Of a stretch of 35,648 bases of DNA, positions 1 through 35,648 are shown in pieces. This DNA comes from Candidatus Zixiibacteriota bacterium. Lineage in GTDB: Bacteria > Zixibacteria > MSB-5A5 > GN15 > FEB-12. Position 1 is the first letter of the stretch; every line of letters begins with the position of its first letter. The notes beneath the pieces are model-generated. The model was not told the DNA's origin. It saw only the letters and a program-made list of their open reading frames with translations, and did no database searches. The DNA lies in NCBI GenBank assembly GCA_034439475.1, contig JAWXAN010000060.1, positions 67,566-103,213 of the forward strand, given 5' to 3'. Position numbers and translations under genes: made by a program.

Positions 1-423
1 GCCGTTTATTACAAGCCAGACAATCATCAATTGTACCATAAACGGGAGGGTCGATTTAATTGGGGATTGCTGTCCCTTCGTTCCGAAATAGACTCGCCCG
101 AAGACAATCGCAATCACGCCCAGCGCAAAGCCTTCAAACAAGAAGCCGAGGATGAACTTGGCCCACCCGAAAAATTCCGGAAGCAGAATAAATTGGGTCG
201 GATAGTGCGTATAGAACGTCGCCCGCTCGGGTCCGAATACAGAAAACCAGGCCGACATGATTCCTGAAAAGAGCGGAGACATAAAATCATAATGGGCCAA
301 GAGAAGAAGCGCCAGCAGAATATAATAGGACAAAAGCACAAGCCATATTCTTCCCTGCTTAAACTGCCGAAACGTCTCAACAAAGAGAAAAATGACTTGA
401 TTGATTTTCCCAAGTATCGTCAT
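1..423 (-). CDS. Integral membrane protein, C-terminus cut off by the window edge
   Basis: The minus strand is open from an ATG at 423 to the left edge, giving 141 codons with no stop, so the gene continues outside. The product has several hydrophobic segments: about residues 28-44 (LVLLSYYILLALLLLAHY), 48-63, 90-110 (FFGWAKFILGFLFEGFA) and the final 15 residues. It begins only 9 bases after the stop of the FN3 lipoprotein upstream, so the two are probably co-transcribed and translationally coupled; no strong ribosome-binding site is visible. I do not recognise the family. The overlapping open frame at 114-413 has poor protein character and is a shadow of this gene. Confidence 0.7.
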   Translation of the reverse strand, partial: MTILGKINQVIFLFVETFRQFKQGRIWLVLLSYYILLALLLLAHYDFMSPLFSGIMSAWFSVFGPERATFYTHYPTQFILLPEFFGWAKFILGFLFEGFALGVIAIVFGRVYFGTKGQQSPIKSTLPFMVQLMIVWLVING

Positions 424-432
424 CGCAGTTTT

Positions 433-1965
433 CTACAGTATGAAGACAATAATTTCATTTGATCCGGTCGCCAGACCATGACGGTCATAGACATAGATTC
501 TGTAGCGCATCGTTGTTGCGGTTACATAATCGGTATAGGTGTCTGTCGACTTATTGTTTATTATCGAGACTAATTGATCGAGGGTATCCACAGTTCCTGA
601 TGGCGCCCGATAGATGCGATAACTTGCAAAATCAGCGTCTTCATTTCGGGTCCAGGCAAGTTTGATATTGTTTGGATCGGTGTATACTCCAGCAATTGTT
701 ACACCTGCAGGAGCGGTATTGGCCGGTGTGGTTGCACTATCTACATTTGAGCCGACCGAGAGTCCAATCGAATTGCATACATAAACACGGTAATAATATT
801 TGCTCAATGGTTCAGCTGTGGTGTCAACAATATTAACCGTGTTCTTGTCCGTTATAGTCTGAACTAACAATGACAAATTGCTTACAAGATTTGTGCTGTG
901 GCGGTAAATACGATACCATGAAAATGCCGAACTCGCATTGACCGTCCAGCTTAAATTTATTTTGAAGGTCGACAGCGCTGTGGCCGAAACAAGCTGCACT
1001 GCTTGCGGAGCGCTCTGAATGCTGAGCAGGCTTTTTGCAGTTGATGCAGTAGCCGCATTGCCAGCCTCGTCAGTGAATTTTCCGGTAACTACTGCATTTG
1101 CAATCACCAGATCCGTCTGCACGATATATCGCGCCATATACAATCCATCGCTGGCAATATCGCCCGCTACAGAGCCGTCGTCGAACAGTTCAATCTGGCT
1201 CAATCCCGGCAATGAAACGGTGGCATCTCCCCCGCTCTCACGGGAATTTAATCCAAAGTAGATGGTATCTGCCGCAGAGAAGGTCTTATTTTGGGGAATG
1301 AAAAATACTGAATCAATTGAAGCGCGTGTGTCTAAAATGATTTTGTCGCGAAGGGCTTGGCCAGTCTCCGAGCCATTCACAAAAGTAAGTCGCGCATAGA
1401 CTGTCTTTTCCCCCTCGCCAGACGACAGGGTGAATGACTTCTGCGAAGTAAATGGAGTCCTTACCGCGTCGGCAAATGTCGAATCCTCGGAGAGGGTGAT
1501 ATGCGTAGTATTCGAAGTGGCATTGATCTGAATTTGGACCGAGCGGCTATTGACATACTTATTGTTGTTATTTACCGTGATTGTCAACACTGAAAGGGTA
1601 GCTACTACCGGTGATGAACGTTCTCCCTCTATACCGTCGGCGTTGACAGATGCGACGCTAAACTGATACCGCTGGTTGAGCAGCAGTCCCGTGACGGTAA
1701 AGGTGTAGGCAGTAGTAGTCTGACTTTGGAGGAGCGTGGTGCCCGTCGAGTCGTACGTATAGACCTTGAAGCTCACGATGCCAGCTGGATTGGCGACGCT
1801 CCATGTCAGGGTGACAGATTGATTATTTAATAGTGCCTGAATTTGAGATGGGGCGGGTGGCGCATCCGGGAGTGGGTTCACAGGATTGCGTGTTTCTATA
1901 TGCCGGCTACAGCCAAATAAGGCAAGCGCCAACATACCTGTAGCGACAAGTAATCGTTTCGACAT
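433..1965 (-). CDS. Fibronectin type III domain lipoprotein
   Basis: A 510-residue secreted lipoprotein. Residues 1-19 form a lipoprotein signal with lipobox ALFGC (Cys19 lipidated), so the protein should be anchored in a membrane facing the periplasm or outside. Three FN3-like beta-sandwiches are visible: about 38-125, 310-400 and 412-505, each with the typical hydrophobic-Trp start (for example VTLTWSV, INLSWTV, IKLAWTR) and a YRIYR/YRVYV strand. The middle, about 130-300, is a beta-rich region including a DDG-S-GD-ASDG-Y turn seen in some extracellular Ig-like modules. A GGAAAG ribosome site precedes the ATG. It sits 15 bases after the PEGA-domain gene and 9 before the partial membrane gene, suggesting a three-gene surface operon. 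The ligand or partner cannot be deduced. Confidence 0.85.
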   Translation of the reverse strand: MSKRLLVATGMLALALFGCSRHIETRNPVNPLPDAPPAPSQIQALLNNQSVTLTWSVANPAGIVSFKVYTYDSTGTTLLQSQTTTAYTFTVTGLLLNQRYQFSVASVNADGIEGERSSPVVATLSVLTITVNNNNKYVNSRSVQIQINATSNTTHITLSEDSTFADAVRTPFTSQKSFTLSSGEGEKTVYARLTFVNGSETGQALRDKIILDTRASIDSVFFIPQNKTFSAADTIYFGLNSRESGGDATVSLPGLSQIELFDDGSVAGDIASDGLYMARYIVQTDLVIANAVVTGKFTDEAGNAATASTAKSLLSIQSAPQAVQLVSATALSTFKINLSWTVNASSAFSWYRIYRHSTNLVSNLSLLVQTITDKNTVNIVDTTAEPLSKYYYRVYVCNSIGLSVGSNVDSATTPANTAPAGVTIAGVYTDPNNIKLAWTRNEDADFASYRIYRAPSGTVDTLDQLVSIINNKSTDTYTDYVTATTMRYRIYVYDRHGLATGSNEIIVFIL

Positions 1966-1980
1966 GGTCTTTCCGTTGGT

Positions 1981-2721
1981 TTAGAAGTTGCACGACAGAG
2001 TCATCCCCACCTTGTCAATTTGAAGTTCCGGAGCGAGGCTTAATCCCTTGATGGAAAAAGCGCCTCGGTCTTCGGGAAAAAAGAAAATTGCATCAACAAC
2101 GCTGACAAGCCACACACCGGCGACAGCGCCGATGGAGATCCGGCGTAGATTCTCGGCGTCGTAAGCCTCTTCGCGGGCTTTATTAAGGCGGTTCGCATAC
2201 GGCGCAAGGTCACCGGGGTTCGACTGTCTTGCGACAGCGCGATCATATTCGTCGGAGAAGGCTTGATGAACGTCAAGCTTTTCGTTGAAATGATCATTGA
2301 CCAAAAGAAATCCGGTAATTGTCGTTACGGCCAGAAGATGGAATACGTATCCCTTCGATGATTGATCAGTGTAGCGTTGCCCCCAGCCCGGGACAAAGAA
2401 CGAGCGGACGGCCGCTTTGAGCCTTGTCTTTGGAATAAGTGTGACATCGAGCTGCGAACTCTTTGCAGGATCGATATTCAAACGCGTGCTGTAGCGTTCG
2501 TATCCGAATCTCTTCACTATTATTTCGTAACTTCCAATAAGCGGATAACGAAAACTCACCGGCGAAATACCCGTGACGGTCGCCTCGCCCTTAAGCATTA
2601 CTTCCGCCCCGCCCGGAGTCGATGTCACAGTGAAATCACCTGTTGCAGTATTTTGAGCAAAGAGAACGTTTGATGTTCCCAAAGCCATAATAACAAAAAT
2701 GACGAAAATCCGTTTCTTCAA
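1981..2721 (-). CDS. PEGA domain protein with C-terminal membrane region
   Basis: A 246-residue protein with an N-terminal signal peptide ending near Ala22-Gln23 (LFAQ). Residues about 28-95 form a PEGA-type beta domain (VTSTPGGAEVMLKG, then YEIIVKRFGYERYSTRLNI), a fold common in surface proteins. The second half (about 105-215) resembles the DUF5683 type, with an SFFVPGWGQRYT motif and hydrophobic helices at about 128-145 and 195-215. The start is probably TTG at 2721, preceded by AGGGAG 4 bases upstream. It is the first gene of the putative operon with the FN3 lipoprotein. Family assignment by motif is fairly secure; function is unknown. Confidence 0.8.
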   Translation of the reverse strand: MKKRIFVIFVIMALGTSNVLFAQNTATGDFTVTSTPGGAEVMLKGEATVTGISPVSFRYPLIGSYEIIVKRFGYERYSTRLNIDPAKSSQLDVTLIPKTRLKAAVRSFFVPGWGQRYTDQSSKGYVFHLLAVTTITGFLLVNDHFNEKLDVHQAFSDEYDRAVARQSNPGDLAPYANRLNKAREEAYDAENLRRISIGAVAGVWLVSVVDAIFFFPEDRGAFSIKGLSLAPELQIDKVGMTLSCNF

Positions 2722-2813
2722 ATCGCTCCCTTACTTGACTTGTAAAAAAACCTCTGCAACTATAATCGGTTAGTGTACACAATTACTATACCTTTTAGCA
2801 AGATTAAAGTCAC

Positions 2814-2837
2814 AAAAAAGCCGATTTCGTACCGGCT
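2814..2837 (-). terminator. Rho-independent terminator after the sugar transferase
   Basis: On the minus strand a 7-bp stem AGCCGGT/ATCGGCT (one G-U pair) with loop ACGAA is followed directly by six T. It lies about 80 bases beyond the stop of the sugar transferase and before the PEGA gene, so it should separate the two transcription units. Confidence 0.75.
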
Positions 2838-2915
2838 AAACCATTATACAGCATGTCTGGACATTTAGCTGAGAAAGTACAAGTTTGAGTGGATTTAAAA
2901 AGATAGAAAAGTAGC

Positions 2916-3851
2916 TCAGCAAGCGCCGCGGCCAGTGACTACAACAATGACTGTCCGGCAGAGAATCCGCACGTCTGCCAAGAGAGACCAGCCTTTTATG
3001 TACTGCAGATCGAAACGCACTTTTTCAGTAACGCTGGCTATAGAAGAATCGTAGCCATTTTCGACCTGGGCTAATCCGGTCAGACCCGGTTTTACTTTGA
3101 GACGGTGACTATAGCCGTCGACTTTGGTAGACAAATCCCTCACAAAGCACGGGCGTTCCGGACGAGGTCCAACAAGGGACATCTCGCCTTTGAGGATATT
3201 AATGAATTGCGGGATTTCATCAATGCGGAACTTCCTTAAGAAAGAGCCGATTTTTGTAATTCGCTGATCATTTATGGACGACCAGACCGGGCCCGAAGCC
3301 TTCTCGGCATCATGAATCATGGTGCGAAACTTGATTACATTAAAAAGCGTCCCGAAATGTTGTTCACGTCGACGCTCGCGATCCCGCTGATCGGCAACGC
3401 CGACTTTTTTGACAAAGCGGCGATCAGATTTCCGACGGTTCACTCCTACACGAACTTGTGTGTAGAAAACAGGGCCGTTTGAACCGAGCTTTATCAATAG
3501 GGGAAGGATAATCCAAAATGGGAGGGTGAGAAACAAACCGGTCGAGGCACCGACAATATCAATAATTCTTTTCATCGCAGCATTCATCTGTGCCTTGAGC
3601 TGACCGGATTTGGTCAACGCCGCGGGCATCGCAAAAATATACAATGTTGTAAGCGCAATGAAAAGCAATCCGAACACTTCGCCAAAGAAAAACTTGATTC
3701 GGAGGGGGGAAAGGATGAAATCATTATTGTCCGAAAGTGAGTCTCCGGCAACTTCGGAACCGCTGGCATACCCATATCTAACAGAGCCTAAATTCGGCAA
3801 TGCCACCGAGTTGTCGTTCGTTTGGGAATATTTCCCTTCAAGATTACTCAC
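2916..3851 (-). CDS. Undecaprenyl-phosphate sugar phosphotransferase (bacterial sugar transferase family)
   Basis: A 311-residue member of the PF02397 sugar transferase family. These inner-membrane enzymes move a sugar-1-phosphate from a nucleotide sugar to undecaprenyl phosphate, the first step of exopolysaccharide or O-unit assembly. Visible motifs are KRIIDIVGAS at 94-103 before the membrane hairpin 103-121, FRTM at 175-178, and the catalytic RIDEIPQFINILKGEMSLVGPRPE stretch beginning at 209. A second membrane helix lies at 53-76. Residues 138-166 form a strongly charged insertion between GPVFYTQVRVG and the FRTM region, rich in Arg/Lys/Asp and longer than I expect for the family. The start is GTG with AGGGAG just upstream. 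The N-terminal domain is short, so this is a minimal rather than a five-helix WbaP-type enzyme. No other glycan genes are adjacent, so the sugar is unknown. Confidence 0.9.
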   Translation of the reverse strand: MSNLEGKYSQTNDNSVALPNLGSVRYGYASGSEVAGDSLSDNNDFILSPLRIKFFFGEVFGLLFIALTTLYIFAMPAALTKSGQLKAQMNAAMKRIIDIVGASTGLFLTLPFWIILPLLIKLGSNGPVFYTQVRVGVNRRKSDRRFVKKVGVADQRDRERRREQHFGTLFNVIKFRTMIHDAEKASGPVWSSINDQRITKIGSFLRKFRIDEIPQFINILKGEMSLVGPRPERPCFVRDLSTKVDGYSHRLKVKPGLTGLAQVENGYDSSIASVTEKVRFDLQYIKGWSLLADVRILCRTVIVVVTGRGAC

Positions 3852-4212
3852 GCTTCTCCCTGTCCGTTATCCATAAAATACAGCAATACAAGCCAACATA
3901 GAGCAAAAGTGCTGCCAATATTTGTTCGCTATCCCTTATACTGGACGCTCGAAACCGTGGTTGCAGAACTAATCTACAAGTACCCGAAATTCAACCTTTT
4001 AAACGGCATTGCTAAACTCATACTTTATGAGTGCGCTGGAATGATTATTTTAGTGCTTATTGAGTACTATCAGTCTCCATAGAATTAAAGCATTAAAGTG
4101 CAATGTTTTGCGTAATTCGCGAGTAATTATGTGGGAAATACCCGTGTGTACGATAATTGTGTGAGACTAGTATAAGCTTTGGCCATCCAATGGCATTTAG
4201 CTCCTACTCCGC
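3852..4212. other. Gene-free stretch between the sugar transferase and the PorV-like gene
   Basis: About 360 bases without a convincing gene. The plus-strand open frame at 3822-4082 overlaps the antisense of the sugar transferase start and shows no family motif. Minus-strand frames are broken. A small hairpin (GCCAT-TGG-ATGGC on the minus strand, near 4182-4195) follows the PorV-like gene but lacks a T-run. The promoter of the sugar transferase should lie here, but I could not fix one. Confidence 0.5.
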
Positions 4213-5154
4213 TTAATTCCCGAATTTAAATGAGAGCGAAAATCTATGAAGGGCATCGGACGTGTAGGCGTCGTCCGGAGTAAAAGCGTAGTCAAATTCC
4301 GCAGATGAAATGCGTAGACCTGCTCCAAAAGATAAGGATGCCACGGTGTTATTCATCTCGGTCGTCAAATAATGGTCAAATCCTGTCCGCAGGAAATATT
4401 TTTGGCTGAATCCAAATTCAAGACCGTTTCTCATTACAGTTTCGCCGTAGAGATTTTTCAATAGATCAGCCGAGGCAACCATGAGGTCGTCAAAAGGTCT
4501 GACAGCGACCCCAGCTCGCACTGATGCCGGCAAGTTCTCATCTATAGCATCAAATTTCATCTTTGTGCCAATGTTGGTTGCAGCCAATCCGAATGTCACA
4601 AAAGGCATTGAATACTTGACGCCAAAATCGGCGGCGTATGCCGAGCCGCTGTATGTATCCAGTCTTTGATTGATGATTTTCCCGGTTGCGCCGACGGAGA
4701 GTCGTTCATTGATGGCCATGCCAAGAGAAATACCTCCCGCCCAGTCATAGGCTTGCAGTTCACCAATCACAACGCCATTTTCATTAAAGCTTTCGATCGT
4801 CCCATAGTTGAGGTAGCTTATTGAAGCCGCAACCGACAACCTCTCGGAAATAGGCATCGCGAAGCTTCCGTGCTCAATAGAAATATCCTGATACCAGGTA
4901 AAGTGACTGAGAAAGACTTCCTTATTCTCCAGATGTCCAAGGCCGGCCGGGTTCCAGTAGGTGGATACGGCTCCCTCAGAGAGAGCGGTGAATGCGCCTC
5001 CAAGTCCTGCCGCCCGAGCACCCATGCCTATTTGAAGAAAGTCAGCTGTCGTTCTGCTTGAGTTTTGAGCATAAAGAGGAACCGTTACCAAGAGTGATAT
5101 CAAAAACGGCACAATGCCATTTCTAATAGTGCGTACTAATCGTGCAATTTGCAT
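4213..5154 (-). CDS. PorV/PorQ (UPF0164) family outer-membrane beta-barrel protein
   Basis: A 313-residue predicted outer-membrane barrel. From the ATG at 5154 there is a good signal peptide (charged start, hydrophobic LISLLVTVPLYA, cleavage at about Ala30-Gln31). The mature N-terminus carries the family hallmark GARAAGLGGAF...STYWNPAGL, shared with the FadL-like protein at 11075-12583. The rest is alternating beta strands ending in FSLSFKFGN, a typical barrel terminus with aromatic residues. PorV proteins serve type IX secretion and surface attachment in Bacteroidota, but relatives occur in bacteria without that system, so the exact role is open. A longer frame runs to 5286, but the signal peptide and the GGAAGGG ribosome site support 5154. 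The upstream leader has alternative foldings (see 5161-5215). Confidence 0.85.
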   Translation of the reverse strand: MQIARLVRTIRNGIVPFLISLLVTVPLYAQNSSRTTADFLQIGMGARAAGLGGAFTALSEGAVSTYWNPAGLGHLENKEVFLSHFTWYQDISIEHGSFAMPISERLSVAASISYLNYGTIESFNENGVVIGELQAYDWAGGISLGMAINERLSVGATGKIINQRLDTYSGSAYAADFGVKYSMPFVTFGLAATNIGTKMKFDAIDENLPASVRAGVAVRPFDDLMVASADLLKNLYGETVMRNGLEFGFSQKYFLRTGFDHYLTTEMNNTVASLSFGAGLRISSAEFDYAFTPDDAYTSDALHRFSLSFKFGN

Positions 5155-5160
5155 AGTTGA

Positions 5161-5215
5161 ATCCCTTCCGGTTATGGTTATCTCCCCTTTATGCAAGGCC
5201 AGTGCCGGAAGGGGA
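5161..5215 (-). promoter_or_regulatory. Candidate two-state RNA leader sequestering the PorV-like ribosome site
   Basis: In the transcript, CCCTTCCGG (5213-5205) can pair perfectly over 9 bp with CCGGAAGGG (5171-5163), which contains the ribosome-binding site. The same left arm, as UCCCCUU (5215-5209), can instead pair over 7 bp with AAGGGGA (5189-5183). The two pairings exclude each other, which is the layout expected for a translational switch or thermosensor. No known riboswitch consensus was recognised. Pairing is read directly; function is inference. Confidence 0.35.
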
Positions 5216-5400
5216 CGGTTGCTGGTTGGCCGGAGATTAAATGTTGATCTATTGCTGTTGAGCATAACAACCAGTTGAGCCACCATCTGTTAAGCGAGTC
5301 ATAAAATTACAGAAACTATTTCTCCGCGCTAAAAAAGATCCGTCGAAGAATTGTCGGAGCTTATCTATTTGCTCCTTATTTGGACAGAGCGGTTCCCCAA

Positions 5401-5607
5401 TCAGACTTTGAGCAGGCCAAACGCCAACAACGCACCAGCTTCGGCCTCGCTGTTCAAAATCAGTATGCCTGTACTACTGTTTGTCGGAATATTGACTTGC
5501 AATTTGAGTATGTAATGGACAATATCCCACAATGTATTGGTTCGATTGTTTGTTAAGATTTTGAAGCGAATGGGCATTCTGCCGATATAAATAAGTACGA
5601 AGTCCAT
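5401..5607 (-). CDS. Small hypothetical protein
   Basis: A 68-codon open frame whose main support is an excellent ribosome site: AGGAG at 5618-5614, 6 bases before the ATG. The product has no recognisable motif, no signal peptide and only weak hydrophobic segments (about 50-68). It lies divergent from the lipoprotein at 5685, with 77 bases between that must hold the promoters. It may be a genuine small gene or a chance frame. Confidence 0.35.
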   Translation of the reverse strand: MDFVLIYIGRMPIRFKILTNNRTNTLWDIVHYILKLQVNIPTNSSTGILILNSEAEAGALLAFGLLKV

Positions 5608-5684
5608 GAGAAGCTCCTCTGTATGAGAAGGTTGGCGTGGTGACGAATTATAAATGAAGAGGGGCGTGTGAAAAGGAGATCAAA

Positions 5685-6428
5685 ATGAAGTTATCCGAAC
5701 GGATATTATTTTTGTTAACTGTGCCTATGGTACTTTCGCTTCTGGGTTGCGGCGGTTCTGATTCTCCAGTAGAACCACAACCGACTGGACCGATGCTTTC
5801 GATTAACAATGTCGCAGTAAACGAGGGATCGAATGCCGTCCTAATAGTTTCACTGAGCGAGACTGTCGGCCAAGCTGTAACATTTACCTATTCAACCTCG
5901 CCGGGATCCGCAACCGCCGCCGATTACACAGTCCAGACAAATGTTTCCGGGTCAATTGCGTCAGGCGCGACAACAACAACTATCACCATAGTCACCATCG
6001 ATGATGTCACTGCGGAAACCAGCGAAGCATTTTCGGTCGTCCTCTCCTCTCCTACAAATGCAGGAATTTCGGATGGAACAGGCTCAGTCACCATCAATGC
6101 CAACGATGGCGGCGCTGCAGGAGTTAGCTTCATGAATGATGTCCGTCCTATAATTACTTCCAGCTGCGCAATAGCCGCCTGTCATGGCGACGGCTCAAAT
6201 CAAGGCAGTCTGACTTTTGGGTCGGCCACATACCCTGAGGTGAGGAATGCAAATGGGGGCAGTGGTCCTATTGTTATCGTCGGTAACGCCGCCAGCAGTA
6301 ATCTGTACCTCAAAGTAACACCGACGCCGCCATTTGGATCGAGAATGCCAGTTGGGGGCCCGTTTCTTTCGGCAACTCAAATTAATCTTATCCGCGACTG
6401 GATAAACCAAGGCGCGCTGAATAATTAA
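5685..6428 (+). CDS. Lipoprotein with Calx-beta domain and cytochrome c-like heme site
   Basis: A 247-residue lipoprotein, the only clear plus-strand gene here. The signal ends in lipobox LLGC with Cys22. Residues about 38-140 form a Calx-beta repeat (LSINNVAVNEGSNAVLIVSL, then SATAADY and a TIDDVTAETSEAF strand). Residues 150-245 resemble the monoheme cytochrome-like domain common in uncultured and planctomycete-type bacteria: NDVRPIITSSC starts it, a C161-x4-C166-H167 motif would attach heme, and Met221 in SRMPVGG is a likely distal ligand before a final helix (INLIRDWINQGA). The heme spacing is CX4CH instead of the usual CX2CH. A near-perfect AAGGAG site precedes the ATG. Likely an exported electron-transfer or binding protein; substrate unknown. 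It has no partner gene on its strand. Confidence 0.8.
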   Translation: MKLSERILFLLTVPMVLSLLGCGGSDSPVEPQPTGPMLSINNVAVNEGSNAVLIVSLSETVGQAVTFTYSTSPGSATAADYTVQTNVSGSIASGATTTTITIVTIDDVTAETSEAFSVVLSSPTNAGISDGTGSVTINANDGGAAGVSFMNDVRPIITSSCAIAACHGDGSNQGSLTFGSATYPEVRNANGGSGPIVIVGNAASSNLYLKVTPTPPFGSRMPVGGPFLSATQINLIRDWINQGALNN

Positions 6429-6468
6429 GATTGTAGTCGGGTAGCACCTGTTCCGCGTTCCTGACATT

Positions 6469-6535
6469 TGTCGGGCGGTGCGATCTTATCTGTGGTATCG
6501 GGCGTCCCCGACGGGGCGGTTAGACTCGCCCGACA
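6469..6535. repeat. Inverted repeat TGTCGGGCG / CGCCCGACA with inner hairpin
   Basis: Nine-base arms at 6469-6477 and 6527-6535 are perfectly complementary. They enclose a smaller GC hairpin (CCCC-GAC-GGGG) near 6506-6516. It lies just after the stop of the plus-strand lipoprotein, in the gene-free space before the convergent M48 gene. No T-run follows, so it is not a standard terminator. Confidence 0.6.
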
Positions 6536-6545
6536 CTATGATTAA

Positions 6546-6572
6546 ACTGTCAGGCGGGGGCTGCCTGACAGT
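6546..6572. repeat. Hairpin-forming inverted repeat ACTGTCAGGC / GCCTGACAGT
   Basis: Two perfect 10-base arms separated by the 7-base loop GGGGGCT. It is the second of four palindromes in this intergenic space. It could fold on either strand and might slow or end both convergent transcripts. Confidence 0.65.
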
Positions 6573-6581
6573 ACAGACAGA

Positions 6582-6614
6582 GTACCCACCGTCCGCCACG
6601 GCGGAGTGGGGTAC
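6582..6614. repeat. Palindrome with TCCGCC-AC-GGCGGA core
   Basis: The core TCCGCC-AC-GGCGGA (6592-6605) is perfect. The outer arms GTACCCAC and GTGGGGTAC pair with a one-base bulge plus a short CG mismatch. The core is shared with the larger palindrome at 6668-6703, which suggests a repeat family instead of independent hairpins. Confidence 0.6.
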
Positions 6615-6667
6615 CCACGAGGTGCGGGAATTATAACATGAGATTGCCATCCAACGTGTCGGACAGC

Positions 6668-6703
6668 AAGTAGGTCAGTCCGCCGTGGCGGACTGACCTA
6701 CTT
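6668..6703. repeat. Perfect 17-bp inverted repeat
   Basis: The arms at 6668-6684 (AAGTAGGTCAGTCCGCC) and 6687-6703 are exactly complementary with only GT between, making a 36-bp near-cruciform. It carries the same TCCGCC/GGCGGA centre as the repeat at 6582-6614. It lies between convergent genes. No T-run follows on the minus strand, and only a short A-rich stretch follows on the plus strand. Confidence 0.75.
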
Positions 6704-6775
6704 AAAAGAAGGCAAAGCAATAACGGTGAGTGAGGGTTCAGCTTCGATAGCTTGTGTTCGTACCAGACCTACAGA

Positions 6776-7588
6776 TTATTTTTGGGCGGCTTTGGGAAGA
6801 CGAGCTTTCATTTGTTGGTAGCGTTCACGACCGTCTCGAAGATTTTTGGACAGTCCGCGCATTGAACTAATTTGCTCTTTCGCCCGGTCGATTCGTTCCT
6901 GGGTTTCAGGGTGTGAGCGAGACAACTTTTCAAACACATTGGTACTTGCGCCTGCACCGACCGCGGCAAGCTTATCAAACATTCCAATCGCGCCATTGGG
7001 ATTGTAACCGGCATTTTTCATATAATAGATTCCAAAACTGTCGGCCTCGCGCTCGGCATCGCGAGAATACCCGGCGAAAGCCACTCCCATACCGATATTA
7101 ATTGCTGCCGCAAGCACCTCGCTTGAATTCCCGCCTAACACCAGTTGCGAGGCCAGCCCTACACCGAGTGCGGTCTGCACTCGTTTCACTCCATGCCGGG
7201 CAACTACATGAGAAATTTCATGGGCCATCACCGCCGCCATTTCGGCCTCGGATTCCATATGTCTGAGCAGACCAGTGTAAAAATAAACATATCCACCGGG
7301 CGCGGCGAATGCATTGACATCATCAGATTCGATGACGGTAAAATGGTACACTATGTCTTTCCGGTCGCTCACAGCAACGATTTTATTGCCCACTTCGGCA
7401 AGGTATCTTTGCCACTCCATATCTTTGAAGGTTTTTTCAGTCGAAGCGACTTGCTTGGCCATTCCTGCGCCGATTGCGATTTCCTGGCTCGTAGGGATAA
7501 TAATAAATGATTTGTCTCCGCCGGGGCCGGTTGTGGCGCATGATGTAAAAAGTGCTGCAACGAGGATGGAGAGGATTAAATATCGCAT
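6776..7588 (-). CDS. M48 family zinc metalloprotease, lipoprotein
   Basis: A 270-residue membrane-anchored peptidase of the M48 family (BepA/YcaL-like), which degrades or refolds damaged outer-membrane proteins in related bacteria. From the ATG at 7588 the signal ends in lipobox LFTSC (Cys17). The zinc site is HEISH at 123-127, with the third ligand probably Glu181 in EREADSFG. A conserved AFAAPGGYVYFYTGLL stretch at 93-108 matches the M48 core. The start at 7588 is preferred because it gives the lipobox, has AGGAA 5 bases upstream and lies 7 bases after the previous stop; a longer frame starts at 7624. It is the last gene of the TPR-GH57-membrane protein operon. There is no C-terminal TPR domain, unlike BepA. 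Confidence 0.92.
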   Translation of the reverse strand: MRYLILSILVAALFTSCATTGPGGDKSFIIIPTSQEIAIGAGMAKQVASTEKTFKDMEWQRYLAEVGNKIVAVSDRKDIVYHFTVIESDDVNAFAAPGGYVYFYTGLLRHMESEAEMAAVMAHEISHVVARHGVKRVQTALGVGLASQLVLGGNSSEVLAAAINIGMGVAFAGYSRDAEREADSFGIYYMKNAGYNPNGAIGMFDKLAAVGAGASTNVFEKLSRSHPETQERIDRAKEQISSMRGLSKNLRDGRERYQQMKARLPKAAQK

Positions 7589-7595
7589 CCGATTC

Positions 7596-8030
7596 CTACA
7601 GGTTTGCCTTGTCTGCCAAATCACCGATGACAGGCAAGCGATGGTTTTTTCCCTGAAGGGCGAAGTAAATCCCCGCAGCGGCTAAGCCCAGCGCGGCGAC
7701 CAGTAGTCCCCTAAACACAAAGTCAGCGATACGGTCAATAGAGAAAAGGATGGCAAGCATTTCTATGAAGAAGAGAACGACACCCTGACGGGCATGAAAA
7801 TAGACCTGTTTGTTTTGCCGCATATTCATAAGAGGTATAAAACAGAGAAATGGCACATAGGCCATAATCGCGGCTACACGGGTCTCTTCATTGAGAAATT
7901 TCGCCTCTGCTTTTTCGGAGACAGAAACATTGATAACCACATCGTCCGCGGTTGTAGTGGTCGACGCATCGACGCCTGGCTCCACTGTCGGGTTATGAAA
8001 AAATGACTCGTTTGGATTCTGTTCTTCCAT
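7596..8030 (-). CDS. Small membrane protein, DUF4870-like
   Basis: A 144-residue protein. The first 45 residues are polar and Thr/Val-rich. Then come ETRVAAIMAYVPFLCFIPLM and QVYFHARQGVVLFFIEMLAILF, a pattern matching the DUF4870/Tic20-like group (a short loop with YFHARQG between helices), and two further hydrophobic segments at about 100-125. Three or four helices are likely. GAGG lies 5 bases before the ATG. A CCGCGT/ACGCGG hairpin without T-run sits in the 45 bases between GH57 and this gene. The function of the family is unknown. Confidence 0.75.
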   Translation of the reverse strand: MEEQNPNESFFHNPTVEPGVDASTTTTADDVVINVSVSEKAEAKFLNEETRVAAIMAYVPFLCFIPLMNMRQNKQVYFHARQGVVLFFIEMLAILFSIDRIADFVFRGLLVAALGLAAAGIYFALQGKNHRLPVIGDLADKANL

Positions 8031-8075
8031 CGGGACCTCGATTTCCCCGCGTCATCATGAAACGCGGCATTTTGC

Positions 8076-10205
8076 TTAGAACGGCCAGAACAGTTCCTTG
8101 TCGGGCTCTGGCAATGTCACCGCAATCATTTCCTGTTCGGGCCAACTCTCTAATTTCTTCTCACCATCATAGAACGTAATTGACAATTCCGCAAGTCCAA
8201 ACCCATCGGGTTGAACGAGATTGCGTCGGATAGCGATTTCTATATTTTCATCAAAAGCGTAACGGGTATCTGCATTGTCGGATTGATCCGCCGGCCCGGA
8301 CGCATTCTTCAGTTGAAAATTCTCCGAGAAGCCGGATTGAAAACCAACCACCAAACGCGGCGCGGCAAGCGCATTGAGGACTTTCTTCACGGTCAGGTCG
8401 ACCCGCAGGTAAAAATAATCCCGGTCAAATCCAAAATATATTGTCGAGGCCAGTCTATCCACGCGGTGCATTGTTCCGCCAGCTTTAAGACAGTCAAAAA
8501 TCCCTGCGCCGCTCCATTCATAATAATATGATATACGACCGTCTATTTTGGGAGAGATGGTTCCTTCGGGAGCGATAAGAGTCGACGCCCGCAAACCGAG
8601 CGATATCGGCTTGAATAATGCCTCGGGTATATTGAGGCCGATTAGCGAATATACAGCCATAAGCTGTTTTCTGAAGATGATATCAAATTGCTGGTTATGG
8701 AACCCTTGGTGATCGTCGCCGTACCACCAACACCAATCCGAGCCCTCAGCGATATATATCTGAGTCCATGCGGCCTGCAATATAGTTTTATCGAACCGTG
8801 GATTTGCTGTAGAGAAGGCGCTCAAGGCATCGCGGGCATCGGTTAACAAATCCCATGCGGCATTATCTTCGGCATGGCCGATCCATATCCGGAAGTTATG
8901 ATTTATCCATGAGCCGGCGAAAACCGAAGGCAATTCTTCGGAGGTCAGGGTTTGGGCCGCCTCGGTCATTGTCACCATTCTAATCTCGCTGTCACTGCTC
9001 AGTCTTTGGTAAAGCAAAGTCAAAAATTCATGGGCATCATCGGGGAAGTATTCCCATGCGTTCTCTCCGTCAAGAATGACAGGAACAACGGTCGAGTTTA
9101 AATTGTCGCGGCATCGCTCACGAATCTGTTTGAGATGGCCGATGAAATCAGAAACAGCGCGTTCGGCTGGCCATCCGGAATAGACAAAGCCGATTCTATC
9201 CGAGAGAACATGGTCGCGAAAAAATAACTTGAGCCCTTTGAATTGATACATTGAATACAGGGCATTTCGCGGGCGTTCTTTCCCTGATTTTCTCAGTGAA
9301 TGGTAGAGAATTTCTTCATCGCTTGCCGCCCATGCGATCTTCTGCTGTGCAATCAAGGCCAAGGCATTTTCCGAGACTGAACCTTCGGATGGCCACATCC
9401 CAGTGAGCGGTCTACCAAAAAGGGCCTGAAATCGCTCCCCTGACATTCGAATTTGTGCAAGCGCGTCCTCAGGATGAATAAAACGCTGTTTGGGGAGTGA
9501 TATATCGGGAATGGCCTCCCTGGCGGAATCGGTGTCGCACAGGAGCGGAAGTATCGGGTGATAGTACGGTGTGAATGAGATATCGATTCGATTTTCCAAG
9601 TAGAGTGATTTATAGGTCGGAACTATTTGGGCCATCAGCGAAAACTGCCAGTCAAGAAATTTGCGCTTCTCCTCTTCTGTAAAATGCCTCCCCTTGCTGA
9701 GCAGTGACTTTATGGGATCCTGGTTCCGAAAAAGAGGGTCAACCCAACAGAGGTTGGACCAGACTTGGATGTCCCGAATTTCAGAAGAGGAAAACAAGGC
9801 TGCAAGACTTTCCCCCCCACCGTTGGAGCTGCTCGCTTTTTCAAAGAGTTCATGATACCTACTGTGCGGAGCGATCATATGAGTTGGATTAGCCGAGAAA
9901 AAACTCTGAAGGATTTCCCGCTTGTCAAATATGCTGAGTGATTCGGCGTCAAGTCGGCTCAGGTCCAGATGCCGGTCCGTTCCGCCATTTGCGTACAGTT
10001 CAAGCTGATCGATGAGCGATGGGACGAGGTTAAATGTTACTTTGACATTTTCATGCGCGGTTGCAAGAAGCGGCATATCAAGATAATCCTTGAGCGCATG
10101 GAGACGCACCCAAGGCATGAGGAGCCTCTTAGAGGCCGGCTCCTGATAATTAGGCTGGTGCATGTGCCAGAGGATGGCAACATTCAGAGCGGAATTATTT
10201 GGCAA
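8076..10205 (-). CDS. Glycoside hydrolase family 57 protein (alpha-amylase/glucanotransferase type)
   Basis: A 709-residue GH57 enzyme. This family cleaves or transfers alpha-glucans such as starch and glycogen by a retaining mechanism. The first conserved region is WHMHQPNYQEP (13-23). GMWPSEGSVSE (269-279) matches the nucleophile region, with Glu274 the likely nucleophile. LDGENAWEYF (378-387) matches the region with the acid/base Asp, probably Asp379. WINHNFRIWIG and a Trp-rich SDWCWWYGDDH stretch follow. The last ~170 residues are a beta-rich domain. There is no signal peptide, so it should be cytoplasmic. The start is TTG with AAGGA 6 bases upstream, 10 bases after the TPR gene stop. Exact specificity cannot be read. 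Confidence 0.92.
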   Translation of the reverse strand: MPNNSALNVAILWHMHQPNYQEPASKRLLMPWVRLHALKDYLDMPLLATAHENVKVTFNLVPSLIDQLELYANGGTDRHLDLSRLDAESLSIFDKREILQSFFSANPTHMIAPHSRYHELFEKASSSNGGGESLAALFSSSEIRDIQVWSNLCWVDPLFRNQDPIKSLLSKGRHFTEEEKRKFLDWQFSLMAQIVPTYKSLYLENRIDISFTPYYHPILPLLCDTDSAREAIPDISLPKQRFIHPEDALAQIRMSGERFQALFGRPLTGMWPSEGSVSENALALIAQQKIAWAASDEEILYHSLRKSGKERPRNALYSMYQFKGLKLFFRDHVLSDRIGFVYSGWPAERAVSDFIGHLKQIRERCRDNLNSTVVPVILDGENAWEYFPDDAHEFLTLLYQRLSSDSEIRMVTMTEAAQTLTSEELPSVFAGSWINHNFRIWIGHAEDNAAWDLLTDARDALSAFSTANPRFDKTILQAAWTQIYIAEGSDWCWWYGDDHQGFHNQQFDIIFRKQLMAVYSLIGLNIPEALFKPISLGLRASTLIAPEGTISPKIDGRISYYYEWSGAGIFDCLKAGGTMHRVDRLASTIYFGFDRDYFYLRVDLTVKKVLNALAAPRLVVGFQSGFSENFQLKNASGPADQSDNADTRYAFDENIEIAIRRNLVQPDGFGLAELSITFYDGEKKLESWPEQEMIAVTLPEPDKELFWPF

Positions 10206-10214
10206 GCGGGTTCC

Positions 10215-10901
10215 TTAGGATCCCGATTTAGCAGCGCCCTTTTCGGCAAACATTCTTACAGCTTTGACGAGAGCGGGAGCGCTGGGATACTTGGATTCGA
10301 GACTATCGATTGCCATTTGGGCGTTTGTAGTGTTACCGGCTTCAAGAAATGTGCGCACCGCAGAGAGGTAGTAATCGGGCTCAAGCGGGCCATCGGGGTA
10401 CTCCTTCACTGCCTCCAAATATTTGGCGCCGGCTTCGGCAACCTGACCTTGGTTCTCCATAATCGCAGCAAGGCCCGCAAGTGCAGCGGCCCGATTAAGC
10501 TTGTTATTTTTATACTTGGAAAGATACTGCTCAAAGAAACGCGTGGCTTCCGGATAAACACGGGACTCGAAATTAATCGTGGCAAGCAGGTAGGTCGCTT
10601 GCTCAGCCGCGGGATGGTCGGGATATTGATCCGTAATTTGTGTCAGGGAGAGCACGGCAATCTGACGGTTGCCGCTTTGATAATCGATGACTGCCTGTGA
10701 AAGTTTTGTCGATGCTTCCTGCGAGGCATTCGAACGGCTATTCATATAAAATATCAATCCCGCGATAAGAATCGCCGCTGCTACCACACCGATAACTATA
10801 TATTGCCAGTTCGCTTCTGCCCGCTGGCGAGAGGTAAGCATAAAAGTGGCGAATTTATCTTCTTTAATTTCACGACGTGAAAGTTTGACTTTTCCCTGCA
10901 T
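10215..10901 (-). CDS. Membrane-anchored TPR protein
   Basis: A 228-residue protein with a charged cytoplasmic N-terminus (about 1-32), one transmembrane helix at about 33-52 (YIVIGVVAAAILIAGLIFYM) and a helical repeat domain of TPR type (about 65-215, with DYQSGNRQIAVLSLTQITDQYP and LATINFESRVYPEATRFFEQYL as typical units). The architecture resembles YfgM and related periplasmic TPR proteins that assist the Sec translocon or envelope proteins. It is the first gene of the operon with GH57, the DUF4870-like protein and the M48 protease. A promoter lies upstream at 10946-10972. Confidence 0.85.
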   Translation of the reverse strand: MQGKVKLSRREIKEDKFATFMLTSRQRAEANWQYIVIGVVAAAILIAGLIFYMNSRSNASQEASTKLSQAVIDYQSGNRQIAVLSLTQITDQYPDHPAAEQATYLLATINFESRVYPEATRFFEQYLSKYKNNKLNRAAALAGLAAIMENQGQVAEAGAKYLEAVKEYPDGPLEPDYYLSAVRTFLEAGNTTNAQMAIDSLESKYPSAPALVKAVRMFAEKGAAKSGS

Positions 10902-10945
10902 TAGAAATAACTCCCGAAAAAGGTACTGTGAATGGTTTGGCAGTG

Positions 10946-10972
10946 ATTATACGTCCAGCCTGCCGACTTCAA
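10946..10972 (-). promoter_or_regulatory. Sigma70-type promoter of the TPR-GH57-M48 operon
   Basis: A perfect -10 box TATAAT (10951-10946) is preceded by TTGAAG (10972-10967) at a 15-base spacing, slightly shorter than ideal. Transcription would start near 10939, about 38 bases before the TPR start codon. It sits immediately after the terminator of the previous gene, which supports it. Confidence 0.5.
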
Positions 10973-10974
10973 TT

Positions 10975-11016
10975 AAAAAAGGATGGAACATATCTAAATC
11001 CCCGTTCTATCCTTTT
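10975..11016 (-). terminator. Rho-independent terminator after the FadL-type gene
   Basis: In the minus-strand transcript, AAAAGGATAGAAC pairs with GTTCCATCCTTTTT over about 12 bp with one A-C mismatch, and the right arm ends in six T. The 14-base loop is long, but the position 60 bases past the FadL-type stop is right. Confidence 0.6.
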
Positions 11017-11074
11017 GTGGTCTTATGATCTATATACGTAACGGCCTTCGCTGAAGCATTGCTCAATTAAACTA

Positions 11075-12583
11075 CTAAAAGTAGCCAGTAAACGTAATAT
11101 TAAATCTGTTGTCACTCACCTTTGACGTCGGATTTTCCACGATCACTAGCCTAACGGCCTGAGGGTCGGGTGAGGTAATAATAGCAAGTGGGAGCACATA
11201 ATCTCTCTCATAAGAGGTATGGGAATAGGAAAAGTCGAGGTGAATCTGGCTGAACCGAACACCAGTGCCAAGAGAAAATGTTGTGCTCTTTGGAGTTGTC
11301 GCGTTTACCCCGGTAATGAAACCTGTGGTGTCGACAATATAGGTGACATCGGCGGTTGGAAGACTCTCAAATCGAATACCGGCCCGCAAGGGAATAACCA
11401 AGCTTGAGGAAAGAGAGTCCTTCATATTCCACAGATACTCTGTTCCCAATCTGAATGATGGGGCGCTGCGATATTTAAGGTGGGCCAGCGTCGGGTCGTT
11501 ACCCGGAACAAGAGTTGAATAAACCTCGGTGTCAGCTCCAGATGAAACTATGAAGGATGTTCTATTCTTTATTTCCGTCGAGGTAAAGTTGCGATACTCA
11601 ACATCTCCGGCAACCAACCAACGATAATTAATCTTATAACCAATGCCTGCCGCCAGGAACAAAGGCATACTGATCTTAGTCACATTATTATCAGAAAGAA
11701 TCGGCAGGGGGTTTGCCCGATCAGGAAGACCATTCGTAAAAGAAGTGAAGTCGAAGCGCAAATCCCTGCTCAATCCAAGGGCGAAAGGAGTACGGACTGT
11801 TAGTCCGACAGAGAACCTGCTCTGAGTCCATTTCAGGCCAAGAGTCAAATTCATGCCGGAATAACGGGTCGTATCCAACACACTTTCGTTGGCGGCCACA
11901 TCTGCTAACTGACCTGGTTTGTCCAGGGGCTCGAAATCATCAAGACTATATCTGGTAACCTGTGAGTTAATTGATTTTCCCAAATAGACGTTGGTCGCTA
12001 TGCCAAGCGCGAGTTGGTTATAGATACGTGTGCCAAAACCTACGCTGAAGACATCGACACCTGTCTCATATTCCGCAGAATATTTGGCACTGTACAGGCT
12101 CGTTTCATTTAAACCATCAAAGGGGTTCGCATCAAATTGTATCTCCAGAAGATTGCCCTCGTTGCGATATTCATCGAAACTGCGGTAGAAGTTACCCGAG
12201 AAAACAACGTGATGTCCCTTGATTCGAACCGGAGCCAGGAATGTAAGCATCGATATGGAGTTCAACGAGGCAGTCTGATTGGCAGTAGTCTTCAAGTTCA
12301 CAAATTCCCCCCGTGGTCGAAACGACCCGAAAGAAATACCAAACATGGGAATCTGCTGAACGTATAATCCCGCAGGATTCCAGCTCACAGCAGTGATGTC
12401 GTCAGAAACACCTATATACGCATTGCCCATACCCATTGCTCTTGCCCCTGAGCCGGCAAAACCATAGGTAACGGGCAGACTCGGCAAGGGAACTATAAAC
12501 TGAGTGCCCTGTTGTGAATGCCCGCTTGAGGCAATACAAAAGCAGGAGAACGCAAAACCGATAAATTTAACCCAACGTTTCAT
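11075..12583 (-). CDS. OmpP1/FadL-type outer-membrane protein
   Basis: A 502-residue outer-membrane barrel. A signal peptide covers residues 1-23 (cleavage after SGHS-Q). The mature N-terminus has GARAMGMGNAYIGVSDDITAVSWNPAGL, the FadL/UPF0164 hallmark also seen in the PorV-like protein at 4213-5154. The remainder is amphipathic beta strands, such as SVGFGTRIYNQLALGIATNVYL and LRAGIRFESLP, ending in RFNITFTGYF with a terminal Phe typical of barrels. FadL relatives carry long-chain fatty acids and other hydrophobic compounds across the outer membrane; the substrate is not deducible. GGGAG lies 8 bases before the ATG. It appears to be a single-gene unit with its own terminator. Confidence 0.87.
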   Translation of the reverse strand: MKRWVKFIGFAFSCFCIASSGHSQQGTQFIVPLPSLPVTYGFAGSGARAMGMGNAYIGVSDDITAVSWNPAGLYVQQIPMFGISFGSFRPRGEFVNLKTTANQTASLNSISMLTFLAPVRIKGHHVVFSGNFYRSFDEYRNEGNLLEIQFDANPFDGLNETSLYSAKYSAEYETGVDVFSVGFGTRIYNQLALGIATNVYLGKSINSQVTRYSLDDFEPLDKPGQLADVAANESVLDTTRYSGMNLTLGLKWTQSRFSVGLTVRTPFALGLSRDLRFDFTSFTNGLPDRANPLPILSDNNVTKISMPLFLAAGIGYKINYRWLVAGDVEYRNFTSTEIKNRTSFIVSSGADTEVYSTLVPGNDPTLAHLKYRSAPSFRLGTEYLWNMKDSLSSSLVIPLRAGIRFESLPTADVTYIVDTTGFITGVNATTPKSTTFSLGTGVRFSQIHLDFSYSHTSYERDYVLPLAIITSPDPQAVRLVIVENPTSKVSDNRFNITFTGYF

Positions 12584-12775
12584 TCCAAACTCTCCCTATT
12601 GAAAATAAATCAATGTTCAGCCTATCATCGTAGAGACGCACAAGCCGTCTAAAACGACTAAAGAATATATGACTCAAAGACCGGCATTGTCAATCGATTT
12701 CGACCATCAATTTGATAAAATGGGGCTTTGGGGAAGGTCTCTCCTGTTTCTCCAGAGGGATAGACGAATTCGCCC

Positions 12776-12800
12776 AAAAACTCCACAGTCTCTGGTGGAG
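12776..12800 (-). terminator. Rho-independent terminator after tRNA-Arg
   Basis: The minus strand reads CTCCAC-CAGAGACT-GTGGAG followed by TTTTTGG: a 6-bp stem, 8-base loop and T-run. It lies 13 bases beyond the tRNA-Arg 3' end and would end the transcript from apt/tRNA-Arg. Confidence 0.65.
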
Positions 12801-12812
12801 ATCTGGTCAAAA

Positions 12813-12886
12813 TACCCCCGGCAGGAATCGAACCTGCGACCGCCAGTTTAGGAAACTGTCGCTCTATCCGACTGAGCTACGGGGGC
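12813..12886 (-). tRNA. tRNA-Arg (anticodon CCU)
   Basis: A full cloverleaf on the minus strand. The acceptor GCCCCCG pairs with CGGGGGT (first pair G-U). The D arm is GCTC...GAGC, the anticodon loop TTCCTAA gives CCU, and the T arm is CGCAGGTTCGATTCCTGCC. The first anticodon-stem pair is a mismatch. The discriminator base is A, and the CCA end is not encoded (the sequence continues TTTTG). It reads AGG codons. Confidence 0.93.
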
Positions 12887-12945
12887 CTTTGGCCTTCAAT
12901 CAGGCAGTATCGAAATAATCAAACTCGGAGTCGAGCCGAATTTTG

Positions 12946-13470
12946 CTATTCTGAATCAAAAGAGACGAGGTAATTGATACGGTAGGCCGACAGCTTCTTG
13001 TCAAACGGAAAAAAAGTCAGCGCAACGAGACTCGAAATACCAGTAACCTCTCCCCCAAGTCGTTCTACGAGCATTGCTGTCGCAGAGAGGGTACCGCCAG
13101 TCGCTATCAGGTCGTCGACAATCACGACCCTGTCCCCCTTCTTGATAGAATCTTCGTGCATCTGAAGTTTGTCGGTTCCATACTCAAGCTCATATTCCTG
13201 GGTAATGGTCTTGTAGGGGAGTTTTCCGAACTTCCGGGCCATCACAAAGCCAACATTCAGACGGTCAGCCAGAGCGGCACCAAGAATAAATCCTCGTGAC
13301 TCTATCCCCACAATTTTAGAGGGCTTGCACGAAGAGACAAATCGCTCCATCCCATCAAGGGCGGCAGTGAAGGCCTGTGGATTCTGAAATAGGGTTGTTA
13401 CATCATAGAAATTAATCCCCGGCTTTGGAAAATCAGGGACACTACGAATAAACTTTCTCAGATCATCCAT
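12946..13470 (-). CDS. apt: Adenine phosphoribosyltransferase
   Basis: A 174-residue cytoplasmic enzyme that salvages adenine: adenine plus PRPP gives AMP and pyrophosphate. Diagnostic features are the N-terminal [15 protein letters not shown] (11-25), [14 protein letters not shown] (55-67), the [11 protein letters not shown] flexible loop (78-88), and the PRPP-binding motif [13 protein letters not shown] (115-127). The length is typical for the family (about 170-180). It starts 3 bases after the acylphosphatase stop, so the two are in one operon, and tRNA-Arg lies 60 bases downstream. Confidence 0.96.
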
Positions 13471-13473
13471 TCA

Positions 13474-13758
13474 TTATCTCACTATTTCAAATGTGGTGTA
13501 ATTCATTGAACGGGGAAGCCACTCAACTGTGAGTGAACGGACATAGCCCGACATGGCGCCAGTCTTCAGGGAATCGATAAAGCCGTCCAGATCGGTCTTT
13601 GTTCCTTCGGCGTCCAGAGAGACCGTTCCATCCGGTTCATTTTTGATCCAACCGGTAATGGCGCCTTGCTTCGCCAGTTGAAGCGCGAAATAGCGAAATC
13701 CGACTCCTTGGACCCTGCCGGCTACCTTAATTTTGCCCCGGGCTCTGGTTTCGGTCAA
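13474..13758 (-). CDS. acyP: Acylphosphatase
   Basis: A 94-residue acylphosphatase, which hydrolyses acyl phosphates such as acetyl or carbamoyl phosphate. The signature is GRVQGVGFRYF (14-24), with catalytic Arg22, and GWIKNEPDGTV (36-46), with catalytic Asn40. The length is normal. It is linked to apt by a 3-base gap. The ATG near 13758 gives a slightly extended, basic N-terminus (MTETRARGKIK). Confidence 0.95.
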   Translation of the reverse strand: MTETRARGKIKVAGRVQGVGFRYFALQLAKQGAITGWIKNEPDGTVSLDAEGTKTDLDGFIDSLKTGAMSGYVRSLTVEWLPRSMNYTTFEIVR

Positions 13759-13851
13759 TCTATCTCATCCTCTTTGGCTTTTCGAAGTCTCGTTTTGACA
13801 GGAGTTTCAAAAGCAAGCCACGCCACCTCTTTAGCGTGCAAGCTGAAATTA

Positions 13852-13924
13852 TCGGGGCGACTGGATTTGAACCAGCGACCTCTTAGTCCCGAACCAAGCG
13901 CGCTACCAACTGCGCCACGCCCCG
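13852..13924 (-). tRNA. tRNA-Pro (anticodon CGG)
   Basis: The cloverleaf is on the minus strand: acceptor CGGGGCG/CGCCCCG, D arm GGCGC...GCGC, anticodon stem CTTGG/CTAAG with loop TTCGGGA giving CGG, and T arm CGCTGGTTCAAATCCAGTC. The discriminator is A; CCA is not encoded (TAATTT follows). It reads CCG codons. A strong promoter lies just upstream at 13940-13967. Confidence 0.94.
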
Positions 13925-13939
13925 AAATAACAGGCTTTT

Positions 13940-13967
13940 AAAATAGTCCATCATCGTTTAATGTCAA
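13940..13967 (-). promoter_or_regulatory. Sigma70 promoter of tRNA-Pro(CGG)
   Basis: A consensus -35 TTGACA (13967-13962), 16-base spacer and -10 TATTTT (13945-13940), 15 bases before the mature tRNA 5' end. The placement and consensus fit a tRNA promoter well. Confidence 0.75.
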
Positions 13968-14049
13968 TAGATTATAATTGGTGTGATTTCAGCAAGAAAT
14001 AGAGTCACGACACTTAATCTGGTCGGCTTGTTCTTGGTGTCAGGACGGG

Positions 14050-14835
14050 CTATTTTTTTGTTCTTTTGGACAACGGTTTTGATTCGGAGAAGTCTTTGAG
14101 CCTTTCAAGGGTCTCACGATCTGTAAAATCGAGCTTTACTGGCGTGACTGAGACTTTACGGTTTTGGGTCGCGCTAAAATCAGAACCCTTGCTTGCCTTC
14201 CATTTTGGCTTTCCGGCGACCCAGTAATAGGGACGACCGCGTGGATCTGTTTTATTAATAACTATATCGCGATAGTGCCGAATGCCCTGTTTGGTAAATT
14301 CATAATCGCGATACGCTTTTCCATTGTCAGGCGGGAAATTGATATTCAAAAAGACATTAGGGGGAAGATCGAAGTCGTCGAGCTTGTTCGAAAATTTGAC
14401 CACAAATTTTGCGGCGCGAGACATGGGCATCGCAACTTCATAATCAACCATGGAAATCGCCAGAGCGGGGACTTTCAAAATAGCTCCCTCGATCGCCGCT
14501 GCAACGGTTCCAGAATATGTGACATCGTCTCCCATATTCCCGCCATGATTTATTCCCGAAACAATGAGATCGGGCTTCCGTTTTTTGAAAAGTACATGCA
14601 TCGCCAACATCACACAATCAGTAGGTGTGCCGTCGACCACAAACCGCCTCGTATCAAGAGGCCTCATACGAAGGGGACGGTGCAACGTCAGCGAATGCGA
14701 ACTGGCTGATTGCTCCTGATCAGGGGCGACCATAAATACTTCGTCCTTCTTGGAGAACTCCTTGAAAAGGGCGTTTATGCCATCTGAGAAATAGCCGTCA
14801 TCGTTGGTAATGAGAATAAGACGTTTAGCAGACAT
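14050..14835 (-). CDS. surE: 5'/3'-nucleotidase SurE
   Basis: A 261-residue survival protein E family phosphatase, which dephosphorylates nucleoside monophosphates using a divalent metal. The family N-terminus MSAKRLILITNDDG places the start at 14835, with NDDG at 11-14 as the metal site. Further hallmarks are APDQEQSASSHSLTLHRPLR, VDGTPTDCV and SGINHGGNMGDDVTYSGTVAAA. A longer in-frame reading to 14913 would overlap the upstream gene and add 26 residues unlike the family. The gene lies 25 bases after the GT2 stop, so it is probably co-transcribed with it. The C-terminus is basic (SKRTKK). Confidence 0.96.
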   Translation of the reverse strand: MSAKRLILITNDDGYFSDGINALFKEFSKKDEVFMVAPDQEQSASSHSLTLHRPLRMRPLDTRRFVVDGTPTDCVMLAMHVLFKKRKPDLIVSGINHGGNMGDDVTYSGTVAAAIEGAILKVPALAISMVDYEVAMPMSRAAKFVVKFSNKLDDFDLPPNVFLNINFPPDNGKAYRDYEFTKQGIRHYRDIVINKTDPRGRPYYWVAGKPKWKASKGSDFSATQNRKVSVTPVKLDFTDRETLERLKDFSESKPLSKRTKK

Positions 14836-14860
14836 TTTAGCGGCGCTCTTTCTTTGACAT

Positions 14861-15562
14861 TTACGCCCAGATACGTTTCCAAATTTGTCGGATAAATCGC
14901 CCTGTGTCAACAAAGGGATTTATATAGGAGCGCGAACCTTCGTAGATTGTCGATACCGGCACCTCAGCGATTCTCGCTCCCACCGCTCCAGCTTTGAAAA
15001 GCATCTCGGATTCAAAATCAAACTTCACCGTCTTTAATTGAATTGCTTTAAACAGGTCAACGGGAATCAGACGGTAGCCGGATTGACTGTCCCGAACTCT
15101 CTGAGTTGAAAATATCGAGATTATCAGAGATGTCAGATTATTTGTCAGCCAGCGTTCTAAGGGCATGATTGCGCGTGATATCTTTCTGGTTCCCAAAATA
15201 ACACGCTCGCCGTTATCGAGCGCAAAAAAACGGATGACTTCTTCGGGAAGATGCTGTAAATCGGCATCGAGCGTCAAGACCGAGCGATAGCAATGTTCGA
15301 TTGCATAATCAAAACCGGCTCTGAGCGCGGCGCCTTTGCCGCGATTTGTTTGGAACGAAATATGTCTAACGTTTAACTCTTTGAGTATCTGGACAGAATC
15401 ATCTGAAGAGCCATCGTTAATAAAAAGAAGGTTGTCATTGCAGACGTACTGTCGCAGACGAGGCACAAGGTCCGGCAGGTATTTGGCCGCGTTGTAGGCT
15501 GGCACAAGGACAAGAATCGATTGGCTCTTCTCAGATGACATATAAGGAATTATACACGACAT
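14861..15562 (-). CDS. Family 2 glycosyltransferase (dolichol-phosphate mannosyltransferase-like)
   Basis: A 233-residue GT-A fold enzyme transferring a sugar from a nucleotide donor, probably to a polyprenyl phosphate or lipid acceptor. The nucleotide-binding start is LVLVPAYNAAKYLPDLV, then NLLFINDGSSDDSV, and the metal motif LTLDADLQHLPEE. SQSGYRLIP resembles the acceptor region of DPM1-like proteins. There is no membrane domain, so it should be peripheral on the cytoplasmic face. Two starts are possible: 15562, or 15541 (MSSEKSQ) which has TATAAT just before it but no clear ribosome site. It is the first gene beyond the tRNA-associated repeat at 15592. Confidence 0.88.
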   Translation of the reverse strand: MSCIIPYMSSEKSQSILVLVPAYNAAKYLPDLVPRLRQYVCNDNLLFINDGSSDDSVQILKELNVRHISFQTNRGKGAALRAGFDYAIEHCYRSVLTLDADLQHLPEEVIRFFALDNGERVILGTRKISRAIMPLERWLTNNLTSLIISIFSTQRVRDSQSGYRLIPVDLFKAIQLKTVKFDFESEMLFKAGAVGARIAEVPVSTIYEGSRSYINPFVDTGRFIRQIWKRIWA

Positions 15563-15591
15563 TCGCCCGCTTCAGATAGTGTGGATAGAGC

Positions 15592-15609
15592 AATAAAAAT
15601 AGTCGGAGC
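15592..15609 (-). repeat. Distal copy of the tRNA-Pro(GGG) 3'-end direct repeat (attachment-site-like)
   Basis: The plus strand reads AATAAAAATAGTCGGAGC and matches 16779-16796 at 17 of 18 positions in the same orientation. In tRNA orientation it is the acceptor end GCTCCGAC followed by TATTTTTATT. No other part of a tRNA precedes it, so it is a tail fragment and not a decayed tRNA copy. It lies 30 bases before the GT2 start. Confidence 0.65.
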
Positions 15610-15623
15610 CGAAAGTAAACATT

Positions 15624-16184
15624 TTACCTAGCCTCAACTCCACAATCCGGACAATATCCAAAACTCGAAGAGATTATGCTTTTGCATCCCTTACAAGATC
15701 TCTTGCCCACTGGAACTCCACAAATTGAACACAATTTGTACTGTGAAGTGAACCGACTTCCACAAGACTCGCATACTTGCTCAGGCGCATTAACTTGTTG
15801 ATTCAATTTCGAAATAGGCTCGTCTAAGTGTGCAGTTCCCTCTGGAACCGGTTTGTCTTGCTTTAGACTCTTGAAGAACCTTTTGAGATCAAAACTACTT
15901 CCAATCCAGATCCCAATAACATTCAACGTTGCAAAAAACAATAGAAGAATCCCAGATCCAAATTCTTTGGATTGCATAGCGAAAATGATCACGAGAGTCA
16001 ATCCTACCCACATTACTGTTGCAATCGTCCGCGCAATCCGTTTGTGAGGCTTCGACCAAATCGCAACAATAGTAATTATGCAAATCCCTCCGATTCCAGA
16101 AATGCTTCTGTTCGGCAAAACAATAAGACTAAGAATCATTCCTGCATTTGGAATTGTGCAGATCCAACGAAATAACCTATACAT
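15624..16184 (-). CDS. Membrane protein with two C-terminal zinc ribbons
   Basis: A 186-residue protein of unknown function. The first ~110 residues hold three or four hydrophobic helices (about 12-24, 30-43, 52-70, 78-97). A polar linker follows, and then two zinc ribbons: CESCGSRFTSQYKLCSIC (from about 138) and CKGCKSIISSSFGYCPDC (from about 162), both CX2C-x10-CX2C. The tandem ribbons resemble double zinc ribbons that mediate protein or nucleic-acid contacts, here likely in the cytoplasm on a membrane anchor. AAGGGG lies 11 bases before the ATG, slightly far. The AT-rich composition and position in the tRNA-flanked segment suggest acquisition by transfer. Confidence 0.75.
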   Translation of the reverse strand: MYRLFRWICTIPNAGMILSLIVLPNRSISGIGGICIITIVAIWSKPHKRIARTIATVMWVGLTLVIIFAMQSKEFGSGILLLFFATLNVIGIWIGSSFDLKRFFKSLKQDKPVPEGTAHLDEPISKLNQQVNAPEQVCESCGSRFTSQYKLCSICGVPVGKRSCKGCKSIISSSFGYCPDCGVEAR

Positions 16185-16229
16185 TGAATATATAGCCCCT
16201 TAGAAATCTGTAGAAGAGATATGTAAACA

Positions 16230-16723
16230 TCATCGCTTTTTCTGTGACACAGATTGCTGTAAGTAGTTATTTGCTATCAAATCTGCTGCTATGGCAGTCT
16301 CTGAACTACGGTCATGGTGGAAATATTGAACACTCTCGTACCGACTTTCCAACGCTTTTACTTTATCGAAATACGGCTTTAGATTTGCTGCCTTTAGTCG
16401 ATACACTCCGTTCAGATGACGTATGACTAGTTGACTATCCATCCAGACCTCTATCTCTTTCCTACAGTATGATGAGGCATTGTCGAGCGCATAAATGAGT
16501 CCAGAGTATTCGGCTTCATTTACACTCATTTCACCTAAATACTTACCAGATTCATGCAATTTATTTTTGAGATCTTTACTCCCATTGAGATAGAGAACAC
16601 CACAGGCCGCCTTACCAAACTACTCCTTCCAGCGACATTAGCATCTGGAACTCGACAGCACGCATCACATACTACAATAAGCTTGGTTATTTTTACATTT
16701 GTAGATAGATTAGCGCTGTCCAG
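16230..16723 (-). pseudogene. Frameshifted RNase HI-like gene
   Basis: An RNase H fold is spread over two frames. The first frame reads KITKLIVVCDACCRVPDANVAG (about 16690-16625; the Asp would be the first catalytic carboxylate). The second picks up at about 16619 with GKAACGVLYLNGSKDL and continues KYLGEMSVNEAEYSGL (Glu), VWMDSQLVIRHL (Asp) and HHDRSSETAIAADLIAN (last Asp) to the stop at 16230. A single -1 shift near 16617-16625 would join them. The 5' end is also irregular: AAGGAG lies 6 bases before a CTG, with no ATG, GTG or TTG in the first frame. Either it is decayed, or there is an indel error or a programmed frameshift with an odd start. A TTG at 16559 opens the longest intact frame (109 residues), which lacks the first strand. 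Confidence 0.6.
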
Positions 16724-16778
16724 AAGTTACTCCTTCTTTCGTGCATTTTCAGTCGAAAAATAAGCCGTAAAAGCTCGA

Positions 16779-16796
16779 AATAAAAATGGTCGGAGC
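16779..16796 (-). repeat. Proximal copy of the direct repeat, overlapping the tRNA-Pro(GGG) 3' end
   Basis: The plus strand AATAAAAATGGTCGGAGC covers part of the acceptor stem, discriminator, CCA and 8 downstream bases. It matches 15592-15609 with one difference (16788 versus 15601), which lies exactly in the CCA: CCA here, CTA in the distal copy. The tRNA 3' end is the commonest integration site of tyrosine recombinase elements. Confidence 0.65.
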
Positions 16797-16862
16797 GACC
16801 CGATTTGAACGGGCGACCTCTCGCACCCCAAGCGAGTGCGCTACCAACTGCGCCACGCTCCG
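16787..16862 (-). tRNA. tRNA-Pro (anticodon GGG), CCA encoded
   Basis: The cloverleaf is on the minus strand: acceptor CGGAGCG/CGCTCCG, D arm GGCGC...GCGC, anticodon stem CTCGC/GCGAG with loop TTGGGGT giving GGG, and T arm CGCCCGTTCAAATCGGGTC. The discriminator A is followed by an encoded CCA, unlike the other two tRNAs here. It reads CCC/CCU codons. It lies 76 bases past the MerR stop and could be on that transcript; I saw no convincing promoter of its own. Confidence 0.95.
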
Positions 16863-16938
16863 ACAGCATACTTTCCTGCTTTCATAACGCGTCACCAGCG
16901 TGTTACGTTTTCCAAAGTAGACACGAACCAAGCTGATT

Positions 16939-17289
16939 TCAAGGGAAAAGTTTGAGCAAATCCGCCACGTCTTTGCGGACTTTTCCGATAAGCGTTCGAA
17001 CACGGGCTTTGGAACTAATCTCGGTTGATTCCTCGCTTGAGCGTTTAAGCATCAGTTTTGCTCGCGTTCCATCGATGGTTAGCTTTTCTGTTTTGCGTAG
17101 ATGATTGATTCGATTTATCAGTTCGATATCATGGGCTGTGTAGAGCCTGCTTCCACCCCGGTTCTTGCGCGGTTTGAGCGTCGGAAATTCTTTTTCCCAG
17201 AACCTGAGGACATAGGCCTCAAGACCAGTAATTTTTGCGACATCGCTTATTGAATAAAAGCGTTTGTCTTCGGTAGCAATTTTTGTCAT
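16939..17289 (-). CDS. MerR family transcriptional regulator
   Basis: A ~116-residue DNA-binding protein. Residues about 12-75 are the MerR winged helix-turn-helix: YSISDVAKITGLEAYVLRFWEKEF, then RGGSRLYTAHDIELINRINHL. The rest is a short helical region with basic residues and no cysteine effector site, like the small MerR proteins that lie near lipid and tRNA genes in many bacteria. The ATG at 17289 is preferred because AGG lies 6 bases upstream; an ATG two codons earlier (17295) is too close to it. It follows gpsA by 26 bases, in the same operon. Its target cannot be read. Confidence 0.88.
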   Translation of the reverse strand: MTKIATEDKRFYSISDVAKITGLEAYVLRFWEKEFPTLKPRKNRGGSRLYTAHDIELINRINHLRKTEKLTIDGTRAKLMLKRSSEESTEISSKARVRTLIGKVRKDVADLLKLFP

Positions 17290-17315
17290 GACCATCCTGT
17301 GAATAAGAAAGTTTG

Positions 17316-18323
17316 TTACTGCCAGATTTCTGCTTTAAGTGCGCGTCCCATGAGGTCAGCCACGGCTTCAGCCGCAGGTTTTGCTTCAAAGAGCACCCTA
17401 TACATTTCGTTAGTGATAGGCATCTCCACCTTTTCGCGCTGTGCCAACTGATAGGCCGACCTCGCCGTTTCCACGCCTTCAGCAACCATAGTCATTGAAG
17501 ATAAAATCTTCGCCAGTTGTTCTCCTTTGCCGATCCGGAAACCCAAGGTTCTGTTTCTGCTCTTTAGCGAAGAACATGTTGTAACCAGGTCACCAATCCC
17601 TGACAAACCCGCAAAGGTTGCAGCCTGAGCACCGAGTGTTGTTCCAAGACGCGTCATTTCTGCCAGACCGCGCGTTATCAATGCGCCTTTTGTATTATCA
17701 CCTAAATGTAATCCATCGACGATGCCTGCCGCAATAGCGATTATATTTTTAAGCGACCCGCCCAACTCGACTCCAATTAAGTCTTCGCTCCCGTAAACGC
17801 GGAAATTTCCTATGCTGAAGACGCTCTGGATATGGCCAACAAACTCCCGCGAGACCCCAGCGGCCACAACAGTAGTTGGCATGCCAGAACTGACCTCCTC
17901 GGCAAGTGAGGGCCCGGAGAGTGTCGCAATAAACTCCGCTGGAAAAAATGTTTCGTCGGCGATAACTTCTGACATACGTTTGAGCGAGCCAGCCTCAATT
18001 CCTTTGGCCAAATTTAAGATGCGACATGGAGAATCCAGGCTGGCGGCGACCGCCCGAATGACTGGCCGGAGATACTGTGAAGGGGTGGCAAGGACTATCA
18101 AATCGGCTCGGTTTATAGTAGATGGAATGTCCTGCGATAAGCTAATCAAAGAGGACAGAGGGCGTTCGCCTACTTGTTCGAATGGTCTTCCAGTTTTCTG
18201 CAAAGATTCAAAATCGCGGGTATCATGCGCCCAAAGCCTTATTCTATGCCCGGCGCCGTCCAACAGTCCGGCAATTGCCCGTCCCCACGAACCCGCTCCA
18301 CATATGGCAATAGTCTCAGGCAT
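17316..18323 (-). CDS. gpsA: Glycerol-3-phosphate dehydrogenase [NAD(P)+]
   Basis: A 335-residue cytoplasmic enzyme reducing dihydroxyacetone phosphate to sn-glycerol-3-phosphate, the backbone for phospholipids. The Rossmann motif AICGAGSWGRAIAGLL is near the N-terminus. NLAKGIE, ATLSGPSLAEEV, VELGGSLKNIIAIAAGIVDGL and GLSGIGDLVTTCSS are family hallmarks. The ATG at 18323 overlaps the end of plsY by 8 bases (ATGCCTGA), with AGAGAA upstream; the longer frame to 18392 adds residues unlike the family. Coupling with plsY is logical because PlsY uses the product. Confidence 0.96.
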   Translation of the reverse strand: MPETIAICGAGSWGRAIAGLLDGAGHRIRLWAHDTRDFESLQKTGRPFEQVGERPLSSLISLSQDIPSTINRADLIVLATPSQYLRPVIRAVAASLDSPCRILNLAKGIEAGSLKRMSEVIADETFFPAEFIATLSGPSLAEEVSSGMPTTVVAAGVSREFVGHIQSVFSIGNFRVYGSEDLIGVELGGSLKNIIAIAAGIVDGLHLGDNTKGALITRGLAEMTRLGTTLGAQAATFAGLSGIGDLVTTCSSLKSRNRTLGFRIGKGEQLAKILSSMTMVAEGVETARSAYQLAQREKVEMPITNEMYRVLFEAKPAAEAVADLMGRALKAEIWQ

Positions 18324-18966
18324 GACCATTTCTCTTTTCATATTTCGAGCTAAGCGAGAATCTGCTTTCCGTGCCCGAGGCAAGCCGGACAATATTTTCG
18401 CGGTGGGTGTATACGATCAGCAAAGCGAGGGCTATGGATAGATAGATGTAGACCGATGCGATAGGCATCGCGAAAATAAATTTCTGAATGAGCAGGGTCA
18501 CGACAAGACAGATCCCCCCGAGAAGCGACCCAAGCGAGATATAGTGAGTGAGGGCGACGATAACAATAAACACCGTTAGCGCGACCAGCGCCTGCGCAGG
18601 CACAAGGGCAAAAAGAACGCCAAGCGCCGTATTCACACCCTTTCCTCCGCGGAAGGCCAGATACACTGGGAAAATGTGGCCAAGAACCGCAGATAAGGCG
18701 CACAAGACTAGAAAAATATCTCGATCCATAAATGTTTGATTAAATGCACGGGCTATCATTATCGCCGCTATACCCTTGCTTATATCCAGAATGTAGACCC
18801 AGATGGCGACTTTAGGTCCGGCAACACGCCAGACATTTGTCGCGCCGATATTTCCGGAGCCCAGCGCACGGATGTCTGTTATTCCGCGGGACTTGGCAAT
18901 AAGCAGTCCAAATGGAATCGCGCCGAGAAGGTATGCGAGGAGGATGGGGATTATTATATCAAGCAT
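18316..18966 (-). CDS. plsY: Glycerol-3-phosphate acyltransferase PlsY
   Basis: A 216-residue inner-membrane enzyme that acylates glycerol-3-phosphate from acyl-phosphate. Visible family motifs are GSGNIGATNVWRVAG and FRGGKGVNTALGV, among about six or seven hydrophobic helices, and a basic tail. The start at 18966 (MLDIIIPILLAYLLGAIPFG) fits the family; another ATG at 18996 would add ten residues, and neither has a strong ribosome site. The C-terminal coding end overlaps gpsA by 8 bases. It follows a small membrane protein gene. Confidence 0.94.
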   Translation of the reverse strand: MLDIIIPILLAYLLGAIPFGLLIAKSRGITDIRALGSGNIGATNVWRVAGPKVAIWVYILDISKGIAAIMIARAFNQTFMDRDIFLVLCALSAVLGHIFPVYLAFRGGKGVNTALGVLFALVPAQALVALTVFIVIVALTHYISLGSLLGGICLVVTLLIQKFIFAMPIASVYIYLSIALALLIVYTHRENIVRLASGTESRFSLSSKYEKRNGHA

Positions 18967-19009
18967 CGGTATGAATTCACCACCTATGTGCCCCATTCAA
19001 CGGGTGTAT

Positions 19010-19480
19010 CTATTCTGTCATTATCGTGTCAGTTACCGTTGTCAAGTCGGACGACAGAGCCGTATCAGGCATTTCCGTAGCGGGCCACTCGCTCTGCAAC
19101 CCAGGAAAGTAGCTTGTCATGGCATTTACCGCAGTATTGACATCGGCGCTGTCGATGTGCTTATCCAAGAATATGACCTGCATCTTCTGCATGAAAGCTG
19201 TGTATCTTTCGTCAGAGAGCAAATGCTCTTCCTTTTGTAATTTCTCGCTAAAGCTGGTAGTCAATCTGTCGAAAGCAACGCTGTCAACAGCAAGCGTTGA
19301 ATCAGATAATACGTTTTGTTTGAATTTCGAGATTCCCACGACGGTAGCAATACGGACAATATCGTCCCTGAAGATAACACAACTGCCGATGAGAATAATC
19401 ATCAGAACAATAAATGCGGTTGCGACAATTAGCACAATTTTCTTGGTCGAACTCATTCCGCCAGCTTGTAGTTCACTCAT
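19010..19480 (-). CDS. Hypothetical single-span membrane protein
   Basis: A 156-residue protein with a short cytoplasmic start, one transmembrane helix at about 14-33 (IVLIVATAFIVLMIILIGSC) and a mostly helical, acidic extracytoplasmic domain (about 40-156). I recognise no family. GAGG lies 4 bases before the ATG. A promoter is visible 70 bases upstream and plsY follows closely, so it leads the plsY-gpsA-merR operon. It may be a membrane partner for lipid synthesis, but nothing in the sequence proves that. Confidence 0.75.
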   Translation of the reverse strand: MSELQAGGMSSTKKIVLIVATAFIVLMIILIGSCVIFRDDIVRIATVVGISKFKQNVLSDSTLAVDSVAFDRLTTSFSEKLQKEEHLLSDERYTAFMQKMQVIFLDKHIDSADVNTAVNAMTSYFPGLQSEWPATEMPDTALSSDLTTVTDTIMTE

Positions 19481-19549
19481 CTTTCCTCATCTTTGCTTTG
19501 GCATATGCGTGTGCCTTCACGATTATGTTTGACTCTGTGCAACCAATTC

Positions 19550-19577
19550 AATATATAAGTTTGGGTCGTAAATCCAA
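19550..19577 (-). promoter_or_regulatory. Sigma70-type promoter of the plsY-gpsA operon
   Basis: TTGGAT (19577-19572), 16-base spacer, TATATT (19555-19550). It lies directly after the rplQ terminator and about 65 bases before the first ATG of the next operon, where a promoter is required. Confidence 0.5.
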
Positions 19578-19590
19578 TACTATTGCACAT

Positions 19591-19625
19591 AAAAGAAAAC
19601 CCGTCTTTCCTTGCGAAAAGACGGG
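19591..19625 (-). terminator. Rho-independent terminator after rplQ
   Basis: The minus strand reads CCCGTCTTT-TCGCAAGG-AAAGACGGG followed by TTTTCTTTT: a perfect 9-bp stem with an 8-base loop and T-run, 26 bases past the rplQ stop. It closes the ribosomal supercluster. Confidence 0.92.
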
Positions 19626-19651
19626 TAAAATTGTCAAAGTATTGTTTTCAG

Positions 19652-20125
19652 TCAAGCCGATTTGCTTGCCGCCTTCTTGGCTGTCTTTTTGGGAGCGGTA
19701 GCGCTGGCTGCGGCTTCAGACTTGGCCTCTTTCTTGGTCTTTTTGACTTTGGGGTCAATCGGGGCAGGCTTTTCAATCATCAGTTCGATGATGGCCATAT
19801 CGGAGCCGTCGCCTCGTCGCACACCGGCTTTAATTACACGGGTGTAGCCCGATGTTCTGTTGCCAAGTTTAGGAATTATTTCCTCATAGAAACGGGTGAA
19901 GGACTCGCGGGTGCGAAGCACCTGCGCGACCCGTCTTTTGGATGCGAGAGTGTCTTCCTTGCCGATTGTTATAAGGCGATCCATCACCGGCCGAAGGGCT
20001 TTCGCCTTGGTCTCGGTTGTCTTGATAATCCGATGAAGCAAAAGCGAAGCCGCCATATTGGAGAGCATAGCTTCGCGATGCGGCTTGGTTTTATTCAGTT
20101 TCCTGACTTTGTCTTGGTGTCGCAT
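19652..20125 (-). CDS. rplQ: Ribosomal protein L17, long C-terminal tail
   Basis: A 157-residue L17 of the large subunit, near the peptide exit. The core MRHQDKVRKLNKTKPHREAML and the RTRESFTRFYEEIIPKLGNR to IIELMIE region are clear. Residues about 121-157 are an Ala/Lys-rich tail (KKTKKEAKSEAAASA...KKTAKKAASKSA), where E. coli L17 has 127 residues in total. It lies 15 bases after rpoA and ends the alpha operon. Confidence 0.97.
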   Translation of the reverse strand: MRHQDKVRKLNKTKPHREAMLSNMAASLLLHRIIKTTETKAKALRPVMDRLITIGKEDTLASKRRVAQVLRTRESFTRFYEEIIPKLGNRTSGYTRVIKAGVRRGDGSDMAIIELMIEKPAPIDPKVKKTKKEAKSEAAASATAPKKTAKKAASKSA

Positions 20126-20140
20126 GATTGGTCTTCTACC

Positions 20141-21124
20141 TTACCTTTTTTGAGCTTCAAGGAAGGATGAGATGTCCATTCCAAACCCAAGATTCATATC
20201 TTCTAACAATGCGCCGATCTCGTTAAGTGACTTGCGGCCAAAGTTGCGGTACTTGAGCATTTCCGGTTCAGATTTTGTCACCAATTCGCCCAAGGTCTGA
20301 ATATTGGCGGCGCGCAGACAGTTTGAGGAACGAACCGAGAGTTCAAGTTCTTCCACACGGGTCTTGAGAAGATTTCGCACGCGAAGGACTTCCTCATCTT
20401 CAGCCGGGGATTCTACGACCATGACTTCTTCGTCCAGATGGATAAACAGTTGCAAATGGTCTTTCATCAATTTGGCGGCGTAGCTGAGGGCGTCTTCTGG
20501 GGTAATAGCCCCGTTGGTGGTAATTTCCGTAATGAGGCGATCGTAGTCGGTCTTTTGACCGAGACGTGTGTTTTCAATCTGATAGCTGACTTTGGTGACT
20601 GGCGAGAAAAGGGAATCAATAAATATTGTTCCGACAGGAGCATCGGGGCGCTTATTCTGGTCGGCAATAAAATAACCGCGGCCAGCATCGACATCGATTT
20701 CCATATTGAAATCAATATCATCGGTTAACTCGCAGATAACCTGATCGGGATTCAAAATTTCAATTTCGGCATTGCTCTCGAACATACCGGCGGTGACTTT
20801 TCCTTTTTTCGTTGCATGGAGACGAAGCGTGCGCATTTCATCGGCATGAAGACGAAAAACCATTGTCTTCAAATTGAGCACAATATTGGTCACATCGTCG
20901 TAGACTCCCGGCACGGTGGAAAACTCGTGGAGATTTCCTCTGATGCGCATGGAGACAACCGCGGCTCCTTGAATCGACGACAGCAAAATGCGTCGCAGAC
21001 AGTTTCCGAGTGTTACACCATAGCCGCGCTCCAGCGGTTCGACGGTGAATCGGGAAAAATTAGCATTAGCCGAGGAGTGGTCGCTGACGACTTCGCGCGG
21101 CATTGTCAATGGCTTCCATTTCAT
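20141..21124 (-). CDS. rpoA: RNA polymerase alpha subunit
   Basis: A 327-residue alpha subunit, the normal length. The N-terminal assembly domain carries FTVEPLERGYGVTLGNCLRRILLSS and HEFSTVPGVYDDVTNIVLNLK. The C-terminal DNA-binding domain (about 255-327) carries VEELELSVRSSNCLRAANI and KYRNFGRKSLNEI, contacting promoters and activators. It lies between rpsD and rplQ in the alpha operon as in most bacteria. Confidence 0.98.
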   Translation of the reverse strand: MKWKPLTMPREVVSDHSSANANFSRFTVEPLERGYGVTLGNCLRRILLSSIQGAAVVSMRIRGNLHEFSTVPGVYDDVTNIVLNLKTMVFRLHADEMRTLRLHATKKGKVTAGMFESNAEIEILNPDQVICELTDDIDFNMEIDVDAGRGYFIADQNKRPDAPVGTIFIDSLFSPVTKVSYQIENTRLGQKTDYDRLITEITTNGAITPEDALSYAAKLMKDHLQLFIHLDEEVMVVESPAEDEEVLRVRNLLKTRVEELELSVRSSNCLRAANIQTLGELVTKSEPEMLKYRNFGRKSLNEIGALLEDMNLGFGMDISSFLEAQKR

Positions 21125-21154
21125 AAATTTCCAACCTCTTATCAGGAATTTGCG

Positions 21155-21781
21155 TTACTTGGAGTAGAGCTCCACGATCAACTGCTCGTTTGCCATAAGC
21201 GGAATTTCTGAGCGCTTTGGAATGTCGAGGAGTTCCCCTTCCAGCGATGCCTTATTCAAGCGCAACCACGGATATTCCGCTCCGCGTCCAACCTTGAGCG
21301 AGGCATGAATAAGGTCAAGATTCTTTGAACTGTCTTTGACCCGGATAAGCTGACGCGGCTTGACCTGATACGATGGAATATCAACCAGCGCACCATCGAC
21401 GAGGATATGACGATGGCGGATAAGCTGACGCGCCGCTTTGCGTGATGAAGCAAATCCGAGCCGGTGGACGATATTATCAAGACGCAGCTCCAAGAATTGA
21501 ACCAGGGCCTCGCCGGTGATACCGGACTTGGCGTCGGCATGCTCGAAGTAGTTACGGAACTGCTTTTCAAGCACGCCATAGATTCTTCTCACCTTTTGTT
21601 TTTCCCGCAACTGTAGACCGTAGTTTGAGACTTTTCGTCTCATATTCTGGCCATGCTGACCGGGAGGATATTGTCGTCTTTCAATCGCGCATTTGTCAGA
21701 AAAGCAGCGGGAGCCTTTGAGAAAAAGCTTCTCACCTTCCCGGCGGCACAATCTGCAGTTTGCTTCAGTGTAACGGGCCAT
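21155..21781 (-). CDS. rpsD: Ribosomal protein S4
   Basis: A 208-residue small-subunit assembly protein; in many bacteria it represses its own operon. It is the zinc-binding form, with Cys9, Cys12, Cys26 and Cys31. An S4 RNA-binding domain ([34 protein letters not shown]) is at about 97-130. It lies between rpsK and rpoA; no pseudoknot-type control site was identified. Confidence 0.98.
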
Positions 21782-21819
21782 CTATTCTCCTACTATCAAT
21801 ACAAAAATATTCATCATAC

Positions 21820-22212
21820 TTAGACACGGCGGCGTTTGGGTGGGCGGCAACCGTTGTGAGCAATCGGCGTGACATCTTTGATCAACGTAATCTCGAGTCC
21901 TGCGGCAGAGAGCGAGCGGATTGCGGCTTCGCGCCCTGCGCCCGGTCCTTTGACCCAAACTTCAACCCGTCGCAAGCCAAGATCAATCGCTTCTTTGGCG
22001 GCTGTTCCCGCTGCGGTTTGGGCGGCGAAAGGAGTCGATTTTTTTGAACCCTTGAAGCCGGCCTTGCCAGCGGTTCCCCACGAGATCGTACGGCCTTGCA
22101 TATCGGCGACGGTAATGATAGTGTTGTTGAAAGTCGCCTTGACATGGACGATTCCATTCGATTCAACACGTCCGACTCTTTTTTTAGTTCGCTTCTTTTT
22201 GGGTTCTGCCAC
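21820..22212 (-). CDS. rpsK: Ribosomal protein S11
   Basis: A 130-residue small-subunit platform protein contacting mRNA near the E site. [23 protein letters not shown] and [17 protein letters not shown] are family hallmarks, and the C-terminal [15 protein letters not shown] is the usual basic end. The order rpsM-rpsK-rpsD-rpoA-rplQ is canonical. Confidence 0.98.
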
Positions 22213-22239
22213 GAATATCCTCTATCTTTATTTTATCTT

Positions 22240-22626
22240 TTACGTCTTTGAGGCTGGTTTCTTCTTCAACCCGCCAATTGACCGTCTTGGTCCCTTACGC
22301 GTGCGCGCATTTGTTTTAGTCCTCTGTCCGCGTACCGGAAGTCCGCGGCGATGGCGGAGTCCGCGATACGAGCCGATATCAATAAGGCGTTTGATATGCA
22401 TGGACACTTGTCCACGCAACGCGCCCTCGACACTGACATCGCTTTCGATGACTGAGCGAAGTTTTGCAACTTCATCGTCGTGCAGCTTATGCACACGGGT
22501 GTCAGCGCTGATACCAGTCTTGCTAAGTATCTGCTGAGCTATATACGGACCAATGCCAAAGATATACTGCAAACCGATTTCAATTCGCTTATCTTTGGGC
22601 AGGTCAACACCGGCAATACGAGCCAA
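22240..22626 (-). CDS. rpsM: Ribosomal protein S13, TTG start
   Basis: A 128-residue head protein of the small subunit contacting tRNA and L5. The family N-terminus [20 protein letters not shown] begins at a TTG (22626), with AAGGAG exactly 7 bases upstream. A GTG two codons earlier (22632) lies too near that site, so TTG is the better start. [23 protein letters not shown] at the C-terminus is typical. Confidence 0.97.
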
Positions 22627-22694
22627 AGGCACTCTCCTTTATCTCAACATTCATAATCGTTCTTCCTGTGTCAGAATAATTCTGTATCAAATTC

Positions 22695-22811
22695 TTACCC
22701 TTGACGCTGTTTGTGGCTTGGGTTCTTCGAGCAGATAATCCGCAAGACACCGCGGCGGCGAATCAACTTGCAGTGTTCGCAACGCTTTTTTATCGAGGAC
22801 TTAATCTTCAT
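22695..22811 (-). CDS. rpmJ: Ribosomal protein L36
   Basis: A 38-residue protein. The zinc site is Cys11, Cys14, Cys27 and His33 (CEHC...[14 protein letters not shown]). The first residues [15 protein letters not shown] match the zinc-binding L36. It lies 28 bases after the infA stop, before the alpha operon. Confidence 0.97.
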
Positions 22812-22839
22812 ACAAGACGCTTTCTGAGCAACTCATTCA

Positions 22840-23058
22840 TTATTTATATCTATACGTGATACGGCCGCGCGACAGGTCATACGGGGACAATTCCAATGTC
22901 ACCTTATCGCCGGGAAGTATCTTAATAAAATTCATTCGCATCTTACCTGAGATATGGGCTAAAACGACATGACCGTTATCCAACTCCACCCGAAACATCG
23001 CATTGGGTAGAGGCTCTACAACTTTGCCTTCAACGGTAATCGTTTCTTCTTTGGCCAT
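22840..23058 (-). CDS. infA: Translation initiation factor IF-1
   Basis: A 72-residue OB-fold protein that binds the A site of the small subunit during initiation. [45 protein letters not shown] and the C-terminal [12 protein letters not shown] are nearly universal in the family. It lies 10 bases after map and 28 before rpmJ, the usual order. Confidence 0.98.
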
Positions 23059-23068
23059 ACTCTCCTTT

Positions 23069-23815
23069 TTAAGACAGCGTTAATATATCAGGACCGTTGT
23101 CCGTGATTGCAATAGTGTGCTCGAAATGAGCTGATGGAAGACCATCCGCAGTAACTACGGTCCAGCCGTCCGGCAACGTCTTCACTTCGTAGGTCCCCAT
23201 TGTTATCATTGGCTCAACGGCCAAGACCATACCCGCCCGCAAAACTGGCCCATCTTTTTCTGAACCGAAATTAGGCACCTGGGGTTCCTCGTGCATACTC
23301 CGGCCAATACCATGTCCAACAAGCTGGCGGACAACACCAAATCCCTGTCCTTCAGCCACTTTTTGCACGGCTGCGGAAATAGAGCCTAATTTATTCCCTT
23401 TTCTGGCATTGTCAATACCCGCCATAAGGGATTTCAAGGTAAATTCCATCAAACGGCTCTTTTCGGGGCTGACTTTGCCTACGGCAAAGGTGCGCGCGGA
23501 ATCGCCATAATAGTCATCGACAATCGAGCCAACATCGACCGAGACAATATCCCCTTCGGCTATGATCCGTTTGCCGGGGATACCATGGACGACTTCGTCA
23601 TTGATTGAAATGCACGCTGAGGCTGGATATCCATGGTAATTCTTAAAGGCCGGAACTGCGCCTTTTGAACGAATAAAATCCTCGATAAGAGTATCAAGCT
23701 CTGCGGTACTCATACCTGGACGCAGGTTTTCACCGACCATATCAAGGGTTTGACCGACAACCCTACCCGCTCGTCTCATTATCTCAATTTCTTCTTTCGT
23801 TTTCAGCACAATCAC
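23069..23815 (-). CDS. map: Methionine aminopeptidase
   Basis: A 248-residue type I enzyme removing the initiator methionine from new proteins. The GTG at 23815 gives the family start [17 protein letters not shown] and has GGGA 6 bases upstream; a longer frame from 23848 overlaps adk by 17 bases and has no ribosome site. Metal ligands are visible in VSVDVGS (Asp), YYGDSART (Asp), [12 protein letters not shown] (His), AVEPMIT (Glu) and AHFEHTIAI (Glu). It is co-transcribed with adk, secY and infA. Confidence 0.96.
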
Positions 23816-23831
23816 ATATTTCCCAATGCGT

Positions 23832-24476
23832 TTAAACCGCAGTTGCATTCAGGAGAGCCTGAAACACTTTATCAGGCGCAGATTCGGCCGGAATCTCGTA
23901 CAGCAATTGTTCCGTGCGGTAGAAATCCTCTATAGGCCGAGTTTGTCTTTTGTACACTTCCAAACGGTGCACAACGACCGCCTCGTCATCGTCACTTCTC
24001 CGCTGCAGATGCGCGTTATCTTTATCGCATCGTCCGGTAACTTTCGGCACCGCAAGGGGATAATTGTATCCCGCATTACAGACTGGACAAAACCACCGTC
24101 CCGAGAGCCGCTTGACGATTTCCTCATCGGAAACCCGGAGCAAAATTACCATATCAAGCGAGATGTTGTTCCCGATGAAAAGCTCCTTGAGCTGTTCGGC
24201 CTGTGGAATGGTCCGAGGAAAGCCGTCAAGAATAAAGCCGTCATCGAGAGCGCCCGAGCTAATTTTCATTCGTATCATTTCCATGATCAGGTGATCCGGA
24301 ACAAGTTCGCCATTCTTCATGAATGATTCGGCCTTTCTGCCCAACTCGTTGCCGAGCTTGACCGCTTCGCGAAGGATGTCGCCAGTTGATAAATGCAACC
24401 AGCCTTGCCTCTGCGACAGTCGCACAGCCTGTGTGCCTTTGCCGGAGCCGGGAGGGCCTAAGAAGACCAAGCGCAA
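23832..24476 (-). CDS. adk: Adenylate kinase
   Basis: A 214-residue cytoplasmic enzyme interconverting ATP+AMP with 2 ADP. The P-loop GPPGSGKGT is at 7-15, the NMP-binding region has STGDILR, and DGFPRT (84-89) is conserved. The lid carries a zinc-type site: Cys130, Cys133, Cys150 and Asp153. The start lies 2 bases after the secY stop. Confidence 0.97.
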   Translation of the reverse strand: MRLVFLGPPGSGKGTQAVRLSQRQGWLHLSTGDILREAVKLGNELGRKAESFMKNGELVPDHLIMEMIRMKISSGALDDGFILDGFPRTIPQAEQLKELFIGNNISLDMVILLRVSDEEIVKRLSGRWFCPVCNAGYNYPLAVPKVTGRCDKDNAHLQRRSDDDEAVVVHRLEVYKRQTRPIEDFYRTEQLLYEIPAESAPDKVFQALLNATAV

Positions 24477-24478
24477 GA

Positions 24479-25786
24479 TTACATCGACCTCCCGCGGATC
24501 TTTCCTTTCTTCATAAAGCCATCATAATGTCTCATCAAAAGATGCGACTCAATCTGCTGCAGCGTGTCGAGGGCTACGCCAACAACAATCAGAAGACCGG
24601 TACCGCCGAAAAAGTAATTAATATCAAGTTGACCAATCAGCACCCAGGGCAGGACGGCAATAGCCGCAAAAAACAACGCGCCGGGAAGCGTAATCCGGGT
24701 TAAAATTCGTTCGATATAGTCAGCTGTGTTCTTGCCCGGTCGGACACCGGGAATGTAGCCGCCATTTTTACGCATATTGTCCGCAATCTCCATCGGATTA
24801 AAAACAATTGCCGTGTAAAAATATGCGAAGAAAACAATTATGAGAGCGTAGATCATTGAGTACCATAAACTGCCGGGAGCAAGTCCCTCGAGAACAAATG
24901 TCTGTACCCAGTCAACATCCGGAAATAGCTGGGCGATAGTCGACGGCAGGAACATGATCGACTGAGCAAAGATAATTGGAATCACACCGGCTGAATTAAC
25001 CGAGAGCGGCAGGTGAGTTGTGGCTCCACCAAAGACGCGGCGTCCGACAACTTTACGGGGATACTGCACCGGTATTCTCCGCTGTCCCCGAGTAATCATG
25101 ATAACCGCAGCGATAACCAGAAGCATCATCGCTACCAAAAGAAGAGCAATCCAAAGAGGACGCGAGCCTCCCATAATCAGCAGATATTCCTCGACAATGG
25201 CGTCTGGAAAGCGGGCAATGATACCGATGAAAATAATGAGTGAAATACCATTTCCTATTCCGCGCTCGGTAATCTGTTCGCCCAGCCACATGACAAAAAT
25301 TGTGCCACAGGTAAAGGTCAGAATGGTCAGCGGGATAAAGGCTGCATGGCTCATGTGTACTGCGGCCACACCGTTAAAATTAATAGTCGTAAGAAATGTC
25401 GCTGTACCCCAGGCTTGCAGGGCCGCAATAAGCACGGTCAGATAGCGCGTATATTGGGTGATTTTTCTTCGGCCTTCTTCGCCTTCGCGCTGAAGGCGTT
25501 GCAAGTAGGGCACGACGGCGCCAAGCAATTGTAACATAATCGAAGCCGAGATGTAGGGCATAATACCCATCGCGAAAATTGTCGCTTTTGCGAACGCCCC
25601 TCCGGCAAAGAGGTCCAACAACCCAAAGATAGTCTGTGAGGAAAGCGCGGCTGTGATAACTGCGCCGTCGACACCGGGTGTCGGAATATGCCCGCCAATG
25701 CGGTAGACAACGAGTAGTCCGAGGGTAAAGAAAATTCGGTTGCGTAATTCTTCGATTTTAAAAATATCGCCGAAAGTCTTCAGCAC
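24479..25786 (-). CDS. secY: Protein translocase subunit SecY
   Basis: A 435-residue inner-membrane channel of the general secretion pathway, with ten hydrophobic helices. [24 protein letters not shown], the [10 protein letters not shown] region and [20 protein letters not shown] with [30 protein letters not shown] at the C-terminus are typical; the final basic KGKIRGRSM follows. The start is GTG, overlapping rplO by 7 bases (GTGCTGA), which implies translational coupling. Confidence 0.98.
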
Positions 25787-26223
25787 GCCACCACCTCGGT
25801 TTTTCCACCTGCTGCTTCAATTTTCGTTATCGCGGATTTTGAGAAGGCCGCCGCTTTCACTGTGAATGCCTTCTCGACCGATCCATTGCCCAGAATCTTT
25901 ACCGGGATACGCGAGTTCTTTATGATTCCTTCGGCTCTGAGAGTCTCGATAGTAACCTCGCTCGATGTACAGCGGGCCAATTCCGCGACATTGACAACCT
26001 GATATTCGGTCTTATAAATATTAGTGAATCCAAATTTCGGGAGCCGGCGGTGAATCGGCATCTGGCCGCCTTCTTTACCGTACTTGTAACTCCAGCCGCT
26101 ACGCGCTTTTTGTCCCTTATGTCCACGACCGGAAGTTTTTCCGAGTCCACTACCTGAACCACGGCCAACGCGTCTGCGAGTTTGTGTTGAGCCCGGTGCC
26201 GGTTTTAGGGTATGCAAATCCAT
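25780..26223 (-). CDS. rplO: Ribosomal protein L15
   Basis: A 147-residue large-subunit protein. The Gly/Arg-rich N-terminus ([31 protein letters not shown]) and the beta domain ending [17 protein letters not shown] are standard. It precedes secY, overlapping it by 7 bases. Confidence 0.98.
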
Positions 26224-26263
26224 AATCTCTTATGCCTCTATTATTTTATTCTGGTGTGGCAGT

Positions 26264-26446
26264 CTACTTAATTTCTTCAACAGTGACTAAGTGAAGAACG
26301 GCATTAATCATACCGCGAATCTGCGGAGTATCGTTATGCACAACCGTTCGGTGCAGTTTGCCCAGACCGAGAGCAGTCATTGTTCTCTTCTGCGGTTCAA
26401 TCCGGTCGATTGTGCTTTTCACTTGGGTAATTTTTAACTTTGCCAT
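26264..26446 (-). CDS. rpmD: Ribosomal protein L30
   Basis: A 60-residue large-subunit protein. [44 protein letters not shown] is the complete family pattern. It lies between rpsE and rplO. Confidence 0.98.
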
Positions 26447-26482
26447 GATATATCCTCTGTTCCGCCTGTCTACAAAAGCGGC

Positions 26483-26965
26483 CTATGCGCTTTCGCGGAA
26501 GAGCGCCTCTTGTTCTTTTGTGCGAAGATGGCTGAGGCCGTTGAGAGTGGCCTTCACGACGTTCGAAGGATTGCGGCTTCCGATAACTTTGGCAAGAATA
26601 TCATGCACGCCGAGCGATTCCAAAATAGCCCGAACAGCGCCTCCGGCAATCACTCCGGTTCCCGGTGAGGCCGGACGCATTACGACTGTGGAAGCGCCGT
26701 ATTCGCCGTCGATTCGGTGAGGAATCGTTCCGTTGACCAAATTGACTTTGACCATCGCTTTGCGCGCGGCTTCGGTTCCTTTGCGAATCGCTTCGGATAC
26801 TTCGGCCGCTTTCCCCAGACCGATTCCGACTTTTCCATTTTTATCCCCAACTGTGACAAGAGCGGTAAAGCTAAAACGCCGGCCACCCTTGACAACTTTC
26901 GCTACCCGGTTGACGGCAATTACCTTCTCTTTAAATTCGCGGTTCTCTGATTCAAACTTGGCCAA
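26483..26965 (-). CDS. rpsE: Ribosomal protein S5
   Basis: A 160-residue small-subunit protein involved in decoding accuracy. [34 protein letters not shown] and [39 protein letters not shown] are characteristic. Standard position between rplR and rpmD. Confidence 0.98.
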
Positions 26966-27002
26966 ACATCACCTCATACAATAAATAAATAAAATTCTCA
27001 CG

Positions 27003-27377
27003 TTAAAAATTGAGGCCGCCTTCGCGGGCTCCTTCAGCTACTGCTTTGATACGGCCATGGTATCGATGCTTGTTGCGGTCAAAGACCACTTGCCCGATGC
27101 CTTTGGCTTTAGATAGCTCGGCTAATTTCATGCCGACCTTTTTTGCGACGGCCGTTTTGGAGTCTTTGTCCGTAATCGACCCCTTGAGCTCTTTTGAGTT
27201 TGAGCTTATGCCCACAAGGGTCGTGTTGTTCTCGTCATCGATTATCTGCACAAAAACATTATTCAATGATTTTGCCACAGTCAACCGCGGACGCTGGGCG
27301 GTACCAGCGACCTTGGAACGCACACGGGTGCGACGACGGTCGCTTTTAAACGCTTTTTCTTTACTTTTATCTGCCAT
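27003..27377 (-). CDS. rplR: Ribosomal protein L18
   Basis: A 124-residue 5S rRNA-binding protein. RRTRVRSKVAGTAQRPRLTVAKSLNNVFVQIIDD and VVFDRNKHRYHGRIKAVAEGAREGGLNF are typical. It lies between rplF and rpsE. Confidence 0.98.
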   Translation of the reverse strand: MADKSKEKAFKSDRRRTRVRSKVAGTAQRPRLTVAKSLNNVFVQIIDDENNTTLVGISSNSKELKGSITDKDSKTAVAKKVGMKLAELSKAKGIGQVVFDRNKHRYHGRIKAVAEGAREGGLNF

Positions 27378-27394
27378 TAGTTCAACACCATCTC

Positions 27395-27934
27395 TTAACC
27401 GGCTGTCTTACCGGCTTTGGTTCTGACTTGTTCACCGACATATCGCACGCCTTTGCCTTTGTAGGGCTCGGGCTTGCGGAATGAACGAATTTTTGCAGCG
27501 GTAAGACCGACAAGGGCCTTGTCCGCTCCGGATATCTTCAATTTATTTTCTTTGGCTTCATAGGCAATGGCGATTCCTTCAGGAGGAATAAACAAAATCG
27601 GATGCGAGTATCCGAGGTTCAACTGGAGTACTTTGCCTTTTGCTTCGGCGCGAAATCCGACGCCGATTATTTCAAGCTCGCGAGTGAACCCTTCGGTCAC
27701 GCCGGTAACCATATTTTGAATCAGCGCGCGCGTTAAACCATGAAGGGCGCGGTGTCTCTTTTGATCGGAAGGACGACTGACAAGCAGTTCCTTTCCTTCA
27801 ATCTTAGCTGATATCTCCGGATGGATCGTGTGCACAAGCGTGCCTTTGGCTCCGGTCACAGTGACCTTCGATCCGGCGATTTCAACCTTTGCCTTGTCCG
27901 GTATTATTACCGGCATTTTGCCTATACGCGACAT
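27395..27934 (-). CDS. rplF: Ribosomal protein L6
   Basis: A 179-residue large-subunit protein next to the factor-binding site. The start MSRIGKMPVIIP, LIQNMVTGVTEGFTRELEIIGVGFRA and the conserved end EPYKGKGVRYVGEQVRTKAGKTAG are all present. Between rpsH and rplR. Confidence 0.98.
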   Translation of the reverse strand: MSRIGKMPVIIPDKAKVEIAGSKVTVTGAKGTLVHTIHPEISAKIEGKELLVSRPSDQKRHRALHGLTRALIQNMVTGVTEGFTRELEIIGVGFRAEAKGKVLQLNLGYSHPILFIPPEGIAIAYEAKENKLKISGADKALVGLTAAKIRSFRKPEPYKGKGVRYVGEQVRTKAGKTAG

Positions 27935-27951
27935 CTTTGTTCCTCTTTATC

Positions 27952-28353
27952 CTACCAGCACCGCAGCACGACTTCGCCGCCGATACGTCTCTGTGCGGCA
28001 TCGTAGTTGGTCATCATACCGGCAGATGTTGAAATAATCGAAATGCCCTGAATGTTATGGGTCGAGAGCTTTATTGCGTCGGATGCAATGTACTTTCGCA
28101 GTCCTGGACGTGACACGCGCTGGATTCCTCTAATAACCGGCGCGTCGCCCCGGCTGTAACGCAAATACACGCGCAGAATGCCCTGCTTGTTATCCGGCAG
28201 TTCGATATAGTCACGAATATACTTTGTGTCTTTCAAAATTCGCACAATCTCCCGTTTGACATTCGACGCTGGAACATCCACGGCGGGCCGTTTGGCCTTT
28301 GAGCCATTGCGAAGTCTGGTCAGCAGGTCTGCGACCGGATCGGTCATACTCAT
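27952..28353 (-). CDS. rpsH: Ribosomal protein S8
   Basis: A 133-residue 16S rRNA-binding assembly protein. DPVADLLTRLRNGSKAKR and the C-terminal GISIISTSAGMMTNYDAAQRRIGGEVVLRCW are hallmarks. GAGGAG lies upstream of the ATG at 28353. Confidence 0.98.
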   Translation of the reverse strand: MSMTDPVADLLTRLRNGSKAKRPAVDVPASNVKREIVRILKDTKYIRDYIELPDNKQGILRVYLRYSRGDAPVIRGIQRVSRPGLRKYIASDAIKLSTHNIQGISIISTSAGMMTNYDAAQRRIGGEVVLRCW

Positions 28354-28382
28354 CGATTATTTCTCCTCACGTGTTCCAACAT

Positions 28383-28568
28383 CTACCAACTGGCCTTTAC
28401 CACGCCGGGCAGATCGCCGGCCAGGGCCATATTACGGAAGCAAATTCTGCACAGACCGAATCGGCGCATAAATGCATGCGGACGTCCGCATCGGCGGCAG
28501 CGGCTATATGCGCGGACCGCAAACCTCGGTGTGCGCTTTTGCTTCTCTATGAGACATTTCTTTGCCAT
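28383..28568 (-). CDS. rpsN: Ribosomal protein S14, zinc type
   Basis: A 61-residue S14 of the short zinc-binding type, with Cys24, Cys27, Cys40 and Cys43 (RCRRCGRPH...[11 protein letters not shown]). The start at 28568 ([16 protein letters not shown]) fits the family; the open frame to 28628 adds 20 unrelated residues overlapping rplE. Confidence 0.98.
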
Positions 28569-28575
28569 CGTTCTC

Positions 28576-29115
28576 CTATTTTTGGAAGGGCATTCCCAGT
28601 TCGGCCAACAACTGCCGGGCTTCGTCATCGGAGCGCGCGGTTGTTGTGAACGAAATGGTCATACCACGAACCTTATCAATTTTATCATAGTCAATTTCCG
28701 GAAAGATCAACTGTTCTTTCAAGCCGAGGTTGTAGTTTCCCCGGCCATCGAACGATTTCGCGCTCACACCGCGGAAGTCCCGGATTCGCGGCATAGCAAC
28801 ATTGACCAGGCGGTCAAAAAATTCGTACATCTTTTCGCGGCGCAATGTCACGGCGCAGCCGATAGCAAGCCCCTCGCGGAGTTTGAAGTTCGAGATGCTT
28901 TTACGGGCTTTGGTCAATAGCGGCTTTTGTCCGGTAATAGCCTGAAGGTCGCCTGCGGCGGCCTCAAGAACTTTTGCGTTTTGGGTCGCTTCACCCACGC
29001 CGATATTGATGGTAATCTTTGATAAGCGCGGCACCTGCATAACTGATGTATAACTGTTGTCCTTCATCAATTTCGGTGTGATATCTTTTGTGTATTTGTC
29101 TTTTAATCTTGCCAT
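28576..29115 (-). CDS. rplE: Ribosomal protein L5
   Basis: A 179-residue 5S rRNA-binding protein. [67 protein letters not shown] and [29 protein letters not shown] match the family. Between rplX and rpsN. Confidence 0.98.
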
Positions 29116-29128
29116 CGCACTTTACCTC

Positions 29129-29452
29129 TTAAATCTGTTCGCCAGTCACGCGGCTAATGCGTACTTTGGTTCGCTTGCCGCCATCTTCAATAATCCGGCT
29201 TGAAAGACGGGTCGGACGGGGTCCTTTAGAGCCAGAGACATGCAACGCCACATTGCTGATATGGATAGGGGCCTCTTTTGAAATAATACCGCCCTTTGGG
29301 CTTTTTTGCGTCGGCTTCTGGTGCTTCTTGCGCAGGTTCAGTCCCTCGACAAGCACCTGGTCTTTGTCCGGGATTACAAACAGGACGCGGCCCGTCTTTC
29401 CGCGGCTTTGGCCGCAGAGTATGAGAACATTATCACCTTTTCTTATGCGCAT
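29129..29452 (-). CDS. rplX: Ribosomal protein L24
   Basis: A 107-residue assembly-initiator protein of the large subunit. The KOW motif is RIRKGDNVLILCGQSRGKTGRVL, followed by VEGLNLRKKHQKPTQKSPKGGIISKEAPIHISNVA. Between rplN and rplE. Confidence 0.98.
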   Translation of the reverse strand: MRIRKGDNVLILCGQSRGKTGRVLFVIPDKDQVLVEGLNLRKKHQKPTQKSPKGGIISKEAPIHISNVALHVSGSKGPRPTRLSSRIIEDGGKRTKVRISRVTGEQI

Positions 29453-29469
29453 CGTCTCTTCAATCCTCT

Positions 29470-29838
29470 TTATATAACTTCAGGGGCCAGGGATACAATT
29501 TTCATGAACTGCTTGTCGCGAAGCTCACGGGCGACCGGGCCAAAAATGCGGGTTCCACGAGGCTCTTTGGCCTCGTTGATAATCACCGCGGCGTTATCGC
29601 TAAACCGGATCCGCGAGCCGTCCTTGCGAAGCACAGCGGTCTTAGTACGCACAACCACCGCTTTGCATACCTCGGATTTCTTGACCGTTCCGCCGGGAAT
29701 GGCTTCTTTGACGGCAACGACGATAATATCGCCGATCGACGCATATTTCTTGCGGCTACCGCCGAGAATACGGAAACACATCGCGCGCTTTGCGCCTGAA
29801 TTATCCGCCACCGTAAGAACTGTAAATTCCTGAATCAT
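29470..29838 (-). CDS. rplN: Ribosomal protein L14
   Basis: A 122-residue protein at the subunit interface. [27 protein letters not shown] and [24 protein letters not shown] are exact family features. First gene of the spc-type block after rpsQ. Confidence 0.98.
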
Positions 29839-29876
29839 TGTGATAAACCTTTCAAACCGTCAACTCGCAGTCGAGC

Positions 29877-30152
29877 CTACTTCGCTTTCTCCACCACTTC
29901 AATCAAACGCCAGCGCTTTGTCTTCGAGAGCGGGCGAGTTTCCATCACTTTAACAAAATCTCCGATACCGGCATCGTTTTTCTCGTCATGAGCATACAGC
30001 TTGCTCGATGTTTTGAGAGTCTTGGAATACAGCGGATGCTTGATCGTTCGGTCAATACGAATGACTATTGTCTTATTCATTTTGTTCGACACGACCGTCC
30101 CCTGACGAATCTTACGTTTGGTTCTCTCAATTGTCTGCTGTGTTTCCGGCAT
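29877..30152 (-). CDS. rpsQ: Ribosomal protein S17
   Basis: A ~91-residue 16S rRNA-binding protein with OB fold. [36 protein letters not shown] and [28 protein letters not shown] are standard. The ATG at 30152 is preferred over the TTG one codon earlier. Confidence 0.97.
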
Positions 30153-30160
30153 CAATTATC

Positions 30161-30433
30161 TCAGCTTTCCTTTTTTGCTTTTGTCTTAGTCTTTGTCTGC
30201 TTTTCGCCAAGAATGCCCGTCTTGCTCTCGGCAAGCTTGCGAATTCCAAGTTCGTCTTCGCGCAGGAGAGTCATGATCTGACCGACATCGCGGCCAATGT
30301 GGCGCAGGCGAAGCGGATTATCAAGCGTTTTGACTGAGCGGCGCATTCTCAAATTAAACAGTTCTTCTTCGAGGTCTTTGCGACGCTGAAGAAGTTCATC
30401 GCGCGTCAATTCGCGTAAAGTACTGATTTTCAT
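30161..30433 (-). CDS. rpmC: Ribosomal protein L29, extended C-terminus
   Basis: A 90-residue L29 at the peptide exit; family members are usually 60-70. The core ISTLRELTRDELLQRRKDLEEELFNLRMRRSVKTLDNPLRLRHIGRDVGQIMTLLRE is clear, followed by about 20 residues of Lys/Thr-rich tail (GEKQTKTKTKAKKES). Between rplP and rpsQ. Confidence 0.97.
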   Translation of the reverse strand: MKISTLRELTRDELLQRRKDLEEELFNLRMRRSVKTLDNPLRLRHIGRDVGQIMTLLREDELGIRKLAESKTGILGEKQTKTKTKAKKES

Positions 30434-30438
30434 ATCTT

Positions 30439-30861
30439 CTATATTACCTCGGTCTCAGCGCGTGAGACAAATTTCGTCTTCAGAGGCAACTTATTGGCCG
30501 CAAGTAACAACGCTTCGCGGGCCAAAGCCTCGGTCACGCCTTCAATTTCAAACAACACTCTTCCCGGCTTGATAACGGCCACCCAATACTCCGGCGCGCC
30601 TTTACCCTTTCCCATACGGGTTTCTGCAGGCTTTTTTGTTACGGGCTTATCCGGAAAGACCCGAATCCAAATTTTTCCACCGCGCTTGATGTGGCGGGTT
30701 AAAGCCACACGAGCGGCTTCGATTTGCCGGTTGGTTAACCAGCACGGCTCGAGAGCCTTGAGTCCGTACTCACCGAAATCCACTGCGGCTCCGCCTTTGG
30801 CTTTGCCGGTCATCCGCCCACGCTGGGCTTTTCGAAACTTGCTTCTTTTGGGCTGCAACAT
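30439..30861 (-). CDS. rplP: Ribosomal protein L16
   Basis: A 140-residue large-subunit protein near the A-site t[80 protein letters not shown] is the family pattern. Between rpsC and rpmC. Confidence 0.98.
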
Positions 30862-30891
30862 ATCTCTTTACCTACTCCTGCTCTGTGCCGA

Positions 30892-31884
30892 TCAAACGTC
30901 TTTTTTCGGCGTCGCCGGGTTTGTTGGTGTCGAGCTACCGCCGGACTCCCCTTCGGGACGACGACCTCTTGGAGCATTGGCATCTGAATCACCTGGGCGT
31001 CTCACACGACCGCGGGGACGCTCAGCGCTGCCGCCACCGCCGCGATTATCACCGCCGCGTCCACGGCCCCCGCCAGGTCCGCGCCCATCACCTCGACCGC
31101 CACCCTGCTGTGGTTTGCCGCTGCCACCACCCGGACGACCACCGCCGCTCGGGCGATCATCGCGTCGAGGGCGACCTCCGCCTTGGTCCATATCGCGCGG
31201 GGCCTGCTGTTGTTCATTCTTGGGAGCGTCGGAACTGTCCTGGATGAATTGGCCGGCTTCGAGTATCTCGCCTTTGCATATCCATACTTTCACGCCGATA
31301 CACCCATAGGTCGTATTGGCTGTAGCAAGGGCATAATCAATATCAGCTCGCAAAGTATGAAGCGGGGTGCGGCCGTCCTTGTATTTTTCTGTGCGGGCGA
31401 TTTCAGCGCCTCCAAGGCGTCCTCCGCACTGTATTTTTATTCCCTCAGCGCCCATCTTCATCGTTGCGGCAAGAGCTTTCTTCATCGCGCGTCGGAAAGA
31501 GACACGTCCTTCGAGTTGGCGGGCGACAGAATCAGCGACAAGTTTAGCATTCAATTCAGGTTTGCGGACCTCGACGATATTGAGCAGAATATCTTTCTTG
31601 GTCAACATCTGTAATTCTTCGCGAAGTTTGTCGACTTCGGCGCCTCGACGTCCGATAACAATGCCCGGCCGCGAGGTATGAATATCGACAGTAACTTTTT
31701 TCGCGGCTCGTGAGATTATCACAGCGGAGATTCCGGCATTATCAAGTCGCTTGTTTATATAGCGCTTAATCATCATGTCTTCGAAAACGAGATCGGCGAA
31801 ATTACGCTGGGGTGCGTACCAACGGCTGTTCCAGCCCTTGATAATCCCGAGGCGAAATCCGACCGGATGTGTCTTTTGACCCAA
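30892..31884 (-). CDS. rpsC: Ribosomal protein S3 with long Gly/Arg-rich tail
   Basis: A 330-residue S3, against about 210-235 in most bacteria. S3 forms the mRNA entry channel on the small subunit. The core (1-215) is normal, with a KH domain containing the [18 protein letters not shown] loop and ending [18 protein letters not shown]. Residues 216-330 (coded at 31239-30895) are an extension low in hydrophobics: Gly/Arg runs such as [17 protein letters not shown] at about 261-277, then a Pro/Ser/Thr-rich end. The reading frame is clean and the next gene follows 31 bases on, so the tail looks real and not a frameshift product. It resembles RGG-type RNA-binding tails. Confidence 0.97.
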
Positions 31885-31915
31885 TTTCTGCTCCTTACTT
31901 TCCTGTACTTTTCAT

Positions 31916-32440
31916 CTATTCAGCAGATTCAGAACTCTTCTTACTCTTGGTCGTCTTACTCGTGGTAGTCTTGGCAACTGCTTTGCGGGGCGCTCGCTTT
32001 GTCGCAGACTTGGCTTCAGATTCAACCGTCGCGGCCTTTTTAGTGGCGCCCTTGGCTTTCACTGAGGACTTTGCAACCGGAGCAACCACCGGGCGTTTTT
32101 CCTGCAACTTGATTGTCAAATGGCAAAAACGTTTTTTATAGCGAAAAACGCGTCCCATGGACTGAAAGCGAAGCCGCTTCGCGGTTGGCGCTTCATCGAC
32201 GAAGATTTCCTTAACATACAAGTCCTCAGGTCGAAGCGACGCCGTTCCATTATTGGACAGGGCGTTGGCGGCAGCAGATTTGAGGGTCTGCGCGACATGC
32301 CCGGCGGCCACACGGCGGGTGAAGTTCATGATGTTGATCGCCTTTTCGACAGGCATACCTTTGATCAAGTTAGCCACAAGCCGCATTTTGCGAGCGGGTA
32401 TGCTGACATATCTCAATTTTGCAACGGATTCAATAGGCAT
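31916..32440 (-). CDS. rplV: Ribosomal protein L22 with Lys/Ala-rich tail
   Basis: A 174-residue L22, against about 110 in E. coli. The core (1-113), with LRYVSIPARKMRLVANLIKGMPVEKAINIM and RFQSMGRVFRYKKRFCHLTIKLQEK, lines the peptide exit tunnel. Residues 114-174 are a basic low-complexity tail (KGATKKAATVESEAKSATKRAPRKAVAKTTTSKTTKSKK). Confidence 0.97.
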   Translation of the reverse strand: MPIESVAKLRYVSIPARKMRLVANLIKGMPVEKAINIMNFTRRVAAGHVAQTLKSAAANALSNNGTASLRPEDLYVKEIFVDEAPTAKRLRFQSMGRVFRYKKRFCHLTIKLQEKRPVVAPVAKSSVKAKGATKKAATVESEAKSATKRAPRKAVAKTTTSKTTKSKKSSESAE

Positions 32441-32442
32441 GG

Positions 32443-32733
32443 CTATCCTTTCAATGAGCTTGCGCGTTCGACGAGCTTGCCGCCATGACCGCGATAGGTG
32501 CGGGTCGGGGCGAATTCGCCGAGCTTGTGTCCGACCATATTTTCAGAAACATAGATCGGAATAAATTTATTCCCGTTGTGGACCGCGAATGTATGTCCCA
32601 CAAACTCCGGGCTGATCGTAGAGCGCCGCGACCATGTCTTAATTACCTTCTTATCACCACTTTTGTTCAGAGCTTCGACCTTGTCGAGGAGGTGATCATC
32701 GATGAACGGACCTTTTTTAAGAGAACGAGGCAT
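32443..32733 (-). CDS. rpsS: Ribosomal protein S19
   Basis: A 96-residue head protein of the small subunit. [64 protein letters not shown] are exact family features. Two bases before rplV. Confidence 0.98.
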
Positions 32734-32756
32734 TAGTTATTGCTCCACACATCCAG

Positions 32757-33593
32757 TTATTTCGATTTCTTCTTTCTTCTATCCTCGATCAAATGATCGA
32801 GCGATTTGCGCTTCTTGCGCGTCTTCAAACCCTTGGTCTTCTTGCCCCAAGGCGTGGTAGGATGACGTCCGCCGGAACTACGGCCTTCGCCGCCGCCCAT
32901 CGGGTGATCAACCGGATTCATAACGACTCCGCGCACTGAGGGACGACGTCCGCGCCAACGCGAGGCGCCGGCCTTGCCAAGAACCAAGTTCTTATGGTCA
33001 ATATTTGAAACCTGACCTATGGTCGCATAACACAATGCAGACACGGTGCGAACCTCGCCAGAAGGCATTTTCAGAGTGACTTTTGCGCCTTCTTTGGCAA
33101 CAAGCTGCACAATTGTTCCCGCCGAACGAGCCATCTGCGCGCCTTTGCCGGGACGAAGCTCAATGTTATGAATTTCTGTTCCAAGCGGGATACGCGATAG
33201 CGGCATGGCATTGCCGATTTTGATGTCCGCCATATCGCCGGAGACGAGCATATCGTTCACCACGACCCCAGCCGGGGCAATAATATAACGCTTTTCTCCG
33301 TCAACATAATGCAGCAGAGCCAAACGAGCCGAGCGATTCGGATCGTATTCAATTGAGGCGACACGCGCTGGAATATCTTTTTTGTTCCGCTTAAAGTCAA
33401 TGATGCGGTAGTTGCGCTTGTGTCCACCGCCTCTCTGCCAAGCTGTGATGTGACCGTTGTTATTTCGGCCTCCGGTTCTACGAAGCGGTTCAACAAGCGA
33501 CTTCTCCGGAACCGAGGAGGTTATCTCTTCGAATGTTGAGATAGCGCGAAACCGCTGAGAGGGTGTCAAGGGACGGAATTTTTTAATCGGCAT
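32757..33593 (-). CDS. rplB: Ribosomal protein L2
   Basis: A 278-residue protein next to the peptidyl-transferase centre. The N-terminus carries [50 protein letters not shown] and the end [20 protein letters not shown] are family hallmarks. Between rplW and rpsS. Confidence 0.98.
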
Positions 33594-33614
33594 CTTCTTT
33601 TACTCTGTCGTCTC

Positions 33615-33908
33615 TTACGCGTTTTCAAAGATCGCAATGGTCTGATCTTTTTTCAGTTTCACAATGGCTTTTTTCCAAGTCGGCGTCTTGCCGGCAAAAC
33701 GTCCCATGCGTCGAATCTTACCCGGGACAATCGTCGTGCGGACATCTACAACTTTTACCTTGAAGGCGGCTTCGATTGCTTCCTTGATGAGAAACTTGTT
33801 GGCTTTCTTATCGACTTCAAAAACATACTCATTGTTGTCCGCTTTGAGCTGGGTTGTGCGCTCGGTAGTGATATGGCTTTTGATGATTCTTCGCGGATCA
33901 CTAATCAT
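33615..33908 (-). CDS. rplW: Ribosomal protein L23
   Basis: A 97-residue exit-site protein and docking point for SRP and trigger factor. IIKSHITTERTTQLKADNNEYVFEVDKKANKFLIKEAIEAAFKVKVVDVRT and the basic GKIRRMGRFAGKTPTWKKAIVKLK are typical. It overlaps rplD by 4 bases (ATGA), a coupled junction. Confidence 0.98.
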   Translation of the reverse strand: MISDPRRIIKSHITTERTTQLKADNNEYVFEVDKKANKFLIKEAIEAAFKVKVVDVRTTIVPGKIRRMGRFAGKTPTWKKAIVKLKKDQTIAIFENA

Positions 33909-34528
33909 GCGAACACCTCTTCGGCTTTCTCAAGGCCGGCTTTGGTAAAGACGATATAATCGGCATGGAGCAGTTCGTATCCATTGGCCAATGCGGCGCG
34001 GCCATAACGTATCCCCGGAAGATTCCGGCATGAATACCACAGCTTTTCATTTCGGCCTTCATCAAGGATAATGCACTTCTTTCCGGCAAGCGAGAGCTTG
34101 GAGAGCATCGCTACAATTGATTTCGTCTTAAACTCAGCCATTTCAATCTTATCAATAACCTTAATTCGCTCCATGCGAGCTTTGTCCGAGAAGACCGAGG
34201 CAATAGCCAACCGTTTCATCTTCTTCGGAAATTTGGTCCCATACAAACGAGGGTGCGGACCAAAAACAATACCACCCCCACGCCACAGAGGTGAACGTAT
34301 AGTACCGGCGCGCGCGCGTCCAGTCCCTTTTTGCTTCCAGGGCTTCTTTCCGCCGCCGGAAACATCCTTGCGAGTCTTCGAGTCAGAGTTTCCTTGACGC
34401 TGACGAGCAAGCAGATTCACAATATACTGGTGGACCAGCGCTTCGTTTGGTTCAATTCCGAAAAGCTCGGCTTTTAACGTAACCGAGCCTATCTGCGAAC
34501 CTTCCTGATTATAAAGAGTCGTATCCAT
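33905..34528 (-). CDS. rplD: Ribosomal protein L4
   Basis: A 207-residue tunnel protein; in E. coli it also represses the S10 operon. The extended loop SGGGKKPWKQKGTGRARAGTIRSPLWRGGGIVFGPHPR is characteristic, and the end has HADYIVFTKAGLEKAEEVF. Between rplC and rplW. Confidence 0.98.
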   Translation of the reverse strand: MDTTLYNQEGSQIGSVTLKAELFGIEPNEALVHQYIVNLLARQRQGNSDSKTRKDVSGGGKKPWKQKGTGRARAGTIRSPLWRGGGIVFGPHPRLYGTKFPKKMKRLAIASVFSDKARMERIKVIDKIEMAEFKTKSIVAMLSKLSLAGKKCIILDEGRNEKLWYSCRNLPGIRYGRAALANGYELLHADYIVFTKAGLEKAEEVFA

Positions 34529-34540
34529 CGTTAATTAATC

Positions 34541-35212
34541 CTAACGCCGACGTCGGGTTGATTTACGTACTTTCACAAGTGAACCGCGATGCCCGGGAAT
34601 GGAGCCTTTTACAAGCATCAAATTTTCACTGCCAATAATTTTTACGATAACTGAGTTGATGACCGTTACTTGATCGCGTCCCATTTTTCCAGCCATGCGC
34701 ATTCCCTTGAATACGCGTGAGGGGAAAGACGACTGTCCAATCGATCCTGGGGCTCGCATACGGTCCGACTGACCATGGGTCTTCTGTGATCCGGAAAAGT
34801 TGTGGCGCTTCATTACACCGGCAAACCCCAATCCGCGCGATGTGCCGGTAATGTCAACCGACTCACCTTCTTTGAAAACATCCACTTTTAATTCAGCGCC
34901 GATTTCAAGCACGGCCTCGTCGTAACGAACTTCTTTCAAATGCATACGCGGCTCAACCTGCGCTTTGGCATAATGACCGGCAAGCGGTTTGTTTGCCTGC
35001 GAGGAATGCTTCTTGCCATTTTTGGCTATGCTCGTGCGAATGGTGCGGACCGGGCCGAACCCGACCTGATACGCCTCATAGCCGTCCTTCTCGACGGTCT
35101 TACGCGCGACCACCGGACAGGGGCCGGCTTCGATAACTGTGACTGGCACAGTATCGCCGTTCGCCGTGAAGATGCGTGTGCAGCCGATTTTTTTACCTAT
35201 GATTTCTTTCAT
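34541..35212 (-). CDS. rplC: Ribosomal protein L3
   Basis: A 223-residue assembly-initiator protein. GKKIGCTRIFTANGDTVPVTVIEAGPCPVV, DITGTSRGLGFAGVMKRHNFSGSQKTHGQSDRMRAPGSIGQSSFPSRVFKGMRMAGKMG are family features. Between rpsJ and rplD. Confidence 0.98.
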   Translation of the reverse strand: MKEIIGKKIGCTRIFTANGDTVPVTVIEAGPCPVVARKTVEKDGYEAYQVGFGPVRTIRTSIAKNGKKHSSQANKPLAGHYAKAQVEPRMHLKEVRYDEAVLEIGAELKVDVFKEGESVDITGTSRGLGFAGVMKRHNFSGSQKTHGQSDRMRAPGSIGQSSFPSRVFKGMRMAGKMGRDQVTVINSVIVKIIGSENLMLVKGSIPGHRGSLVKVRKSTRRRR

Positions 35213-35223
35213 CGCTCTCTCAA

Positions 35224-35532
35224 TCAGGTCTTGATCTCGACATCGACTCCGGCGGGGAGATCCAGTTTCATCAGGGCATCGACTGTTTGCGGAGTCGAAT
35301 CATAAATGTCCATCAGACGCTTGTGAACGCGGGTCTCAAATTGCTCGCGGGACTTCTTGTCCACATGCGGCGAACGGAGAACCGTGTACACTGAGCGTTT
35401 GGTCGGAAGGGGCACCGGACCAACCAGCTTGGCTCCAGTGCGGAGAACAGTGCGGGCGATCTCTTTGGCCGAGCGATCAATTGAATAATGATCGTAGGCT
35501 TTCAGTCGAATTCGAATTTTTTGCGTTTCCAT
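35224..35532 (-). CDS. rpsJ: Ribosomal protein S10
   Basis: A 102-residue head protein that also pairs with NusB in antitermination. [98 protein letters not shown] is complete. It is 21 bases after the tuf stop, so tuf and the S10 genes are likely one transcript. Confidence 0.98.
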
Positions 35533-35553
35533 TAGTGTAAGATCACCTTTTCT

Positions 35554-35648
35554 TTATTCCAAAATATCGGCAATGACACCGGCGCCGACCGTGCGGCCGC
35601 CTTCTCTGATGGCAAAGCGAAGCTCTTTTTCCATCGCTATTGGAGTTA
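35554..35648 (-). CDS. tuf: Elongation factor Tu, 3' end only
   Basis: The last ~30 codons and stop of EF-Tu, cut by the right edge. The frame gives [20 protein letters not shown] then [10 protein letters not shown] and TAA, the universal C-terminus of domain 3. The order tuf-rpsJ is common in bacteria. The rest of the gene and the str operon are presumably beyond the window. Confidence 0.96.

Follow-up and report, generated by a model that had tools for sequence, protein, structure and literature searches.

A mosaic of REP elements from three families in an intergenic gap of a Zixibacteria genome

The intergenic gap and its hairpins

The stretch of DNA analysed here, referred to as the window in the following, comprises 35,648 nucleotides from a Candidatus Zixiibacteriota bacterium (G000:C60:67566–103213; assembly of 2.66 Mb in 82 contigs). 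It contains a gap at 6429–6775 that is flanked by two convergent genes, a Calx-beta domain gene on the plus strand (5685–6428; PF03160, E 5.3e-9), which stops at 6428, and a peptidase M48 gene on the minus strand (6776–7624; PF01435, E 9.9e-34), which stops at 6776. Two palindromes with arms of at least 8 bp are found in this gap, compared to 0.05 on average when 2000 sequences were drawn from its first-order Markov model; two such palindromes occurred in 4/2000 of these sequences and a 17-bp arm in 0/2000. With loops searched up to 8 nt, the sole other palindrome in the whole window with arms of at least 10 bp lies at 19599–19626 and has a loop of 8.

The original prediction had listed four perfect or near-perfect palindromes in the gap. 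Those at 6668–6703 and 6546–6572 are present as described, and the one at 6582–6614 is real but imperfect. The fourth, at 6469–6535, was rejected as a single palindrome: its 9-bp arms lie 49 nt apart and join arms of two elements. Its left arm falls in the right part of a degenerate REP of a family that we call C (6450–6485, plus strand; local alignment to a C copy, score 22 vs a maximum of 13.5 in 2000 Markov sequences), and its right arm pairs with the nearer arm, 6495–6504, of the first hairpin of a family A element. C-like alignment scores of 16–18 near 5881–5977 and 18781–18877 were set aside as probable coincidences in coding sequence.

The family A element is a REPIN-type doublet at 6488–6576 on the plus strand (nhmmer with the A profile, L016:1560–1648, E 1.1e-15, converted to window coordinates). 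Its first hairpin, A1, has arms at 6495–6504 and 6527–6536, of which 9/10 positions pair, and its second, A2, is the palindrome at 6546–6572 with 10-bp arms; a short AT-rich spacer sets the two apart, and the doublet is predicted to fold as a single DNA structure (z −3.91). It is followed by a family C REP at 6582–6614, given without strand, which carries GTAC at both ends and the tip TCCGCC-AC-GGCGGA at 6592–6605. This copy deviates from the exact C pattern, and its pairing is unbroken in the inner 6 bp only (DNA fold z −2.15). Further to the right, the nonamer GAGATTGCC at 6640–6648 on the minus strand corresponds to the tail of a repeat with a CGTC tag, and with just 9 nt to go by may tentatively be regarded as a scrap of a fourth family, D.

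The last element, a family B REP at 6668–6703, likewise without strand, is perfectly palindromic, its 17-bp arms enclosing a centre of 2 nt. Its GTAG head (6670–6673) is mirrored by CTAC (6698–6701), its stem is formed by GTCAG/CTGAC, and its tip, TCCGCC-GT-GGCGGA, lies at 6679–6692; the segment 6664–6707 has a DNA fold z of −8.01. Both the B and the C copy in the window thus carry a tetranucleotide tag at both ends, and these tags pair with each other. The TCCGCC/GGCGGA centre that these two hairpins had been noted to share is there, at 6592–6605 and 6679–6692, but the families it sits in, C and B, are distinct, differ in their arms and lie beside different RAYT loci. Taken together, the evidence supports a description of the gap as a mosaic in which three REP families, A, B and C, are represented rather than one.

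The hairpins had also been judged not to be ordinary terminators, and we agree: a scan of 6350–6850 returned no terminator-like site, with 0.6 expected in shuffles, and no T-run follows the hairpins. No sigma-70-like promoter site was found in the same interval, and no Rfam family matched in 5400–7800.

Repeat families across the genome

With the gap as query, a blast search of the genome returned 95 matches, one of which is the gap itself (40/124 first-look candidates were scored in the follow-up). Family A has the layout GTGG-TGTCGGGCG..CGCCCGACAC, spacer, CTGTCAGGCG..CGCCTGACAG; its first hairpin occurs at 18 palindromic places, compared to 0 for a reversed control pattern, and the two hairpins, with their heads outward, recur together with the spacer, as expected of a REPIN. 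The loops of A hairpins often contain an extra insert (L017, L018, L019, L024, L025, L037), in some cases self-complementary; examples are CCCCGACGGGG and a piece that also occurs in other repeats. The family B pattern, GTAGGTCAG..CTGAC, yields 59 strand matches, which fall on 57 distinct places (reversed control 1), the family C pattern, GTACCAC..GTGTGATC, 45 matches (reversed control 0), and the pattern of the CGTC-tagged family D, CGTCATTGC..GCAATC, 33 matches (control 0). A, B and C are accordingly REPs in the usual sense of 20–40-bp palindromes with many dispersed copies. A GTAG-like tetranucleotide at one end, outside the stem, is present in B (GTAG) and A (GTGG); C has GTAC.

These counts bear out the proposal of a dispersed family of the REP kind, and the lack of further genomic copies that was to speak against it is not what we find, with 18 places for A, 57 for B and 45 for C. 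The exact 36-bp palindrome suggested as a probe is unusual: among the 57 B places, no other one matches the pattern on both strands. It was dismissed as the repeat unit.

In 19/82 contigs, a match to one of the families A–D lies within 500 nt of the contig start; about 2.4 matches would be expected there. Contigs thus tend to start at REPs, which probably limit assembly in this lineage, and because the assembly breaks at these repeats, the copy numbers given above are low estimates.

Transposase genes flanked by the same repeats

The search for a RAYT-type gene in the same genome was successful, as was the search for repeats of the gap's families beside it. Four loci match the Y1-transposase profile PF01797, three of them above the Pfam cut-off of 23. 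An intact RAYT at C18:64138–64407 lies between inverted copies of family B, at 63905 (plus) and 64498 (minus), and another intact one, at C6:15761–15991, between two A doublets that share one orientation. A RAYT fragment at C18:8672–8821, which with 22.4 bits falls just below the cut-off, lies between inverted single A-type hairpins; this locus (L049, L162) is separate from the intact A-type RAYT on contig C6. The fourth gene, at C39:4537–4797, contains one internal in-frame TAG and has family C copies at 4306–4338 (minus) and 5155–5191 (plus). All four loci (4/4) therefore carry REPs on both sides, A twice and B and C once each, so that the families found in the gap are also those bracketing the RAYT loci.

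The assignment of these genes is corroborated by the NCBIfam profile REP_Tyr_transpos (NF047646, cut-off 80), which was run on three genes, the C18 fragment being the exception: the two intact genes scored 134.3 and 101.6 bits, and the part of the C39 gene before the TAG 66.3 bits. Furthermore, the C6 protein aligns to E. coli TnpA-REP (PDB 4er8) over residues 14–140 (E 1.6e-8), with the HUH and Tyr regions in register. Given its in-frame TAG, the C-associated RAYT on C39 is presumably dead. At this locus (C39:4306–5191; L046, L160, L254, L263) a C-D doublet is found on each side of the broken RAYT; in the downstream doublet, C is well kept only in the head-side arm. A dedicated RAYT for the CGTC repeats was not retained as a finding, as this one locus alone points to it, and is kept as a lead.

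Stem conservation and placement of family B

The B stems are maintained by compensatory changes, as seen in the one family tested. In a set of 69 distinct 27-nt copies, the cells of the four inner pairs are Watson-Crick in 239/276 cases, compared to 135 on average and at most 157 when one side was shuffled 2000 times, a procedure that ignores relatedness; the five outer pairs are uninformative because the search pattern fixes them.

With open reading frames of at least 110 aa as crude gene calls, B copies lie outside ORFs in 31/34 rows, where 14/34 are near a locus edge and the window copy is entered twice. We had to abandon the idea that they prefer convergent genes: with the window copy counted once, B lies between convergent genes at 3/16 scorable places, compared to 7/38 neighbouring gene pairs of the same loci, so that there is no excess.

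Relatives and the RAYT tree

In the 450 bp downstream of their M48 gene, 0/29 relatives have a GTAG-type palindrome, and among the 30 loci compared it is seen at the own locus only. The M48 loci of 25 relatives have no palindrome with arms of at least 8 bp in this interval and the other 4 have unrelated ones; this comparison covers the M48 side, and hence is no empty-site proof. Absence from relatives had been named as grounds against the REP proposal. It does hold at this site, but the families themselves occur in relatives, and the site-level absence is for this reason what a mobile element predicts.

Across the order, PF01797 matches are found in 37/41 genomes, the own included. Family B has at least 10 matches in 12/41 genomes, again including the own (the 37/41 genomes with at least one match include genomes at the control level of 0–2 per genome), and family A is present in 4/41. 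At least three relatives (G012, G019, G020) reach 50 or more B matches. In 13/36 RAYT regions of relatives, judged by eye for perfect stems only and chosen mostly from genomes with several RAYTs, so that they are not a random sample, reciprocal inverted hairpins lie on both sides; some have none. Among the D places and RAYT places listed for relatives, inspection by eye found no RAYT beside a D element.

In a quick tree of 60 RAYTs, the class of the flanking REPs, assigned by hand to 38/60 rows (22 without class), changes 7 times with a minimum of 5, compared to a shuffled mean of 20.6 and 0/200 shuffles as low, in a tree where 29/57 inner branches are open and many are weak. One row labelled B, L055 (also listed as L169), is probably mislabelled, as a hairpin of another class lies closer to it. 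The own A-type RAYTs, L161 and L162, cluster with both A-type RAYTs found in relatives (support 88, with L162 less than half filled), and the own B RAYT, L159, falls in a branch with 14/15 B rows (support 98). The own C RAYT, L160, sits on a long branch in the same B-rich branch. Four MAG stretches matching the palindrome, one from a Planctomycetaceae genome, showed no match to the window beyond the palindrome itself (blastn, tblastx).

Shared tips and composite doublets

For the apical module TCCGCC-NN-GGCGGA we count 102 palindromic places in the genome (control 0); in the 40 relatives, the number ranges from 0 to 55 per genome. One instance, TCCGCC-GC-GGCGGA at L048:2983–2996, lies inside an open frame, identified by eye, whose start is near 2842 and which continues beyond the end of the locus; it resembles a HemW-type gene. 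For 46 of these centres the arms were viewed, using arm rules that were drawn up after viewing the list: two C arms were found at 9 places, two B arms at 7 and two type-F arms at 2, one or both arms fit no rule at 23/46, and 5/46 are hybrid hairpins with arms of two families (A/B twice, B/F, C/D and C/E).

The families also occur next to each other more often than random scatter predicts. Within 120 nt, we count 9 C-D pairs (0.19 expected), 6 B-C (0.29), 5 B-D (0.24), 4 A-B (0.12), 4 A-C (0.09) and 1 A-D (0.07). The corresponding same-family counts are 0 for A-A, 0 for C-C, 1 for D-D and 3 for B-B, with patterns that are blind to A doublets as A-A pairs. Likewise, 11/19 A doublets have an end of another family within 80 nt, compared to 40/4916 random window places, a count biased upward because the own-genome loci were fetched using the gap as query.

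Some of these neighbours keep a constant distance. Whole C-B doublets were found at six distinct places with a 22-nt spacer, identical in four of them; the remaining two differ by 1 and 3 changes. Their C tip is short or long and their B tip of the GATC or the TCCGCC type, in all four combinations: short/GATC in one copy, short/TCCGCC in two, long/TCCGCC in one and long/GATC in two. This points to an exchange or repeated replacement of tips within one composite unit; the copies number just six, and assembly error is possible. C-D doublets have spacers of 24–28 nt with several sequences, and those of D-B doublets mostly measure 15–16 nt.

Discussion

REPs are short non-autonomous palindromes that are probably copied or moved as single-stranded hairpins, and each family would have its own HUH single-tyrosine transposase, the RAYT, as its mover, as proposed for other REPs. 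We are confident in reading the gap as a landing place of several REPs, each family of which was probably mobilized by its own RAYT; the particular hairpins in the gap would likewise have been moved by RAYTs. The three dispersed families, the brackets around the RAYT loci, the covariation in B, the absence from the site in 29 relatives and the co-clustering of the families all support this reading. On the other side of the ledger, a 36-bp palindrome tagged at both ends is unusual for its family, and the window C copy is deviant. The hand-assigned classes and weak branches of the RAYT tree, and the mere 13/36 RAYT regions of relatives with reciprocal hairpins, also count on this side.

The original prediction also allowed for transcript ends or mRNA-stabilizing structures. 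That the hairpins serve the convergent gene pair in this way and are kept by selection at this place would fit the position of the gap, the predicted stability of its hairpins and published REPs, which are often located between convergent or unidirectional genes, as far as they are covered in PMC3733652. Yet the missing T-run, the failure to see the palindrome at the same place in any of the 29 relatives and the lack of enrichment of B between convergent genes make such a role unlikely, and it would account for neither the many copies nor the RAYTs. In the landing-place reading, the location between convergent genes would be tolerated rather than selected, and the hairpins, once landed, may incidentally affect transcript ends.

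The fragmentation of this metagenome assembly, whose contigs break at the repeats as described above, raises the question of whether faulty assembly produced the copies or the mixed elements. This we consider very improbable: many copies lie inside contigs with differing flanks, relatives assembled on their own show the same families and the same bracketing of RAYTs, and the shared centre of only 14–16 bp is shorter than the usual assembly words. As small, dispersed inverted repeats, the elements also resemble MITEs of a DDE transposase, but RAYT genes flanked by the repeats, together with the GTAG/GTGG heads, leave this reading with hardly any credibility. We retain REPs, probably mobilized by RAYTs, as the best explanation for the gap.

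Much of this has precedents. REPINs, inverted brackets and the co-evolution of REPs and RAYTs are already known (PMC3116915, PMC2817692). In Pseudomonas fluorescens SBW25, as far as set out in PMC3116915, one genome holds three REP groups with a RAYT beside each, and REPINs are inverted doublets. Our genome resembles it in having three REP families with RAYTs and inverted doublets as units, but its sequences are different, its lineage is distant and different families also pair at fixed spacing. From Stenotrophomonas, hybrid BIMEs and hybrid dimers are known (PMC2817692, PMC3733652), in which, judging from the available portions of these papers, REPs of two RAYTs or of two GTAG families join in one cluster, similar to our mixed pairs; unlike there, we see single hairpins with arms of two families (5/46) and tip classes in all combinations. 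In the REP literature searched, which leaves out most subscription journals, we found neither a single hairpin with arms of two families nor a test of tip exchange.

The GTAG and CGTC super-families and alternative loops within one family have likewise been described (PMC3733652). The GTAG head of B, the GTGG head of A and the start of D with CGTCATTGC are in line with these, whereas the tag of C is GTAC. As far as the accessible part of PMC3733652 goes, no dedicated transposase had been reported for CGTC repeats; in our genome, the broken RAYT on C39 is flanked by C-D doublets on both sides. Finally, E. coli REPs require a bulged stem, as outlined in PMC8266576, and the mostly unbulged stems of our elements are like its group 3, a likeness by stem only.

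Beyond the gap, we propose tentatively, and with some doubt, that the REPs of this lineage are modular. The arms, comprising the head and the lower stem and presumably recognized by one RAYT, would be one part and the tips another; tips would be swapped between families, with TCCGCC-NN-GGCGGA as the commonest exchanged tip and crossover point; and mixed doublets of fixed spacing (C-B 22 nt, C-D 24–28 nt, D-B mostly 15–16 nt) would be composite units. As it is found on both sides of a RAYT, the C-D unit could give the CGTC repeats a transposase.

The REPs in this gap are of a known kind, in unusual abundance, with three families in one gap; what makes them interesting is that several families reside together and that their tips may be modular. 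A rich system of REPs and RAYTs is thereby placed in a bacterial order where 37/41 sampled genomes have Y1-transposase matches, and its many naturally occurring RAYT-REP pairs lend themselves to testing how specific each transposase is. Should tips be exchanged without regard to the arms, the head and the lower stem would be what RAYTs recognize, and recombination of parts could give rise to new REP families.
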